From Alloscardovia omnicolens DSM 21503 (GTDB lineage Bacteria > Actinomycetota > Actinomycetes > Actinomycetales > Bifidobacteriaceae): a stretch of 64,000 nucleotides of DNA. Of this stretch, positions 1 through 64,000 are shown in pieces. Under the pieces are notes generated by a model, which made no database searches, was not told where the DNA came from, and worked only from the letters and a program-made list of their open reading frames with translations. Made by a program: the position numbers and the translations under genes. How positions within the stretch are numbered: the first letter of the stretch is position 1; each line of letters begins with the position of its first letter. Where the stretch lies: the NCBI RefSeq assembly GCF_000420505.1, contig NZ_ATVB01000008.1, positions 1-64,000 on the forward strand. The letters run 5' to 3'.

Positions 1-274
1 GGTTCAATTAGATCACAGGGTTCGCTATATGAGTGATGGGTATCAAGGCAGGCTTGATCAGTGTGCGATGATTGTGTCTACTGGCTCGATTGATCACTCG
101 TATGATAACGCGTTAGCCCAAAGTGTCAATGGTGCGTATAAAACAGAACTTATACGAGAACGTACACTCATGAGTGTCAAAGATCTCGAACAAGCCACTA
201 TATGTGGGGGTGACATGATGGAATACCAATCGCCTTCATACATCTTTGGAATACAAAAACCCTGCCACAATTAA
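1..274 (+). pseudogene. IS3-family transposase (OrfB) C-terminal remnant
   Basis: An open frame entering from the left edge reads like the end of the DDE integrase core of IS3/IS150 OrfB: a degenerate HSDRGxQY-like segment, then GSIDHSYDNALAQSVNG followed by KTELI. IS3 transposases have the catalytic Glu in NALAE; here the codon is CAA (Gln), so the active site is lost. The usual WVxWYNxxRLH segment is missing, although the tail ending in KPCHN looks like a normal C-terminus, which implies an internal deletion as well. No intact terminal inverted repeat is evident downstream. It is a dead fragment, 5' truncated by the window edge. Confidence 0.8.
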
Positions 275-739
275 ACCAGAACACTACACACTACACAAAA
301 CAAAGAATAAACTAACAACAAAAAATGCGAACAAAAACCAGCCCACATCAAAGCAAAGACTCAACAACATTTTCAACGTACCAAACCACGCAAAATCACA
401 ATAGAATGAATAACGTACGGTTTATTTTTAATTTTTCGTTTCACATCTTAAGACTAAAACAAACCAACCATTTTCACACCCTTAAACTCCCCCCTCCCCA
501 AAAAATGCGACACGCCGACACATCCACAACCAAGATATATTTTCGTAACCCACATCACACTATTTTCAACCATTCTTCTCGCATTCAACCCTCTGGTTAG
601 TTTATTCATTTAACTAACCGTGCTATTATTGAATTCACAAGCTAAACACAGCCTCTCGAAGCAGCGAAGCTTCGAGCAACTTACCAACAAAACAAAGCAT
701 CCAGATAAATAAACAATTGCAACAACTTGAGGGAGACAC
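275..739. other. AT-rich intergenic region with two inverted repeats
   Basis: No gene is seen between the transposase remnant and the sugar-binding protein. Two perfect inverted repeats precede the gene: GGTTAGTT/AACTAACC (595-602 and 612-619) and CTCGAAGC/GCTTCGAG (655-662 and 669-676). They could be operators or a leader hairpin for the 740 gene; the second lies about 65 bp before its start codon. Short open frames here have no recognisable content. Confidence 0.5.
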
Positions 740-1894
740 ATGAATATCAAAAAGAAAATACTGGCCGCAATAGCTGCTTCAGCAATGGTGTTAGGAATGG
801 CTGCCTGCTCATCATCTCGTGGCGCGAGTGGTTCAGGCAACTCCGAAGCCTTAGATAAAGGAGCAACCATCGGTATTTCTATGCCAACGAAATCAATGGA
901 AAGATGGAACAAGGACGGTCGCAATCTCAAGGATAAACTCGAAAAAGCAGGATACAAAGTCATCCTCTCCTATGCCGACGATAAGCCAGCACAGCAAAAT
1001 GCAGACATTGAAAACATGGTGAACAACAATGCCAAAATTATCGTAGTTGCAGCAAAGGACGGCACATCAGTTGGTCCTGCAGTAGAAAAAGCTCACGAAG
1101 CCGGCGCGAAAGTTATTGCCTACGATCGCTTAATTATGAACACCCAAGCAGTAGATTATTATGCAACCTTCCAGCTGGAAAAAGTTGGCGAACTGCAGGC
1201 AAAATATATCATCGACAAGCTTGGACTAGAAAAGGGCGCAACCGGCCCGTTCAACGTAGAGGTCTTTACTGGTTCTCCGGATGATAATAATGCCAAGTAC
1301 TTCTTCAAGGGGGCATGGAACTTACTGCAGCCTTACTTTAAGAGCGGCGTGCTCAAGGCTCTCTCCAAGCATGGCGGCGGCGTGGACGGCAATTTCACTA
1401 TTGATCAGTGGCAGGCTATTTCCGTTATGAGTTGGAAAACAGAGCAAACTCAAAAGGATATGGAATCAATCTTAGATTCCAGCTATGCACATGACGAAAA
1501 GCTCGACGCAGTACTTACGCCAAACGACGATTTAGCGCAGGGCGTGATTAACGCTATTGAAACGAAGCGCCCTGATATGAAGCCTGGAACTGAAAACTGG
1601 CCAGTCATTACTGGTCAAGATGCCAATGAAATCGCTGTATCGAATATCGCCAAAGACTTGCAAAGCATGACCGTTTTCAAGGACGTAGCTAAGCTGGCAG
1701 ATGCTGTTTACGAAATGATTGTTCAGATTGCTGAAGGCAAGGAAGTAAAAACGAACGGCACAATGAACAACGGTGTGCGCGATGTTAATTCCGATCTTCT
1801 CGATCCAGTTGTACTCACTAAAGATAACTTAGATGAAGTAGTTAAGGCAGGTTTTATTAGTCAAGAAAGGTTCGATGAACTTACGAAGAATTAA
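740..1894 (+). CDS. Sugar ABC transporter substrate-binding lipoprotein (ChvE-like), copy 1
   Basis: Extracytoplasmic binding protein of 384 aa of the periplasmic-binding-protein type I fold, closest in motifs to ChvE/multiple-sugar-binding proteins. A lipoprotein signal ends at the Cys of LGMAAC (about residue 23), so it should be tethered to the membrane outer face. Visible family motifs are GATIGISMPTKSMERW, the YDRLI sugar-contact segment (Asp at residue 129) and VITGQDAN. The start is chosen from the GAGGGAG ribosome-binding site 5-11 bases upstream. No permease or ATPase gene is next to it, so it must work with a transporter encoded elsewhere. A close paralogue lies at 3940-5088. The ligand is inferred to be a monosaccharide such as an aldopentose or galactose. 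Confidence 0.88.
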   Translation: MNIKKKILAAIAASAMVLGMAACSSSRGASGSGNSEALDKGATIGISMPTKSMERWNKDGRNLKDKLEKAGYKVILSYADDKPAQQNADIENMVNNNAKIIVVAAKDGTSVGPAVEKAHEAGAKVIAYDRLIMNTQAVDYYATFQLEKVGELQAKYIIDKLGLEKGATGPFNVEVFTGSPDDNNAKYFFKGAWNLLQPYFKSGVLKALSKHGGGVDGNFTIDQWQAISVMSWKTEQTQKDMESILDSSYAHDEKLDAVLTPNDDLAQGVINAIETKRPDMKPGTENWPVITGQDANEIAVSNIAKDLQSMTVFKDVAKLADAVYEMIVQIAEGKEVKTNGTMNNGVRDVNSDLLDPVVLTKDNLDEVVKAGFISQERFDELTKN

Positions 1895-1924
1895 TACATA
1901 ACTTCCTCTCCTTTTTCGTAGATA

Positions 1925-1953
1925 GAAAGCTTGGGTTGCCCGCCCAAGCTTTC
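1925..1953 (+). terminator. Rho-independent terminator after sugar-binding protein 1
   Basis: Perfect 11-bp stem GAAAGCTTGGG/CCCAAGCTTTC with a 7-base loop, followed by TTTAT. It ends the 740 gene and lies against the 3' end of the opposing glycosidase gene. Confidence 0.85.
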
Positions 1954-1954
1954 T

Positions 1955-3441
1955 TTATGCAAAACGCACAGAGAGCAAATCAACAGCCCCTTCGCCCTCA
2001 AAACGAATATAGAGAGCACTATACGCTTCCGCTAGTTTTTCTGTTCTCAGAATACATGAAGCCGAAAAATCACTCCATTGCGAAGAACAGTTGCGCACAG
2101 GAATATCTGCAAGCACCTGCCGCCCGCTCTCATCGGCAGATACAATTATGCGCCCACAAATCTGCTGCGGACTCTGCTTATTCGCACGTGCTCTCACCGA
2201 TATACTTCTGACTGCACGCAACTGTTCGGTACGCACATATTTAAAGCCTGCCGTTGCCCCATCGCCCATATGCGCAACGTACTGCGTTGCACCTAGACCC
2301 TGAGCAACGTCTCTCTCATCCTGGGTAAAATACGGATGACTGGCAAACAATTTTCGCGGATTTTTCGCGTCATAACGGCCTGTTTTATGTCCATGAGCCC
2401 ACAGATTGCACGCAAGGCGCGCTTCTATTGGCTGAGAGAGGCTCAGGCTTTCGCATACACCGCTGCTGGTTATTTCTGCCTGATTAAAACGATATGCCCC
2501 ATATTCGTCTCGCTCGTAGCTCAGTTTTTCTACGCACGCTTGGCGAGCATATGAACTGCGGTTTGTTTGACGATGATAAAAGATATAAAAATCATCTTCT
2601 AAACGTAACAATCCGCCGTGCGTATTACCCAAGTAATTATTCGCATGATTTTCGTCGTTACTATGCAAGAAAAGATCGCCAATACTGACTAAAGTCCCCA
2701 TAAATCTAAAGCCATGCGTGGGAGAAGTACTGACTGCATAACATAACTCATGATTATGTCGAGAGGAATACACAAAATAATAGAGACCGTTATATTTGCG
2801 AATTGAACTTGCTTCAAAAAATTCATGATTATTGAACGACCCCTCACCCTGTTTAGGGAAGATAAGTTTTCAGGCGTTCTGATGGTAAGCATATCTGACT
2901 CAAGTTCGAGAACTACTCCCCCGTCTGTGCGTAGCTTGCGTCCACCGGTTATTACTGCTGGAACGGGCGTATAAAAACCTGAGTATAAAAATACTCGGTT
3001 ATCGTCATCTACTAAGACAGCAGGATCAAAAGGAAGAGAATCACCTGTTTTACGCCCCCATAAGGTTCCATCAGCGTAATGCACGTGACCATAGAATTCA
3101 AAAGGTCCTGTTGGGCAGCTCGAAACAGCAACACCCATTATTCCCATAAAATCAAAGGCATAATACAGATAGAACCGCCCGTCTGCACCTTGACACACAT
3201 CTGGAGCAAAAAGTAAGCGCAGTCCTAGTTTATTTTTCGGATCTTGATTTTTCTTGTATATAACACCTTCATAGCGCCAATCAGTAAGATCAGATACAGG
3301 CGCAGACCAGCACACATAATCACCAACGCAGAAAATTGGCGCTCCAAACTTATCGTGCGAACCATAAATATATACACGATCGCCGAAAATATACGGTTCA
3401 GCATCGGGAATGTATTCACCTGCGGGAAGGTAGGGATTCAT
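1955..3441 (-). pseudogene. GH43 glycosidase with C-terminal CBM6-like domain, broken by a frameshift
   Basis: Two minus-strand frames, 3441 to about 2866 and about 2866 to 1955, join into one roughly 495-aa GH43 enzyme. The first part has the five-blade propeller start with candidate catalytic base Asp13 (IPDAEP) and pKa-modulating Asp81 (LFAPDVCQG). The second resumes as IFPKQGEGSFNNHEFFEASS, carrying the candidate catalytic acid Glu, and continues in phase through YYFVYSSRHNHELCYA; its last ~130 residues look like a carbohydrate-binding module of CBM6 type. The break maps to the bases around 2861-2868, where one base is missing. The lesion separates the catalytic residues, so neither half should be active. 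No signal peptide is seen, so the ancestor was probably intracellular, acting on imported arabino- or xylo-oligosaccharides. A sequencing error cannot be excluded. Confidence 0.85.
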
Positions 3442-3939
3442 TACTTCCTTTCATAACACCATCGTTTTAGTCACTAGTGCGATTGTACGCCACTGAGCAC
3501 ACAGAAGCACAAAACTTTAGAATGCATGTCTTAAACGCAAGAGGATGTATTCTATGTTCAGTTATGTGAATGTTCACATAAGCATATTTTAGATATTTAC
3601 TATAAAATTCTCAATAAATTTTGTAGAGAAACACCGTTATTTTATAGTATTTATGCCAATTTTCTTGGTAAATCATTGTACTTTTTACAATGCTCAAACT
3701 CACACAAAGTAACTACGACACGCCGAGACTCGAACATTTTTTACGTGCGATTTTTCTATAGTTTTCAACGGATTTGAAATTTTTTGCATAACAGAACTAA
3801 ATATTGTCTTTAAGAACTGAACATAAGAATGTTAGACTTGAGTCATTCACTCCAAGAAATCACAATGAAGATGTTGTGATTCCTAACATATCGTGAATAC
3901 GTTAATTTCATAAAGTTAATGATGACTTTAGGGAGAAAT
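3442..3939 (+). promoter_or_regulatory. Very AT-rich control region with three inverted repeats upstream of sugar-binding protein 2
   Basis: The region holds no gene. It contains three hyphenated palindromes: TTATGTGAA-tg-TTCACATAA at 3562-3581, AACAT-aaga-ATGTT at 3820-3833 and AATCACAA-(8)-TTGTGATT at 3858-3881. The last two lie within 125 bp of the start codon at 3940 and are candidate operators. Such sites fit sugar-responsive repressors in general, but no regulator gene is adjacent and the family cannot be named. Confidence 0.55.
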
Positions 3940-5088
3940 ATGTCAATTGAGAGGAAAGCTGTTGCTTTTATCGCCGCTGCTTCCATGCTTGTGGGGTTAG
4001 GAGCTTGTTCTAGTGCTCGAGGCGGCGCGCAGTCAACGCAATCATTAGAAAAAGGTGCAACTATAGGTATTTCGATGCCAACAAAATCCGCTGAACGTTG
4101 GAATAAAGATGGCCGTAACCTCAAGAATAAACTCGAAAAAGCAGGATACAAAGTCATTCTTTCGTATGCTGATGATAAACCAGCACAACAGAATGCGGAC
4201 ATTGAAAATATGGTCAACAACAATGCCAAAATTATTGTGGTTGGCGCAAAAGATGGAACTTCTGTTGGTCCTGCAGTAGAAAAAGCTCACGAAGCAGGCG
4301 CAAAAGTTATCGCTTACAATCGCTTAATTATGAACACCCAAGCAGTGGACTATTACGCAACCTTCCAGCTGGAAAAAGTTGGTGAGCTGCAAGCGAAATA
4401 CATCATCGATAAGCTTGGATTAGACAAGGGAGCAAAAGGTCCATTCAATATGGAGGTCTTTACCGGTTCCCCAGATGATAATAATGCTAAGTACTTCTTC
4501 AAGGGAGCGTGGGACTTACTGCAGCCATACTTCAAGAGCGGTGTTCTTCGCAGTCTATCTAAGCACGGCGGCGGTGTCGATGGAAACTCCACCGTAGATA
4601 AATGGCAGTCTATCTCAGTTATGTCATGGAAGACCGAACAAACACAGATTGATATGGAGTCAATTCTGGATTCGAGTTATGCACACGATGAGAAGCTGGA
4701 CGCTGTCTTATGCCCTAACGATGATTTGACTCAAGGCATGATTAACGCTCTGCAAGTTAAGCGTCCAGACATGAAGCCGGGCAGCGATAACTGGCCAATT
4801 ATCACCGGTCAGGACGCAAACGAAATTTCGGTATCGAATATTGCTAAAGACTTGCAAAGCATGACTGTTTTCAAGGATGTTGCAGAGCTTGCAGATTCGG
4901 TTTATGCCATGATTGTGCAGATTGCTGAAGGCAAGAAGCCAAGTAGTATTAACGGCACAATGAACAACGGTGCTAAAAATGTGGAATCGAGCCTTCTTGA
5001 CCCGATTACCTTAACAAAATCAAATCTTGATGTAGTAGTCAAGACGGGCTTTATTAGTAAGGAGCGCTATGACCAATTAGTCAATTAA
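3940..5088 (+). CDS. Sugar ABC transporter substrate-binding lipoprotein (ChvE-like), copy 2
   Basis: 382-aa paralogue of the 740-1894 protein, nearly identical along the mature chain but with a diverged signal peptide (lipobox Cys in VGLGAC). The start at 3940 is chosen because AGGGAG precedes it at good spacing; an earlier in-frame ATG at 3919 lacks one. The sugar-contact motif reads YNRLI instead of YDRLI (Asn at residue 127). In ChvE-type proteins this Asp hydrogen-bonds the sugar, so the two copies may differ in affinity or ligand. No ABC permease or ATPase is adjacent. The different upstream regions suggest different regulation of the two copies. Confidence 0.88.
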   Translation: MSIERKAVAFIAAASMLVGLGACSSARGGAQSTQSLEKGATIGISMPTKSAERWNKDGRNLKNKLEKAGYKVILSYADDKPAQQNADIENMVNNNAKIIVVGAKDGTSVGPAVEKAHEAGAKVIAYNRLIMNTQAVDYYATFQLEKVGELQAKYIIDKLGLDKGAKGPFNMEVFTGSPDDNNAKYFFKGAWDLLQPYFKSGVLRSLSKHGGGVDGNSTVDKWQSISVMSWKTEQTQIDMESILDSSYAHDEKLDAVLCPNDDLTQGMINALQVKRPDMKPGSDNWPIITGQDANEISVSNIAKDLQSMTVFKDVAELADSVYAMIVQIAEGKKPSSINGTMNNGAKNVESSLLDPITLTKSNLDVVVKTGFISKERYDQLVN

Positions 5089-5114
5089 ATCTTTCAACTT
5101 CTTCTTCGTAGAAC

Positions 5115-5144
5115 GGGCGCCTTGCTCATGAACAGCAGGCACCC
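5115..5144 (+). terminator. Terminator after sugar-binding protein 2
   Basis: Imperfect hairpin GGGCGCCTTGCT/AGCAGGCACCC followed by ATTTATTTTC, between two convergent genes. Confidence 0.65.
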
Positions 5145-5162
5145 ATTTATTTTCAGCGCGTA

Positions 5163-5663
5163 TTAGTCCAGCTGCTGGCTAACCCAATCAATAATATAAG
5201 GAGCTGCTTGCTCAATCTGATCCAAAGCAATCTCGAAGTCTTCCGGTCCTCCATACCAAGGATCAGCTAAATCAATACGATATTCCTCGGATTCTGTAAC
5301 ATGTGGCAAATCTGGATCAAAGCTGCGATACATGTGTACCTCAGAATAATCTGAACGAGGGATCTGACGCAGCAATGATTGCTTATGAGAAGATGTCATA
5401 GGCAAAAAGAGGTCAGTTTCTTCAATTTCATCGCGAGAAATACGATGCGCAAAATGATGTGCAGGCAGCTCGTATCCGCGAGCGCGTAAAGCTTTCTGAG
5501 CACGACGATCAATAGGGTTGCCATGCTCTTCCGAGGAGACGCCCGAGGACTTTACTTGCACGCGGTCTGCAAGCCCAGCGTCTTCTACGTACTTGCGCAA
5601 CACGATTTCTGCCATAGGGGAACGGCAAATATTTCCTGTGCACACCGTCATGATGGTATACAT
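5163..5663 (-). CDS. Low-molecular-weight protein-tyrosine phosphatase
   Basis: 166 aa, the usual length of the low-molecular-weight phosphatase family, which hydrolyses phosphotyrosine in the cytoplasm. The N-terminal P-loop VCTGNICRSP supplies nucleophile Cys8 and Arg14 (CX5R), and the DPWYGG loop near residue 134 supplies the general acid Asp. It lies 30 bp downstream of folA on the same strand, so it may be the last gene of the thyA-folA unit. Bacterial homologues often act on exopolysaccharide tyrosine kinases; no such kinase is visible here, so the substrate is unknown. Confidence 0.92.
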   Translation of the reverse strand: MYTIMTVCTGNICRSPMAEIVLRKYVEDAGLADRVQVKSSGVSSEEHGNPIDRRAQKALRARGYELPAHHFAHRISRDEIEETDLFLPMTSSHKQSLLRQIPRSDYSEVHMYRSFDPDLPHVTESEEYRIDLADPWYGGPEDFEIALDQIEQAAPYIIDWVSQQLD

Positions 5664-5693
5664 AAAGTTTTTCTCCTTCGTAGTCTTGCTCTT

Positions 5694-6392
5694 TTAATCT
5701 TGCGTGCGCTTAAGAACGCGGAAACGGTAACCTTTAATCGCGCTGGACGAATCAGCGGGAGCGGTCCAGTCCTGAATAATCTCTTCGCTCCACACACTAT
5801 GACGCCATCCTGTTTCTACATCCGGGGCGTATGCATCAGCTTCAACGGCTAAATCAATATCGGTAATATACACTTCATCAGCAATATTTAGCGACTGCTC
5901 ATACATGCGAGCGCCACCGATAATCCATACTTCGTCTCGGCGCACACCGTCATCAGGAATAGGGGGCTGAGTTGCCAATTCTATAGCTGTTTCCAAGTTT
6001 TGCACTACCGTAGCTCCAGGCGCTACAAAAGAGGGATTACTCGAAACTACGTAATTATCGCGGTTCGACAACGGACGGAAGTTCTCTGGCAAGGATTCCC
6101 ATGTTTTGCGTCCCATAATCACCGGATGCAAAATAGTGCGTTCCTTAAAATACTTCATATCTTCACGCAAATGCCACGGCATAGTGCCATGGAAACCAAT
6201 AGCTCCTGGCTTTCCCTGAAGATTGTAGGCTTGCGCCCAAATAAGTTTTATATGAGGTCGAGCGGAATCCATGGAATCATCAATGTTTTCACCGTTCCAC
6301 TCGTCGGCTTCTTCCAAAAATCTGCGGAAGTTATGCCCGGCCGACGCGGGCTGAGGTTGGTGGTAGCCACTGCGACTACTATCGTGCTCCAT
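5694..6392 (-). CDS. folA: Dihydrofolate reductase
   Basis: Reduces dihydrofolate to tetrahydrofolate with NADPH, regenerating the cofactor consumed by thymidylate synthase. The core runs from about residue 48 (IKLIWAQAYN) and shows the substrate-loop segment GTMPWHLREDMKYFK, the NADPH-binding MGRKTWESLP and the IIGGARMYEQ motif. The first ~47 residues form a polar extension absent from the minimal enzyme. The start is kept at 6392 because AAGGAG lies 9 bases upstream, whereas the internal Met near the core has no ribosome-binding site. It follows thyA after 126 bp, a usual co-transcribed pair. Confidence 0.95.
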   Translation of the reverse strand: MEHDSSRSGYHQPQPASAGHNFRRFLEEADEWNGENIDDSMDSARPHIKLIWAQAYNLQGKPGAIGFHGTMPWHLREDMKYFKERTILHPVIMGRKTWESLPENFRPLSNRDNYVVSSNPSFVAPGATVVQNLETAIELATQPPIPDDGVRRDEVWIIGGARMYEQSLNIADEVYITDIDLAVEADAYAPDVETGWRHSVWSEEIIQDWTAPADSSSAIKGYRFRVLKRTQD

Positions 6393-6518
6393 GTCGTTTG
6401 TCTCCTTAAATTACTGCAGCACTGTTGCGCAGGCTAGCTGAAGCAAGCCTCAAGCTAGCTACGCAATAGATACGAGATACAGTGTAACAAAGCAAGTAGG
6501 CAAAAACCCTGCCCACAG

Positions 6519-7391
6519 TTAAACAGCTACCGGCGCCTTAATCGTCGGATGATACTGGTAGTTCTCAATCACAAAATCGCTGAAATCATACTCTTCTAAG
6601 CTGGCGGCTTTTTTCAGCTGAAGCTGAGGATATGGGTACGGTTCGCGAGAAAGCTGTTCGAGAACCTGCTCCATATGATTATCGTAAATATGGCAGTCAC
6701 CGCCTGTCCATACAAATTCTCCAGGTTCTAAGCCAGCCTGCTGAGCCATCATCAACGTGAGCAGAGCGTATGAAGCGATGTTAAACGGCACACCCAAGAA
6801 CATGTCTGCCGAGCGCTGGTACAGCTGGCAAGACAAGCGACCTTCTGACACGTAGAACTGGAACAGCGAATGACATGGCGGCAAAGCCATATCTTCTACT
6901 TCCGCAGGATTCCAAGCAGTAACAATCATACGACGAGAATCAGGGTTCGTTTTGAGTAGGTTCAGCACGTTTGTAATCTGATCGATGGTATGTTCCGGAT
7001 CATCCTGGGTTGGAGCTGGCCAACTACGCCACTGCACGCCATAAACCGGACCAAGATCGCCGTTCTCGTCAGCCCACTCGTCCCAAATATGCACGTTATG
7101 CTCAAGCAGCCAATTAATATTGCTTGATCCTTTGAGGAACCAAAGCAACTCGTAAGCAATTCCCTTGAAAAACACACGTTTAGTGGTGAGCAGCGGGAAA
7201 GACTCACGTAAATCAAAACGCATTTGACGACCAAAAACAGACACTGTTCCCGTTCCCGTGCGGTCTGACTTTAAATCGCCATTGAGTAAAATATCACGCA
7301 CCGTATCTTCGTACGGCATTGGAATATCTGTTTGAGGACGCTGCGGAATACGAGCGCGGATTGCGTCAAGCTCTTGCTGTGTTAGTGCCAT
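6519..7391 (-). CDS. thyA: Thymidylate synthase
   Basis: 290 aa; converts dUMP and methylene-tetrahydrofolate to dTMP and dihydrofolate. Family hallmarks visible: [11 protein letters not shown] near the N-terminus, the folate/dUMP region [22 protein letters not shown], catalytic Cys173 in LPPCHS, then [20 protein letters not shown] and the C-terminal IKAPVAV tail. Length and motif order are normal. It precedes folA on the same strand, and the two form the dTMP/folate cycle. The start Met is taken at MALTQQEL; no strong ribosome-binding site is visible, which leaves the exact start slightly uncertain. Confidence 0.97.
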
Positions 7392-7469
7392 AGATTAGAG
7401 ATTAGCACGCTTCGCTTTGCCGCGCTTGCAGGTTGTTGCGTTCTTAGAGAAATCTTACGTAAGGCTATG

Positions 7470-7534
7470 TTTGGTGATTTTATTTGATGATTACGTTTGG
7501 TGATTATGTTTTGTGATTGCGTTTGCTAATTATT
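7470..7534. repeat. Tandem array of five 13-bp units
   Basis: Five consecutive 13-mers that vary around TTTGGTGATTAYG occupy 7470-7482, 7483-7495, 7496-7508, 7509-7521 and 7522-7534, ending 120 bp before the OsmC-like gene and starting 79 bp upstream of thyA. They lie in the divergent promoter region between thyA and the OsmC gene, so may bind a regulator, or may be a simple slippage array. Confidence 0.8.
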
Positions 7535-7653
7535 TGCGGAAGGTTTACTGAGTTTGGCATACGTTTAGTATCTGTTAGCGATACTTTGTGCACAGAGCCG
7601 AGGATTCATTGTAGAGTAGATATATTAGTACACACATTTTCGAAGGAGATATT

Positions 7654-8070
7654 ATGGCACGCTTGTGGGTTGAGCGAAACAAGGACGGCTCGTGGGACGC
7701 TTTCAGTGATGATGGTGCACACATTAAGTTCGGACGCAGCAGCGATAAAGGTTTGTTCTCTCCTGGAGATTTAACAAAAATTGCTTTAGCAGGTTGTGCT
7801 GCTTTGTCTAGTCAGTTTGCTGTAGAGTCCGCTCTTGGTGAAGGTAAGGGCGCACGCATTGTTGTTGACGGCACTTATGATCCAGAAAATGATCGTTACT
7901 TAAACTTCAACGAACAGCTTGTGGTTGACGCTATGGAGGCAGGACTGGATCAGGCTGCTGCTGAAAAGCTTGCTGAGCGTATCCGCCGTCACGTAGATAA
8001 GGGTTGCACAGTGAAGCACACCTACGAGATTGAAACTCCTGTTCGCATGGATGTGGATATTCGCCACTAA
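7654..8070 (+). CDS. OsmC family protein
   Basis: 138 aa, the normal size of OsmC/Ohr-like proteins, which reduce organic hydroperoxides through two reactive cysteines or, in some subgroups, have unknown roles. Cys48 lies in ALAGCAAL and the second Cys near residue 118 in DKGCTV, matching the spacing of the redox pair. The start follows GAAGGAG at 7 bases. It is monocistronic, diverges from thyA and has a terminator just downstream. Peroxide defence is the likely role, but the exact OsmC subgroup (OsmC, Ohr or YhfA-like) cannot be told from sequence alone. Confidence 0.88.
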   Translation: MARLWVERNKDGSWDAFSDDGAHIKFGRSSDKGLFSPGDLTKIALAGCAALSSQFAVESALGEGKGARIVVDGTYDPENDRYLNFNEQLVVDAMEAGLDQAAAEKLAERIRRHVDKGCTVKHTYEIETPVRMDVDIRH

Positions 8071-8095
8071 AGCTTCATTTAGGCTCTAATTTTTT

Positions 8096-8131
8096 CCCCC
8101 CCCTCGAACTGCTTTGCTTGGTTCAGGGGGG
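8096..8131 (+). terminator. Terminator after the OsmC-like gene
   Basis: C-rich/G-rich hairpin (CCCCCCTCGAAC paired with GTTCAGGGGGG, one bulge) followed by ATTTTGTTG. Confidence 0.75.
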
Positions 8132-8587
8132 ATTTTGTTGTGCAGTTTGCGCGTGGGGCGACGGGTGGGGCTTAGCTTATGAAGTATCCGAGGGTGTCTG
8201 GATTTTGTGTAAGTGGTGGGTAGCTCAGTAGGTAGCTCGACGTGTAGATGAGTAAATGTGGTTCATCGGATTTTAGTGGTGGCTGTGAGGTTTTTAGGTT
8301 GCAGGTGCGTGGAAGTTGTGAGCGCGCAACGCTAACAACGCTGGAGTCCATTTTTATAGCAACCGAAGTATTCGTTTGTAAATCATGGAATGCTATCCAC
8401 AGTATGTTTCGTGAACCACTCAAGCTCCTCGTCTGTCACAAGAATAACCAAACAAAATATGCTGTGCCGCACCAAAATCAAACCTGGCAAAAGCTTTACC
8501 AGGTACGGCTAAGCTCAGCTATGTAAATGACAACAGACAACGCATACAAAAGCTCCTCTCGAGCATAAACTCAAGAGGAGCAATAAA
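8132..8587. repeat. Intergenic repeat-family region (copy A)
   Basis: No gene. The stretch TGCGTGGAAGTTG-TGAGCGCG at about 8308-8330 resembles 48131-48152, and about 8482-8538, including the hairpin-forming GGCAAAAGCTTTACC, resembles 51788-51845. These matches make it a diverged member of the repeat family described in the findings. Confidence 0.5.
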
Positions 8588-9601
8588 CTATCGACGCGGA
8601 TCAATTGTCCGTTCGAGGCTTTCAAGCTCGCTCACCTCAGCCTGCTCTACCTGAACAGACTCAACGCCGCCAATATCGGTAAGCGGCTCGTCATGCATCT
8701 CGTTCTCTTCAGCCAAAACGTATCGGCGAGGAACAACATACACCGGCTTATCTGAATGCTGTAAGAGCGACTGGCTCACAGAGCCGAAAAGCAAGCCCGT
8801 TAATCCGCCGCGTCCACGCGAACCAACCACCACAATATCGTTGTCCGACAAAGCGGCTTCTAATGCATCAACCGAAGCGCCCACAGCTACTTGCTCCTCA
8901 ATGTCAAGCTGCGGATACTTAGCGCGCAACGGAGCCAATCGAGCGTGCAAATCGTCGGTATAAGAATCTTTAACGCTTTGCATGTCTTCATCGCTGAGGC
9001 TGCCGAGCATAGGAACAGCGCTAATAACCTGCAATCGCGCACCCCAAGAATGTGCAAACTCAGCGGCAATTTCCAGAGCCTTAACTCCCCACTTGGATTC
9101 ATCAGAATTTACCACAACATGCGTAATCTGATTGTTCAAGTGAACCTTATTGCCCTCATCGTCAGTATAAGGAACAACCACAATTGGACAGTAAGCATAT
9201 GCAGGCAAGCTCGAAGATGTGGTACCGAGCAGGCGCTCAGCCAGTCCACCCTTGCCGCGGTTTCCAATCACAACCAAGTTATAGTTGCGCGACAGTTCAA
9301 TGAACACAGCCGATGGCTCGCCGGTAACAATCAAAGTCGTTACTTCTACGCCCTGCTTAGTAGCAATCGCCTTAGCGCGGCTCAAAATTTCTTGAGCGTC
9401 ACGACGAGATGCTGCATCATCTCCTGGCGCAGTAAAAGTATTATCAAAAGATACCGAGGAATAACTTGGCAACGTATATGCAGATACAATGTGTAAGGTT
9501 AATCCTGCGTGATGCGCATAGTTAGCAGCCCACCATACCGCTTTATAAGCAGCATCCGATCCATCAACGCCAACTAAAATAGCCTTTTCATAGCGCGACA
9601 T
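8588..9601 (-). CDS. Tandem-domain universal stress protein (UspA family)
   Basis: 337 aa with two UspA domains, roughly residues 3-140 and 155-300. Each begins with a β-strand/Asp region (AILVGVDGSD; THVVVNSDESKWG) and ends in an ATP-binding type glycine motif (VVIGNRGKGGLAERLLGTTSSSL; VVVGSRGRGGLTGLLFGSVSQSL), so both domains probably bind ATP. A C-terminal acidic tail of ~40 residues follows. The start is set at MSRYEK (9601) because AAGGAGGTG lies 8 bases upstream; the frame runs further upstream without a ribosome site. Tandem Usp proteins of this kind are typical of actinobacteria and act in dormancy or stress; the specific role is unknown. Confidence 0.92.
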   Translation of the reverse strand: MSRYEKAILVGVDGSDAAYKAVWWAANYAHHAGLTLHIVSAYTLPSYSSVSFDNTFTAPGDDAASRRDAQEILSRAKAIATKQGVEVTTLIVTGEPSAVFIELSRNYNLVVIGNRGKGGLAERLLGTTSSSLPAYAYCPIVVVPYTDDEGNKVHLNNQITHVVVNSDESKWGVKALEIAAEFAHSWGARLQVISAVPMLGSLSDEDMQSVKDSYTDDLHARLAPLRAKYPQLDIEEQVAVGASVDALEAALSDNDIVVVGSRGRGGLTGLLFGSVSQSLLQHSDKPVYVVPRRYVLAEENEMHDEPLTDIGGVESVQVEQAEVSELESLERTIDPRR

Positions 9602-10099
9602 AGGGAACACCTCCTTGTTCGTTCCTACACCCATTCTAACGCGGAATTTTTTACGCGCGCTACGGGGTTTCATAAAGAGGTGCGTTATGAACAATTGACG
9701 GCGAGTTTATTGTTTTTGGGGGGAGGGGCTGGTGGACGGGGGCTAATTGCGCGAGGTTTATGGGTCTCGCGTTTATGCGCTATGCTTATTGCGCGCGACT
9801 GCAGTTGAGCGGTTTGAACGGTTATTACGCTTTTTATGGCAAGTAGTGCACCGAAACTATATCAGCTCTCGGACTTAGCGGGGTTTTGAGGTTGAAGGTG
9901 CGTGACTAGCAACTAGAACCTACTAGGCAATACTCGCCTCTAAACCCCGCTAAGTTCGAAGAGCAACAAAATACTAAAGTCTTGCACAAAATCCGAATAT
10001 CGTCACGGAAAAACTATAAATTAAACGAGCTTATCTGTATCAAAAGAATCTAAGAGGTTTTACATAAAGTAATCTTGTACAGAATAATGCCAACGAGTT
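9602..10099. other. Intergenic region containing a 14-bp inverted repeat pair
   Basis: No gene is seen. Perfect arms ACTTAGCGGGGTTT (9873-9886) and AAACCCCGCTAAGT (9942-9955) bracket 55 bp. The outer right-hand sequence (9942-9966, read on the minus strand) matches 48212-48240 almost exactly, so this is a member of the intergenic repeat family in inverted arrangement. Confidence 0.7.
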
Positions 10100-10960
10100 T
10101 TACTCGTGAATAAACTGGAAGCGCGATGGATTAGAGATTGTGCGCGTGTACGTCTTACCGTTCATCACCGCACCGCTTTCAGAAGTAACAACAGAACCGT
10201 CAGCGTTAATTTTCTCTACGATGGCCACGTGACCATAAACTGGATCAGCACCTTCCTGACCTGGCAGGAATACCATAACATCGCCAACCTGAGGAGTATT
10301 ATCCACAGAGTAACCCAGAGCACGAGCAGAGTTTGCCCACTGTCCACCGTTACCGAAGTAGGAGCCAACTGGCAGACCCAGCTGATGACGACGAGTATAA
10401 GCCCACCATGTGCACTGGGAGAATGGATAAGCATTACCAGAATCACCAGTGGCATGAGATGGAGCTTTCACCAAGCTTTGCACATCAATGCTGGTAGCAC
10501 CATCTTCCACATTCCATGGAGTTAAGTCAGATGTGGTAACCGATGCAGTTTCAGACAAAAACTGTGTTTTAGCGTCACGTTCCTCAGAACGAGAAACTGT
10601 TGAAGTATTGGCAACATTAACAGCAGAAGAACCGTTATTTTGATCTGCTTCAGCAGCAACTGCAACAGTACGCTCAAAAAGATTACTATTTGTCGCAAAA
10701 ACAGAAGAAACTACTGCAGTTCCCACAGTTCCGAGCAAAAGAGTAACAGCACTGGAAGCAGTAAAGCGATTTTTGCGAGCGCGAGCCTGCGCATATGCAC
10801 GACGTTCACGACGTGTGCGAGGCATTGCGTTAACCTCACGAACAACGGCTTCTTCCAAAGAAACGGTTGCAACAGGAGTGTTGATACGTGCATGCTTTGC
10901 AGTACTGTGCTTAGCAGAGCGCTTGTGGCTTACGGTCGCTTTAGGCGCTGCATGCTTCAT
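10100..10960 (-). CDS. Secreted CHAP-domain peptidoglycan amidase/endopeptidase
   Basis: 286 aa. A long basic N-region (about residues 1-65, rich in His, Lys and Arg) leads into a hydrophobic segment near residues 70-90, giving an unusually long signal peptide or an N-terminal anchor. After a Ser/Thr-rich linker, the last ~110 residues form a CHAP domain with catalytic Cys in PFSQCTWWAYTRR and His in VYGHVAIVE. Such enzymes cut peptidoglycan peptide cross-links during growth or division. The start is set at ATG 10960, which has AAGGAG 8 bases upstream; an in-frame GTG at 10969 overlaps that site. Confidence 0.88.
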   Translation of the reverse strand: MKHAAPKATVSHKRSAKHSTAKHARINTPVATVSLEEAVVREVNAMPRTRRERRAYAQARARKNRFTASSAVTLLLGTVGTAVVSSVFATNSNLFERTVAVAAEADQNNGSSAVNVANTSTVSRSEERDAKTQFLSETASVTTSDLTPWNVEDGATSIDVQSLVKAPSHATGDSGNAYPFSQCTWWAYTRRHQLGLPVGSYFGNGGQWANSARALGYSVDNTPQVGDVMVFLPGQEGADPVYGHVAIVEKINADGSVVTSESGAVMNGKTYTRTISNPSRFQFIHE

Positions 10961-11299
10961 AAAAATCACTCCTTAAAATGGTCAACCTCGGTTATTCTAA
11001 TAGAAGCCATACCCTAGGGGAAAACACTGATAGAAATTTTCGTAAAAAGTGAAAGTGGTGCGAACTGGAGTTTTGTTTGCTAGGGAAGACAAAACTGTTT
11101 CTACATCCGTTGGCTCGTTTCACTTCTTTTAGGTCTGGTCTCTTAGGTTCGCTTCACAAACTTCTTGCGCCTCGCCTAACAAAGCGCCGCGCCTCCCCAG
11201 CCTCTCCCCAGCCCGTCCTCACCTCCCCAGCCCGTCCTCCAAACCTCTTCCCAACATCCCCTCCCGCCCATTGCCCCGCGCTATGAGTATATTGTGAGT
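10961..11299. other. Divergent intergenic region, no gene
   Basis: Contains the promoters of the CHAP gene (minus) and serC (plus). A C-rich stretch at about 11195-11250 repeats CCTCCCCAGCCCGTCCTC, a short tandem duplication. No RNA gene or ORF is supported. Confidence 0.5.
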
Positions 11300-12463
11300 A
11301 TGACTGACACAACACTTCTCGATATCACCATGCTTCCTGCAGACGGTCGTTTTGGCTCTGGCCCTAGCAAAATCCGCGAGGCTCAGCTTGAGTACCTCAC
11401 GCAAGAGGGCGCGCAGCTTATGGGCACATCACATCGTCAGCAGCCGATTAAGGATGTTGTTGAGTCTATTCAAAACGGTATTCGCAACCTCTACAAGCTT
11501 CCCGCTGATTACGAAGTAGTTATGGGCAACGGTGGGGCTACTGCTTTTTGGGATATGGCGTGCGCATGTTTGATTGAGAAAAAAGCTGCGTTTGGTTCTT
11601 TCGGCTCATTTAGCGCAAAGTTTGCTGCGAGCGTGGCAAACACTCCGTTTATTGACGCCCCAGTTATTTTTAAGGCTAATTATGGCATGTACGCTCTGCC
11701 TAGGGCAACCGGCGATGCTTCTGATGCTGATGTTTTTGCGTGGGCACATAACGAAACATCAACCGGTGTTCTAGCTCCTGTTCACCGCGTTACTGGGGCA
11801 CGCTCGGATGCGCTGATGCTCGTAGATGGCACATCCGCAGCTGCTGGAACAGTGATTGATCCGCGTGAGATTGACGTGTATTATTTCTCCCCTCAGAAGG
11901 GATTCGGCTCTGATGGAGGTCTGTGGGTAGCTATTGTGTCGCCTGCTGCCATTGAGCGAGCTGAGAAAATTGAAGCGCGTGCAGCTGAACATCCGGAAGA
12001 AGGACGGTGGGTTCCGCCATTCTTGTCTTTCACTAAGGCAGTAGCTAATTCGCGCAAGCATCAAACACTGAATACTCCAGCTTTAGCTACCTTATTGCTT
12101 ATGAACAATCAGATTGATTGGCTAATTAAGCAGGGTGGTCTCGATTGGGCTCAGGAACATTGCACCCATTCTGCTTCCGTGTTGTATCGATGGGCTGAGA
12201 CCAGCGATTACGCTACCCCATTTGTGTTGAATGAAGGTGCACGGTCAACTGTGGTGGTCACCATTGATATTGATGAGGAGTTGTCGGCGAGTGAGATTAC
12301 GCGCGCTTTGCGGGCTAACGGCATCGTGGATGTGTCTGGGTATCGCGGGCTGGGGCGCAACCAACTGCGCATTGGCGTTTTCCCATCTGTGGATACGGAT
12401 GATGTAGAAGCGCTGACGCATTGCGTAGATGCAGTGGTTGAACAGATGCGGGCAAACCGTTAA
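11300..12463 (+). CDS. serC: Phosphoserine aminotransferase
   Basis: 387 aa; converts 3-phosphohydroxypyruvate to phosphoserine with glutamate in serine biosynthesis. The actinobacterial SerC type is recognised by FGSGPSKIR near the N-terminus, GNGGATAFWD, the ASTGVLAP-like NETSTGVLAP, and the PLP lysine (about K200) in YFSPQKGFGSDGG. A C-terminal YRGLGRNQLRIGVFP substrate-binding segment is intact. Either the ATG at 11300 or the GTG at 11294 could start it; neither has a clear ribosome-binding site, so the transcript may be nearly leaderless. It is followed after 41 bp by a small membrane protein gene on the same strand. Confidence 0.93.
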   Translation: MTDTTLLDITMLPADGRFGSGPSKIREAQLEYLTQEGAQLMGTSHRQQPIKDVVESIQNGIRNLYKLPADYEVVMGNGGATAFWDMACACLIEKKAAFGSFGSFSAKFAASVANTPFIDAPVIFKANYGMYALPRATGDASDADVFAWAHNETSTGVLAPVHRVTGARSDALMLVDGTSAAAGTVIDPREIDVYYFSPQKGFGSDGGLWVAIVSPAAIERAEKIEARAAEHPEEGRWVPPFLSFTKAVANSRKHQTLNTPALATLLLMNNQIDWLIKQGGLDWAQEHCTHSASVLYRWAETSDYATPFVLNEGARSTVVVTIDIDEELSASEITRALRANGIVDVSGYRGLGRNQLRIGVFPSVDTDDVEALTHCVDAVVEQMRANR

Positions 12464-12504
12464 GACACACTCTGAGGTCGTCGAACAGTTTTAGAGTAGG
12501 AACT

Positions 12505-12768
12505 ATGAAAATTACGCCAATTTTCGATCCTGAACATCGAAAAGCTACGCCACAGGCCGAGCAGGTAGATCTCCATATTATTTTTATGGTCGGTACTGCT
12601 CTGTGGCTGTGTGTTGCTCTCGCATGTGGCACGCTTTTCTTATGGAAAGGAGTACTGTATCACGAGTTTATTCTGACCATGTGGGGATTAGGAATTGGTG
12701 TAGCTGCAATGATTTGGGAAACCTATAATCGTCATATCTACCGACTGTTAGCCCTCATGCAGCAGTAA
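12505..12768 (+). CDS. Small two-helix membrane protein, DUF2530-like
   Basis: 87 aa with two transmembrane helices (about residues 25-47 and 53-72) and a short basic C-terminus. Its size, pattern (VGTALWLCVALAC...) and position between serC and the senX3/phoU locus resemble the actinobacterial DUF2530 family. Function unknown. It starts with ATG after a plausible AGTAGGA ribosome site and lies 41 bp behind serC, so the two probably share a transcript. Confidence 0.72.
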   Translation: MKITPIFDPEHRKATPQAEQVDLHIIFMVGTALWLCVALACGTLFLWKGVLYHEFILTMWGLGIGVAAMIWETYNRHIYRLLALMQQ

Positions 12769-12774
12769 AAACCC

Positions 12775-14037
12775 TTAAGCCAGCGGAATAAAGAAGTTAA
12801 AAGTACTTCCCTGTCCAGGAGCGCTCCACAAAGTTACAGTACCGTGATGCGTCAAAGCAACATGCTTAACAATCGCTAAGCCTAAACCAACAGCGTCATC
12901 ATCGTCAAACGGCTCAGTCGATCCGCGGTAAAAACGCTCAAAAATGCGTGTTTGCTCGGACTTACTAACGCCCTTTCCGGTATCAATAACGCGAATAACA
13001 GCAAAAGACGGATCTTGCGCAACATCTACCACAACACTGACCACAGCATTATCTTTGGAATAATGAATAGCATTTTCTACGAGTTTGCGCACAGCAGCGC
13101 AAATTTGTACGGAGCTAGCATGAACGCGAATAGAATCAGATATGCGTGCATGCAGCTGAATACCGCGCGTTGGAGTAATCGCGTTAAGCTCGTGCTGAAC
13201 AATCTCACCCAAATTCACCAAGTTCTCTTCGCTTGGCTCCACTCTTTCTTGAGCTTTCATGAGCAGCATAAGATCAGAAACTAACTTATGCAAGTGTCGT
13301 GCTTGAGCAGAAACAACCTTACCGTCTGCATTCACAGTGTCATCGGGCATTGACTCCCATCGCTTGCCGATAGAAAGCATATCGTCAGTGGAATTGATTA
13401 ATTGCTGTGCAACGTTTTCAATAAAATCATCGCGGGTTTGGGCGAAACGTTTTGTTTCACTGTTATTCGTAATAAAAACAACAATATAGTGCTCACTAAT
13501 AGCGCTGACAGTAACAGCCAGCCAGTGAGGTCGCGTAACGGGAACTGACGCTTCATCTTCATGCACAAGATCGTCTGCTGTATGCGTCACAACATTGAAT
13601 TTTTTCGTTCCTGCTCCAGCACGAATATCGTGAATAGCTTGCAGAATTTCTTTGTTCACAATTTCATCATTGTGAACGATTCCCCAGCGATATGTTGAAG
13701 ACGAAGCACGCTCCACTTCATCATCACCATCGACCACAATAGTGGCTGTATCCATGGCTGAAAGCACGCGAATAGTCATGGAATCGAGTTCGTCGTCATC
13801 ATCGTCATCGTCGTCATCATCATCGTCGATGGAATGGTTAATGCGACGGCGCAAACGTCTACGCCGCACATACTTCACACGCCATCCCAGTGAGCGCAAA
13901 GTATGCCAGAAGCCCTTACTATCCGCCACGAGCGGAGACAGCCATCTCCACGCTAGGGAGAACAGCCATCCCACGCAAATCACAGCCATCACAATAAAAA
14001 TAAGCAGTGCGACTATGGACGTTACATCAAAACTCAT
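12775..14037 (-). CDS. SenX3/PhoR-like sensor histidine kinase with substituted phospho-acceptor histidine
   Basis: About 420 aa from Met at 14037. Two-part layout: an N-terminal transmembrane helix (residues ~6-27), a basic juxtamembrane patch, a run of 12 Asp, a PAS-like sensor region, then the kinase core. The dimerisation region aligns as DDFIENVAQQL where SenX3-type kinases read RDFVANVSHEL, so the phospho-acceptor His is Gln211 and the following Glu is also Gln. ATP-binding boxes are intact: VENAIHYS (N), DTGKGV (G1), FERFYRG (F) and GLGLAIV (G2). It diverges from phoU, the SenX3-RegX3 phosphate-signalling setting, but no response regulator is adjacent. It may be a pseudokinase or act mainly as a phosphatase or binding partner. 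The start is uncertain because the ribosome site is weak. Confidence 0.85.
   Translation of the reverse strand: MSFDVTSIVALLIFIVMAVICVGWLFSLAWRWLSPLVADSKGFWHTLRSLGWRVKYVRRRRLRRRINHSIDDDDDDDDDDDDELDSMTIRVLSAMDTATIVVDGDDEVERASSSTYRWGIVHNDEIVNKEILQAIHDIRAGAGTKKFNVVTHTADDLVHEDEASVPVTRPHWLAVTVSAISEHYIVVFITNNSETKRFAQTRDDFIENVAQQLINSTDDMLSIGKRWESMPDDTVNADGKVVSAQARHLHKLVSDLMLLMKAQERVEPSEENLVNLGEIVQHELNAITPTRGIQLHARISDSIRVHASSVQICAAVRKLVENAIHYSKDNAVVSVVVDVAQDPSFAVIRVIDTGKGVSKSEQTRIFERFYRGSTEPFDDDDAVGLGLAIVKHVALTHHGTVTLWSAPGQGSTFNFFIPLA
13791..13830. repeat. Trinucleotide microsatellite encoding poly-Asp
   Basis: A GTC/ATC run on the plus strand (GAC/GAT on the coding strand) encodes 12 consecutive Asp in the juxtamembrane region of the kinase. 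Unit changes would keep frame and alter tract length. Confidence 0.85.
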
Positions 14038-14175
14038 ATCTCTATTGTGGCATATGCTGAGCCGAAACATTTGCGCCATCGAAAATGCAGCACGCGACAC
14101 CTCAAAAGACACGGGCATACTCTAAAATAAGACACAGTAAACGCCACACCACAAGCCATGTGTAAGGGAGCTGCC

Positions 14176-14862
14176 ATGCGCGCACTTTTCAATGAAGAAC
14201 TGCATCAAGTCGCTACAGATTTAACTACCATGACTATTGCCGTGCATAAGGCGGTAGAACGAGCTGGTGAGGCATTGTTTAACAACAATATTGAAGTGGC
14301 TCAAGACGTGATTGATGGCGACGCTCGTATTGACGCTTTGGAGGCTTCGATTAACAATCAGTGCGTTATTTTGCTCGCCAAGCAAAGCCCCGTTGCCACT
14401 GATTTGCGTGTGGTTGTGTCTACTATGAGCATCGCTTCCCTACTGGAACGCATGGGCGATTTAGCTCGCCATATTGCCGAAACGGCGCGAAGCACGTATC
14501 CTGAGTCTCCTCTGGCTCCTCAAGTCATGGATATTTTTGTGAAAATGCAGGCTTTTGCCCAGCGCACCACACAGACTTTGGTTGATTTAATGGATACGCA
14601 TGATGAAGTTGCCACACAAAAGCTCATTATGAGCGATGATGAGATGGATAAGCTTTTTGAATCTGTGTATGCCATTGCTCGCTCGGATGCGTGGAACGCA
14701 ACTGTTGAGCAGACGATTGATACTGTTTTGCTCAGCCGCTATTACGAGCGCATTGGAGATCACTCGGTGTCTATTGGCCGCCGCTTGATCTATATGGTCT
14801 CTGGTTTTGATCCAACAAAGGATCCGTCCCACTATATTGGCGTCGATACTGATGGCGATTAA
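14176..14862 (+). CDS. phoU: Phosphate transport system regulatory protein PhoU
   Basis: 228 aa, two PhoU helical repeats (about residues 15-100 and 120-205) with metal-binding-type E/D patterns (LLERMGDLARHIAET and YYERIGDHSVSIGRR). PhoU links the Pst transporter to the phosphate sensor kinase and represses Pho signalling when phosphate is plentiful. The start is set at ATG 14176, six bases after AAGGGAG; an upstream ATG at 14158 overlaps no such site. It diverges from the SenX3-like kinase, with a 138-bp shared promoter region. The pst genes are not in this window. Confidence 0.94.
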   Translation: MRALFNEELHQVATDLTTMTIAVHKAVERAGEALFNNNIEVAQDVIDGDARIDALEASINNQCVILLAKQSPVATDLRVVVSTMSIASLLERMGDLARHIAETARSTYPESPLAPQVMDIFVKMQAFAQRTTQTLVDLMDTHDEVATQKLIMSDDEMDKLFESVYAIARSDAWNATVEQTIDTVLLSRYYERIGDHSVSIGRRLIYMVSGFDPTKDPSHYIGVDTDGD

Positions 14863-14876
14863 AACTGATTAAGAAA

Positions 14877-14907
14877 CAAGGGCGCAGCATTATGTGTTGC
14901 GCCCTTG
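14877..14907. terminator. Bidirectional terminator between phoU and the DEAD-box gene
   Basis: Perfect 10-bp stem CAAGGGCGCA/TGCGCCCTTG, followed by TTTCTTTACTTC on the plus strand and TTTCTTAA on the minus strand. Confidence 0.88.
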
Positions 14908-14912
14908 TTTCT

Positions 14913-16598
14913 TTACTTCTTTTTATACGCGAGTTCTAAGCCCAACTTTTTATCTTTGAACTTAGCTTTTTTCAGCGATTTCAGTACTGTTGACGATAAA
15001 TCAGTTGGTAACTCTACGTAGCTAACCGAATCTTTTAGCCCGATAGCGCCAATAACTTTTCCAGGGATATGCGCTTCGCTCGAAATAATGCGCACAATAT
15101 CGTTTGGACGAATACCATGCTTCTTGCCAAGGCTTATCTTAAAACGCACCATACCTTCTTCAACCTCTTCATTAACGAGGTGAAGTTTACGGTCTTTACG
15201 GTTTTTACGCTCTTTATATTCCTTGTGCTTTTTCTTGCCAGAACGTTTATCGTCATCCCACGGCATAACTTCATCGTCTGTCTGTTCGCGCGCGGTCTCT
15301 CCGTTATCTCCCGTTGCATCAAGCGCTAACTTTAAGAAAGCAGCAGCAATATCCATAGCCGTGTAATCAGAAGTATTAACTTGATTATCAATAACATCAA
15401 TCATGTCGTGAAGATTATCGTTCTCAATAGTGCGAGCGATATCATCCATGATTTTTTCAGTTTTAATAGCGTTAACATCAGCTATGGTTGGGATATGCTG
15501 CGATATGATTTTCGTTTTGCAGTACTTTTGAATATCTCGCAAACGATATACTTCTTTACCGCGCACAAAACTGAAAGCGCGGCCTGCTCGTCCCGCGCGA
15601 CCCGTACGACCGATGCGATGCACGTAATACTCAGCTTCGCGAGGAATATCGTAGTTAAAAACAGCTTCTACATCATCAACGTCAATACCTCGAGCAGCAA
15701 CGTCGGTGGCAATCAAAATTTCTGTTGTTCCTGTACGGAACTTTTTCATCACACGGTCTCGCGCAGACTGCTTCATATCACCATGCAAACCCTCAGCCAC
15801 GTAACCGCGCACCTGTAACTGCTCAGCTAAAGTATCGACCATTGCTTTCGTATTGCAAAAAACAAGCGATAATTTAGGGGAATAAAAATCAAGTAACCGC
15901 GTTAAAACGTCGGTTTTATCTTTGCGACGCACATCGTAATAATACTGATCGATTTGAGGAACAGTCAGCTCTGTTTGAGCAACCTGCACATGCTGAGCAT
16001 CATGCTGATATTTCTGCGCAATATCCATAATTGCTTGTGGCATAGTTGCAGAAAAGAGGATAACCTGACGGTTCTCTTCAGGCATCTGATCCAAAATCGT
16101 TTCGATGTCTTCGCGGAAACCCATGTTAAGCATTTCATCAGCTTCATCTAAAACAACGGTATGAATGCCTTGCGTTTCAATGGTTCCGCGACGCAAGTGA
16201 TCCATCACGCGACCAGGAGTGCCAATAATAATCTGCACGCCTTCCTTAAGACCACGAATTTGGCGAGCCATATCTGCCCCACCGTAGACCGGCAAAATGC
16301 GCACACCATGCATATATTTCGAGAGATGATGCAACTCTTGAGCAGACTGAATGACCAGTTCGCGCGTAGGAGACAGCACCAGCACCTGCGCACTACGCAC
16401 AGAAGCATTGACTTTTTCAAGAACCGGGATTCCAAAGGACGCAGTTTTACCCGAACCTGTTTGTGACTGACCAATAATATCGTGACCGCGCAAAATAACC
16501 GGAATGGCGGCTTCCTGAATAGGTGAAGCTTCTTCAAAACCCATATCGCTCACGGCGCGGAGCATGTGAGAGCTTAGACCTAATTCTTCAAATTTCAT
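14913..16598 (-). CDS. DEAD-box RNA helicase (CsdA/DeaD type) with C-terminal RNA-binding domain
   Basis: 561 aa. ATP-dependent RNA helicase; all core motifs are present: Q motif (FEELGL...SPIQEAAIP), SQTGSGKT, PTREL, GTPGR, DEAD, SAT, then helicase-C motifs ARGIDV and HRIGRTGRAG. A Lys/Arg/Glu-rich linker (about residues 440-465) leads to a DbpA-type RNA-binding domain ending in a lysine-rich tail. This architecture belongs to CsdA/DeaD-like helicases used in ribosome assembly and cold adaptation. It is a single-gene unit with the start at the Met before KFEELGL. Confidence 0.94.
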   Translation of the reverse strand: MKFEELGLSSHMLRAVSDMGFEEASPIQEAAIPVILRGHDIIGQSQTGSGKTASFGIPVLEKVNASVRSAQVLVLSPTRELVIQSAQELHHLSKYMHGVRILPVYGGADMARQIRGLKEGVQIIIGTPGRVMDHLRRGTIETQGIHTVVLDEADEMLNMGFREDIETILDQMPEENRQVILFSATMPQAIMDIAQKYQHDAQHVQVAQTELTVPQIDQYYYDVRRKDKTDVLTRLLDFYSPKLSLVFCNTKAMVDTLAEQLQVRGYVAEGLHGDMKQSARDRVMKKFRTGTTEILIATDVAARGIDVDDVEAVFNYDIPREAEYYVHRIGRTGRAGRAGRAFSFVRGKEVYRLRDIQKYCKTKIISQHIPTIADVNAIKTEKIMDDIARTIENDNLHDMIDVIDNQVNTSDYTAMDIAAAFLKLALDATGDNGETAREQTDDEVMPWDDDKRSGKKKHKEYKERKNRKDRKLHLVNEEVEEGMVRFKISLGKKHGIRPNDIVRIISSEAHIPGKVIGAIGLKDSVSYVELPTDLSSTVLKSLKKAKFKDKKLGLELAYKKK

Positions 16599-16667
16599 GT
16601 ATGTTCTTTCTGAGCAGACGCGAATATCGCATTACGCCTGCTGATGGAGTGTTTCTGGACAATAAAA

Positions 16668-16692
16668 AGGAACGCTATACTGTAGCGTTCCT
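16668..16692 (-). terminator. Terminator of the 16728 membrane-protein gene
   Basis: Perfect 10-bp stem AGGAACGCTA/TAGCGTTCCT; read on the minus strand it is followed by TTTTTATT. Confidence 0.9.
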
Positions 16693-16727
16693 GATTCTGA
16701 GATATTCAGTGGGATATTCAGTAAAGT

Positions 16728-17247
16728 CTACGAGCATTCTTTCGTAGTTCTAAGACTATCAGTATGACTGTATGTCTTTACTTTTCTGCGATAGGTATCT
16801 GCGATAGGTAAAAGTCTTCTCGTTTGAGCAATAAGACATGCAATAAACAAAGGAACTGCAGTCATCGCAACCCATGCAATAACCATGGCAGGATTACCCC
16901 CATGAAGAAAATGCGAAACCGTAAAAGGTAAAGCAAATCCAACTACTGCCTGCGCAATAGCAAGCCAAAAACTCACACGCAGATAAGTATTGAGCCGGCT
17001 GATGTTGAATCTCTTATACCAGACACTAAAACACCAAGATGTATAGATTACCCACACACAAATCGGGATAGGGATAAGCGCGCACAAACACAGGATTGGG
17101 GCGTGAATCCATTCATATTCAGGAAACTGCGAAAACTCATCTTGAATAACTGAAAACGCAGCCAATGTAACCCCGGCAATAGACAGAAGAGTAAAATACA
17201 GCACAAATTATAGTAAAAATGCTCGTTATTATTCTTTTATTGAACAT
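16728..17247 (-). pseudogene. Four-helix membrane protein (DUF2975-like) with apparent N-terminal frameshift
   Basis: The main frame (17204-16728, 158 aa from a GTG) has four predicted transmembrane helices and a basic tail. Its GTG lacks a ribosome site. A strong start, GAGGGG then ATG at 17247, begins MFNKRIITSIFT in the neighbouring frame, and removing one base in ATAATTT near 17207-17212 would fuse it to FVLYFTLLSIAG, completing helix 1. The gene is therefore probably disrupted by one inserted base, or the insert is a sequence error. Size and helix layout resemble DUF2975 proteins, but I see no diagnostic motif; the usual neighbouring small regulator is absent. Function unknown. Confidence 0.6.
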
Positions 17248-17398
17248 GACAATCCCCTCAACTCTGTAATGCGTAATGCGCGTCGTTGCAGAAGTGTTTT
17301 CATTGACTTTTCGCGCGAAAAGTGCCTTCAATACTACTCGCCTTGCCTAGTAGAAATACGCCACCTCATACCCCTGCACATTTCCTCCCATAAAACAA

Positions 17399-17426
17399 AA
17401 TCGCCTCTGATTTCTCAGAGGCGATT
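17399..17426 (-). terminator. Terminator of gpmA
   Basis: Perfect 12-bp stem AATCGCCTCTGA/TCAGAGGCGATT with a TTTC loop; the minus-strand tail reads TTGTTTTATG. Confidence 0.9.
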
Positions 17427-17443
17427 GAAGAAGAGTTTAACTC

Positions 17444-18181
17444 TTACTTACCCTGGTTTGCTACAGCTGCTGCACCTGCTGCTGCTGCTTCAGGATCGAG
17501 GTATTCACCGCGTGGCTTGATTGGCTTAAAGTTCTCATCCAATTCGTAGAGCAGTGGGATTGCAGTAGGAATGTTAACCTGTGCAATTTCGTCCTCGCTC
17601 AAGCCGTCGAGCATCTTTACGATTGCGCGCAGAGAGTTGCCGTGTGCTGCGATAAGAACTGTCTTACCTGCAGCAAGCTGAGGCTTGATTGTTTCTTCCC
17701 AGTAAGGGGTTACGCGAGTTACCACATTTGCCAAAGCTTCAGTTTCTGGAACGTCTGCGCCAGTATAGCGTGGGTCACCGTTCTGAGAGTACTGATCGTT
17801 TGGATCGATCTCTGGTGGTGGTGTTGCGTAAGAACGACGCCAAATCATGAACTTTTCGTCACCGTATTCCTGACGAATTTCAGACTTGTTCTTACCCTGC
17901 AAAGCACCGTAGTGACGCTCATTCAAACGCCAGTTGCGCTCTACTGGAATCCACAAACGATCTGCGGAATCCAAAGCAATATTTGCAGTGTTAATGGCAC
18001 GACGAAGAAGAGAAGTGAAAACGATGTCTGGAAGTACGTTCTTCTCCTTGAGAAGCTCGCCTCCTCGCTTTGCTTCTTCAACGCCCTGTTCGGTCAAAGG
18101 TACATCTACCCAACCGGTGAACTGGTTTGTCTTATTCCATGCGCTCTGTCCGTGACGGAGCAATACTAACTTGTAAGTCAT
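17444..18181 (-). CDS. gpmA: 2,3-bisphosphoglycerate-dependent phosphoglycerate mutase
   Basis: 245 aa; interconverts 3- and 2-phosphoglycerate in glycolysis. The phosphohistidine motif [10 protein letters not shown], the [14 protein letters not shown] active-site loop and the second His in AAHGNSLRA identify the cofactor-dependent enzyme. The C-terminus carries an Ala-rich tail ([14 protein letters not shown]) that is not part of the catalytic core. In many actinobacteria gpm lies near senX3; here the kinase lies about 4 kb away. Confidence 0.96.
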
Positions 18182-18208
18182 GCTTTATAGTTTAGAGCGC
18201 GTTGACGA

Positions 18209-19165
18209 CTAGGAAGCCATCAAAAGAATAAACATAAGCAGATAATTTACTGCCAGAGCAAGCATCAGCTGATTCATAAAGATAAAAGCACCACGATAAT
18301 AGTGCTGCTCGTATACTGCAATCCGCACGCACCGTAAGGCCTTCCAACTTACAGTAATAACTGCAGCAGCCGTCAGAAGATACAGAACTCCTAAATCACT
18401 GATTAATTGCGTGCCCATAATATGATATACAGAAAGCGCATACATAAGGTTTACCGCCCATACAATAAACACGCATAGATGAGCGCCCTGTACCGTTTTA
18501 TCTATACCCCAGCGCACAACGATAGTATTTTTATGAACTTTTTTATCGCTTACGCGGTCACGCATATTATTGATAAGCATGACGAGAGCGCTGACTAAGC
18601 CGCATTGAATACTTGCGGCAATACCGTACGCTCCTATACGCTCGGTTAGCATAACGCTGACAGAAAAAACGAGTACTGGTCCAAAAAATACGAACGCAAG
18701 AAGCTCTCCAAAACCGCGAGCGCTCAAAAAACTGGAATATCCCCACGCAGCCGCTACGCACACAGCTCCTACCCCAAGAAGCCAATAATCCTGACTTATC
18801 CACACAGCCGCACAACCGGCAATAATGCCAATAATCGCAGTGATCCATGCACAAGAATGCGAGATATGCGCTCCACAAGGAAGTGCATTTAAACGCTGCG
18901 GCGCATCAGCAGCACGCGATGTATCTACACCTCGCACGCCATCAAGATAATCATTAACAAAGTTCGCGCATATTTGCAGACTCAGTGCCACTAAAACAGC
19001 AAGACCGAGCAGCACGAGGTCTTCATAAAAGATAACTCGTGGTAACTGCCCGCAATGGTCTCGATCTAAGTATGCGCTTAACCCAGCAATAATTACGGGG
19101 CAGACAGAAAGAGCCCATGTGCGCGGTCGAGATCCGGCAATAATCATCCGAACTTTTTCGCACAC
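18209..19165 (-). CDS. menA: UbiA-family prenyltransferase, MenA-like (1,4-dihydroxy-2-naphthoate polyprenyltransferase)
   Basis: 318 aa, eight or nine predicted transmembrane helices. The two prenyl-diphosphate/Mg sites are present: NFVNDYLDGVRGVD near residue 70 and NNMRDRVSDKKVHKNT near residue 200, the latter matching MenA. MenA attaches the prenyl tail to dihydroxynaphthoate, the penultimate menaquinone step. No other men gene is in the window. In a fermentative bifidobacterial-type organism this is noteworthy; it may accept a scavenged quinone precursor or prenylate something else. The 72-bp gap to lysS contains a terminator, so it is probably transcribed alone. Confidence 0.82.
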   Translation of the reverse strand: MCEKVRMIIAGSRPRTWALSVCPVIIAGLSAYLDRDHCGQLPRVIFYEDLVLLGLAVLVALSLQICANFVNDYLDGVRGVDTSRAADAPQRLNALPCGAHISHSCAWITAIIGIIAGCAAVWISQDYWLLGVGAVCVAAAWGYSSFLSARGFGELLAFVFFGPVLVFSVSVMLTERIGAYGIAASIQCGLVSALVMLINNMRDRVSDKKVHKNTIVVRWGIDKTVQGAHLCVFIVWAVNLMYALSVYHIMGTQLISDLGVLYLLTAAAVITVSWKALRCVRIAVYEQHYYRGAFIFMNQLMLALAVNYLLMFILLMAS

Positions 19166-19198
19166 TTGAGCTCCTTAAACTTCGTGGTGTACATAAAA

Positions 19199-19227
19199 AT
19201 ATGGTGCGAGAATTACTCACACCATAT
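19199..19227 (-). terminator. Terminator of lysS
   Basis: Stem ATATGGTG/CACCATAT; the minus-strand tail is TTTTTATG. It separates lysS from menA. Confidence 0.75.
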
Positions 19228-19236
19228 AATCATGAA

Positions 19237-20952
19237 CTAGCTATTTAAAGGCTTAACGAGAGGGAAGGTAATGGTTTCACGGATAGTTGCGCCCGTCATA
19301 GCAATCAACAGACGGTCAATACCCATACCCATACCGCCGGCAGGAGGCATACCCAAGCCCAGTGCTTCAAGGAAGTCTTCATCAATATCCATAGCTTCAT
19401 CATCACCGGCTAAAGCCATCTTTGCCTGAGCAACGAAACGCTCACGCTGAACAACTGGATCGTTGAGCTCGGAATATGCAGTTCCCAGCTCAAAACCGCG
19501 CACATACAAATCCCACTTCTCCACTTGACCTGGCTTCGAACGATGAGACTTGGTCAGCGGCGAAGTTTCTACAGGGAAATCGCGCACGAAGGTTGGTTCC
19601 CACAGCTGATGAGGGTCTTCTGTGTAGAAGTGCTCCCACAGATTTTCCACAAGCTTACCGTGATTTTCTACATCTTCACGCTCAACACCCAACTTATCAG
19701 CGAATGCACCGAGAGTTTCTACAGTCGTTTCTGGGGTAATTTCTTCACCAAGCTTCTCAGACAGAGACTCGTAAATATCGAGTTGGCGCCACTGCCCCCC
19801 CAAATCATATTCGCTGCCGTCAGCCAAAGTGACAACTGTAGAACCGAAGGTATCAATAGCGGCTTGCTGCACGAGAGACTGAGTCAGTTCTGCCATCGTG
19901 TCGTAGGTGCCGTACGCTTCGTAGGCTTCCAAAGTGGTGAACTCTGGAGCGTGAGTTCCGTCTGCACCTTCGTTACGGAAAGCGCGGTTAATTTCAAAGA
20001 CACGGTCAATGCCGCCTACCAGCATGCGCTTCAGGAAGAGTTCTGGAGCAATACGCAAGAACAAATCCATATCGAAAGCGTTAATATGCGTGGTAAATGG
20101 ACGAGCTGCTGCACCACCACGGATAGCCTGAAGCATTGGCGTTTCAGCCTCCATGTATCCGCGCTGATCGAAGTTACGGCGCAAAGATGCAACAACTGAT
20201 GCTCGATTACGTACCATCGTGCGCATCTTATCATCTACAATCATGCCCAAATATGGCTTACGTGTGCGCTGTTCCTCGTTCAAATCCTTATGCAGAGCTG
20301 GAAGAGGACGTAAAGACTTGCTAGCAATCTGCCATTCGCTGGCGAAAATAGACAGCTCACCGGTCTTCGAAGCGATAACACGACCTTTAATAAAGAGATG
20401 ATCGCCCAAATCAACAAGCTGCTTAAACTCCTTGAGGCTATCTGCTCCCACTTCCTTCTTAGAGAGCATACCTTGGATTGGAGTGCCGTTGCCGGCTGCC
20501 AACTGAACGAAGCACAAGCCACCGCCGTTACGCAAGAAAATGACTCGACCAGCCAAAGCAACAACATCATCCGTTTCTTCGCCAGCTTCTAATTTGCCAT
20601 CGTAGTTCTTACGAATATCCTCAATGGTGTGAGTAATAGGCAGTTCTGCTGGATAAGGATTCGCGCCATTCTTAAGCATGAGCGCGCGCTTAGCCACACG
20701 CATTTGCACCTGCTCAGGATGAGCATGGGGACCAAACTGAGAATTAGACGAATCGATAGCTTCGTCTAATGAGGCATCGTTATTGATACGCTCGGCAATC
20801 ACCTCGTCCTGTTCCATTAATAATTCTGCGCGCTCGACAGTGCTCAGCTCATGGCTCTGCTGGGTTTGTTCCGCGGTTTCGGCGGTCTCGGCGGTCTCGG
20901 CTTGCACGCTCTGTGCACTCTGTGCAGCGTTTTCTTCAATCAAATCAGACAT
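19237..20952 (-). CDS. lysS: Lysyl-tRNA synthetase, class II
   Basis: About 571 aa. Charges tRNA-Lys. It has an OB-fold anticodon-binding domain (about residues 100-220) and a class II catalytic domain with motif 2 (FEINRAFRNEGADGTHAPEF) and motif 3 (GMGMGIDRLLIAMTG). A polar N-terminal extension of ~70 residues is rich in Ala, Glu and Gln and contains a near-perfect 9-bp repeat encoding ETA-ETA-ETA; it is not part of the core. Start chosen at MSDLIEEN; Met codons at 20961 and 20991 are alternatives and none has a convincing ribosome site. Confidence 0.95.
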   Translation of the reverse strand: MSDLIEENAAQSAQSVQAETAETAETAEQTQQSHELSTVERAELLMEQDEVIAERINNDASLDEAIDSSNSQFGPHAHPEQVQMRVAKRALMLKNGANPYPAELPITHTIEDIRKNYDGKLEAGEETDDVVALAGRVIFLRNGGGLCFVQLAAGNGTPIQGMLSKKEVGADSLKEFKQLVDLGDHLFIKGRVIASKTGELSIFASEWQIASKSLRPLPALHKDLNEEQRTRKPYLGMIVDDKMRTMVRNRASVVASLRRNFDQRGYMEAETPMLQAIRGGAAARPFTTHINAFDMDLFLRIAPELFLKRMLVGGIDRVFEINRAFRNEGADGTHAPEFTTLEAYEAYGTYDTMAELTQSLVQQAAIDTFGSTVVTLADGSEYDLGGQWRQLDIYESLSEKLGEEITPETTVETLGAFADKLGVEREDVENHGKLVENLWEHFYTEDPHQLWEPTFVRDFPVETSPLTKSHRSKPGQVEKWDLYVRGFELGTAYSELNDPVVQRERFVAQAKMALAGDDEAMDIDEDFLEALGLGMPPAGGMGMGIDRLLIAMTGATIRETITFPLVKPLNS

Positions 20953-22010
20953 TCTTCCCATACACTTAACGTTTGGAATTCCATATTTCAATAGTCTTAA
21001 GGGTACTAAAAGAGTTGTACACGATGGCGTGCGGAGGTTTTGGTATACTTACTCGCACATGGCACAGTGCTATCGTTTCATTTTGCTGTATCGTGTGTTT
21101 GATCCTAATCTTTATAGCCATATTCTTCAGGACAAAATACTGATTGTGTGGCAGGCTTTACATTTGAACTCTAGCGTAAAGGTCACCACATATATGAATG
21201 CCCATAAGACCTGTTTTCTGTTTTGTTCTTTACGTTCGAGTTCAAGCGTGAAGCTTAGAACGTGACTTGACCTCACAATACGGCTCAAGCAGGCCGTATC
21301 TTTTACCTATCTGCTTGCGCATAAAACTCACAACAATCATACTGTGTGCAGAAGCGCTCTCAGGGTTGTAGCCTTCACGTTGCTCACGAAGCGTAAAGCT
21401 TGCCACACAAAAACTGAAGAAGTAATAAATAAATTTCACTTAACCGATTCATACACCTGTTATGCCACTTTTTATGCACAATATCTGGCATGCATTCATC
21501 TGAACAGTTCCTCCATGCAGAAAGCTTAATCAGCAAGTTTTCCATGTAAATCTGCTACGTTGTAACTTTTCCTCATAACATACATCTAACTTCTATACTT
21601 GTTTACTTGTATATGTATATCAACATGTTTCTTTCTCGCGAAGACGAGAGAAAGGACGGAGTAGCAAAATATTCCTTTAATACACCCTTTACATCGTCAA
21701 ACTATTGACAACACTCTGAAAAAGCAATAAACCACGCAAAGAGCAAAAGAAAAATAAAGAGCATTTTAGATCAAGTTTTGCACCACAAAGCGCAAAATTA
21801 AGCAAATACAGTTAATCGCGCTCAGCCAGAATGCAACTCTTCAAAACAGCAACGCAATCACGGCGTGAAAAAAATCGATAGCCTCAAACCCAAACGACAC
21901 GCCCACACATTTTCTTCATCAAATTACACGCGCGTTATTTAGTGTGCCACATCACATTATGCACAAAATTATCCCCACACATTCGCACGGAATCATGCCA
22001 AAATATCAAG
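20953..22010. other. Long non-coding region upstream of nrdD
   Basis: About 1.05 kb without a supportable gene; short frames lack family features. A hairpin ATACGGC/GCCGTAT at 21278-21299 followed by CTTTTACC resembles a terminator. A second short hairpin with CTTTCTC/GAGAAAG arms lies near 21630-21655. The segment becomes very AT-rich toward 22000. A regulatory RNA is possible but not demonstrable from sequence. Confidence 0.5.
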
Positions 22011-22088
22011 TTATCCACTTTTATCCACAAGACCAAAAACCACTATATATAGTGGTTGTATATAATTATCCACACTTTATTTAGTTGT
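22011..22088 (+). promoter_or_regulatory. Combined DnaA-box and paired NrdR-box control region of nrdD
   Basis: The 20-bp palindrome AACCACTATATATAGTGGTT (22038-22057) matches the NrdR box. A second, weaker box, CACTTTATTTAGTTGT (22073-22088), matches the same half-sites at 13 of 16 positions and is centred 32 bp downstream, the usual tandem spacing of about three helical turns. DnaA boxes TTATCCACA occur at 22021-22029 and 22066-22074 (the latter touching the second NrdR box), with near-matches at 22011 and 21969. NrdR represses ribonucleotide reductase genes; DnaA control of nrd genes is known in Escherichia coli. Confidence 0.8.
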
Positions 22089-22335
22089 ATTTAGTCCTGC
22101 TTATGGCATATGATTACCTTCCAGTGTTCAGCACAAAACGATAACGCTTTCGCTCTATCGCTTCTGTTCATAGACATCATGCATACGCTTCGCGCACTGT
22201 GTAGCTTTGCACACTGTCATCAGAAACACACAAAGCCAAGAGCATATCGCAGCTTTACATCTTGCTATAACCAGCTGGAGCAAAGCCAACTGAATACGAA
22301 CCACATACCGTATATCTGCTTACAAAGGAAGGCTC

Positions 22336-24732
22336 ATGATGACTGCACCGACAGCGTCCATGCTCGAAGACGTTAACATTTCTATCAACGATATCAAGGT
22401 AGAAAAGCGCGACGGTCGAGTAGTTCTTTTCGATCGCATGAATATTATTCACGCCATCGAAGCGGCCTTTCATGCGGTAGGAGAAGATTTAGATTCTCGC
22501 AATTCTCGTCTTATTGAAGACATGACAACCACTGTAGAAAGCGCTATTGCTGGTCGTTATACAGGCAATGTTCGCATTGACGATATTCAAAATGCTGTAG
22601 AGCACACTCTTATTAATAATCATTTGTACGAGATTGCTCAGGCTTATACGTCATGGCGCTTAAATAAAGATATTGCGCGCGCTAAGGCAAGCGATGTGAA
22701 CGAAGCTATTAAGAAGTTCATTAATCGCGATGAAACGATTATGCGAGAAAATGCTAATAAGGATTCCAACGTCTACGCTACTCAGCGCGATTTATTAGCA
22801 GGTGCTGTATCTAAGGCAAGCGCGATGAGTATGCTTCCTTCTGAGGTTGCTAATGCTCATATTAAGGGCGATATTCATTTTCATGATGCGGATTACAGCC
22901 CATTTACCCCAATGACCAACTGCTCTTTGCCTGATTTTGGCAATATGCTTGCCAATGGTTTCGTGTTGGGTAATGCCATGATGGATTCGCCTAAATCTAT
23001 TGGCACCGCTGCTACCCAGATTACGCAGATTATTAAGGATATTGCTGGCTCTCAGTATGGCGGTCAGACGGTGAACCGCGCTGATGAGATGTTGGCTACT
23101 TACGCTCAGCTTGATTTTGCGAAGAATATGGAGATGGCTCGCACTGTTTTCCCTGATGGTGAGCCTATTGATGTTGCCCAGCGCGCTATTGCTGCTTTTA
23201 AGGATCGCGAAGCTGATTGGTTGCACTTTGAAAATCGTGATGCTTTGCCTATGGATGAGCCCTTCCATCATGACGTTGATGAGCTTGAGCAGATTCGCGA
23301 AGTGTATGCAAAGATTTTAACGCGCAAGAATATTTACGATGCTATGCAAACCATGGAGTATCAGATTAATTCCAACCGTATTAGCAATGGTCAGACTCCT
23401 TTTGTTACTGTTGGTTTTGGTTTGGGTCAAGATTGGTTTGCTCGCGAAATCCAGCGCGCTATTTTGCTCGTCCGCATTCGCGGTTTGGGTAAGGATCGTC
23501 ACACTGCTATTTTCCCTAAGCTTGTATTTACTGTGAAGAACGGCGTAAATGCTAAGGAAGGCGAGCCAAATTACGATTTGAAGCAGTTGGCTTTGGAGTG
23601 CGCTACTAAGCGCATGTATCCGGATGTTGTTTTCTACGAGAACATCGTGAAGATTACTGGCTCCTTTAAAGCGCCTATGGGTTGCCGTTCTTTCCTGAAC
23701 GGTTGGATTGATCCGGATACAGGTGAAGATGTAGAAGATTCTCGCTTGAATTTGGGCGTAGTTACCGTGAATATTCCTCGTATTGCTTTGGAATCTCACG
23801 GTGACAAGAAGCGTTTCTGGAAGCTGTTTGATCAGCGTATGCAAATTGCGCACGAAGCCTTGCAGTTCCGCATTAAGCGCTGTAAGGAAGCTACTCCAAT
23901 TAACGCTCCTACCCTCTTCCAGTATGGCGCTTTTGGTCGCCTGCAGCCAGGGGATAACGTAGATCAGCTCTTTAACCGTTCTCGCGCTACTATTTCGCTC
24001 GGATATATTGGTTTGTATGAGACTGTAGCTATGTTCTACGGCAAAGATTGGATGCAAGATCACAGCTGGGATGAGAACGGTAAGAAGTTTGCTTTGGAGA
24101 TTGTGCAGCGTATGCATGATTTATGTGTTGATTGGGATAGCGCTGAGGGATACCATTACTCCGTTTATTCCACGCCTGCAGAGTCTTTGACTGACCGTTT
24201 CGCTCGCTTAGATAAGGAACAGTTTGGTGTGATTGATGGCGTTACTGACCATGATTTCTACACCAACTCCTTCCACTACCCAGTATGGTTGCGCCCAACT
24301 CCTATGGAAAAGCTCTCGTATGAGCGCGACTTCCCATACTTGGCAAACGGTGGCTTTATTAACTACTGCGAGTTCCCAAGCTTGCAATCCAATCCAAAGG
24401 CTTTGGAAGCTGTATGGGATTATGCTCATAACATTGGTATTGGCTATTTGGGAACGAATACTCCGATTGATCACTGCTTCGAATGCGGTTTTGAGGGGGA
24501 CTTTGAACCGACTGACACAGGATTTAAGTGCCCAGAGTGCGGCAATAATGATCCAAACAAGTGCAACGTCACCAAACGCACCTGCGGTTATTTAGGTAAC
24601 CCAGTGCAGCGCCCTATGGCTCACGGTCGTCATGAAGAAATTTCTCATCGTGTGAAGCACATGGCAGGTGAAACCGGTCATGTTACGTTAAAAGATGGCA
24701 CTGTGCGTCAATGGTGGGATGATGCAGAGTAA
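22336..24732 (+). CDS. nrdD: Anaerobic (class III) ribonucleoside-triphosphate reductase
   Basis: 798 aa. Reduces ribonucleoside triphosphates using a glycyl radical under anaerobiosis. An N-terminal ATP-cone (KRDGRVVLFDRMNIIHAIEAAF) gives allosteric control. The C-terminal zinc site is visible as CFECGFEG...CPECG...KCNVTKR, followed by the radical loop TCGYLG with the glycine at about residue 751. ATG 22336 follows AAAGGAAGG at 5 bases. It lies downstream of the NrdR/DnaA control region, and the activase nrdG follows 84 bp later behind a hairpin. Confidence 0.97.
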   Translation: MMTAPTASMLEDVNISINDIKVEKRDGRVVLFDRMNIIHAIEAAFHAVGEDLDSRNSRLIEDMTTTVESAIAGRYTGNVRIDDIQNAVEHTLINNHLYEIAQAYTSWRLNKDIARAKASDVNEAIKKFINRDETIMRENANKDSNVYATQRDLLAGAVSKASAMSMLPSEVANAHIKGDIHFHDADYSPFTPMTNCSLPDFGNMLANGFVLGNAMMDSPKSIGTAATQITQIIKDIAGSQYGGQTVNRADEMLATYAQLDFAKNMEMARTVFPDGEPIDVAQRAIAAFKDREADWLHFENRDALPMDEPFHHDVDELEQIREVYAKILTRKNIYDAMQTMEYQINSNRISNGQTPFVTVGFGLGQDWFAREIQRAILLVRIRGLGKDRHTAIFPKLVFTVKNGVNAKEGEPNYDLKQLALECATKRMYPDVVFYENIVKITGSFKAPMGCRSFLNGWIDPDTGEDVEDSRLNLGVVTVNIPRIALESHGDKKRFWKLFDQRMQIAHEALQFRIKRCKEATPINAPTLFQYGAFGRLQPGDNVDQLFNRSRATISLGYIGLYETVAMFYGKDWMQDHSWDENGKKFALEIVQRMHDLCVDWDSAEGYHYSVYSTPAESLTDRFARLDKEQFGVIDGVTDHDFYTNSFHYPVWLRPTPMEKLSYERDFPYLANGGFINYCEFPSLQSNPKALEAVWDYAHNIGIGYLGTNTPIDHCFECGFEGDFEPTDTGFKCPECGNNDPNKCNVTKRTCGYLGNPVQRPMAHGRHEEISHRVKHMAGETGHVTLKDGTVRQWWDDAE

Positions 24733-24750
24733 TATGTTTTAACCACTTGC

Positions 24751-24792
24751 AAGGGTTTGCTCGATTGCACACGTCAGGTCGAGCGAACCCTT
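24751..24792 (+). terminator. Hairpin between nrdD and nrdG
   Basis: A 14-bp stem AAGGGTTTGCTCGA/TCGAGCGAACCCTT with one mismatch, then TAGTTTTTC. It can act as a terminator or attenuator that lowers nrdG expression relative to nrdD. Confidence 0.82.
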
Positions 24793-24816
24793 AGTTTTTC
24801 GTAGAAAGAAACCAGC

Positions 24817-25554
24817 ATGTCTGATGGGTTTACCAAAACCGGCTCAGTGCGACGTAGCGCTCACCGCGATTTTGCTCCAGAAGAAAAAAACCGCGGACCT
24901 TATATTCCTACTGCTCTTGCCAATAATCCTCGTGCCGGTCAATGGGATGGACGCAAACTCTCACGCAATATTGTGGCAGATTACAAGCGTTTTATTGTAA
25001 CGGATGGTGAGGGAATTCGTTGCTCACTCTATGTGAGCGGATGCCCATTCCACTGCCATGATTGCTATAATTCTTCGATTTGGGATTTCAAAGCAGGTCA
25101 TGAATATACCCAAGAACTCGAAGATAAAATTATAGAAGATTTAAGCTTAGATTACGTGCAGGGTATTACTCTTTTAGGCGGAGAACCACTGCTCAACACT
25201 CCTATGCTCATACAACTGACGAACCGTATTCGCCGCGAATTTGGTTCATCAAAAGATATCTGGGCTTGGACTGGATATACATGGGAAGAGCTTATGCGAG
25301 AAGGTGAAACTCCCGATAAGATTGAGCTATTACATAATATTGATATTTTGGTGGATGGTCGATATATCAGTAGTTTGCATGATTCTCTTTTACAATTCCG
25401 TGGCTCTTCTAATCAACGTATTCTCGATGTGCCACGTAGTTTTGAAGAAGGTCGAGCAGTTATCTGGGATAAGTTACACGATCAAGAACGTTTTATTCCT
25501 GAAATGTATGGAAAAGAACGTGCAGCCAGCGAGGATGCTACCGAAAATAATTAA
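24817..25554 (+). CDS. nrdG: Anaerobic ribonucleotide reductase activating protein (radical SAM)
   Basis: 245 aa. Generates the glycyl radical on NrdD from S-adenosylmethionine. The [4Fe-4S] motif CX3CX2C is in SGCPFHCHDCYN, preceded by the GEGIRCSLYVSGC segment, and LLGGEPL is the SAM-binding GGE motif. It is longer at the N-terminus than minimal NrdG (about 55 extra residues before the radical SAM core). The start ATG follows AGAAAG. It forms a pair with nrdD, with a hairpin between the two genes. Confidence 0.95.
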   Translation: MSDGFTKTGSVRRSAHRDFAPEEKNRGPYIPTALANNPRAGQWDGRKLSRNIVADYKRFIVTDGEGIRCSLYVSGCPFHCHDCYNSSIWDFKAGHEYTQELEDKIIEDLSLDYVQGITLLGGEPLLNTPMLIQLTNRIRREFGSSKDIWAWTGYTWEELMREGETPDKIELLHNIDILVDGRYISSLHDSLLQFRGSSNQRILDVPRSFEEGRAVIWDKLHDQERFIPEMYGKERAASEDATENN

Positions 25555-25571
25555 AAGAACTAAAAGCACAA

Positions 25572-25603
25572 CGCCCCTTCACCTGCATGATGATGAAGGG
25601 GCG
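25572..25603. terminator. Hairpin after nrdG
   Basis: Perfect 10-bp stem CGCCCCTTCA/TGAAGGGGCG with a 12-base loop; no clear T-run on the plus strand, but TGTGCTTTTAGTTCTTTT on the minus strand would serve the converging adh transcript. Confidence 0.6.
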
Positions 25604-25689
25604 CATCGCTATATTCTTACAGGTGTGCAACTGCAGAAAGAGAGAGAAAAAGTTCACACACCTTTAGCGCATAACGACTGTGCAAGACT

Positions 25690-26700
25690 TTAGTGCTTCA
25701 GATCAATAACCATACGGCCACGAATCTTTCCAGCTTCCATCTCATCGAAGATATCGTTAATATCTTCCATTGGTCGAGACTGGCATTGTGGAACAACCTT
25801 GCCTTCAGCACCGAATTGGAAGGCTTCTTCCAAGTCCTTACGAGTACCAACAAGCGAACCCACAACACGAATACCATCAAGCACCAAACGAGGAATGCTC
25901 AAATCCATAGACTCAGTTGGCAAACCAACTGCAGCTAAAGTACCACCAGCACGCAAAGCATCAACAGCGCCATTAAAAGCGCTCTTACCCACTGCAGTTA
26001 CTACTGCGCCATGAGCACCACCGCATTCACGCTGAACAACTTCGCCCAAGTCTTCCTTCAATGGGTTAACGCACAAGTCAGCACCGAACTTCTTAGCAAA
26101 CTCGAGCTGCTCGTCGTTAATATCAACAGCAATAACCTTAGCTTGGAAAACATTCTTTGCATACTGCAAAGCGAGGTTACCTAAACCACCCAAACCAGAA
26201 ATAACAATCCATTCACCCGGATGAACGCCAGACTCCTTAATAGCCTTGTAGCAGGTGACGCCAGCGCAAGTAATAGAGCTTGCTGCATAAGAGTCAAGAC
26301 CTTCTGGAACTTTAACTGCATAATCCGCAGGAACAATGCACTCGTGTGCCATACCACCGTCAGCAGTGTAGCCAGCGTTGAGCACGGAACGACACAAAGT
26401 TTCACGACCTGTCGTGCAATACTCACAACGGCCACAGCCCTTAAAGAACCAAGCTACGGATACGCGGTCGCCCACCTTGAGAGCATCTGCTCCTTCAGCT
26501 ACTTCCTTAACAATGCCAATACCCTCGTGTCCAAGAACTACGCCAGTTTTGTCGCCATAATCCTGATGCATCACATGCATATCAGTGTGGCATACACCGC
26601 AGCATTCCATATCGAGCAATGCCTCACCATAACGTAATGGACGCAATTCCTTATCTACAACAGCGGCTTTCTTATCTTGAGTTGCTACGATTGCCTTCAC
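25690..26700 (-). CDS. Zinc-dependent alcohol dehydrogenase (AdhP-like)
   Basis: 336 aa medium-chain dehydrogenase that interconverts primary alcohols and aldehydes with NAD(H). Catalytic zinc ligands are seen in CCGVCHTD and GHEGIGIV, the structural zinc cluster in [15 protein letters not shown], and the coenzyme fold in [14 protein letters not shown]. The start is taken as GTG at 26700, eight bases after AAAGGA; the frame runs ~50 codons further upstream without family similarity. It converges on nrdG. In a bifid-type fermentation it probably reduces acetaldehyde to ethanol or handles other aldehydes. Confidence 0.93.
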
Positions 26701-26914
26701 GACAGAATCCTTTCTACATAAATACTCATCATCGAGAGAACTTGACATCTCCGTCAAGAACACACCACCTAGTGTATCCCTATTCCTCGAAATGGTAAAA
26801 CGAAACACCATAAACTCACAGATTAATATGTTCGTTTGTGCGCACGATGTTGCCATTTTGTAGGATTTTCTATCATTTCCTCAACGGCGTGTTCTTGACG
26901 TGTTTTGTCAAGCA

Positions 26915-29362
26915 TTATTCATGACGCAACCTCCATAAAGTTCGTGCAGCCACCAGCAAACCATAAGCCAACATTGCAGTTGCCGCAGCAGCCGCTACTC
27001 TCACTAACGAAATACCCGTGCGTGCCAGTGGTTGGCTTGGTTTTTCAGGAGTTTTCGGCGTATCCGGAGGCGGCTTAATCTCCGTTTGTTCCCCAGCAAC
27101 CCCCAGCCCATGCGAAGCCAAAATCGTTCCATCCGCACCGCGCAAAGTTGCTTTCCAATACACAATTCCCGGAGTCTGCGATCTCACAGAAGGACTGCGC
27201 ACCTCATAACTGCCATCATCTGCGCGCATGTCCGGAGTAATCGCCACCGTTTCCTCTTTGATCAAGACCGGCGTCGCTCCCATCTCCCCTCCACTATCGG
27301 CGGCATCATAAGCAGTAAAACTCACAGTCGACCCCTCCGAAACAGTACCTTCCACACGTGCAATATCAGCAAAATCTTCGCCTGGCATCACTTCAGACTT
27401 GTCAACATGCGTCACTATCGAGGCACTGTGTGGCGTCTTCACCACTCGAGTGCATTCCCACTCATCGTTCCACGCACTGGTCACAGGCATCACGCGGTCA
27501 TCTCCAGCGAAACTATACACGAAAGCGTAGTAACCAAGCCTGTCAGCATAAATGTGCACGGGCTCACCATGCGCGTCCGGCTTGCCACCTCCCACAGCGA
27601 GAACACCATTGCGCGCTTCATACTCAAACTGTCCAACGAGCTGATGCGTATCATCATCTGCGGGAGCCACCACAGAGTCGGGCTTGTCTGCCGACCAATA
27701 CACGCGAACCGTTGCCAAGCGCTCATCTGCCTTCCAGCCAAACCTCTCATTACCCGTAAACTCACCGTGATCATCGGGGAACCCAGCAATCGTAATACGA
27801 TCGGTTAGTGGCGCTCCTAACTCAGCGGAATGCTCCGAAACTGTTGAATCAACAGACACATGCTGTCTGGTCGATGTGCTTTCTTTCACATCCAACAACC
27901 CAGAAATCGCATCCTTATCCATCCACTGTCGCGCGTCTTTGCCACCCGCATCTTCACCTTGCTCATCGCGCGCAATCGTCCACACCCAGGTGGTGAATTT
28001 ACTCTCCTCATCAGTAATCACAGAGCTGTGCACATCGCGCGTTTGGCCCGCATCAGTAAACTCTATCTGCTCTGTTCCCACCGATTCAAGCCCTAACTCG
28101 CGTAAACGAGCAATATAATCAGCGGCTTTTTCTCCATCCCGCACCTGAATTTTCTCATCTGCGCTCAATTGCGCAACCTTCTCATGCGTCAAACCCGTAT
28201 ACGCGTAACCGGTCGCTTTTAGCGTCACTCCCTTTTCCCACGCATCGCCTGACATAACGCCCACCTGCACACTATCGCTCATCGCATTACCCGCCTCGTC
28301 AATCAACGAAGGAACTTGAGTGCGAATTTCTGGCTGAAAAACCTTACGCACATCGAAGCGAATACCCTGAAAAACCGCCTCATGATTATCGCCTAAGCGC
28401 ACAAAATTTTGCGCACTATCCACATCATCTAAGGTCTGCACAGAGACGCTCTGCGAGGTACTCACTTCACCCTCACCCGTTGCAACCCATGGCACATCAA
28501 CCGGATCGGTAGCACTCGTAACAGTAATAGAATCCGAATTATTACTCTCAAAATGCGCAGGACCATGCAATCGCACAGTAACAGGAACATTATTGAGAGA
28601 TTCACCGCTTGCATTCGTTACACGCACCGACACCCGACCACGCCGCTTTGCCTGCGAATACGCCATCGTAACCTCCGTGCCCGCAACAGCATGCGACGTG
28701 CCCTCCGCCCATAATTCGGTCGCACGCTGCTCAACCCCAGGAGCATCCGACATTACACGCGCTCGGCTCGCATTCCATTGCGGACGCGAAGAATCTAAAT
28801 CAAAATGATCATGAATAAGCGTTGCTAAAGCCGCATGATCCAAGGGATTTGACGAGTTATGATACCTCTCCAACAGATACCCCATTGATCGCGTTTGCGG
28901 CGAGTCAGGAATTTGCCGACTGTTGCTAAACGTCCACGTAGAATCCACGCCCCATTGATGGCAGTACAGATAATCGCCGTTCTCACTGACGCCAATCACG
29001 CCCAAAACGTACCCTTTAAAGCTCGGCAAAAGCATGAACAGGCTTTTTGACGGTCTCGCCAGATGACCGCCTGCAGGTTTCGCTGATGCAATTTGCGGTT
29101 GAACGTTCAGACATAGCATCACGAGCAGCGCAACGCTCAGTAGCATCCCCCACAAGAGGGATAGAATGCGCGCAACTCGCGACGTGCGCAGCATTTGTGC
29201 TCTTTCCGATCTCAACGAACGCAGCATCCGCACGCTATTTTCTTCAACTCTATTTTTGACAACGTTATTTTCTGCGCGTTTTTCTTTCGAAACCGCTTGA
29301 CGCTCTTCTCTCGCGAGCGCGCTATCCGAGCACTTAAGCCTTCTCCTGAATAATTTTTTCAT
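26915..29362 (-). CDS. Large wall-anchored surface protein with LAxTG sorting motif
   Basis: 815 aa. A basic, charged N-region of ~60 residues is followed by a hydrophobic helix (about 63-92), giving an unusually long signal region. The N-terminal domain has YCHQWG and an RSMGYLLERYHN...AALATLIHDHFD segment resembling thioester-type (TQXA) adhesin heads, though the bonding Gln is not evident. The centre looks like repeated β-sandwich modules, and the C-terminus reads PLARTG, a transmembrane helix and a basic RLRHE end. LAxTG is the motif used by class E sortases in actinobacteria. It is probably an adhesin or host/glycan-contact protein; no ligand can be named. Confidence 0.75.
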   Translation of the reverse strand: MKKLFRRRLKCSDSALAREERQAVSKEKRAENNVVKNRVEENSVRMLRSLRSERAQMLRTSRVARILSLLWGMLLSVALLVMLCLNVQPQIASAKPAGGHLARPSKSLFMLLPSFKGYVLGVIGVSENGDYLYCHQWGVDSTWTFSNSRQIPDSPQTRSMGYLLERYHNSSNPLDHAALATLIHDHFDLDSSRPQWNASRARVMSDAPGVEQRATELWAEGTSHAVAGTEVTMAYSQAKRRGRVSVRVTNASGESLNNVPVTVRLHGPAHFESNNSDSITVTSATDPVDVPWVATGEGEVSTSQSVSVQTLDDVDSAQNFVRLGDNHEAVFQGIRFDVRKVFQPEIRTQVPSLIDEAGNAMSDSVQVGVMSGDAWEKGVTLKATGYAYTGLTHEKVAQLSADEKIQVRDGEKAADYIARLRELGLESVGTEQIEFTDAGQTRDVHSSVITDEESKFTTWVWTIARDEQGEDAGGKDARQWMDKDAISGLLDVKESTSTRQHVSVDSTVSEHSAELGAPLTDRITIAGFPDDHGEFTGNERFGWKADERLATVRVYWSADKPDSVVAPADDDTHQLVGQFEYEARNGVLAVGGGKPDAHGEPVHIYADRLGYYAFVYSFAGDDRVMPVTSAWNDEWECTRVVKTPHSASIVTHVDKSEVMPGEDFADIARVEGTVSEGSTVSFTAYDAADSGGEMGATPVLIKEETVAITPDMRADDGSYEVRSPSVRSQTPGIVYWKATLRGADGTILASHGLGVAGEQTEIKPPPDTPKTPEKPSQPLARTGISLVRVAAAAATAMLAYGLLVAARTLWRLRHE

Positions 29363-29703
29363 CGTATGATCCTTCCCTATTTCTACGACTACGGTGTCGT
29401 TCTTCCAGCATGACTGATGCGAGCGCGAAAACCACTATTGAAATGAATATGTGAACCAATGTGGATAACTCGCCCAGTTTCAGCGGAGACATCTCATGTC
29501 TAATGCCACGTAAGCGATATCTTTCACACTAAACACGTCCACCGCTCCATCACCATGCCACTCGCTTATACCACTCGCTTATACCACTCGCTTCCCCGAC
29601 TCATAACGAACCCATACCTCTCGCTTATACTGCGCAGCAAGTAAGCTAGACGCTGAGAGTGCTGATTGATCAGCGCCACACACAATCTCTTTGAGGAGAA
29701 AAA
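29363..29703. other. Divergent intergenic region with 13-bp direct repeats upstream of ppa
   Basis: No gene. The unit CCACTCGCTTATA occurs at 29558-29570 and 29571-29583 with a partial third copy at 29584-29593 (CCACTCGCTT) and a degenerate one near 29617. The array is about 110 bp upstream of ppa and may bind a regulator or be a simple duplication. Confidence 0.75.
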
Positions 29704-30195
29704 ATGGCAGAAACATTTAATGTTTTGGTGGAAATTCCACGCGGTTCTAAGAACAAGTACGAAGTAGACCACGAGACCGGCCGCATTATGCTCGACCGCA
29801 CTTTGTTCACTTCTATGGGCTACCCAGATGACTACGGCTATATTGAAGGTACTTTGGGCGAAGACGGCGATCCACTCGACGCTTTAGTTATGATTCCAAA
29901 CTCCGTATTCCCTGGCTGCATTGTGGAATGCCGCGCTGTTGGCTTGTATCACATGGTTGACGAAGCTGGTGGAGACGACAAGATTTTGTGCGTTCCTGCA
30001 GACCCTCGTTTTGACGACATCAAGGATATTGACGACGTTAACGAGTTCCACAAGAAGGAAATTGAACACTTCTTCAACCAGTACAAGGCTTTGGAGCCAG
30101 GCAAGGAAGTTATGCCAGGTTCTTACTGGACTACTGTTGACAAGGCTGAGGCAGAAATCGTTGCTGCTCGTCAGCGTTTGGCAGATGCTGAGTAA
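29704..30195 (+). CDS. ppa: Inorganic pyrophosphatase
   Basis: 163 aa family I soluble pyrophosphatase, which hydrolyses pyrophosphate to phosphate and pulls biosynthetic reactions forward. The signature DGDPLDALV and the surrounding metal/substrate residues ([36 protein letters not shown]) are intact. The start ATG follows TTTGAGGAG at 6 bases. It is a single-gene unit ended by a strong terminator. Confidence 0.97.
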
Positions 30196-30228
30196 ACTTC
30201 AGTAGACCGCTTACTGCTTATATAGCGA

Positions 30229-30268
30229 GTCCTCGGAACGTCTTTTAGGACTTCCGAGGACTTTTTTA
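30229..30268 (+). terminator. Terminator of ppa
   Basis: Perfect 10-bp stem GTCCTCGGAA/TTCCGAGGAC followed by TTTTTTATT. Confidence 0.93.
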
Positions 30269-30284
30269 TTCCGCAGATATTGCG

Positions 30285-30560
30285 ATTGCTAGTTCTTCAG
30301 ATTTTAGCGATGTTTCGAGGAGTAAGTTGCCCAGTAAGTTCCACTTCGTTCCTCCGGATGGCATGCGTCACGACATCGTTTTGGCGTTTTGACACATTTT
30401 GGTTTGACTTCATGACTGAGGTCGATACGCGCAACCGATATGGCACTTTTGAAGCCATTTTTGCGCATCAAAACTGGTATAAAAGGTGTATTAATCCGTT
30501 AAACCAGCATGTGTGAGAGTAACAACTCTTAAGACTTGATGAGTTCCGAACATCGTTTGA
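30285..30560. repeat. Intergenic repeat-family member (copy C)
   Basis: The 30420-30520 segment, containing GGTCGATACGCGCAACCGAT and GCGCATCAAAACTGGTATAA, matches 48294-48375 closely, and 42679-42722 partly. The remainder up to 30560 is a weaker match. From 30560 to 30830 I see no gene. Confidence 0.78.
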
Positions 30561-30830
30561 CATAACAGGTTTTGCTTGTTTTGCTTTACTGCTCGGATAA
30601 AAATGTCAGCCATGGCAGGTTTCTTCTGCCGTGGCTGACTGCTTTTTAGACCTAAAACTGGAACGAATTACATTGCCAAACATGACATACTGCCTGCGTC
30701 ATAGCTCAAAACACTTGCAGAGGTTCAAGTCATTCAGACCACGTAAAACTTACACCGTTTCATTAAGTCAGTTTTACGAATTTCGCACGCGAGCCGAGAA
30801 CCACGCCAGCCTAGAGCACACTAAGAACAC

Positions 30831-31646
30831 TCAAACAATAAAGCTGATAAGGAAAATCATCAGTGGCAAAATACCGCTGAGCATTGCTGCTAATCCTGCG
30901 TATCTCCAAACAGGAGAGAGATTACGCGCTTCTTCAGTCTGTTGCGAAGCCTCGTTCGCTTTACCATCGCTTGACTGCTCACCCGCTTGAGGGGCTTTCA
31001 CTCCAGAACCACCCGCTTGAGATGCACGCACGGCATCGCGTGACCAAGCTCCCACACTCAGGCTAATGCACAGAATTCCGATAACGATGAAGGCAATAAT
31101 AGCAACGAAAGCAGTAGTACTGATTGCCAAACCAGCCGCACGCGCAAAACGCGCAACCATCCAGCCTGACGATGCCAAACCTAAAGTTCCCATCAAAATA
31201 ATGTTTGCCAGCGACTCAATTAACTGAGTGCGTTCTTTTCGCAACATTTCAAATAAGAAACCGCCAGCAATCAAAGCGGACATCAGCATAAACAGAGCCG
31301 CACCAAAATGCTGTTCGGCTGCGATTAAAGCGGCAATGACTCCCGCGAGGCTCATAGCAACTGCTGCAATACGTGAAGCATGAGGAGTAGGCGTATACAG
31401 TTCAGCAGGGAAAAGCCAAGCCGCAACACCTGCCACCGCCACAATAAACACAGGCAGAGCATACAAAAGAACACCGCCCACATGCCACATGGATGCAATC
31501 AGGAAAAACATAAGCGCACATACAACCGCGCTTGCCCCCGCTACACGTACACCAGCCACACGAACACCAGCTACACGCGCACTCCGAGCAGCGCCCGACT
31601 CACCCACATTCCCACCCTGAACACCAGCGGCTTGTTCCTTCGACAT
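30831..31646 (-). CDS. Multi-pass membrane protein of unknown function
   Basis: 271 aa with about seven to eight predicted transmembrane helices and a polar loop near residues 203-240. A short tandem repeat near the N-terminus encodes RVAGVRVAGVRVAGA. The start is set at MSKEQAAG (31646), preceded by AAGGAG at 6 bases; the frame continues upstream without a site. No domain is recognised. It diverges from glnR, with about 175 bp between, so regulation by nitrogen or coordination with glnR is possible but unproven. Confidence 0.7.
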   Translation of the reverse strand: MSKEQAAGVQGGNVGESGAARSARVAGVRVAGVRVAGASAVVCALMFFLIASMWHVGGVLLYALPVFIVAVAGVAAWLFPAELYTPTPHASRIAAVAMSLAGVIAALIAAEQHFGAALFMLMSALIAGGFLFEMLRKERTQLIESLANIILMGTLGLASSGWMVARFARAAGLAISTTAFVAIIAFIVIGILCISLSVGAWSRDAVRASQAGGSGVKAPQAGEQSSDGKANEASQQTEEARNLSPVWRYAGLAAMLSGILPLMIFLISFIV

Positions 31647-31821
31647 TTTCACTCCTTGACCGCAAATAGACGAATGCGGTAGATAACGTTTACTATTATT
31701 CATAGTAACGGTTTAGCAGGGCATTCTGTTCACGCCGTTGTTTGTTACTTCATGCGCTATCGATATGAACACACAAATCGCAAATCGAAGCGCGCAGTAT
31801 GCGTTTTTCGGAAGGACAGTC

Positions 31822-32580
31822 ATGAGCGATTTCACACTGCTAACAAAATCGACTGATCCCGCTTCCGTGTTGCCTGCTTTAGCTTTACTCCAACATCGTG
31901 TGCGCGTTCTGCCTACAGAAACATCCTCGCTTGTGCGCATTCCTGATGAAAGTATTGTGTTTTTAGATGCTCGCGAAGATGTTGCGTCTGCAAAGACTTT
32001 CTGCTCGATGGCAGCTGCCTCGGGCGTTCAATTTCCAATTATCGTTATTTTAAGTGAGGGCGGCTGTTTAGCTTTTAACGCTGAGTGGAAGGCTGCAGAT
32101 TTCGTGGTCAACACTGCCAGCCCTGCAGAAGTTGAAACTCGCGCGCGCGTTCTGTCTATGGGCGGCTTGGTTAATCCTGGTCTTATGCACACGTCAGATA
32201 CTTCAGACGATGAGAAGAATTCCTCGTCTGCATCGTCTCGAAACGGCGTGATTACGTGCGGCGCTTTGGAAGTAGATACGATTGGCTACACCGCTACGCT
32301 GCATGGACATCCGCTTGATTTGGCGTATAAAGAGTTTGAGCTTCTCAAGTATTTAGTACTGCACCCAGGCCGCGCTTTTACGCGCACACATTTACTTCAG
32401 GAAGTGTGGGGCTACGATTATTACGGCGGTACGCGCACGGTTGATGTGCATGTTCGTCGTCTGCGCGCTAAGTTAGGCGTTGAGTTTGAGTCTGTGATTG
32501 GAACTGTGCGTAACGTGGGTTATCGTTTTGACCCTCCTCAGGGCGCTCGTTCTCATGGAGATGGGCAAGACGAAGAGTAA
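31822..32580 (+). CDS. glnR: GlnR-type orphan response regulator
   Basis: 252 aa. An N-terminal receiver-like domain (FTLLTKSTDPASVLPALALLQHRVRV...VFLDAR) and a C-terminal winged-helix domain (LAYKEFELLKYLVLHPGRAFTR, then WGYDYYGGTRTVDVHVRRLRAKL) match the actinobacterial global nitrogen regulator GlnR, which works without a partner kinase. A Ser/Asp-rich linker (TSDTSDDEKNSSSASS) joins the domains. The start is set at MSDFTLL, preceded by GGAAGGA; an earlier Met in the frame has no support. Targets are likely glnA, amt and related genes, none of which lies here. nth follows almost without gap. Confidence 0.88.
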   Translation: MSDFTLLTKSTDPASVLPALALLQHRVRVLPTETSSLVRIPDESIVFLDAREDVASAKTFCSMAAASGVQFPIIVILSEGGCLAFNAEWKAADFVVNTASPAEVETRARVLSMGGLVNPGLMHTSDTSDDEKNSSSASSRNGVITCGALEVDTIGYTATLHGHPLDLAYKEFELLKYLVLHPGRAFTRTHLLQEVWGYDYYGGTRTVDVHVRRLRAKLGVEFESVIGTVRNVGYRFDPPQGARSHGDGQDEE

Positions 32581-32581
32581 C

Positions 32582-33253
32582 ATGCCTCGCGAGACCAAAC
32601 AGCAACGCGCGCAACGCATTCATGAGGAGTACGCGATTTTATGCGAAGAAATACCGAATCCTCAGCCAGGTTTAGTTTTTCGTAACTCTTTTGAACTGCT
32701 GATTGCCACGATGATGAGCGCTCAGACCACGGATGTACGCGTTAACTCGGTTACTCCTGAACTTTTTGCGCTCTACCCTACTGCTGAAACGATGGCTGAG
32801 GGCAATGTGGAACTGATTGGCGAGATTATTCATGCCATCGGTTTTTGGCGGGTAAAAGCCCAGAGAGCTGTGCAGATAGCGCAATCTTTAGTCCGTGATT
32901 TTAATGGCGAAGTGCCTAGCACAATGGAGGAGCTGGTAACTCTTCCGGGAGTGGGTCGTAAAACTGCAAATGTTGTGCTCGGTCATGCTTTTAATGAACC
33001 CGGTTTTCCGGTTGATACGCATGTTATTCGGTTAACACGTCGTTTGCGTTGGCGCACAGATTGGCGTTCATCTCATCCAGATCCCGTGCATATTGAGTCA
33101 GAAATAACGCAATATTTTGAACCATCCGAGTGGAAAAACGTGTCGGATCGTCTTATTTTATTCGGGCGTTCTACGTGTCATGCACGCAAACCTGAATGCG
33201 ATATGTGTCCGCTCAAACAAAGCTGCCCGAGCTTCGGCATGTATACTCGTTAG
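32582..33253 (+). CDS. nth: Endonuclease III (DNA glycosylase/AP lyase)
   Basis: 223 aa base-excision repair enzyme removing oxidised pyrimidines. The helix-hairpin-helix LPGVGRKTANVVLG contains the catalytic Lys, FPVDTHVIRL the catalytic Asp, and the C-terminal [4Fe-4S] loop has CX6CX2CX5C (CHARKPECDMCPLKQSC). ATG 32582 is preceded by GAAGAG and lies one base after the glnR stop; ATG 32561 is an alternative. Probably co-transcribed with glnR. Confidence 0.95.
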   Translation: MPRETKQQRAQRIHEEYAILCEEIPNPQPGLVFRNSFELLIATMMSAQTTDVRVNSVTPELFALYPTAETMAEGNVELIGEIIHAIGFWRVKAQRAVQIAQSLVRDFNGEVPSTMEELVTLPGVGRKTANVVLGHAFNEPGFPVDTHVIRLTRRLRWRTDWRSSHPDPVHIESEITQYFEPSEWKNVSDRLILFGRSTCHARKPECDMCPLKQSCPSFGMYTR

Positions 33254-33276
33254 CCTTGTGACGTAGACTACGACCT

Positions 33277-34830
33277 ATGAGTCAGAAGTCATCATTACGT
33301 TCAGGTCTTATTTTCTTTGCTACGCTTATTGTGCTCGCTCTTATAGTGACGGGCGGATGGGCAATTGTGAATCATAAGGTAGAGCTGCCTGCCGTCTTAG
33401 GTGGGGCGGAAGGAAACGGTCAAACCCTTACAGTGGCAACCGCCCAACCGATCAGCTCTCTTGATATGACCTCTAATACGTCTTCTGCTCTTGATCAAGC
33501 TTTACTGCATAATGTGTACGATACTTTGGTCGGTCGCGATGAAAAAAATCAGCCTGTGCCCACTGGTTTAGCCAAAAACTGGAGCATTTCTCCAGACGGT
33601 TTAACCTACACTTTTAAGCTGTACTCAGGTATGAACTTTTCGAACGGTCATACTGCTAATGCGGACGATGTGATCGCCTCGCTGAAGCAGACGCTCGAAA
33701 AGCAAACGGTTGATTCAACGCGGTTGCAGCGCGTCACAAGCGTGAACGGCAATAATCTCACAGTAGAAATAACGCTATCTCAAGCAGATCCAAACCTTCT
33801 ATGGGCGCTGAGCACGCGAGCTGGAATTATTTACGACTCACAAGCCACGTATGACGCAGCGAAAACTGCTGTCGGTTCTGGCCCGTATCAGGTTGAAGCC
33901 TTCGAAGCCGGCAAATCGCTTACCTTAACAGTTAATCCTCACTATGGTAAGAAAATCAAGGGTTTTTCTACTATCAAGCTAGTTGCATACCCTGATGCGA
34001 ATGCAGCTGTGGATGCTCTCGAAGCGAAAAAAGTGGATGCGATCTTACCGCTGGCTAATTCCCCTGCAACCGCTAACGTGGCGGCTGCTCGTCAAAAGCT
34101 TTCCGAGCTCAAAGACGTAACTGTTGCTACAACCGCGAGCACCCATCGTTGGGCTATTGCTTTGAATACTTCTGCGGATTCGCTGTTCTCTGACACGCAT
34201 ATTCGTCAGGCTTATCGCGCAATGCTTAACCAGTCTGAGCTTATTTCTGCGTTGGGAGTAAGCGCAGTTGCGCTGTCTGCCCCTGTTCCTTCTCTCGATC
34301 CGGGATACCAGGATTTAACGGGAACATATCATGTGGATATTGCGCAGGCTCGTCAATATTTGAGCTTCTATGGGTATGCGCGAAACTTTACTTTGTCGTA
34401 TCCGCAAAGCATAGGTGACGCTTTTGCTCAGACCGTAGCTTCGCAGTTGGTTGCAGTAGGCGGAACGGTTACACCTCAAGCTGTTCCAGATAATCAATGG
34501 CAGTCTCAGATTGTAGAGGGCAAACAGTTTGATATGGCGATTATCGATTTAAGCAGTAGCCATGACCTCTTAAATATTGCCAGCCCTGATTACATAACTC
34601 AGTACACAAGCCCTGACACGAATACCGCTTTAGATAATGCGCGAAAAGCTGCGAATGATAATGAATACACGGCAGCAATGACAGCCTTAAGCAATCAGAT
34701 TGCTGATGCCTCGCCAATAATTTGGGCGTATGAGGAACAGCCGATTGTTGCTGAGCGCGCTGGAATTACTGGCATGCCTAAGGCTCTGGCGGATTCATAT
34801 GTGCAGCTGGAAAATATTGTGAAGGAGTAG
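33277..34830 (+). CDS. Family 5 extracellular solute-binding protein (oligopeptide/nickel type)
   Basis: 517 aa, SBP_bac_5 fold: VPTGLAKNWSISPDGLTYTFKL...FSNGHTANADDVIASL is the classic N-terminal motif. The N-terminus is one transmembrane helix (about residues 10-30) with no lipobox Cys, so it is probably membrane-anchored by an uncleaved signal rather than a lipid. No permease or ATPase genes are adjacent. It lies 23 bp after nth and is likely the third gene of the glnR-nth unit. Peptides or di/tripeptides are the usual ligands of this family; the substrate here is unknown. Confidence 0.85.
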   Translation: MSQKSSLRSGLIFFATLIVLALIVTGGWAIVNHKVELPAVLGGAEGNGQTLTVATAQPISSLDMTSNTSSALDQALLHNVYDTLVGRDEKNQPVPTGLAKNWSISPDGLTYTFKLYSGMNFSNGHTANADDVIASLKQTLEKQTVDSTRLQRVTSVNGNNLTVEITLSQADPNLLWALSTRAGIIYDSQATYDAAKTAVGSGPYQVEAFEAGKSLTLTVNPHYGKKIKGFSTIKLVAYPDANAAVDALEAKKVDAILPLANSPATANVAAARQKLSELKDVTVATTASTHRWAIALNTSADSLFSDTHIRQAYRAMLNQSELISALGVSAVALSAPVPSLDPGYQDLTGTYHVDIAQARQYLSFYGYARNFTLSYPQSIGDAFAQTVASQLVAVGGTVTPQAVPDNQWQSQIVEGKQFDMAIIDLSSSHDLLNIASPDYITQYTSPDTNTALDNARKAANDNEYTAAMTALSNQIADASPIIWAYEEQPIVAERAGITGMPKALADSYVQLENIVKE

Positions 34831-34860
34831 GGTTCTCGCATCGGCTTCCCGCTCCTTTAA

Positions 34861-34893
34861 CTCACCTGTAGCTCACTTGTAGCTCACCTGTGC
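34861..34893. repeat. Three 11-bp direct repeats upstream of valS
   Basis: CTCACCTGTAG, CTCACTTGTAG and CTCACCTGTGC occur in tandem at 34861-34871, 34872-34882 and 34883-34893, about 78 bp before the valS start. Confidence 0.8.
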
Positions 34894-34970
34894 TTAGCCT
34901 CTGTCTGTGCAAGTTCCTGCCTTCTGCTCCCCACTTCGGCGTGTCTTGCAACACACGTAAACTCGTGTGC

Positions 34971-37700
34971 ATGACTAATGAAGCAGATAAGACAAGCATT
35001 TCCGCTTCTCTCACCCCTTTGCCAGCTAAGGTTGGCGTTGAGGGTTTGGAAGAGAAGTGGGGTGCCGCTTGGGAAGAACAGCAAACCTACGCATTCCAAG
35101 GCAGCCGCGACCGTAAGGCTGTCTATTCTATCGATACTCCTCCTCCAACCGTCTCCGGTAGTTTGCATGTAGGTCACGTATTTTCCTACACGCACACCGA
35201 TGTTATTGCGCGTTTTAAGCGTATGAACGGTTTCGACGTGTTCTATCCAATGGGGTGGGACGATAACGGTTTGCCAACCGAGCGTCGTGTGCAAAACTAT
35301 TTCGGTGTTCGCGTAGATACGTCGCTTAAATACGATCCTGATTTTAAGCCTCCTTTCGAAGGTACTGAGGGCAAGAAAATTCAGGCAAAAGATCAGGTTC
35401 CTGTATCTCGTCAGAACTTTATTGAGCTGTGCGAGCGCTTAACTACTGAAGATGAAAAGCTTTTCGAGAAGCTGTGGCGCACGCTGGGTCTGTCTGTTGA
35501 CTGGAAGAACACGTATCACACGATTGGCGAGCATCCTCGTCGTGTGGCTCAGAAGGCTTTCTTGCGTAATTTGCAGCGCGGTCAGGCATATCAGAAGCAG
35601 GCTCCTGGTCTGTGGGATGTTACGTTCCAGACTGCTGTTGCGCAGGCTGAGTTGGAAAGCCGCGAGTACGATGGTTTCTATCACAAGGTTGCTTTCCACT
35701 TGGTAGATGACGGTTCACCTATATACATTGAAACCACTCGTCCAGAGCTTCTTCCTGCTTGCGTTGCTTTGATTGCTCACCCTGACGATGAGCGTTACCA
35801 GAAGTTCTTCGGAAAGTCTGTGTATTCGCCTCTGTTTAGCGTAGAAGTTCCTGTTGTCGCTCATGCTGCTGCAGAGATGGATAAGGGCGCGGGTATTGCT
35901 ATGTGCTGTACTTTCGGCGATATGACCGACGTGCAGTGGTGGCGCGATTTGAACTTGCCAACACGTTCTATTATTCAGCGTAACGGTCGTATTGTTATGA
36001 CCACTCCTGAATGGATTAGCTCTGCTGAGGGTGTGGATTTGTTCGAACAGATTGCTGGCAAGACCACGTTCTCTGCTCGCAAGATTATTGTGGACGCTTT
36101 GCGTGAATCCGGCGATTTAGATGGCGAGCCAACGCCAACGAAGCGTATGACGAACTTCTACGAAAAGGGCGATAAGCCTTTGGAAATCGTCACTTCTCGT
36201 CAGTGGTATTTGTCGAACGGTGGAACAGACCGTGCTTTGAATGCTGAACTGATTGAGCGCGGCAAAGAGCTGGACTTCCACCCTGACTTTATGCGCGTGC
36301 GCTATGAGAACTGGGTGAATGGTTTGAACGGCGACTGGCTGATTTCTCGTCAGCGTTTCTTTGGTGTGCCATTCCCATTGTGGTACCCAATCAATGCTGA
36401 TGGTTCCGTCGATTACGATAACCCGCTGACTCCTGCAGAAGATATTTTGCCGATTGATCCAACTATTGATGTTCCAGCAGGCTACACCGACGATCAGCGC
36501 GATGTTCCTGGCGGTTTTACTGCTGAAAAAGACATTATGGATACATGGGCAACCTCGTCCTTAACTCCTCAGATTGTGACGAAGTGGGCGGAGCCAGGCG
36601 AAGAGAATGAAGCCCTGTTCAAGGCTACTTTCCCTATGGATTTGCGTCCTCAGGGTCAGGATATTATTCGCACATGGCTGTTTAGTTCTGTTGTGCGCGC
36701 ACATCTAGAAAATGGTGTGCTTCCTTGGGCTCATGCCGGTTTGTCTGGTTGGATTTTGGACCCTGACCATAAGAAGATGAGTAAATCTAAGGGTAACGTT
36801 GTTGTGCCATCTGAGCCGATTGAGAAGTTTGGCGCGGATGCTGTGCGTTACTGGGCTGCGTCTGCTCGTTTGGGTACTGACGCTGCGTACGAGATTGGCG
36901 AAATGAAGATTGGTCGTCGTTTGGCGATTAAACTGCTGAACGCTACGAAGTTTGCTTTGGCGATTGGACGCGAAGACGAGAACCATCAGGTTGCTGACCA
37001 TACTTCTGTTACATGGAATGTTGCTGATGTGATTCATCCACTCGATCGTTCTGTGATGGCTCAGTTGGCTTCTGTTGTTGAGGTGGCTACTGCTGCGCTG
37101 AATGATTACGACCATGCGAAGGCATTGGAAACCATTGAGAGCTTCTTCTGGCAGTTCTGCGATGATTACATTGAGCTGGCTAAGAACCGCGCATATGGCA
37201 CTGCTGATGCGACTGGCAAGTTGCCAACTGCAGAAGAAACTTTGTCTGCTCGCACTACTTTAGGCTTAGGATTGGATGCGTTCGCACGACTCTTGGCTCC
37301 GTATCTGCCTTACGCTACCGAGGAAGTGTATTCTTGGATGCATGACGGCGCTGGCTCGGTTCACCGCGCCGCATGGCCTGAGGCGGGCTTGTATCGTGCC
37401 GCTGCGGGCGACGCCGATGACGATGTTCTGCTCTGGGCAGGTCGCGCTCTGGCTGCTTTGCGCAAGATTAAGTCCGAAGCCAAGGTTTCGATGAAGACTC
37501 CAATCTTAAGCGCTACTTTGGCTGTTGATGAGAAGGCCATCGCTTTGATTGAGTCTGTATCTGGCGACATTTACGAAGCCGGTAAGGTAACGGGCACAGT
37601 TGAGTGGGTTGCCGCAGATTTGACTGCCGACAACGCTAACGCTGACGAGATTACGATTACCACTTCTGAGCTGGGAGAAGCTCCAGCACGGAAGAGGTAA
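34971..37700 (+). CDS. valS: Valyl-tRNA synthetase
   Basis: 909 aa class I synthetase that charges tRNA-Val. The HIGH-type motif is PPPTVSGSLHVGHVFSY near residue 50, the KMSKS loop is HKKMSKSKGNVV, and the large inserted editing domain (about residues 200-400) hydrolyses misacylated Thr. The start ATG 34971 is chosen because the family N-terminus begins there; the frame extends upstream through non-family sequence and no strong ribosome site is visible. It ends just before a strong terminator. Confidence 0.96.
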   Translation: MTNEADKTSISASLTPLPAKVGVEGLEEKWGAAWEEQQTYAFQGSRDRKAVYSIDTPPPTVSGSLHVGHVFSYTHTDVIARFKRMNGFDVFYPMGWDDNGLPTERRVQNYFGVRVDTSLKYDPDFKPPFEGTEGKKIQAKDQVPVSRQNFIELCERLTTEDEKLFEKLWRTLGLSVDWKNTYHTIGEHPRRVAQKAFLRNLQRGQAYQKQAPGLWDVTFQTAVAQAELESREYDGFYHKVAFHLVDDGSPIYIETTRPELLPACVALIAHPDDERYQKFFGKSVYSPLFSVEVPVVAHAAAEMDKGAGIAMCCTFGDMTDVQWWRDLNLPTRSIIQRNGRIVMTTPEWISSAEGVDLFEQIAGKTTFSARKIIVDALRESGDLDGEPTPTKRMTNFYEKGDKPLEIVTSRQWYLSNGGTDRALNAELIERGKELDFHPDFMRVRYENWVNGLNGDWLISRQRFFGVPFPLWYPINADGSVDYDNPLTPAEDILPIDPTIDVPAGYTDDQRDVPGGFTAEKDIMDTWATSSLTPQIVTKWAEPGEENEALFKATFPMDLRPQGQDIIRTWLFSSVVRAHLENGVLPWAHAGLSGWILDPDHKKMSKSKGNVVVPSEPIEKFGADAVRYWAASARLGTDAAYEIGEMKIGRRLAIKLLNATKFALAIGREDENHQVADHTSVTWNVADVIHPLDRSVMAQLASVVEVATAALNDYDHAKALETIESFFWQFCDDYIELAKNRAYGTADATGKLPTAEETLSARTTLGLGLDAFARLLAPYLPYATEEVYSWMHDGAGSVHRAAWPEAGLYRAAAGDADDDVLLWAGRALAALRKIKSEAKVSMKTPILSATLAVDEKAIALIESVSGDIYEAGKVTGTVEWVAADLTADNANADEITITTSELGEAPARKR

Positions 37701-37713
37701 ATTATTAGCCTAA

Positions 37714-37747
37714 GGGGGGGGAGGATTCGTGTGAATCCTCCCCCCCC
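37714..37747 (+). terminator. Terminator of valS with G8/C8 stem
   Basis: Perfect 15-bp stem made of eight G then AGGATTC, paired with GAATCCT then eight C, with a GTGT loop; CCTCTTGTTTT follows. Confidence 0.92.
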
Positions 37748-37754
37748 CTCTTGT

Positions 37755-37981
37755 TTTCCGTGTTTTCGTATGTACCGTGGGGACGATACATACGCTACTG
37801 CCCTGTTTTGGGTGATTTTGCCTGTTTTTCTGGAAGTACGTTAAGCAGCGATGTGACGGTATTTAATTCTCTATTCTGCAAAGAAATCGATGACCCTCAA
37901 AACTCTGTATCGTCCAATTCCTACACAGCGTTTGGAAGAAACAGACCTCCTGAATCGCGTCCGAGCCCGATGCGGGGTTTC
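37755..37981. other. Intergenic region with an 8-bp inverted repeat
   Basis: No gene is seen between valS and the chorismate mutase gene. CGTATGTA (37767-37774) and TACATACG (37787-37794) form an inverted repeat with a 12-base spacer. The rest is unremarkable. Confidence 0.5.
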
Positions 37982-38344
37982 TTAGCGCCCAGCCGCAATA
38001 TCCTCGTGACGCTTTTTCGACGCGGTCACCACAAAATCGCGGTAAGCATGCGCGATCGTTGGGCTTAACCCACAATCGACAGCGAGCCCACTCATGCGTG
38101 CCAGCTGACGCTCCTCCCGAGCAGCGTCCAAAGCCGCGAACCCAGCCGCTGCCTTTAATTGCCCAACTTTCTCAGTAATCCTAAAGCGGCGTGCAAGCAA
38201 GCGCACAATCTCATCATCAATCTCATCTATGTTCTCGCGCAAGTGCTCAATCTCGCGCGTGGCCTCAATAACCGCGTCCGAAGCATCCGCGCCCAAACTT
38301 GCGGACGAAATCTCAGTATTCTCTGCGCTCTTGTCTACGTTCAT
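37982..38344 (-). CDS. AroQ-type chorismate mutase
   Basis: 120 aa single-domain enzyme converting chorismate to prephenate for Phe and Tyr synthesis. After a ~30-residue polar N-terminus the AroQ helix begins (LRENIDEIDDEIVRLLARRF), with RFRITEKVGQLKA and REERQLARM carrying the expected Arg/Lys active-site residues. It lies downstream of rho on the same strand but behind a terminator. It could be the free-standing mutase partner of prephenate dehydrogenase/dehydratase encoded elsewhere. Confidence 0.87.
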   Translation of the reverse strand: MNVDKSAENTEISSASLGADASDAVIEATREIEHLRENIDEIDDEIVRLLARRFRITEKVGQLKAAAGFAALDAAREERQLARMSGLAVDCGLSPTIAHAYRDFVVTASKKRHEDIAAGR

Positions 38345-38362
38345 ATCCTCACCCTAACAAAA

Positions 38363-38396
38363 CGGGCAGTCCTCCAAAAATCAGAGAAACCGCCCG
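38363..38396 (-). terminator. Terminator of rho
   Basis: Imperfect stem CGGGCGGTTTCTC/GAGGACTGCCCG; the minus-strand tail is TTTTGTTAGG. It separates rho from the chorismate mutase gene. Confidence 0.72.
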
Positions 38397-38419
38397 CAAC
38401 GCTCAAACAGAACGAAAAA

Positions 38420-40222
38420 CTAATTGCTCTGCTGCGCCATCATGCGCAAGAACTCAGCGTTGGTCTGCGTCTTCTTCAAACGCCCTACCAGCTGCTGGTA
38501 TGAGGACTCTGGCTCTAATCCGCCCAAAGCACGACGCAAGCGGTAGATAATCGCCATCTCACCTGGATCGGTAATAAGTTCCTCACGACGAGTGGAAGAT
38601 GCGTTAATGTCGATTGCTGGGAAGAGTCGCTTCTCCGAAAGTTCACGAGACAAGCGCAATTCCATATTGCCTGTGCCCTTGAATTCTTCGAAAATCACTT
38701 CGTCCATCTTCGAACCAGTTTCCACCAAAGCGGAGGAAATAATAGTCAAAGAGCCGCCGTTTTCAATGTTGCGAGCAGCACCAAAGAACTTCTTTGGAGG
38801 GTAGAGTGCCTGAGCATCCACACCACCGGAAAGAATACGTCCGGAAGCTGGAGCAGCAATATTGTAGGCGCGAGCCAAACGAGTCATGGAGTCAAGCAAC
38901 ACCACAACATCCTGACCAAGCTCCACCAAACGCTTTGCGCGTTCAATAGCAAGCTCAGCAACAATAGTGTGGTCGGAAGCTGGACGGTCGAAGGTGGAAG
39001 AAATAATTTCACCCTGAACCGTGCGCTCCATGTCGGTAACTTCTTCAGGTCGTTCATCAACGAGAACCACCATCAAATGCACTTCTGGATTATTTGCCTT
39101 AATGGAGTTTGCAATGTTTTGCAAAGTAATGGTCTTACCAGCCTTTGGTGGAGACACAATCAGACCGCGCTGACCCTTACCAATTGGCGAAACAATATCA
39201 ATAATGCGACCCACCATATTCACCGGCGTTGTTTCCATCTTCAAACGCTCTTGTGGATACAGCGGAGTGAGCTTGGAGAACTGAGGACGCTGAGCAGCCT
39301 CTTCCAGGCTCAAGCCGTTAATAGCTTCCACCGACTGCAGTGGAACGAACTTTTGGCGCTGATTGCGACGGTCGCCATCACGATTTGTCTTAATAAAGCC
39401 GCGCACAGCGTCACCCTTGCGCAAACCGTACTTTTTCACCTGACCCATAGATACATACACATCGTTTGGACCTGGCAAGTAACCAGAGGTACGCACAAAA
39501 GCATAAGAATCGAGAATGTCTACGATACCAGCAACGCGAATGAGTTCTTCTTCTGGCTGCTGCTCTTCGTGAACCTGCTGTTCTTCGTGATTTTCTGCAC
39601 GGTTCTTACGATTATTACGGTTATTATTGCGACGATTATTGCGCTCGAAACGCTCGTTATTGTCGTCCTCGTTTGACTCTTCTGTGCTTTCTGCACGATC
39701 ATAACGACGTGAACGGCGCTCGTTCTTTTCGGATTCCTCGTCCAAGCGTGCGCGATCTACACGAGAGATACGGTTGCGACGGTCTGCATGGCTTGCACCG
39801 CGCTGTTCGCGCTGAGCTGCAGCCTGAGCAATGCTTTCGGCACGTTCGCGCTCTGAACGGTCTGGAAGAGCGGACAGAATATCATTCAAATCAGCTTTAG
39901 CCTGATGACGGCTTGCTTCACGCTCAGCCTGCTCTTCTTCGCTGACAGCGACTGGCTTACGGCGGCTACGAACAGGAAGTTCTACGCCCAAGTCAATAAC
40001 TTTATCTGCCTTCTTGTCTGCGCGAGAACGTGCAGGAGCGCTTTTAATTTCTGACAGTTCAATAAGAGGTGCTTCAGAAGCTGGAGCGCTTGATTGACGC
40101 GCTTCGTTAATACGCTCAATCAGTTCAGGCTTACGCATAGTAGAAGTGCCGCGCAATTTCATTTCTTTAGCAAGTTCGCGCAGCTCAGGGAGCTTCATAT
40201 CAGCAAGATTAGTATTTGCCAC
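38420..40222 (-). CDS. rho: Transcription termination factor Rho
   Basis: 600 aa hexameric RNA helicase that terminates transcription. It has the Rho_N helical domain ([21 protein letters not shown]), then an Arg/Asn/Glu-rich disordered insertion of ~150 residues (roughly 90-235) typical of high-GC Gram-positive Rho, an OB-fold RNA-binding domain ([27 protein letters not shown]) and the ATPase core with Walker [20 protein letters not shown] and the R-loop. Tracts such as [15 protein letters not shown] are low-complexity. It is transcribed alone with its own terminator. Confidence 0.97.
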
Positions 40223-40377
40223 GTGTGTGACCTTTCGTGAGTAAAAAACAATTCCTCTACATCAGTCATCACATAGCCGAGGACTATAAACTGTGTGGGA
40301 AAGTATCTACATTGAAATTTCGTAAAAATAACGAACTGAAGTAAAACTATACGGTACTTGCTGGACTAAATACAAAA

Positions 40378-40419
40378 CAGGCCCGCTCTATCTCGAAAAA
40401 CGAGAGTGAGCGAGCCTGC
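40378..40419 (-). terminator. Terminator of pgi
   Basis: Long imperfect stem CAGGCTCGCTCACTCTCG paired with its complement, loop TTTTT; the minus-strand tail reads TTTTGTATTT. Confidence 0.85.
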
Positions 40420-40431
40420 AGTTATGCGCTT

Positions 40432-42126
40432 TTAGTGGCGGTGTGCGCGGTAGAAGTTAATCAGTGCCTGAGTGGACTGATCCTGCTGAGCCAAAGCAGC
40501 GTCATCCTGAGAAATAGCAGGAGCAATCTGCTTTGCCAGAACCTTACCGAGCTCTACGCCCCACTGGTCGTAGGAATCCAAGCCCCAAACAGTACCTTCA
40601 ACCAAGGTAATGTGCTCATACAGAGCAATCAACTCACCAACAGCAAATGGAGACAACGTGTCGCCCAAAATAGAGGTGGTTGGACGGTTACCGGTGAATA
40701 CGCGAGCAGGAACAATAGCCTCGTCAGTACCTTCAGCGCGAACTTCTTCAGCGGTCTTACCAAATGCCAAAGCCTTGGTCTGAGCCAAGTAGTTAGCGAG
40801 GAAGAGCTCGTGAACGTCCTGATCGCCATCCTTTGTTGCATTTGGAGTATTAGCAAAAGCAATAAAGTCTGCAGGAATGAGGCGAGTGCCCTGGTGAATC
40901 AGCTGGTAGAAAGCGTGCTGACCGTTAGTTCCTGGCTCACCCCAGAAGATTTCACCGGTCTGAGTGGTTACAGGAGTGCCATCCCAGCGCACAGACTTAC
41001 CATTGGACTCCATGGTGAGCTGCTGCAAGTATGCGGCGAAACGATGTAGATACTGGTTGTATGGCAAAACAGCGTGGGAATGTGCGCCGAAGAAGTTCAC
41101 ATACCAAACGTTCATCAAGCCCATCAAAGCTACAACGTTCTTTTCGATTGGAGTATTTGCGAAGTACTCATCGATAACATGGAAACCGCGCAAGAAGTCT
41201 TCGAAGCGTTCTGGGCCGTAAACAATAGCAATAGAAGTACCAACAGCGGAATCTACAGAGTAGCGGCCGCCAACCCAGTTCCAGAAACCGAAAGCATTGT
41301 TTGGATCAATACCGAATTCAGCAACCTTGTCGAGTGCAGTAGACACTGCAATGAAGTGCTTTACAACAGCTTCAGCATTCTTTTCGTCCGAACCGTCGAT
41401 TGCGCCCTGAGCCTTCAAAGTTTCAAGTAACCAAGTGCGTGCAGAGCGAGCGTTGGTCAAGGTTTCCAAAGTGGTGAAAGTCTTAGACACAACAATGAAC
41501 AAGGTAGTTTCTGGATTAATGCCCTTGAGCTTTTCAGCCATATCGTTAGGGTCAATGTTGGAGACGTAACGAGCAGAGATACCTGAATCGTTGTATGCCT
41601 TCAAAGCTTCGTAGACCATAACTGGACCCAAGTCAGAGCCACCAATACCAATGTTTACCACGGTATCAATCTTCTTGCCAGTTACGCCAGTCCACTCGCC
41701 GGAGCGCACCTTGTTAGCAAAAGCGTAAATACGGTCGAGAACTTCGCGAACATCCTTTACGGTGTCCTGACCGTCTACAATGAACTTACCTTCGTCGGAA
41801 GCTGGACGACGCAAAACTGTGTGAAGAACAGCGCGATCTTCAGTATTGTTAATATGCACACCGGTGTACTGCTGCTGAATACGCTCTTCGAGCTTCACAT
41901 CCTTAGCCAAGTCTGCAAATAACTGCAGTGTCTCTGGCTTGATGAGGTTCTTAGACAAATCGAAGTGCAAATCTCCAGCTTCAAAGCTTAAGCTAGCTGT
42001 GCGGTTTGCATCGGCTGCGAACCACTCGCGCAGGTTAATGCCTTCAGCCTGCAACTGATTGAAATGATTCTGCAAAGCAGACCATGCTGGTGTTTGAGTT
42101 GCATCAATAGGTGGATTGATGGCCAT
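40432..42126 (-). CDS. pgi: Glucose-6-phosphate isomerase
   Basis: 564 aa; interconverts glucose 6-phosphate and fructose 6-phosphate, linking hexoses to the bifid shunt or glycolysis. PGI signatures [51 protein letters not shown] and [11 protein letters not shown]-like [10 protein letters not shown] are all present. The start is set at MAINPPI, five bases after AAAGGA. A single-gene unit with a strong terminator. Confidence 0.96.
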
Positions 42127-42338
42127 TGCCGGTCCTTTCATACCTTGTATAACGTACGATTCTCCGTACCTAAACAATAAAGATTAGTAGGTGAAAAGGA
42201 CACGTGCGCGATTTTTTGCTCTTGTTTGAGTCTTGTGTGCGGGCATGCACACAAAATCCTTGCAAACGTGTGCAGTGAGGGATTGGTTTTGGCTCTGCGG
42301 CTCGCGTTTCTCTGTGCTTTATTAAGACACTGGACGGC

Positions 42339-42368
42339 TTGCACTTTCTAGCGCATCTATGCTACACT
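42339..42368 (+). promoter_or_regulatory. Promoter of the tRNA pair
   Basis: TTGCAC at 42339-42344 and TACACT at 42363-42368 are separated by 18 bases, a sigma-70-type core promoter about 40 bp before tRNA-Thr. Confidence 0.6.
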
Positions 42369-42410
42369 CTTACTTTTGTACGACGCATGCGCAAGCATGT
42401 TGATTGTATT

Positions 42411-42483
42411 GCCACTTTAGCTCAGTTGGTAGAGCGTCTCACTCGTAATGAGAAGGTCGCCGGTCCGATTCCGGCAAGTGGCT
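42411..42483 (+). tRNA. tRNA-Thr (anticodon CGT)
   Basis: 73-nt cloverleaf: acceptor GCCACTT/AAGTGGC, D-arm GCTC-AGTTGGTA-GAGC, anticodon stem TCTCA/TGAGA with loop CTCGTAA giving anticodon CGT, and T-arm GCCGG/CCGGC with loop TCCGATT. It reads ACG codons. It is 39 bp upstream of tRNA-Leu, and the two share a terminator. Confidence 0.95.
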
Positions 42484-42522
42484 CTGACTACCTATTTACA
42501 CATTCTTACTCTGAATTACTTT

Positions 42523-42603
42523 GCGCGAGTGGCGGAATTGGTAGACGCGCAGGATTTAGGTTCCTGTTCCACTGGAGTGAGGGTTCAAGTCCCTTCTCGC
42601 GCA
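42523..42603 (+). tRNA. tRNA-Leu (anticodon TAG)
   Basis: 81-nt class II cloverleaf: acceptor GCGCGAG/CTCGCGC with discriminator A, anticodon stem CAGGA/TCCTG with loop TTTAGGT giving TAG, a short variable arm and T-arm GAGGGTTCAAGTCCCTT. It reads CTN codons, mainly CTA. Confidence 0.95.
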
Positions 42604-42614
42604 CGTGTGTCATG

Positions 42615-42667
42615 TCTCGCGACATAGTTCCGCTACAGTTGGAGAGCTGTGTCGTGAGATTTTTTGT
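42615..42667 (+). terminator. Terminator of the tRNA unit
   Basis: Stem TCTCGCGACATAG/CTGTGTCGTGAGA (two G-U type mismatches) followed by TTTTTTG. Confidence 0.85.
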
Positions 42668-42669
42668 TT

Positions 42670-42735
42670 TCATACGTGAAGCCAATACGCGCAACCGATA
42701 TGCCAGTTGTGAAGCCATTTTTATGCTGCTCCGTT
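42670..42735. repeat. Intergenic repeat-family member (partial copy D)
   Basis: AATACGCGCAACCGATATG then TTGTGAAGCCATTTTT matches the core of the copies at 30420 and 48294. The copy ends near the start of the transposase fragment. Confidence 0.75.
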
Positions 42736-42781
42736 TTTGTTGGACTGTATGGTTGGTTCTTTTATTTTAGGGAGTGTTTGT

Positions 42782-42885
42782 ATGGGTGCGTATGGTAGTG
42801 ATTTTGCTAGTAAGTGTGTGGAATTGTTGGCGCTGTTTGATCTGGGGTGTGGTTATGCCATAGCGGCTGATCAGTGTGGTGTCAG
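42782..42885 (+). pseudogene. IS150-type OrfA N-terminal fragment
   Basis: An ATG starts MGAYGSDFASKCVELL...LGCGYAIAADQCGV, which has the spacing of the helix-turn-helix start of IS3/IS150 OrfA proteins (M-x-x-Y-x-x-x-F-x-x-K...GY-x-x-x-A-x-x-x-GV). Similarity stops near 42880, where the opposite-strand adhesin frame begins, so this looks like the left remnant of an insertion that truncated the neighbouring adhesin. It is too short to be functional. Confidence 0.6.
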
Positions 42886-43981
42886 CAGTGACCTTATCCT
42901 TGTTAGTAATGAAGTCCTCAGCATGACCCAAAGAAGCGCCCTTAGCAACGTTTGTTGCTTCAGCCTTAGGCTTTGGCTGTGGTAAAGCAATCAGCAGACC
43001 TGAATCCAGCCGGTTTGTAGTGCCTCTAGACGAGCTATCCACAGCATTCTCGAACATACCGTAAGAACCACCGGAGTTGTTATATCCTGAAATACCAATC
43101 TGCGCTCCTTGTGTAGTCGGCGTCCAGTACATGTTTGTGCGACCGTTGTAAGGATCCTCCGCGATTGCATTACCCTTGACCCACAAGGCGTAGTTCAGCT
43201 GACCCGTAATAGGGTACGAAGTTACTTCAGTAATATTCGAAGCAGGCGTAGCCTTGAAGCGCATCTCCTGCCCAATACTAAGATCAACGGTGCCATTCTT
43301 CACAGCATTATCCTGATAGAGGCCCTTATAACTTTCCTTGCGGGTATCTACCAAACCGTTGGACTGTCCATTGAAGTTGCCCAACGCGAAGTAGTTAACA
43401 TCGTTCTTGTAGTTGCCAGGCGAGTTCGAGGCGAAATTACGCATCGCCGATACGTAACCATTGTCAGCAATCGAACGCCAGCCGAACTTCGCATCAGCAG
43501 CGGCAACTGAATCAGGCACATTGGAACTCAACTTATTCAAGGTCTTATATGCCAGTTCTTTAACGTTTGCGGCCTGCGGACCAGTTGGGCAACCAGCTTC
43601 GTTCGTCGGATCGCTCTGCATGAAGTTCTTCTGCCAATATGTAATCCGATCATACGGAGGGGTGTGAGGATCATGCGTTCGGAGACACGTCGTATCGTTC
43701 GCAGTGTTGGTCAGAGGATTAGACTCAGGCAAATAGCTACTATCACCATTAACAAACTGACCATTGTTGTTCGACTCATTACGCCGCTCGCAATCCTTAG
43801 ACTGAGTGTCGTTAGTAAAAGTAGTGCCGTTATATTCGGCAGTAATAGGGTCAGCATGTGCAAACACAGAGCTACCCACCAGAGGTACTAAGCCAGCGGT
43901 GGCAAGTGCTACAGCAGCTATGAAACCAATTGGTTTACGAAGCTTTTGCACACCTCACACAGGCTTCTTATGCCTAGACAT
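42885..43981 (-). pseudogene. Secreted Rib-type surface adhesin, truncated and with early stop
   Basis: The strongest start (ATG 43981, after GAAGGG) reads MSRHKKPV then an in-frame TGA at 43957-43955, followed in the same frame by QKLRKPIGFIAAVALATAG, a signal peptide. After that, ~350 residues of a secreted domain lead to a KGASLGHAEDFITNKDKVTADTT repeat that resembles the start of Rib/alpha-like YPDG surface repeats. The frame then runs into unrelated sequence at about 42885. Two lesions thus exist: a nonsense codon in the signal peptide and loss of the repeat and wall-anchor region. A downstream GTG at 43951 could allow weak restart, but the product would be unanchored. Confidence 0.8.
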
Positions 43982-44156
43982 AATATTCCCTTCTTCTCTC
44001 ACCATAAAAATACATAGTTAAAGGTCATTTTAACCTGCCACCCCCAGCGAAATCCTTGGTTTTCAAGGAGTTTCATTCACCATAACCATACGCCCGAAAT
44101 TCTCCCAGTTAGGAGGTTATGGCTCGGTCAACACGCCGAAAAGTTGAGCATAAGAA

Positions 44157-44197
44157 AATCCCCAAGAGGTGTTCAAACATCACGCTTCTTGGGGATT
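44157..44197 (-). terminator. Terminator of the rph-rdgB unit
   Basis: 11-bp stem AATCCCCAAGA/TCTTGGGGATT; the minus-strand tail is TTCTTATG. Confidence 0.85.
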
Positions 44198-44222
44198 TGC
44201 ACATGCTGTGTAAGCGACAAAA

Positions 44223-44855
44223 TCAAACTAAATCATGAAAATACTGTGCAATAGCCCGCAAAGCCTTTCCTCGGTGAGAAATAGCGTTCTTTTCTTGAGC
44301 GGTCATCTCAGCACTGGTCAAACTGCCTTCTTGGTCACGCGGAACAAATAACGGGTCGTAACCAAAACCGTTGTCTCCGCGCTCTTCACGCAGTAAAACG
44401 CCTTCCATATCGCATACTTGCACGAACTCATGTGCCTGACCATCAGTGCTTACTTGAGCTGGAATAACAAAAGCTGCTGCACATCTAAACCGAGCAGTGC
44501 GCTCTTCATCAGGAATATCGCTTAACTGAGCAAGTAGCAAAGCGTTATTAGCAGCGTCGTCTCCGTGTCGTCCGCTCCAACGAGCGGATAAAATTCCCGG
44601 AGCCATACCCATAACGTCAACAATAAGACCCGAATCATCAGCTAAAGCAGGAAGTCCTGTGCGAGAAGCTGCATCGCGGGCTTTAATCAAAGCATTTGCT
44701 TCAAAAGTCGTGCCATCTTCTACAGGGTCAGGCAAATCCAACTGACCAGACGTAACGAATTCAAACTGCGATCCTTCTACTGTCTCGCCAATAATGCGAG
44801 CAATTTCCGTAAGTTTTCCTGCGTTATGAGTGGCAACAACTACTTTTTGAACCAT
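44223..44855 (-). CDS. rdgB: XTP/dITP diphosphatase (RdgB/HAM1)
   Basis: 210 aa house-cleaning enzyme that hydrolyses inosine and xanthosine triphosphates to prevent their incorporation. Family motifs THNAGKLTEI near the N-terminus, DDSGL, APGILSARWSG, GDNGFGYDPLFVP and SHRGKAL near the C-terminus are intact. It begins 24 bp after rph on the same strand, forming the common rph-rdgB operon. Confidence 0.95.
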   Translation of the reverse strand: MVQKVVVATHNAGKLTEIARIIGETVEGSQFEFVTSGQLDLPDPVEDGTTFEANALIKARDAASRTGLPALADDSGLIVDVMGMAPGILSARWSGRHGDDAANNALLLAQLSDIPDEERTARFRCAAAFVIPAQVSTDGQAHEFVQVCDMEGVLLREERGDNGFGYDPLFVPRDQEGSLTSAEMTAQEKNAISHRGKALRAIAQYFHDLV

Positions 44856-44879
44856 GCTCTCTCCTCAATCGTGTTCAAG

Positions 44880-45632
44880 TTACTCGCTCAAAGCCTGGCG
44901 CTGAAACTGCTGCAATTCCTTATTGCCTTTTTCAGCTAAATCTAACAGAGTGTTTAAGGTTGCGCGACTAAAAGGCGCTCCCTCTGCTGTGCCCTGAATT
45001 TCAATGAACTCACCTGAACCCGTCATAGCAATATTCATGTCTGTTTGAGCACGTGAATCCTCCTCATAAGGCAGGTCGAGCATGGGAGTGCCGTCAATCA
45101 CGCCCACAGATACGGCAGACACCTGATCGGTGAGAACCTTGGCGTTGCGGGCAATAAGTTTGTTGTTTTTAGCCCATTCAATTGCATCGGCGAGCGCGAT
45201 ATATGCGCCCGTAATCGATGTGGTGCGCGTGCCACCGTCGGCTTGGAGAACGTCGCAGTCAATTTGAATTTGGTTCTCACCCAGAGCCTTCATGTCCACA
45301 ATGCCGCGCAAAACGCGACCGATCAGACGACTAATTTCGTGCGTGCGTCCGCCCACTTTTCCTCGAGTGGATTCACGGTCTGTGCGCGATGCTGTAGCGC
45401 GTGGAAGCATGGCGTATTCTGCTGTTACCCAGCCTAAACCGGAGTCTTTACGCCAGCGAGGAACGGAATCGGTGAACGTGGCTGTGCACAAAACGCGGGT
45501 GTTTCCGCACTGAATGAGCACAGAGCCTTCGGGAGCGTCCGTCCAGTTGCGTTCAATTTTTACGGGGCGTAATTCATCTGTGTGGCGTCCGTCGGAGCGG
45601 GCGGCACTTTCAGTAGTGTGTAATTCTGTCAT
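44880..45632 (-). CDS. rph: Ribonuclease PH
   Basis: 250 aa phosphorolytic 3' exoribonuclease that trims tRNA 3' ends. [21 protein letters not shown], the [17 protein letters not shown] region and [20 protein letters not shown] are characteristic. The start is taken at MTELHTTES (45632), matching the family start; the frame extends upstream without a ribosome site. First gene of the rph-rdgB operon. Confidence 0.95.
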
Positions 45633-45864
45633 ATCTTGTATCCTACCGTGCAGGTATCTCAAGGCGGGGGAAAGCGGCATGCGCGGTGTGGGAGCGCTGG
45701 CTGTTGGGCTGTATGCGCTATATACGTGTGGGTTGTTGTTTATCGGTCAAGTGAAGCGGAGTTAAGCGGAGAGTAACCAAACGCATTAACCAAACGAAGC
45801 CTCGCATATTCAGCCAGCGCATTCACCCAGCACATTTGCCCCACCTGCCGTATACAGTAATAGT

Positions 45865-46536
45865 ATGACGTTATTTGTTGCGCTTTTTCGATTTGCTACA
45901 GCTTCCTTCGCACTAGCAGGCACTTCTAAAACCTGGTTCTTCGGCGAAACTCAAAATCTGGTGTATTTTACACATCAAACAAACTTGCTCATTGCCGCCA
46001 TCTTTATCTGGGCAGGATGCGCCAGTCTGCTGCGCGGCGTGCAGCCCCCTGCATGGGTTAAGGGTGCGTTAACGCTGAACGTTATTATTACCGGTCTGGT
46101 TGCGTGGCTCGTTTTGCCAGCGCCGGACATGTCTAAACAGCTATATATTTTCGGCATTCCAACAATCACTATGGTGCACATTATTGTGCCGATTATGGCA
46201 ACCGTCGATTTTCTGCTTTTCGATGAGCATCGCCGTTTCATCTTGCTTGACTCGCTCACTTGGCTTATTTACTTCCCTGTGTACCTGGCTTTCGTTGTTA
46301 TTCGCGCGAAAGTTTTCCACGCGGTCGGTCCTGAAGCTGATGGTAGCCCATATCCTTACGGTTTTATTAACCTCGACAAGCTAGGACTGCAACATTTTGT
46401 TATCAATTGCGCTGTTTATTTAGGTATTTTCTTCGTTTTGGCTCTCATTATTGTGCTGATAGATAAAGCACTGCCAAAGCGCACTGTTTTAACAGGTTCA
46501 TCGGTTAATGCCGCGCGGTTGAAGAAGGTGCGCTAG
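45865..46536 (+). CDS. Pr6Pr family membrane protein
   Basis: 223 aa with about six transmembrane helices. The FTHQTNLL near residue 36, the PxxxMVHIIVPIM segment and the PYPYGFINLDKLG loop before the last helix match the Pr6Pr group (FAR-17a/AIG1-like), whose function is unclear. It overlaps or abuts pncB, whose start is 79 bp downstream. No clear ribosome site before ATG 45865. Confidence 0.82.
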   Translation: MTLFVALFRFATASFALAGTSKTWFFGETQNLVYFTHQTNLLIAAIFIWAGCASLLRGVQPPAWVKGALTLNVIITGLVAWLVLPAPDMSKQLYIFGIPTITMVHIIVPIMATVDFLLFDEHRRFILLDSLTWLIYFPVYLAFVVIRAKVFHAVGPEADGSPYPYGFINLDKLGLQHFVINCAVYLGIFFVLALIIVLIDKALPKRTVLTGSSVNAARLKKVR

Positions 46537-46614
46537 GTGGCGATTGTTGGCGTTAGGTTACGAACGCAACAGAGTACGAATTTCAAAACAAATTTAGGCG
46601 AAAGAGAGGGCACT

Positions 46615-47940
46615 ATGTCTACTGCCGCAATGCTTACCGATATGTATGAATACACTATGGTAGATGCTGCTTTACGTGATGGAACTGCTCACCGTTCCTG
46701 CGTTTTCGAGGTGTTCACCCGTCATCTTCCTGCTGGCCGCCGCTATGGAGTGGTTGCTGGTTTAGGGCGGATTATTGAGTATATTAAGGATTTTCGTCCT
46801 AGCGAAGAGGAGCTTGCTTTCTTACGCGATAACAAGATTGTGAGCAAAGAAACTATTGAGTGGCTAGAAAACTTCCATTTTTCGGGAACTATTCGCGCGT
46901 ATCGCGAAGGTGAGATGTTTTTTGCTAACTCTCCTGTTGTTCAGGTTGAGGGAACTTTTGCGCAGTGTACGCTTTTAGAAACCGTTATTTTAAGCGTGCT
47001 CAACTATGATTGTGCGATTGCATCTGCTGCTTCGCGCATTACGTCTGCCGCGGGTTCTCGACCATGTGCCGATATGGGAGGTCGCCGCGCACATGAAAGC
47101 GCTGCTATTGCTGCCAGCCGTAGCGCTGTGGTGGGCGGTTTTGTGAGCACTGCTAATTTGGCTGCCGCTCAACTTTATGGCATTCCATGTATTGGAACGG
47201 CTGCCCACGCTTTTACTTTGGTGCATGACAGCGAGCGCGAGGCTTTTGAATCTCAGGTTGCTGCTTTGGGCGTGAACACAACGCTGCTCACTGATACATA
47301 CAATGTGGAAGAAGCTATTCGCACAGCTGTTGAAGTTGCAGGCACTGATTTAGGCGGTATTCGCATTGATTCTGGCGATTTAGCTTCGATGGCTCAGAAA
47401 GCTCGTCATCAGTTAGATGCTTTGGGCGCTACTTCTACCAAGATTACGGTGACGAACGATTTAGACGAATACGCTATTGCTGCTCTTGCCACTGCTCCTG
47501 TTGATTCCTATGGTGTGGGTACTCGTTTGGTTACTGGTTCTGGGCACCCTACCAGTTCTATGGTTTACAAGCTCGTTGAGCGTGAAGGCAATGACGGTGC
47601 TATGCATCCTGTGGCGAAGAAGAGCTTTGGTAAAACAACTGACGGTTGGCGCAAGCGCGGTTTGCGTGCTTATGAGTATGGTCTGGCTCAAGGTGAGCTG
47701 GTGTTGGCTGGCTCTGAACAGGCTGTGCAATCATGGACGAGCGATCAGTATGGCGATTTGAAGGACTTGAGCATTGTTGCTATTGATCACGGCGATATTG
47801 ACGAGTCCTTGACCACCCGCGAGGCACTCTTTGCTGCCCGCAATTACCATTACGAAGCCTTGCGCGAACTGCCAGTAAACGCTTTGTCGCTTAGTGACGG
47901 CGAGCAAGCTATTCCTACTGAAGTTATTACTGTGGAGTAG
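46615..47940 (+). CDS. pncB: Nicotinate phosphoribosyltransferase
   Basis: 441 aa; makes nicotinate mononucleotide from nicotinate in the NAD salvage pathway. LTDMYEYTM near the N-terminus, the phosphohistidine region (GGRRAHESAA), PCIGTAAHAFTLVHDSEREAF and GGIRIDSGDLASMA are the hallmarks. The start is set at MSTAAMLTDMY, eight bases after GAGAGGG; the preceding codons in frame have no site. Bifid-type organisms often rely on vitamin salvage, so this gene may be key to NAD supply. Confidence 0.95.
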   Translation: MSTAAMLTDMYEYTMVDAALRDGTAHRSCVFEVFTRHLPAGRRYGVVAGLGRIIEYIKDFRPSEEELAFLRDNKIVSKETIEWLENFHFSGTIRAYREGEMFFANSPVVQVEGTFAQCTLLETVILSVLNYDCAIASAASRITSAAGSRPCADMGGRRAHESAAIAASRSAVVGGFVSTANLAAAQLYGIPCIGTAAHAFTLVHDSEREAFESQVAALGVNTTLLTDTYNVEEAIRTAVEVAGTDLGGIRIDSGDLASMAQKARHQLDALGATSTKITVTNDLDEYAIAALATAPVDSYGVGTRLVTGSGHPTSSMVYKLVEREGNDGAMHPVAKKSFGKTTDGWRKRGLRAYEYGLAQGELVLAGSEQAVQSWTSDQYGDLKDLSIVAIDHGDIDESLTTREALFAARNYHYEALRELPVNALSLSDGEQAIPTEVITVE

Positions 47941-48011
47941 TTGGCTTTTAAGGAGGCTATTCGTACTGTCTCGCGCTACTCTGTGAGTGCTAAAAATCTG
48001 ATAAATGTATT

Positions 48012-48046
48012 GCCAGCCATGCTAGGCAGAGCCTAGCATGGCTGGC
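48012..48046 (+). terminator. Terminator of pncB
   Basis: Perfect 15-bp stem GCCAGCCATGCTAGG/CCTAGCATGGCTGGC followed by TGTTTTATTT. Confidence 0.93.
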
Positions 48047-48109
48047 TGTTTTATTTAAGCCCACAAAAATTAGACAAATCCGTTGCGAAGCATGATGTGG
48101 TATCTCAGT

Positions 48110-48440
48110 TATGAATCAAAGCGTAAGCAGTGCGTAGAGGTTGCTAGCGCGTCACGCTTACAATCCGTGCGTCCAAATATGAGCTAAAATTCCCACTCGC
48201 TCGTACGCCAAAGTTGCTCTTCGAACTTAGCGGGGTTTAGGGACGATGTTGCTCAGTAGGTTCCAGCATGAATGTGTTTACTTTTATGAGTGAAGTCGAT
48301 ACGCGCAACCGATAGCCACTTGTGAAGCAATTTTTCCGCATCAAAACTGGCATAACAGTGTATTAATCGGTTAAGCAGAATGCGAGAGAGTAAAAACTTC
48401 TTCAAATTTAACGCAGTGTGAAGCCTGATTACGCATAACC
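48110..48440. repeat. Intergenic repeat-family member, longest copy (copy E)
   Basis: About 330 bp without a gene. It joins pieces found elsewhere: GCAGTGCGTAGAGGTTGCTAG (cf. 8305-8330), TTGCTCTTCGAACTTAGCGG (cf. minus strand 9946-9965) and TCGATACGCGCAACCGAT (cf. 30421, 42681). It ends in an inverted repeat around AACCGAT...ATCGGTT. Probably the most complete copy of the family. Confidence 0.75.
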
Positions 48441-48510
48441 CTAAATCCTACCTGTCGCAACCAATAGGGATATACGGAACAGGGTCATGCACATGTAAAG
48501 CCAAAATCAA

Positions 48511-48538
48511 AAAGCCTGCAACCACAGCTGCAGGCTTT
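48511..48538 (-). terminator. Terminator of the DUF3039 gene
   Basis: Perfect 10-bp stem AAAGCCTGCA/TGCAGGCTTT; the minus-strand tail is TTGATTTTGG after the stem. Confidence 0.85.
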
Positions 48539-48553
48539 CCGTATTTCATTATA

Positions 48554-48844
48554 TTATTTCATCATATTTTCGTAAATCTTTTTGCACTCAGGGCACACAG
48601 GATGTCCGTCTGGTTTATGCTTCGGAACCCATACCTTGCCACATAAAGCTACAACAGGCCTACCCGTCATGCGGGCTCGTTCCATCTTCTCTTTCGACAC
48701 ATAATGCGCATAACGGTCGTTATCGCTGTTATCGTTGAGCTGCGTGTCTTCCTGAGTAACGGTTTCTGTGCGTTCAAGCGTCGATACGCCAGCGCCGCCT
48801 TCTTCGTTCGGATTAGCGAAACCTGGCTGATCAGCATCAAACAT
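48554..48844 (-). CDS. DUF3039 domain-containing protein
   Basis: 96 aa cytoplasmic protein. The C-terminal half shows the family pattern RYAHYVSKEKMERARMTG, PVVALCGKVWVP and the paired PVCPECKKIYE, a likely zinc-binding CXXC. DUF3039 is found in actinobacteria next to coaD-type housekeeping loci; its function is unknown. The N-terminus is acidic and disordered. ATG 48844 follows AAGGAGGAAAG at good spacing. Confidence 0.88.
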   Translation of the reverse strand: MFDADQPGFANPNEEGGAGVSTLERTETVTQEDTQLNDNSDNDRYAHYVSKEKMERARMTGRPVVALCGKVWVPKHKPDGHPVCPECKKIYENMMK

Positions 48845-48927
48845 TTCTTTCCTCCTTGACCTGCACACATTCTATCAAGAACAAGTTATATATAGTCTCA
48901 TTCTAGTCGTTGCGTTACTCTTAAAGC

Positions 48928-49434
48928 ATGACAATTGCAGTATGTCCCGGCTCTTTCGATCCAGTAACCGCGGGCCATCTTGACGTCATTGAACGCTGCT
49001 CGAAGCTGTTCAGGGAAGTTCATGTGGTGGTGGCAGTAAATGCTGCCAAAAAACCAATGTTCAGCGAACAGGAACGCATAACCATGATTAAGCAGGCTTT
49101 GCAGGCTGACGGCGTGAACAACGTTGTTGTTGCCAGCACAAACGGTCTGATTACTGAATATTGCACGCAGGTCGACGCTTCGTTAATAGTTAAAGGTTTG
49201 CGCCAAAACGGTGATTACGAGGCCGAGCTTGGTATGGCTTTGGTGAACCGTCAACTTGCAGGCGTGGAAACCATGTTTATTCCTGCCGATCCTATTCGCG
49301 AGCATATTTCTAGTTCAATCGTTAAAGATGTGGCACGTCATGGTGGAGATATTACCGGCATGGTTCCATCATCAGTGTATAACGCTTTAATCAACGCAGT
49401 TCATGAGGAGGGTTCTAATGACGAACGCTTATGA
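48928..49434 (+). CDS. coaD: Phosphopantetheine adenylyltransferase
   Basis: 168 aa; makes dephospho-CoA from 4'-phosphopantetheine and ATP. Nucleotidyltransferase motif [15 protein letters not shown] near the N-terminus, [20 protein letters not shown], and the C-terminal [21 protein letters not shown] motif are intact. It diverges from the DUF3039 gene. Its end overlaps the next gene by 17 bases, so it is translationally coupled and heads the coaD-to-rnc cluster. Confidence 0.96.
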
Positions 49435-50254
49435 TTACGATCCAGACGCACGTTACGAGGACGACGAAACTGGCTCTGCTAAGATTGCGCAGAACGCGGG
49501 AGTTTCGGGCGCTTCCGCTGCTTCGGTTTACGAGGATGACGACACGAACTCGCACGACATCGCAACCGAGGCGTACGAAGGAGTTCCAGCTGAGAACAGC
49601 GCATACGAGGACGAACCAAAGCATATGGTTGACCCGCAAACTCAAGCAGCAATCAACGCCTATATTCCTGATGCAGAAGATGCCGAGGCACTGAACGCAC
49701 GCACCGAAGAACAGTTCTCCACTGCCTACGACATTATCGATCAAATTGATGGTCTGCTTTCCAACGCGCCAAGCCTGTTTTTCTCCAAAAATCAAGTAAA
49801 AATTGATTATGACGAGGTGTATGGTCTGTTTCAAGAGCTCAAAGACGTTCTGCCAGTACAGTTACAGCGCGCATCCGATTTAATGCGCAAAGCCGAGCGT
49901 CGCTTGGAAAACGCGCAAAGTCAGGCAGAAGCTATCGTAAATAATGCGCAGGCAAAGTCAGCGTCTATTATTAGCGATGCGAACGATCGAGCGCGCATCT
50001 TAGCTGGGCAGGAAAACGTCGTTTCGCTGGCAACGCAGCAGGCGCGCTCTATTTTGAGTTCCGCACAGGAGAAGGCGAACGCGCTAACCAAGGGTGCAAA
50101 CGATTACACTGCTGATTCCATGCGCGCGCTGGACAATCAGTTGGTTGAGTTGCGACACAGTATTAGCACGGGATTGCAGGTTTTGCAGGAGCGTCAACAA
50201 GTGGCGTTACACGATTTGCCGCATATTACGCCAGAGGATTATCCGCAGGATTAG
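49418..50254 (+). CDS. SepIVA/DivIVA-like septation protein
   Basis: 278 aa cytoplasmic protein. An acidic disordered N-terminus (~110 residues with YEDDE/YEDDD repeats) precedes a coiled-coil region (about residues 150-250, rich in Ala, Glu and Gln: [20 protein letters not shown]). Gene order coaD - this - DUF177 - rpmF - rnc matches the mycobacterial locus with the essential septation protein SepIVA (Rv2927c). I infer a role in septum or tip organisation. ATG 49418 follows GAGGAGGG; it overlaps coaD by 17 bases. Confidence 0.75.
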
Positions 50255-50350
50255 AGGCTTTGCTAGGGCTATCGCAGGCACTTGCTTACGCAGTTCTCAC
50301 GCACTTTTTCACGCGCTTTTTACGCGCTTCACGAGGTTTTAGGAGGTTTT

Positions 50351-50974
50351 ATGGCACGCGAACACGCCACACCATGGTCTGTCTCTATCTCTCAGTTATC
50401 ACTCAAGCCAGGTAACTCGCAGGACATTAGCGACCTCGTCGTTCCTGCCCCATCCGGCATTGGCGATTCTCTGGTAGGCATTGCTGAAGGTTCAGACGTT
50501 ACCGTAAACGCTCGTTTGGAATCTTTAGCCGACGGTATTTTGCTGACCGGCACTATCAGCGCTGACTTTGATAGCGAATGCATGCGCTGTTTAGAGCCAA
50601 TTCATGAAACGATTACAGTAAACTCCGTTGTGTTCTACACGTATGAGAAGGATTTGTCGGCTGCTAGCTCTTCAGGCGCTTCAGGCTCGTCAAGCGAGGA
50701 GGAGGTCGATATTATCGCCTCGCAGGACGAGAGTAACGACACTTATCCGTTGAGTCCTGACTCTATCTACTTGAATTTAGAGTCACTGATTCGCGATCAA
50801 CTCGCTCAAGCACTGCCTCTGCAACCGCTTGACCGCGAAGACTGCTTGGGCTTGTGCTCGCAGTGCGGATTAAATCTGAACGAAAACCCTGATCATAAGC
50901 ATGACGTGGTGAACATTCAGTGGGCGGCTTTGGAAGGATTCAAGGCGCAATTAGAAGCGCAGGAAGAGGAATAA
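50351..50974 (+). CDS. DUF177 (YceD-like) protein
   Basis: 207 aa. The conserved C-terminal motif with paired Cys (CLGLCSQCGLNLNENPDHKHD) and the earlier CMRC are typical of YceD/DUF177, which precedes rpmF in many bacteria and is thought to act in 23S rRNA or ribosome assembly. An acidic Ser-rich insertion (SSSGASGSSSEEEVD) divides the domain. The start at 50351 has AGGAGG at 5 bases. It is followed by rpmF after 130 bp with the same orientation. Confidence 0.9.
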   Translation: MAREHATPWSVSISQLSLKPGNSQDISDLVVPAPSGIGDSLVGIAEGSDVTVNARLESLADGILLTGTISADFDSECMRCLEPIHETITVNSVVFYTYEKDLSAASSSGASGSSSEEEVDIIASQDESNDTYPLSPDSIYLNLESLIRDQLAQALPLQPLDREDCLGLCSQCGLNLNENPDHKHDVVNIQWAALEGFKAQLEAQEEE

Positions 50975-51104
50975 ACGGGGCGTATTGTAGTGTTTATTCA
51001 GCGGTTATCGCCTCTCATTATCGGCAAAATTTGCGAATGACGAGAGGTTATATTAAACTCTACAAGGCTTAAGCAAATATTCGATTCGAACAGAGGATAA
51101 TAAA

Positions 51105-51299
51105 ATGGCATTGCCAAAGTATAAGACCTCGCGTGCAAACACGCATTCTCGCCGTTCCAACTGGAAGGCATCCGCAACAGCAACTGTTAGCTGCCAGAAC
51201 TGTGGTGCACCTGCATACCCACACATGGCTTGCCCAACCTGCGGTTCTTACCGTGGCCGCACATACCGCTCTGCTATCAAGCCAGGTTTGGCACAGTAG
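51105..51299 (+). CDS. rpmF: 50S ribosomal protein L32
   Basis: 64 aa. [22 protein letters not shown] is the classic L32 start, and four Cys form the zinc ribbon (CQNC...CPTC), the zinc-dependent form. It lies in its usual place between DUF177 and rnc. A short hairpin ends the unit before rnc. Confidence 0.97.
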
Positions 51300-51362
51300 T
51301 TCAGGTTGTAGCAGTAATTAATAACAGTAATTAAACTGTTGTTGCGCGCTATAAGCGCTCAT

Positions 51363-51394
51363 AATCCTCCTTTATCGACGGGTAAGGGAGGATT
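51363..51394 (+). terminator. Terminator of rpmF
   Basis: Stem AATCCTCC/GGAGGATT (with the inner CTTTA/TAAGG extension) followed by TTCTTATG. Confidence 0.82.
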
Positions 51395-51458
51395 TTCTTA
51401 TGTTTACGTACCTGTTGTTGGGGTGTAAGGAGGCTAGTAACAGTAGTGCCCCCTGGGG

Positions 51459-51554
51459 ATGGCGCCCCTTGTCATTGGTCTTGTTGCTTTAGTGATTCTT
51501 GGGGTTTTAGCGGATTCGTATGTCCCCAAACATGACGTGTTCAACGCAGCCTGA
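51459..51554 (+). CDS. Possible 31-aa membrane peptide
   Basis: ATG to TGA encodes MAPLVIGLVALVILGVLADS then a polar tail of 11 residues, a single predicted membrane helix. An AAGGAGG lies ~28 bases upstream, too far for normal use. It could be a fragment of a larger lost gene or chance. Function unknown. Confidence 0.25.
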   Translation: MAPLVIGLVALVILGVLADSYVPKHDVFNAA

Positions 51555-51678
51555 TTGGGAGCAGTGTGTTGCCATGCAGCACTCTTAAAGAAGAGTAATA
51601 CTTCTTATGGTTGTGTGTGTGCTGCACGAGAAAGACGAAAGGTTATGGTGTGCACAGCATACTAGGTAACCTAGTGAA

Positions 51679-51709
51679 CCCACCATTTACACAAAATCTG
51701 ATACTCTTC
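51679..51709. mobile_element. IS256-like terminal-repeat remnant
   Basis: CCACCATTTACACAAAATCTGATACTCTT resembles the ends of the miniature element at 59573-59862 (CATTTACACAAAATTTCTGACACC). Only one end is recognised here. Confidence 0.55.
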
Positions 51710-51824
51710 ATTGTGCTTCGTGTGTTGTATCTTTCACCGCTATCAATAGTGCTACTCGTTACAACTGTTTAACCACATAAATCGTAGCTGGTAAAAGCTT
51801 TACCTTTCACTGCTAAACACAGCT

Positions 51825-52016
51825 ATGAAAGAAACAACAGAAAAACGAGCTAAGCCGAAACCTGCTGAAATCCGAAACGCAGTTAAAAAACTAGCCCGCA
51901 GAACCACGTAAACTATCTCGTCACGCGCTCTTTGGCAATTAACCCGCGAAAAGAGTTATCAATCTGAACTTAATCGCTACAAGAAAACAAAGAGACTAGG
52001 GAAAGCAATTCAGTAA
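51825..52016 (+). pseudogene. Relict short ORF interrupted by a stop codon
   Basis: A 64-codon frame begins MKETTEKRAKPKPAEIRNAV, contains an in-frame TAA at codon 29 (51909) and continues to ELNRYKKTKRLGKAIQ before TAA at 52014. The basic composition resembles a transposase or DNA-binding protein end, but no family is recognised. Probably a decayed accessory gene. Confidence 0.3.
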
Positions 52017-52062
52017 AACAAGGGACGCCGTAGCGACCCAGCCACCCCACCCGTTCACGCAT

Positions 52063-52857
52063 ATGCCTACAATAAGCATCATGACTAAGAACAGAAACCA
52101 TAACAATCACAGCGCTCCCGTCAGCAGTTTTGCGGAAAATCTTTTCGCAAAACTAGGTCATACGCTCACTCCTGAGCATTTAGTAGAAGCTCTCACCCAC
52201 CGCTCGTTTACGCACGAGCATGAGGGAACGGTCAGCTACGAACGTTTAGAGTTTCTGGGCGACGCTGTGCTCGAACTGGTTGTAACGGAAAGTCTGTTCA
52301 CTCAGCATCCTGATTATTCTGAAGGTCAGATGGCGAAAATCCGCGCAAAAGCAGTATCTGAGCAGATTTTAGCGCCAATCGCACGTAACGAGCTGAACGT
52401 CGGACCGATGATTTTGCTTGGTAACGGTGAAGCCGATGACGGCGGTGCAGATAAAGACTCAATTTTATGCGATATTGTTGAGTCCTTAATTGGCGCTGTC
52501 TTTATTGAGCACGGTATCGATGCCGCGCGCGAAACGGTTCACCGCCTCATCGACGCATCTCTCGAAAAAGTCAGTCATGAAGGCCCTTCGTTGGACTGGA
52601 AAACTTCTCTCATGAAAATCGCTCACGAGCTAAAAATCAATGAACTCACCTACCGCATGGAAGTGGGCGGACCGGACTTTGCGCAAGTCTTTACGGCTTA
52701 CGCTCAACTGGAAGAAAACGAACGCAGCCGAGCGCTTGGTATCGATGCGAGCAAGCCGCTGGGGCAGGGCGAGGCGTCAACGAAACGTAAAGCGCAAATG
52801 ATTGCTGCCGAGCATGCGTGGAAAGCACTAAACGCATTAAAAAATACAAACAAATAA
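52063..52857 (+). CDS. rnc: Ribonuclease III
   Basis: 264 aa; cuts double-stranded RNA in rRNA processing and decay. The signature YERLEFLGDAVLEL and the DIVESLIGAVFIE metal site form the nuclease domain (about residues 20-165), and the C-terminus is a double-stranded-RNA-binding domain ending in KRKAQMIAAEHAWKALN. The start could be 52063 or the internal Met at 52081; neither has a clear ribosome site. It belongs to the coaD cluster but stands off from rpmF by an accessory interval. Confidence 0.95.
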   Translation: MPTISIMTKNRNHNNHSAPVSSFAENLFAKLGHTLTPEHLVEALTHRSFTHEHEGTVSYERLEFLGDAVLELVVTESLFTQHPDYSEGQMAKIRAKAVSEQILAPIARNELNVGPMILLGNGEADDGGADKDSILCDIVESLIGAVFIEHGIDAARETVHRLIDASLEKVSHEGPSLDWKTSLMKIAHELKINELTYRMEVGGPDFAQVFTAYAQLEENERSRALGIDASKPLGQGEASTKRKAQMIAAEHAWKALNALKNTNK

Positions 52858-52897
52858 TAGCCGTACACATAGCGGACAAAAAGGGGCGTATTTCCTG

Positions 52898-52977
52898 CCT
52901 CTTACGATAGTATTAAGCAACATACCGCCACAAGCGGTTACGGACAGTGAACACAATGAACACACTATCGTAAGAGG
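52898..52977 (+). promoter_or_regulatory. Leader hairpin that can mask the ilvB ribosome-binding site
   Basis: A perfect 14-bp inverted repeat, CCTCTTACGATAGT (52898-52911) and ACTATCGTAAGAGG (52964-52977), brackets 52 bases that contain a smaller hairpin ACCGC/GCGGT (52924-52938). The right arm holds the AGAGG ribosome site six bases before the ilvB ATG at 52983, so pairing would hide it. It could be a riboregulator or an operator palindrome. A five-codon ORF (MNTLS) ends inside the right arm. Confidence 0.75.
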
Positions 52978-52982
52978 TTTCT

Positions 52983-54950
52983 ATGGCATTGCCAACACCT
53001 TTACAAGCTTTTAGCGCTCTTCCTAAGAATAGCGCTGACTCTACCGTGTCTGAAGGCGAGAAAATGACCGGAGCTCAGGCTCTTGTCCGCTCTTTGGAAG
53101 ACATTGGCGTTACGGACGTCTTTGGTATTCCTGGCGGCGCTATTTTGCCGGTATATCACGTTATTAACGAGGATACGAAGTTCCGCTTCGTTCTTACCCG
53201 TCATGAGCAGGCCGCAGGTCATGCGGCTGAGGGGTACGCGCTGGCAACGGGCAAGGCGGGCGTGGCGATTGTTACGTCTGGTCCGGGTGCGACGAACACC
53301 ATTACCTCGATTATGAACGCGCAGATGGATTCGGTGCCACTGGTTGTTATTACTGGTCAGGTGGGTGCGCATCAGATTGGTACGGATGCGTTCCAGGAAA
53401 CCGATACTGTGGGCATTACGTACCCAATCGCTAAGCATTCGTATCTGGTAACGAACGCTCAAGATATTCCGCGCGTTATTACTGAAGCTTTCCATATCGC
53501 TACTACTGGTCGTCCTGGTCCTGTAGTGATTGATTTAACCCGTTCTGCGCAAACAGGAGACATGTATTATTCCTGGCCTCAGCGCATGATTTTGCCTGGT
53601 TATGCGCCAACAACGAAAGCGCATGGCAAGGTTTTGTCTCAGGCTGCTCGCTTGATTCAGCAGTCTTTCCGCCCGGTTTTGTATGTGGGCGGTGGCGCGA
53701 TGCGTTCGAGCGCGTCCGCTCAGGTAGACAAACTCATGAACATTACCAACGCTCCAGTGGTTACAACTCTGAACGCGCGCGGTATTGTTTCGGATGAGGA
53801 TCCGCATAACCTCGGCATGATTGGTATGCACGGTTCAATCGCCGGCACGGGTGCCGTGCAGAACTCGGATCTGCTCATCGCTATCGGTTCGCGCTTCTCA
53901 GACCGCGTAACCGGTAAGCTGTCTGAGTTTGCTCCTCGTGCGCGCGTGATTCATATCGATATTGATCCGGCTGAGATCGGCAAGAACCGCGAGCCAGACG
54001 TTCCGATTGTGGGCGATGTGGCGCAGGTTTTGGACGATTTGATTCCAGAAATTCAGGCTCTCCAGGAAGCTGAAGGCGCTGTGGATTTGAGCGATTGGTG
54101 GAATCTGCTCAACTCGTTGCGTAACAATTATCCAACGGATTACACTCGTCAGGAAGATATTCCTACCGATGGTAGCCTCTCGCCTCAGTGGGTGGTCAAG
54201 AAGCTGTCGGATGAAGCAGCCAAGAACACTATTTGGGTGGCTGGCGTAGGTCAGCACCAAATGTGGGCAAGCCAGTTGGTTGATTTTACTCAGCCTCGCT
54301 CGTGGCTGTCTTCTGCAGGCGCTGGAACTATGGGCTATGGGCTGCCAGCAGCTTTGGGTGCTCGTGTAGCATCCGAGCGTGATTTTAATGGTGAGAAGCC
54401 TGTATGGCTTATCGATGGCGATGGCTCCTTCCAAATGACTTCTCAGGAAATGGCTACGCTGTTCCAGGAGCATGCGCCTATTAAGATTGCCATTTTGAAC
54501 AATTCTGTGTATGGCATGGTACGCCAATGGCAGACGCTGTTCTTCGATGAACATTATTCCGCCACTATGCTGCATGATGGCGATGAACATGCAGGCAATG
54601 CTGGCACTGAAGAATTCTTTGACGTTCCAGACTTCGTGAAGCTTGCTCAGGCGTATGGTTGCGTGGGATTGCGCGCTACCACGCAGGAAGAGGCTGAAGA
54701 AGCCATTAAAACTGCGAACAGCATTAACGACCGCGCGGTATTGATTGATTTCCGCGTGTGGAAGGATGCTATGGTGTGGCCAATGGTTCCAGCTGGAAAC
54801 TCCAACGACAACGTGAACTATCGCGAAGGCGAACAGCCTTTGAAGAACGTGGCAATGCAGCGCGAAGCTGCTGCCGCACAGACCGCACGCATTCAAGCAG
54901 AAACTGAAGAAGCAGTGCAGAATGCCCGCGCAGAAAGGTCCAATCTGTAA
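52983..54950 (+). CDS. ilvB: Acetolactate synthase, large (catalytic) subunit
   Basis: 655 aa; condenses pyruvate (or pyruvate plus 2-ketobutyrate) in Ile, Val and Leu synthesis. The ThDP/FAD domains show GIPGGAILPVYHV, RHEQAAGHAAEGYA, VTSGPGATNTITSI, and the ThDP-binding GDGSFQMTSQEMATL with NNSVYGMVRQWQ. A polar C-terminal extension (~50 residues after KDAMVWPMV) is longer than usual. The ilvN gene overlaps its stop by one base, and translation of ilvB is probably controlled by the leader hairpin. Confidence 0.95.
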   Translation: MALPTPLQAFSALPKNSADSTVSEGEKMTGAQALVRSLEDIGVTDVFGIPGGAILPVYHVINEDTKFRFVLTRHEQAAGHAAEGYALATGKAGVAIVTSGPGATNTITSIMNAQMDSVPLVVITGQVGAHQIGTDAFQETDTVGITYPIAKHSYLVTNAQDIPRVITEAFHIATTGRPGPVVIDLTRSAQTGDMYYSWPQRMILPGYAPTTKAHGKVLSQAARLIQQSFRPVLYVGGGAMRSSASAQVDKLMNITNAPVVTTLNARGIVSDEDPHNLGMIGMHGSIAGTGAVQNSDLLIAIGSRFSDRVTGKLSEFAPRARVIHIDIDPAEIGKNREPDVPIVGDVAQVLDDLIPEIQALQEAEGAVDLSDWWNLLNSLRNNYPTDYTRQEDIPTDGSLSPQWVVKKLSDEAAKNTIWVAGVGQHQMWASQLVDFTQPRSWLSSAGAGTMGYGLPAALGARVASERDFNGEKPVWLIDGDGSFQMTSQEMATLFQEHAPIKIAILNNSVYGMVRQWQTLFFDEHYSATMLHDGDEHAGNAGTEEFFDVPDFVKLAQAYGCVGLRATTQEEAEEAIKTANSINDRAVLIDFRVWKDAMVWPMVPAGNSNDNVNYREGEQPLKNVAMQREAAAAQTARIQAETEEAVQNARAERSNL

Positions 54951-55504
54951 TGGTTAATAATCTTTCTTTACAGCCAGGAGCTACCCGTCACACCTTGTCT
55001 GTTTTGGTGGAAAACCGTCCGGGCGTGCTCGCTCGCGTGTCTTCGCTGTTCGCACGCCGTTCGTTTAACATCGACTCACTATCGGTGTCTCCTACCGAAC
55101 GCGAAGATATTTCACGCATTACCGTCACCGCCATGGTGGAGCCAGCTCCTCTTGAGCAAATTATTAAGCAACTCAATAAGCTGCTGCACGTTCTCAAGAT
55201 TGTGGAACTCGACCCAGACAACACAGTTGAGCGCGAACTCGTGCTGATTAAAGTGGCAGCCACTGAACAGAACCGTTCAGACATCTTAGAGATTGTGAAC
55301 CTCTTCCGCGTGCGCGTGGTGGATGTTCACCCCCAAAGCCTCACCATTGAAGCTACCGGAGCTGCCGGTAAAATCGACGCTCTGCTCGGCTTACTCTACC
55401 CTTACGGCGTGCTTGAATTAGTGCGCTCAGGATCGGTAGCCGTCAACCGCGGGCCGCGCGCTTTGAGCGATAAAGTAGCAGGTTCGGAGATTAACGAGCG
55501 GTAA
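54950..55504 (+). CDS. ilvN: Acetolactate synthase, small (regulatory) subunit
   Basis: 184 aa. ACT domain (TLSVLVENRPGVLARVSSLFARRSFNIDSLSV) that binds valine, followed by a C-terminal dimer domain ending PYGVLELVRSGSVAVNRG. Its ATG overlaps the ilvB TAA (TAATG), giving translational coupling. Ends at a strong terminator. Confidence 0.95.
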   Translation: MVNNLSLQPGATRHTLSVLVENRPGVLARVSSLFARRSFNIDSLSVSPTEREDISRITVTAMVEPAPLEQIIKQLNKLLHVLKIVELDPDNTVERELVLIKVAATEQNRSDILEIVNLFRVRVVDVHPQSLTIEATGAAGKIDALLGLLYPYGVLELVRSGSVAVNRGPRALSDKVAGSEINER

Positions 55505-55519
55505 AAACTGACTGCATAT

Positions 55520-55558
55520 AACAGTGGGGGCAGTTCATTTTGAACTGCCCCCACTGTT
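55520..55558. terminator. Terminator of ilvBN, bidirectional
   Basis: 18-bp perfect stem AACAGTGGGGGCAGTTCA/TGAACTGCCCCCACTGTT with a 3-base loop, then TTGAG on the plus strand. It also closes the convergent small ORF. Confidence 0.93.
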
Positions 55559-55571
55559 TTGAGAGGATAAT

Positions 55572-55766
55572 TTAGAAGTAATCATTATCGACCTTGATGC
55601 CCTGAGTATCTAAGGAATCGAGAACAAACTTCATTTGTGATTCATTTACTGAGTTGTCAACGAGAGTGCCGAAGAATACCTCTGTAGTCTTTCCATCTGA
55701 TTTTATCGAGATACTATAGCCAGCGAATTTCATATTATAGGACTGTCTGAAACCAGAGTCCCACAT
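55572..55766 (-). CDS. Hypothetical short protein, probably a fragment
   Basis: 64-codon frame, MWDSGFRQSYNMKFAGYSIS then a polar β-rich C-terminus ending DTQGIKVDNDYF. No signal peptide, no ribosome site and no recognised family. Upstream sequence has coding-like composition in another frame (EIYFAEESSGIHGEDGNPMQ), so the whole may be a decayed gene. Function unknown. Confidence 0.35.
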   Translation of the reverse strand: MWDSGFRQSYNMKFAGYSISIKSDGKTTEVFFGTLVDNSVNESQMKFVLDSLDTQGIKVDNDYF

Positions 55767-55919
55767 TGCATGGGATTCCCATCCTCACCATGAATACCGC
55801 TTGATTCTTCTGCAAAATAAATCTCAATTTCTGGACTCTAGGTCAAAATTGCTTCTGTTTAATGGAGTATAGAAAAACCGTGGCTGAGAAGAAAAACTCT
55901 GCCACAGTTTTAACTATTC

Positions 55920-58244
55920 TTACTTAAGAGTTATCTTTCGGAAAGAGAAAGCACCTGCAGAAGTAAGAACAAGACCAAACGCAAGAACCCAGGTTGCAAC
56001 AACAGACGAACCAGTTGCAGCAAACCTTGCCTTCGTTGCTTGAGAGCTCTGTGGAGTCGCAAAACTCACTATCTGTGCATTCTCTTTATCAGTAGACGTC
56101 TCCTGCTTAGGCTCTTCCTCGCTCGGTAGTGCTACTAATGCATTCACAGCGTTCATAAGCAGACGAGTTGCAACGTCCACTGATGCTTGAGTAGCGTCTC
56201 GACCTGCAGAATCCTTATAATCCAGCACACGCTGAGCATGAGCACGAACAAGACTGAGAATATCAACCCCAGCCTTTTCGTAAAGGCTTGTATCTACAGT
56301 TTTTGCTTTTTCAAGAGCGGCAGTCAACGCAGTTTTATCAATTGCATGCGCCCACGGTCCTACAGGTTCTGGCTTCGCCTCAGTCTCAGCAGGCTCTTCA
56401 GGTTGTGTAGCGTCAGCGGTCGAAACTAAACGGAAAGCATTTACTGAACCCCATTCTTTACCGTTCTTCGAATCAATACGGAAACCTACAGTTGCGGTAC
56501 CATCCTGCCCAACGTCAATCGTAAGTTGACGTTGCGAGGCTTTCTGCCAGCCCTCAAAAGAGAAGTTTTGAGCATAATCAGGCTTTACTGAAGTACTTGC
56601 AATCAGCTGAGCGACAGTTCCGTCGTTACTATCGCCACCATACAGAGCTGCCGACAGTACGTATGAACCTGGCTGAAGCCCTTCAATGCGTTGCGTCACG
56701 TATCCAGAGAACGCAGTATCGTTCCAAAAATTAATTGAATTACCGTCTGCAGGCAGAGCATTATTGGTCTTACCAATCCATACTCCCGTTTGCCCATCTC
56801 CTGGCGTAGGAACTTCCCTATTAACCGTCCAGCTCTCCTCACCCTGCGCAAAGTCTGGATTCTTAACGAGGTTTCGGGTATCTTCTGATGGCTTCTCAGT
56901 TTCCACAGCCTCGTCTTCAATAGGTTTTTCAGGAGTTACAGTCGATGATACAGCTCCGGTGCTCAAATAAGCGTACGTATAGAGCGATGGAAGAACGTAT
57001 CCGTTATCGTCAAACCATGCCTGATTATCTACACCTGATCCGCCATACTGTTCGTTCTGCGCTCCCGGATCATACTCAGCAGCATATTGAGTTGCCCAAC
57101 CGCCGCCTGTGGTGTTCCAAACATAGTTATTGCCTTCGGTATGCTGAGCGTCAGGAGTTACCGGCAACCAAGCAGGCTCCCACCAGAACAATCCCAAACC
57201 CGCATTCTTATCGAGGTTGTGTACGGTCTGAGCAACATCGCGAATCTCATCCGCCTGACCTTGCACGGAAATATCGTATGGCGTAGCAATACCTTGAGTG
57301 TTCTTAATCATATTGCCACCATCAGGGTCATCGAAGGTATAACTCCACGAGGTTTCAGCTACCATAACTTTCTTGCCATAAGTGTTAATAATTGCGTTCA
57401 ACTCTTTAGTAAGGTTCTGCGTTGTTCCATGCCATGCTGGGTAATATGAGCTACCAAATACGTCATAATCGACTTTGTTGGCATCTAAGTTTTTTGCCCA
57501 TCTCACTAAACCCTTTTCAGGATTTGCGTAGTGAATTGCTACCAAAGCATTCGGAAGGACTTTGCGCACAGCAGCACTTCCTGCCTTCAAAAGAGCGAAA
57601 TATGCAGCTGAACCAGATTTTTCACCAGCCGTACCACCGTTAATTTCATTGCCAACCTGAACCATGCCCACATTTACGCCAGCATCAACAAACTTGCGTA
57701 AACTACTCTGCGTAAAATCGCTTAAAGCAGCGGACTTCTCTTCTAAGCTCATGCCGTCCCACGCTTTTGGTGCCTTGTATTTACCGGGATCTGCCCAAAA
57801 ATCAGAGTAATGGAAATCAACTAGAACTTTCATGCCAACCGCAGTAGCTCGTTTACCCACGCGCACAGCCATGTCTACATCTGTTTTGCCCGCTCCGTAC
57901 GTATTTCCCTGCTTATCGACTGGGTTATTCCATACGCGGACGCGCACATAATTTGTTCCGCCCTCTTTGAGAATGTTAAAAATGTCGTCTACCTTGCCTT
58001 GTGCATTGCGGAACTGAATACCTGCATCTTCCAAAGCTACTGCGGTCGAAACATCTGCGCCTTTAATGAAGTCATTTGATAGACCCCCGATTTTTTCAAC
58101 ATTAATATCTGCTTGAACTGCTGTTGATTCGTTTGGCGCAGCATGTGCTGTAACTGCCGCAGATAAACCAGCGAAACTGAGAGCGCACGCAAGAGCGAGA
58201 CCCACGAGTCGGCGGCCGTATGTATGGGCCGTTTGTTTAGTCAT
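55920..58244 (-). CDS. Secreted arabinogalactan endo-β-1,4-galactanase (GH53) with carbohydrate-binding module
   Basis: 774 aa. Signal peptide of ~36 residues ending ...TAHAAP, then a GH53 barrel (about residues 55-430) with acid/base Glu200 in VQVGNEINGG and nucleophile Glu297 in VMVAETSW. GH53 enzymes cut β-1,4-galactan side chains of pectin. A β-sandwich (about 460-610, NLVKNPDFAQGEESW...) resembles a CBM61-type galactan-binding domain, followed by a helical FIVAR-like stretch and a C-terminal FAATG-type sorting motif, membrane helix and KITLK end. The motif departs from LPXTG and resembles the LAxTG used by class E sortases. ATG 58244 follows AAGGAGAATAAGGG. A palindrome lies at its promoter. 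Confidence 0.9.
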   Translation of the reverse strand: MTKQTAHTYGRRLVGLALACALSFAGLSAAVTAHAAPNESTAVQADINVEKIGGLSNDFIKGADVSTAVALEDAGIQFRNAQGKVDDIFNILKEGGTNYVRVRVWNNPVDKQGNTYGAGKTDVDMAVRVGKRATAVGMKVLVDFHYSDFWADPGKYKAPKAWDGMSLEEKSAALSDFTQSSLRKFVDAGVNVGMVQVGNEINGGTAGEKSGSAAYFALLKAGSAAVRKVLPNALVAIHYANPEKGLVRWAKNLDANKVDYDVFGSSYYPAWHGTTQNLTKELNAIINTYGKKVMVAETSWSYTFDDPDGGNMIKNTQGIATPYDISVQGQADEIRDVAQTVHNLDKNAGLGLFWWEPAWLPVTPDAQHTEGNNYVWNTTGGGWATQYAAEYDPGAQNEQYGGSGVDNQAWFDDNGYVLPSLYTYAYLSTGAVSSTVTPEKPIEDEAVETEKPSEDTRNLVKNPDFAQGEESWTVNREVPTPGDGQTGVWIGKTNNALPADGNSINFWNDTAFSGYVTQRIEGLQPGSYVLSAALYGGDSNDGTVAQLIASTSVKPDYAQNFSFEGWQKASQRQLTIDVGQDGTATVGFRIDSKNGKEWGSVNAFRLVSTADATQPEEPAETEAKPEPVGPWAHAIDKTALTAALEKAKTVDTSLYEKAGVDILSLVRAHAQRVLDYKDSAGRDATQASVDVATRLLMNAVNALVALPSEEEPKQETSTDKENAQIVSFATPQSSQATKARFAATGSSVVATWVLAFGLVLTSAGAFSFRKITLK

Positions 58245-58309
58245 CCCTTATTCTCCTTGCTCCATTGAATAGTTGATTAAGGAAACGTCGCGACACATCC
58301 CTTGATTTT

Positions 58310-58337
58310 ATGAGTGGTACACCTGTGTACCACTCAT
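58310..58337 (-). promoter_or_regulatory. 28-bp operator-like palindrome upstream of the galactanase gene
   Basis: Perfect hyphenated palindrome of 13-bp arms, ATGAGTGGTACAC-ct-GTGTACCACTCAT, about 66 bp before the start codon, next to TATACT sequences that could be the -10 element. Likely a transcription-factor binding site for the galactanase gene. Confidence 0.78.
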
Positions 58338-58470
58338 AGTATATTAAGTATAGCGCACAATGACGCGGGAGTAAATTTGGGGAGTAAATCTGTTCGGGAC
58401 GAGGCGATTTTTCACGGAGCTTCAGGGGACTTTTATTGATTCACCGGATTTGAGCGAGGTTTTGGTTTGA

Positions 58471-58659
58471 CATAGCTCGTTCTACTCGGTTAATCGTGTG
58501 ATAAGTTTTGCCCTTGAGCTTGTGCGTAAAAGATACAACATCACAAAAACCAATCATGAAAGCATTAAATCCTGCTATATAACTGATAGCGAAGTGCAAC
58601 TGTCAGCCTTACAAGCGGAACACACAGCCCTACTAAAATCTGAAGAAACAATAACTTGA
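58471..58659 (+). pseudogene. Relict C-terminal part of a GntR-like regulator (UTRA type)
   Basis: A 63-codon frame without a start codon reads HSSFYSVNRVISFALELVRK then NHESIKSCYITDSEVQLSALQAEHTALLKSEETIT, reminiscent of the last β-strands of UTRA sensor domains of HutC/GntR regulators. No DNA-binding half remains. It lies between the galactanase operator and the antitoxin remnant. The match is from pattern recall only and is weak. Confidence 0.35.
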
Positions 58660-58698
58660 GAAAGGAAATCTTCCACAAGGTATGAAAGAGAACGAACA

Positions 58699-58925
58699 AT
58701 GTTGAGCATAAGAAAATTTGACGCACGTTCGCATTTAGAAACATCAGAAGACATTGCCATCTTCCTAAACGAAGCCATCAAGATGGATGATCCACTACCC
58801 TTATCCACACTTTGAATACAGTAGCGAGAGCACAAGGTATGACGGAAATTGCAAGAAAAGCCGGAGCTGAACGACTCAGTCTTTATAAAAGTCTTTCTGA
58901 CAATGCTAAGCCTGGGCATCTTTAG
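58699..58925 (+). pseudogene. Addiction-module antitoxin (HigA-like) remnant, frameshifted
   Basis: ATG at 58699 begins MLSIRKFDARSHLETSEDIAIFLNEAI, ending early at TGA near 58817. The next frame continues LNTVARAQGMTEIARKAG then RLSLYKSLS and stops at 58925. Together they align with the N-terminus and helix-turn-helix of addiction-module antidote proteins, which usually read ARGMTEIAREAGLSRESLYKAL. A one-base shift near 58812 and loss of the C-terminus make it non-functional. The toxin gene expected next to it is not recognised. Confidence 0.7.
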
Positions 58926-58984
58926 AAACCATGTGTAATTCTGTTCTTATTCTAAAAAAGTTCTATGCTCAGGAGGGAAGATAA

Positions 58985-59504
58985 ATGTCAATAACAGCGT
59001 TAGATGTTGCGAATACTTTTATCGCGCGTCACCCAAGCTTGTTTCTTTCGAATCTTTCCTTGAATAAGCTCGTATATTTTGCACAGGTGGAAAGCTTGCG
59101 GCAGACTGGTAAGCCCTTGTACGATTCTGAAATCCAAGCACAGCAATACGGACCTGTTGTGCCAGAAGTGTATTACGCTTTCCATGAGTGGAGAAATTTG
59201 ATAATTACCAGCCCTGCGATGCAGGTAAAAAATGATTCTTACATGAACCAGATAGTCGATGCGGTCGCTGATAAATATGGGTTTTTTAACAGCTTCTGAT
59301 CTTGTAGCGTATTCACATAGGGAAAAGAAGAGTGCTTGGAAGAACACGTATGATGGTACACGTAATAAGGTGATTAGCATCGCGAATATTCTTGCCTCTG
59401 ATGACGTACATAATTACCCAACTCGTGAAAGAACGATGGCGCAAGGTATAGAAGTTATGTACAACAAGTATAGAAATACTTTTCGGATTCTTGAAGATGC
59501 ATAA
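58985..59504 (+). pseudogene. Panacea-domain protein (SocA-like antitoxin fold), frameshifted at a T6 run
   Basis: ATG 58985 (after GGAGGGAAG) encodes a 172-residue Panacea-domain protein when read across one frameshift: SITALDVANTFIARHP, LNKLVYFAQVESLRQTGKPLYDSEIQAQQYGPVVPEVYYAF, then FLTASDLVAYSHREKS-like AYSHREKKSAWKNTY. The shift lies at TTTTTT (59282-59287): five T would keep frame (KYGFLTASD), six give a stop after GFFNSF. Panacea domains are antitoxins paired with varied toxins; none is recognised here. The run may be a slippage site for variable expression, or simply a lesion. Confidence 0.8.
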
Positions 59505-59572
59505 AACGAGCTGCCTCGACTAAAAATCAAGAGCAGCTCAATGCGTTTGTGTCCGATATTATGAATATCCCT

Positions 59573-59862
59573 GAGTGTGTCAGATTTTTTGTGTATGTGG
59601 TTTTATTGGCGAATTTGCCTTAGCGACACGAGGGCTTGATAGGTGGCTGTTGACGGGTGACAAGGCTTGTACGCACTTAGTGCGGGTGTACACATCTCAG
59701 TTCTGCCAATCGGCATGTGGTGAGACAAGACACGTCGAACGCATCCTGTCTCACACCAGGCAGAACCCTCACAGCAAGCATAGTCAGCCAACCAGCACTA
59801 AAACAAACAATAAAAATCAGCGTAGTGCAACCAACCATTTACACAAAATTTCTGACACCCTT
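59573..59862. mobile_element. Miniature IS256-family-like element
   Basis: About 290 bp with no transposase gene, bounded by imperfect inverted ends GTGTCAGATTTTTTGTGTAT (left) and, reversed, GTGTCAGAAATTTTGTGTAA (right), each followed by TGGTT. Such ends are typical of IS256-type elements. No clear target duplication is seen. Best described as a non-autonomous remnant. Confidence 0.7.
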
Positions 59863-59906
59863 CCAAATGTTGTTCTAAGTCCCAAGAGCCGCCATACAAC
59901 GCAAAA

Positions 59907-59945
59907 GGGCGTTGCCTGCTCGAAAAGTCAAGCAAAACAACGCCC
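59907..59945 (-). terminator. Terminator of the metal ABC transporter operon
   Basis: Stem GGGCGTTG/CAACGCCC with a long loop; the minus-strand tail after the stem is TTTTGCGTTG. Confidence 0.78.
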
Positions 59946-60002
59946 TCACAAACAACTGCCCAACTCCGCGCAATCACGTCACGTCAATTAGCCAACCGCC
60001 CA

Positions 60003-60869
60003 CTACCCTTGCCTCACACGCTGCACAAGGTTCTTCACTGCCCCATGCTTCGGCGAAAACATCCAAGCTATCACGAACAATCCTGTAATCACCAGCACGA
60101 TTGTTCCACCGGTCGCCAAATCCAGACTCCACGAGAAGTACATTCCCAGCACCGAGGCAACACATCCCAGAATCGGCGACAAGAGCATCATCACAGTCAA
60201 TTTGTCGGTCAACAATCGCGCGGTCGCCGCCGGCCCCACCAACAGCGCCAACACAAGCACATTTCCAATAATCTGCACCGACGCCACCACAGCCACAGCA
60301 ACCGTCACATACAGCATTACGTCCAGCCATAGCACAGGCAATCCGCTTGCCGCCGCCGTTTCTCTATCCATCGACACGCACACAAGCTCTTTGTGAAACA
60401 CGAAGAGCAGACTCAAAATAAGCACCCCAGTCACAGCAATCACTGCTATATCCGAATTAGGTATACCAGTAATCGACCCAAATAAGAATGATTCCAACGA
60501 TCCAGCGTACCCTTGGGCTTTAGAAATAATAACGATACCCAAGGCAAAAGCTGAAACGAAGAAAATGCCAATAAAGGAGTCTTCGCGCAACCGTCTGTTT
60601 TGGCTAAAAAGCGCCACAATAATCGCAGTAATAATGCCTGCGAGCGCTCCACCGATCAGAAGGTTTCCTTGCAAAATAAAGGCGATGGCAAGACCGGGGA
60701 AAACGGAATGCGCCACGGCATCTCCAATAAAAGCCATGCCGCGCAGCACAACGTAGCATCCTACTACGCCGCAAATCACGCTCGACATGCAAGCAACAAT
60801 AAGCGCTTTAAGAAGAAACCACAGGTCTGGATTGGTTAAGTCTAAAAGAAAATCAAGAGGACTAAGCAT
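60003..60869 (-). CDS. Metal ABC transporter permease (anchored-repeat type, zinc/manganese)
   Basis: 288 aa with about eight to nine membrane helices and the ABC-3 permease features: RGMAFIGDAVAHSVFPGLAIAF near residue 45 and LLVGPAATARLLTD near residue 215. It forms the channel for a divalent-metal importer. Its start overlaps the ATPase stop by 8 bases, and it is the last gene of the operon. Zn or Mn is the expected substrate. Confidence 0.92.
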   Translation of the reverse strand: MLSPLDFLLDLTNPDLWFLLKALIVACMSSVICGVVGCYVVLRGMAFIGDAVAHSVFPGLAIAFILQGNLLIGGALAGIITAIIVALFSQNRRLREDSFIGIFFVSAFALGIVIISKAQGYAGSLESFLFGSITGIPNSDIAVIAVTGVLILSLLFVFHKELVCVSMDRETAAASGLPVLWLDVMLYVTVAVAVVASVQIIGNVLVLALLVGPAATARLLTDKLTVMMLLSPILGCVASVLGMYFSWSLDLATGGTIVLVITGLFVIAWMFSPKHGAVKNLVQRVRQG

Positions 60870-61782
60870 GGTTCATATCTTTCGTAATCAAGCGGATAAG
60901 AGAGGAATCTTCGCGAATGTTAAAGGTTTGCGCCCATTGAGCTGCGGTCAAAGCGCTCGGAACATCGTCTCCCACTATCGAGCCGTTAAACAGTAAAATG
61001 CGTGAGCAGGACTGAATCGACCCCACGATGTCGTGCGAGCTCATAATAATCGACTCGCCTTCGTCGGTTAGCTTGTGGAAGAGGTCAGTCAGCAGCTCTT
61101 GGCTCGGCATATCTAAGCCTGTGAACGGCTCATCGAGCAGTAAAATATGTGGCTGACCTGCCAACGCTCGCGCTACGAGCACGCGCTGACGCTGACCGCC
61201 CGAAAGTTCACCAATCACGCGGTCTTTAAAACCAAGCATTCCCGTGCGCTCCAGCGCGGTGAGCGCGGCACGATAGTCCTCTATGCGAGCGCGCCTGCCG
61301 TAACCGATGTGACGGATGCGACCCATCAGCACCACGTCGAGCACGGAAATCGGAAAATCCCACGCAACATCATGACGTTGCGGCACATACCCCACATAGC
61401 GCGTGCGATAGTGCTTGTCGTGCTCGGTATGGAACAGAACCTCGCCAGCGCATGACTTCTGCAGCCCCATAATTGTGCGGAAAAGCGTCGTTTTTCCCGC
61501 TCCGTTCGGGCCGAGCAGACCCACGAAATCGCCGGACATCACGCGGAAAGATACGTTATTAACCACGTGATTTTGTCCGAAAGATACGTGCAGATTTTTG
61601 ACTTCTACGCCGGGCACGTGCGCAGGCTGCTCTTGTGCGTGCACAGACCGCTCTTGCGAGTTCTGCGCATTTGACGACTGCGCGCTCTGCGCGCTTGGTA
61701 CCTGCACAGCGCTAATACTCCGCTCTTCCACGTTCTGCACAGCACATTCCTCCAGCATCTGCTCCTTCTCAACTTTTTTCAT
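60862..61782 (-). CDS. Metal ABC transporter ATP-binding protein (anchored-repeat type)
   Basis: 306 aa. A ~58-residue Ser/Gln/Ala-rich N-terminal extension (SAQSAQSSNAQNSQ) is followed by a normal ABC ATPase: Walker A GPNGAGKTT, Q-loop GYVPQRHDVAWDFP, signature LSGGQRQR, Walker B ILLLDEPF and H-loop SSHD. The extension is unusual for this family. The start follows GAGGAGGG at 6 bases. Partner of the 60003 permease and 61907 binding protein. Confidence 0.94.
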   Translation of the reverse strand: MKKVEKEQMLEECAVQNVEERSISAVQVPSAQSAQSSNAQNSQERSVHAQEQPAHVPGVEVKNLHVSFGQNHVVNNVSFRVMSGDFVGLLGPNGAGKTTLFRTIMGLQKSCAGEVLFHTEHDKHYRTRYVGYVPQRHDVAWDFPISVLDVVLMGRIRHIGYGRRARIEDYRAALTALERTGMLGFKDRVIGELSGGQRQRVLVARALAGQPHILLLDEPFTGLDMPSQELLTDLFHKLTDEGESIIMSSHDIVGSIQSCSRILLFNGSIVGDDVPSALTAAQWAQTFNIREDSSLIRLITKDMNHA

Positions 61783-61906
61783 AAAACCCTCCTCACACTT
61801 TCAACGCCTAAGCTTTCAGCTTTCTCACTCGCAAACACTTACACGCTTCCAAGCTTCCGTTTTCCGAAACTCCCGCGCTACCATCAATCACCAAAAACAC
61901 CGCCAC

Positions 61907-63556
61907 TCACCCCAAACACTTCTTAAGCGACCGCGCATTTTCACGCATCATCTGTACATACGAATGCACGTGCGCGTCAAAAGCATCACCATAAATCGGG
62001 CAAATCTGTATATTGTTATCGTGCGCAATCTGTTGCAGCACAGAGGAACGCGAAATAAGGTTCGGTTCCAAAAATACAGCCGGTATCTTAAGGTCTCTCA
62101 AAGTTTGCGCTAAACGTTTTCTATCTTGAATCGACGGCTCACTCGATGGGTTAATCGTTACGAAGCCGGCAATTTTCACGTTATACGCTTTGCCGAAATA
62201 CGCGAAAGCATCGTGCGTAGTTACGAGATTTCGTCGTTCCTCAGGTATGGAAGCGATTGTTGAACGCACGTAATCGTCCACATCCATCAGCTCCTCAATA
62301 TATTGCGCCGCGTTGCGACGGTATGTTGCCTCGTTTTTTGGATCTACTTGAGTGAGACGATCGGCAATAGTTTTTACGTATGCAATACCGTTGCTCACCG
62401 ACTGCCACAAATGCGGGTCAATATCGCCATGCACGTGCTTTCCGAGTACGGCTTGCGGGAGCTGATAGATTTTTGATTTTTTTGACCCTAAGAAAGAGTA
62501 TCCGCCGCCTGCAGGTATTTCTTTGATAGCTTGGGCCGGAACTTCTACGATAACCTCTTTTGGCGCGTAATAGGTACGCTGTCTTGTAGCGCTACGCGAG
62601 GATTGCGCGTCATCTGCTCGCACAGAGAAATCTTGGGACACGATATTATAAGCAAGGTCAGCATGTCCTTGATTCAGCACGACTGATGCGCCACGTTTTT
62701 TCGCGACCTGCAGAGCGTTCACGCCAACGGCAAAAGTGATGCGTGTGCTTCCTAAAGACTGCAGTTTTTCGCCTTGTGCGTTGTAATGGTCAGCGCGAAT
62801 ATCGAGACTGTATACGCCCGGCTTGGAGAACGCCCAACTTAAATGCGTATGAGCGTCAGCTGGCAAATCAACATAATCATGCGCATCAATACCGTCAGCA
62901 GAGTTAAAGTAAACGTCTACATTGCCAAAAGTTCCAGTCAAATAGGCAAATAAATCTCCTGGACCTTGCACTTTCGTAGCAGTTAAGCGGATCTGGTCAG
63001 AACGCGAAATATCTGCATGCACAGCATTTCCACTGCCCTGCGTTTGCGTTCCTTCTGTTACAGAACGTTCCACACGCTCCGTGGCTAATCCCAACCAAAT
63101 CGTGTCAAGTGAAACGTCTTCAATCATCGGAATAATATCCGCCGCGTTTTTAACGCTTTCCTCAGCTAACTGAACGTTCGGCACGCCTTTGCGAACGTTG
63201 GAATCCAAAGCAGTAATAATGCTGTGCTCTTCAAGTAGCATATAGTTACTAAAAGCAATATCGGCATACACAATATTGCGAATTGACGCAAGGCTCGGCT
63301 CGTAGGAGTGCGGGTCTGCATTATCGGGGATGATTGATGCCACGGTTGCAGCATCTCCAGCAACATGAGCAATCATGTCGCGCAGAACTCCCGTTGTCGT
63401 TACTACGCAGATCTTGTCGCTACGACGGGCTGAACATGCAACAGATGACGAGACAGCGGCTGTGCGCGAGCATCCCGCGCACAAACCGGCGCTCATTGCA
63501 AGAGATACAATGACTGCCATACCTACCATAATGCGAGCACGAAGAACTTTACGCAT
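61907..63556 (-). CDS. Metal-binding lipoprotein with inserted wall-repeat domain (anchored-repeat ABC transporter)
   Basis: 549 aa. A lipoprotein-like signal ends at LCAGC. The first lobe (about residues 45-150) has the metal-ligand region NADPHSYEPS. A ~200-residue insertion follows, containing a surface-anchored repeat (YVDLPADAHTHLSWAF, GVYSLDIRADHYNA) like TIGR03769 wall-repeat domains. The second lobe resumes with HVHGDIDPHLWQSV and ends with VFLEPNL...ICPIYGDAF. This insertion between lobes characterises the anchored-repeat ABC group. The start is set at the ATG at 63556, six bases after AAGGA; it overlaps the end of the next gene by 8 bases. Zinc or manganese is the likely ligand. Confidence 0.85.
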   Translation of the reverse strand: MRKVLRARIMVGMAVIVSLAMSAGLCAGCSRTAAVSSSVACSARRSDKICVVTTTGVLRDMIAHVAGDAATVASIIPDNADPHSYEPSLASIRNIVYADIAFSNYMLLEEHSIITALDSNVRKGVPNVQLAEESVKNAADIIPMIEDVSLDTIWLGLATERVERSVTEGTQTQGSGNAVHADISRSDQIRLTATKVQGPGDLFAYLTGTFGNVDVYFNSADGIDAHDYVDLPADAHTHLSWAFSKPGVYSLDIRADHYNAQGEKLQSLGSTRITFAVGVNALQVAKKRGASVVLNQGHADLAYNIVSQDFSVRADDAQSSRSATRQRTYYAPKEVIVEVPAQAIKEIPAGGGYSFLGSKKSKIYQLPQAVLGKHVHGDIDPHLWQSVSNGIAYVKTIADRLTQVDPKNEATYRRNAAQYIEELMDVDDYVRSTIASIPEERRNLVTTHDAFAYFGKAYNVKIAGFVTINPSSEPSIQDRKRLAQTLRDLKIPAVFLEPNLISRSSVLQQIAHDNNIQICPIYGDAFDAHVHSYVQMMRENARSLKKCLG

Positions 63557-64000
63557 GAGCATTCCTTTTTACGAGCAGAACAGCACATGTGCACAGCACG
63601 CTTAAAATAACGCCTGCGCAGGTAATAATCATCCACTCAAGAAGAGGCAGCGAGCTTTCAGAGACTCCGGCGAGTAAAGGCATCTTCTGTTTTCCTTTGA
63701 CTGCGCGGATTGCCTGAGCTGAAGCAGAGTTTTCATCTGAAGCGTTCTTGCCGTCAGCATTTTCAGCGTCTTTCTTCTCCTCATCTAATTTGGCGGAATT
63801 GTTGGCGATTGCATCACCATCAAGGTTTGAATTCAAAGCTGGCAGACCTCCACGAGAACCGTGGGCAGAGCTAGTAGCTGCAGCCTGAGCCACCCCTCGC
63901 CCAGCAGAAGACTGAGCTTGAGCTGTGCAGGCAATCGGCATCTTCCACGGGTCAACATCTCCCACAGCAAAATGAATATTGCGCGTTACTGTGCCAGACA
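63549..64000 (-). CDS. Surface-anchored repeat protein of the metal-transport operon, 5' end beyond window
   Basis: The frame is open through the right edge, reading SGTVTRNIHFAVGDVDPWKM at the edge. The N-terminal portion resembles the end of an anchored-repeat (HFAVG-type) wall domain. A disordered Ala/Ser/Asn/Lys-rich stretch (~80 residues) follows, then one membrane helix and a short basic tail KRNAHA. No LPxTG motif is seen, so anchoring is by the C-terminal helix. It is the upstream gene of the metal transporter operon, coupled to the binding protein by overlap. It probably helps capture metal at the cell surface; the start lies beyond the window. Confidence 0.78.
   Translation of the reverse strand, partial: SGTVTRNIHFAVGDVDPWKMPIACTAQAQSSAGRGVAQAAATSSAHGSRGGLPALNSNLDGDAIANNSAKLDEEKKDAENADGKNASDENSASAQAIRAVKGKQKMPLLAGVSESSLPLLEWMIITCAGVILSVLCTCAVLLVKRNAHA

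Follow-up and report, generated by a model that had tools for sequence, protein, structure and literature searches.

Across the Bifidobacteriaceae, the SenX3-type sensor encoded beside phoU has lost its phospho-acceptor histidine, which is present in none of 146 aligned orthologues. The best explanation is that this protein is a family-wide pseudo-histidine kinase, that is, a SenX3 that was left beside phoU after the departure of regX3 and that works by protein contact. To this reading as a whole, which includes the view that the protein is kept by selection and stripped of its autokinase and phosphatase residues, a probability of about 0.55 is assigned.

The gene and its protein

The window is the whole stretch of 64,000 nucleotides from Alloscardovia omnicolens DSM 21503 that was analysed. 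The features of interest within it are the following.

12505..12768, plus strand: gene for an 87-aa protein, membrane-like by eye, convergent with the pseudokinase (kept as a neighbour at 139/141 loci)
12775..14037, minus strand: pseudo-SenX3, a His-less sensor of the PhoR/SenX3 type, 420 aa (open reading frame, Pfam/NCBIfam, orthologues)
12778..13230, minus strand: CA (HATPase_c) domain (Pfam, alignment, model)
13252..13461, minus strand: DHp helical hairpin, residues 193-262 (model helices 193-228 and 233-262)
13402..13407, minus strand: codons of Gln211-Gln212, which replace the His-Glu of the H box (sequence and alignments)
13462..13782, minus strand: PAS-like domain, residues 86-192 (model and conservation; name and limits by inspection and by analogy with SenX3)
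14158..14862, plus strand: phoU, divergent neighbour (TIGR02135 above cut-off)
17444..18181, minus strand: what we take to be the phosphoglycerate mutase gene (gpm; 124/141 loci), which in relatives belongs to a gpm-phoU-senX3-regX3 neighbourhood

The frame of the pseudokinase is also open further, to 14118 (447 aa), but the ATG at 14037, which gives 420 aa, fits the N-termini of congeners better. Pfam HATPase_c matches the protein with 72.6 bits and, when its own genome is searched with this family, places it at the top of 14. By contrast, a HisKA (PF00512) search of the same genome detected kinases at four other places but did not detect this protein, and no HisKA match to the protein appeared in a Pfam search listed to E 10, in which the HMMER filters discard most matches above 0.1. 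The best 25 of 84 NCBIfam matches, every one far under its cut-off, were to sensor kinases, PhoR and PnpS among them. An alignment-based AlphaFold model (pLDDT 84.1) has a helix at the N-terminus, an alpha/beta part that is PAS-like, a DHp hairpin and a CA domain, and residue 211 sits within the first DHp helix (193-228); a single-sequence fold, at pLDDT 43.5, was set aside. The first 50 matches of a fold search include histidine kinases as well as DivL (4q20) and the complex of NifL with NifA (9qq6).

An acidic, Asp-rich linker (13793-13828), encoded by mixed GAT and GAC codons, joins the membrane segment to the PAS domain, and an Asp-rich stretch is seen as well in the consensus of 16 pseudokinase orthologues. 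A hydrophobic stretch was found in 108 of the 146 pseudokinase rows, which had been trimmed to 470 residues and to 110 before the PAS domain, and of which the remaining ones are uninformative on this point. Three genomes that are small and incomplete (about 0.7-1.0 Mb; G167-169; loci L271, L272 and L274) encode a pseudokinase with no membrane helix evident by eye; it adjoins phoU there, and the His site is occupied by Lys, Gln or Leu.

Loss of the acceptor site across the family

In HisKA kinases, an acid follows the acceptor His (H+1), a Thr at H+4 serves phosphatase activity, an Asn serves for Mg, and an Arg of the ATP lid has a role in catalysis. These positions were compared in one alignment that brought together 71 SenX3 sequences from actinobacteria, 6 PhoR from bifidobacteria and 146 pseudokinases. 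The pseudokinases came from 150 genomes, of which G184 was omitted for a contig edge (it has Lys at the His site, by eye), and G132, G135 and G147 were not among the regions retrieved for the alignment. Similarly, of 98 loci from outside the family or from PhoR, 22 were omitted (21 more distant homologues and L358, where the match to the His is doubtful), four were used as PhoR rows, and one, L288, is a pseudokinase already counted as L090.

Residues 211-212 of the window protein are Gln-Gln and align with the His-Glu of SenX3, just as a first-pass annotation of this DNA had proposed. It had also suggested that the site be aligned across Bifidobacteriaceae, and such an alignment shows that the loss is family-wide: position 211 is His in 0/146 pseudokinases, as opposed to 71/71 SenX3 and 6/6 PhoR. 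Sequencing error or an oddity of one species is thereby ruled out. Gln is the replacement in the window and, of the four congeners sampled, in one, whereas the norm of the family is Glu (E 114, Q 14, R 7, D 3, N 2, V 2, T 2, K 1, L 1). At H+1, where all 71 SenX3 and 6 PhoR have Glu, the pseudokinases have Gln (134), Arg (7), Phe (3) or Met (2) and never Glu. The Thr at H+4, present in 71/71 SenX3 and in all PhoR compared, is found in a single pseudokinase of the 146. Since both the acceptor and this Thr are missing, the protein would be expected to have lost the chemistry of a kinase as well as that of a phosphatase, and the loss of conventional autophosphorylation in the family is strongly supported by these comparisons. 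With no PF00512 match and no acceptor His in any of the 146 sequences, the protein lacks the HisKA domain of a SenX3/PhoR-type kinase; in having its His replaced across orthologues within a histidine kinase fold, it agrees with the pseudo-histidine kinases of the DivL kind.

The ATP boxes had been described as intact, which is true of part of them. The G1, F and G2 boxes are near-invariant, while the N box is half-kept and the ATP lid is remodelled. In detail, the second Asn of the N box, Asp352, Gly354, Gly356, Phe366, Phe369 and Gly384 are present in 146/146 pseudokinases, and Gly386 and Lys391 in 145/146 each. By contrast, the first Asn of the N box, found in all SenX3 and PhoR compared, is Lys in 139/146 and Asn in only 3/146, and Asp373, Arg376, Thr380 and Gly381 of the lid, invariant in SenX3 and PhoR, are retained in 22, 0, 1 and 4 of the 146, respectively. 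The conservation of the core of the pocket suggests that nucleotide is probably still bound, although the changes at the first Asn and in the lid could weaken that binding.

Some residues are conserved in the pseudokinases and not in SenX3, for example Lys318 (139/146), Gln375 of the lid (138/146) and Trp172 of the PAS domain (143/146), which makes mere decay less likely. This Trp belongs to a stretch, 169-173, that reads R-x-N-W-L in the family (Arg169, Asn171, Trp172, Leu173); the window has His at 171.

Origin from SenX3

The identification as a SenX3-type protein, made initially from the sequence of a single gene, is borne out by synteny and by a tree. For instance, 229 genomes of the order from outside the family were searched, and the 14 best-scoring loci were read; in all 14, phoU lies divergently upstream of a SenX3 that bears the His, and the gene downstream is RegX3-like. 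Among the 98 loci from outside or from PhoR, the sole His-less match was the pseudokinase of B. simiiventris, L358 being doubtful. In a quick tree with SH-aLRT support (76 rows, including 30 pseudokinases chosen for spread), 27 pseudokinases form one clade (SH-aLRT 97), and a branch with a support of only 73 sets all 30 apart; those of the three small genomes are on a long branch. The pseudokinase group falls in the SenX3 group, and its order relative to the PhoR and SenX3 branches is not separated in this tree. Orthology with SenX3 is indicated by this position, by the phoU-senX3 arrangement of relatives and by the phoU neighbour at 139/141 loci. The two proteins share about 23-33% identity and the same order of domains (N-terminal membrane segment, PAS, DHp, CA). 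They differ in that the pseudokinase lacks the His, the Glu at H+1 and the lid Arg, has nearly always lost the Thr at H+4 and the first Asn of the N box, and has no RegX3 downstream.

Some bifidobacteria also encode a canonical pair. PhoR belongs to the same group of kinases, occurs in the same family of hosts and, as judged by PhoP, is found together with the pseudokinase in 97 genomes; its distribution among bifidobacteria is patchy according to passages of one study (PMC10329679). In contrast to the pseudokinase, PhoR keeps its H box and lies beside PhoP, the RegX3 orthologue: PhoP was found next to a His-bearing PhoR at 6/6 RegX3/PhoP loci read, four of which have pstB on the same contig, about 4-5 kb off. 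Two PhoR loci scored 217 and 202 bits to one outgroup SenX3, as compared with 107 and 129 bits to the window protein. At L284 and L287 (genus g6), PhoR appears to be on the strand opposite to that of the adjacent PhoP, unlike at the other four loci. Because PhoP lies beside a His-bearing PhoR elsewhere in these genomes, some species have probably kept the canonical function at another place, and it is the copy next to phoU that turned into a pseudokinase.

Gene neighbourhood

Neighbours were counted at 141 loci, that is, 140 regions of the family and the window. The position beside phoU, noted already in the first-pass annotation, is general: phoU adjoins the pseudokinase on the opposite strand at 139/141 loci, the exceptions being G059, where a contig ends, and G089, where the genes are at separate places. 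In G089 (L067, L276), a rearrangement split the pseudokinase from phoU, and both were retained. No response regulator was found among the neighbours of the pseudokinase in the window, as that annotation had also remarked, or at the family loci read.

The convergent 87-aa gene has no Pfam or NCBIfam family above cut-off, and it stays beside phoU in four genomes that have no pseudokinase. Between phoU and gpm, at 14913-17204, the window contains a DEAD-box helicase-like gene and a gene for a small membrane-like protein (names by eye); the former has a match at 5/141 loci, those of the genus of the window, and the latter at 2/141.

Distribution and co-occurrence

A search of 189 genomes of the family gave a pseudokinase orthologue in 150 (weakest accepted E 5.2e-29; others 2.8e-17 or weaker). 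In turn, phoU is present in 166/189 genomes and in 150/150 of those with the pseudokinase, so that no genome has the pseudokinase without phoU, 16 have phoU without the pseudokinase and 23 have neither (Fisher p 1.7e-19 with ancestry ignored, the counts not being independent of kinship). As 16 genomes have phoU and no match to the pseudokinase, PhoU does not need the pseudokinase. Five of these 16 loci were read: in four, the pseudokinase is cleanly absent between the 87-aa gene and phoU, and the fifth, G004, has a different arrangement. Clean absences that amount to natural knock-outs are seen at L267, L268, L270 and L275 (genus g4, that of B. simiiventris), for which a RegX3/PhoP orthologue was looked for and not found.

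A partner regulator, the search for which had been recommended, exists elsewhere in part of the family. With a cut at a best E of 1.5e-68 or lower (the next genome being at 6.0e-57), a RegX3/PhoP orthologue was detected in 97/189 genomes, all 97 of which carry the pseudokinase. It was not found in 53 of the 150 pseudokinase genomes, including the five sampled from the genus of the window. Of these 53, 46 are at least 90% complete, although some genomes are drafts and absences are therefore not certain. On the pseudokinase tree, the presence of RegX3/PhoP requires at least 10 changes of state. That the pseudokinase is kept where RegX3 is not found makes it unlikely that RegX3 is required for its general role.

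In the genome of the window itself, five OmpR-type regulators were seen, none of which passes the cut for a RegX3 orthologue; the best match is MtrA, on contig 29. Four of the five adjoin a HisKA kinase (L001-L004), and the fifth is this MtrA, which lies near a contig end; after it begins a membrane protein that is taken as MtrB by position. An orphan RegX3 was thus looked for elsewhere in the genome and not found. No two-component pair was present among the eight genes typed around the pstSCAB operon.

Selection on the pseudokinase

Open frames of at least 393 residues were seen at all 141 pseudokinase loci read, and 145/146 rows reach the C-terminal Pro. Against the 79%-identical congener G007, dN/dS was 0.125 for the PAS domain, 0.061 for the DHp and 0.136 for the CA domain, and for the same pair it was 0.081 for PhoU, 0.061 for SerC and 0.027 for Gpm; these ratios are rough because dS is large in this comparison, the one usable pair; saturation of dS affects the N-terminal part here, and likewise the comparisons with the three remaining congeners. 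In this pair, the dN of the pseudokinase is above those of PhoU and Gpm.

A proposed contact-based mechanism and its alternatives

In the reading preferred here, PhoU, the likely reporter of intracellular phosphate, would dock on the PAS/DHp part of the pseudokinase, and the CA domain would still bind nucleotide and set the conformation of the protein. The output would be a protein contact instead of a phosphoryl group, the signal presumably running from PhoU and nucleotide to contact with PhoU, with Pst or, in genomes that have the pair, with PhoR/PhoP. In the 97 genomes with RegX3/PhoP, the target could include the PhoR/PhoP pair. Since no RegX3/PhoP was found in 53 genomes, a role shared by the whole family would be carried otherwise, most simply via PhoU itself, for instance by sequestering PhoU or by setting its action on Pst transport. 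A fuller version of this scheme, in which SenX3 turned into a phosphotransfer-free, nucleotide-gated partner of PhoU and relays phosphate status (perhaps also energy status) by contact only, having outlived the regulator arm in several lineages, is put forward tentatively, at somewhat less than even odds.

By analogy, the nearest working model for the pseudokinase with PhoU may be NifL of Azotobacter with GlnK. NifL is a PAS-H-GHKL protein, matched by fold through 9qq6 among the matches listed, and it is not known to phosphorylate. Its GHKL domain binds ADP and probably also the nitrogen reporter GlnK, and it acts by complex formation, as described in parts of PMC8219145. In contrast to the pseudokinase, NifL has NifA as its target and GlnK rather than PhoU as its reporter, and it is distant in sequence. 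DivL of Caulobacter, 4q20 among the matches listed, likewise combines a lineage-conserved loss of the acceptor His with an otherwise recognisable histidine kinase core. However, it has Tyr in place of Glu or Gln, keeps other motifs and has DivK and CckA as partners; passages of PMC4211667 state that it binds an ATP analogue weakly, that its CA domain is dispensable and that a His-less kinase of this sort can act as the sensor of a partner. For SenX3 itself, sections of PMC12301784 report that, in Mycobacterium smegmatis, PhoU1 with Pi shifts the kinase into phosphatase mode and that the PAS domain is essential while location in the membrane is not.

A rather unlikely alternative is that the pseudokinase tunes a canonical kinase in the manner of DivL or ChrS, by forming a heterodimer with PhoR (SenX3) or by docking PhoP (RegX3). 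Excerpts of PMC9491836 provide a precedent in ChrS-Ala245fs of Corynebacterium glutamicum, an actinobacterial pseudokinase that acts through another kinase, although this is a laboratory-evolution mutant with a frameshifted CA domain in which the His is kept. The retention of the pseudokinase in 97/97 genomes with RegX3/PhoP would fit such a role, as would the more frequent Glu at the His site in these genomes (88/95 versus 25/46 where RegX3 was not found) and the residual identity of the DHp given that of PAS and CA (means of +0.027 for RegX3-positive pairs and -0.034 for negative ones). Nevertheless, phylogenetically independent pairs give no support to the association with Glu (sign test, median p 1), so that the link suggested by the raw counts was rejected, and the difference in DHp residuals is small within genus g5 (-0.006 versus -0.016). 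As these signals fade and RegX3/PhoP was not found in the 53 genomes, including those sampled from the genus of the window, modulation of a canonical pair is unlikely as the general role.

Improbable, too, is an unconventional kinase that phosphorylates at another residue or on a partner. Phosphorylation at some other residue is compatible with the sequence, and the near-invariant core of the nucleotide pocket would be expected of such an enzyme. The candidate for a moved acceptor is position 251 in the second DHp helix, which, counted along the modelled hairpin, is roughly level with the lost His. A conserved His elsewhere in the helix had been named in the first-pass annotation as evidence against its reading. 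Position 251 was checked in this respect and is His in 123 of the 146 pseudokinases; it is, however, Arg in 18 and Lys in 5, the latter including the window and its four congeners. Being basic in all 146, it is better understood as a charge position or charge partner than as a moved acceptor, and it was not adopted as one. Furthermore, the acid at H+1, the first Asn of the N box and the Arg and Thr of the lid, all present in the 71 SenX3, are gone.

There is still less reason to believe that the protein reads a signal other than phosphate, redox state or energy charge for example, and controls the 87-aa neighbour or the physiology of the cell, phoU being merely an inherited neighbour. Although the 87-aa gene is as conserved as phoU (139/141) and the PAS domain of mycobacterial SenX3 is reported to hold haem in parts of PMC12301784, none of the 150 pseudokinase genomes lacks phoU, and action of PhoU on SenX3 was demonstrated in a relative, M. 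smegmatis, in the same source. Finally, a functionless, decaying remnant, to which the many lost catalytic residues, the 16 phoU genomes with no match and the dN above that of PhoU and Gpm in the G007 pair might point, is the least credible reading in view of retention in 150/189 genomes, 141 open frames of at least 393 residues with 145/146 rows running to the C-terminal Pro, a dN/dS well below 1 in the one usable pair, and residues conserved specifically in the family.

Implications

The phosphate two-component system of B. breve UCC2003 has reportedly been the subject of an earlier study. No description of a family-wide loss of the His in the SenX3 beside phoU was found among the literature matches listed, mostly outside subscription journals, for bifidobacterial phosphate and two-component work, SenX3/RegX3/PhoU, pseudo-histidine kinases and actinobacterial His loss. 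The finding calls for caution with names, as a gene called a sensor histidine kinase or SenX3 by sequence alone may be no kinase. In phosphate signalling, the finding bears on how PhoU and its sensor kinase communicate and on whether PhoU has tasks beyond this dialogue. In the Bifidobacteriaceae, evolution has removed the residues for phosphotransfer and, in about a third of the pseudokinase genomes (53/150), apparently the regulator as well, and has kept the sensor and PhoU together.
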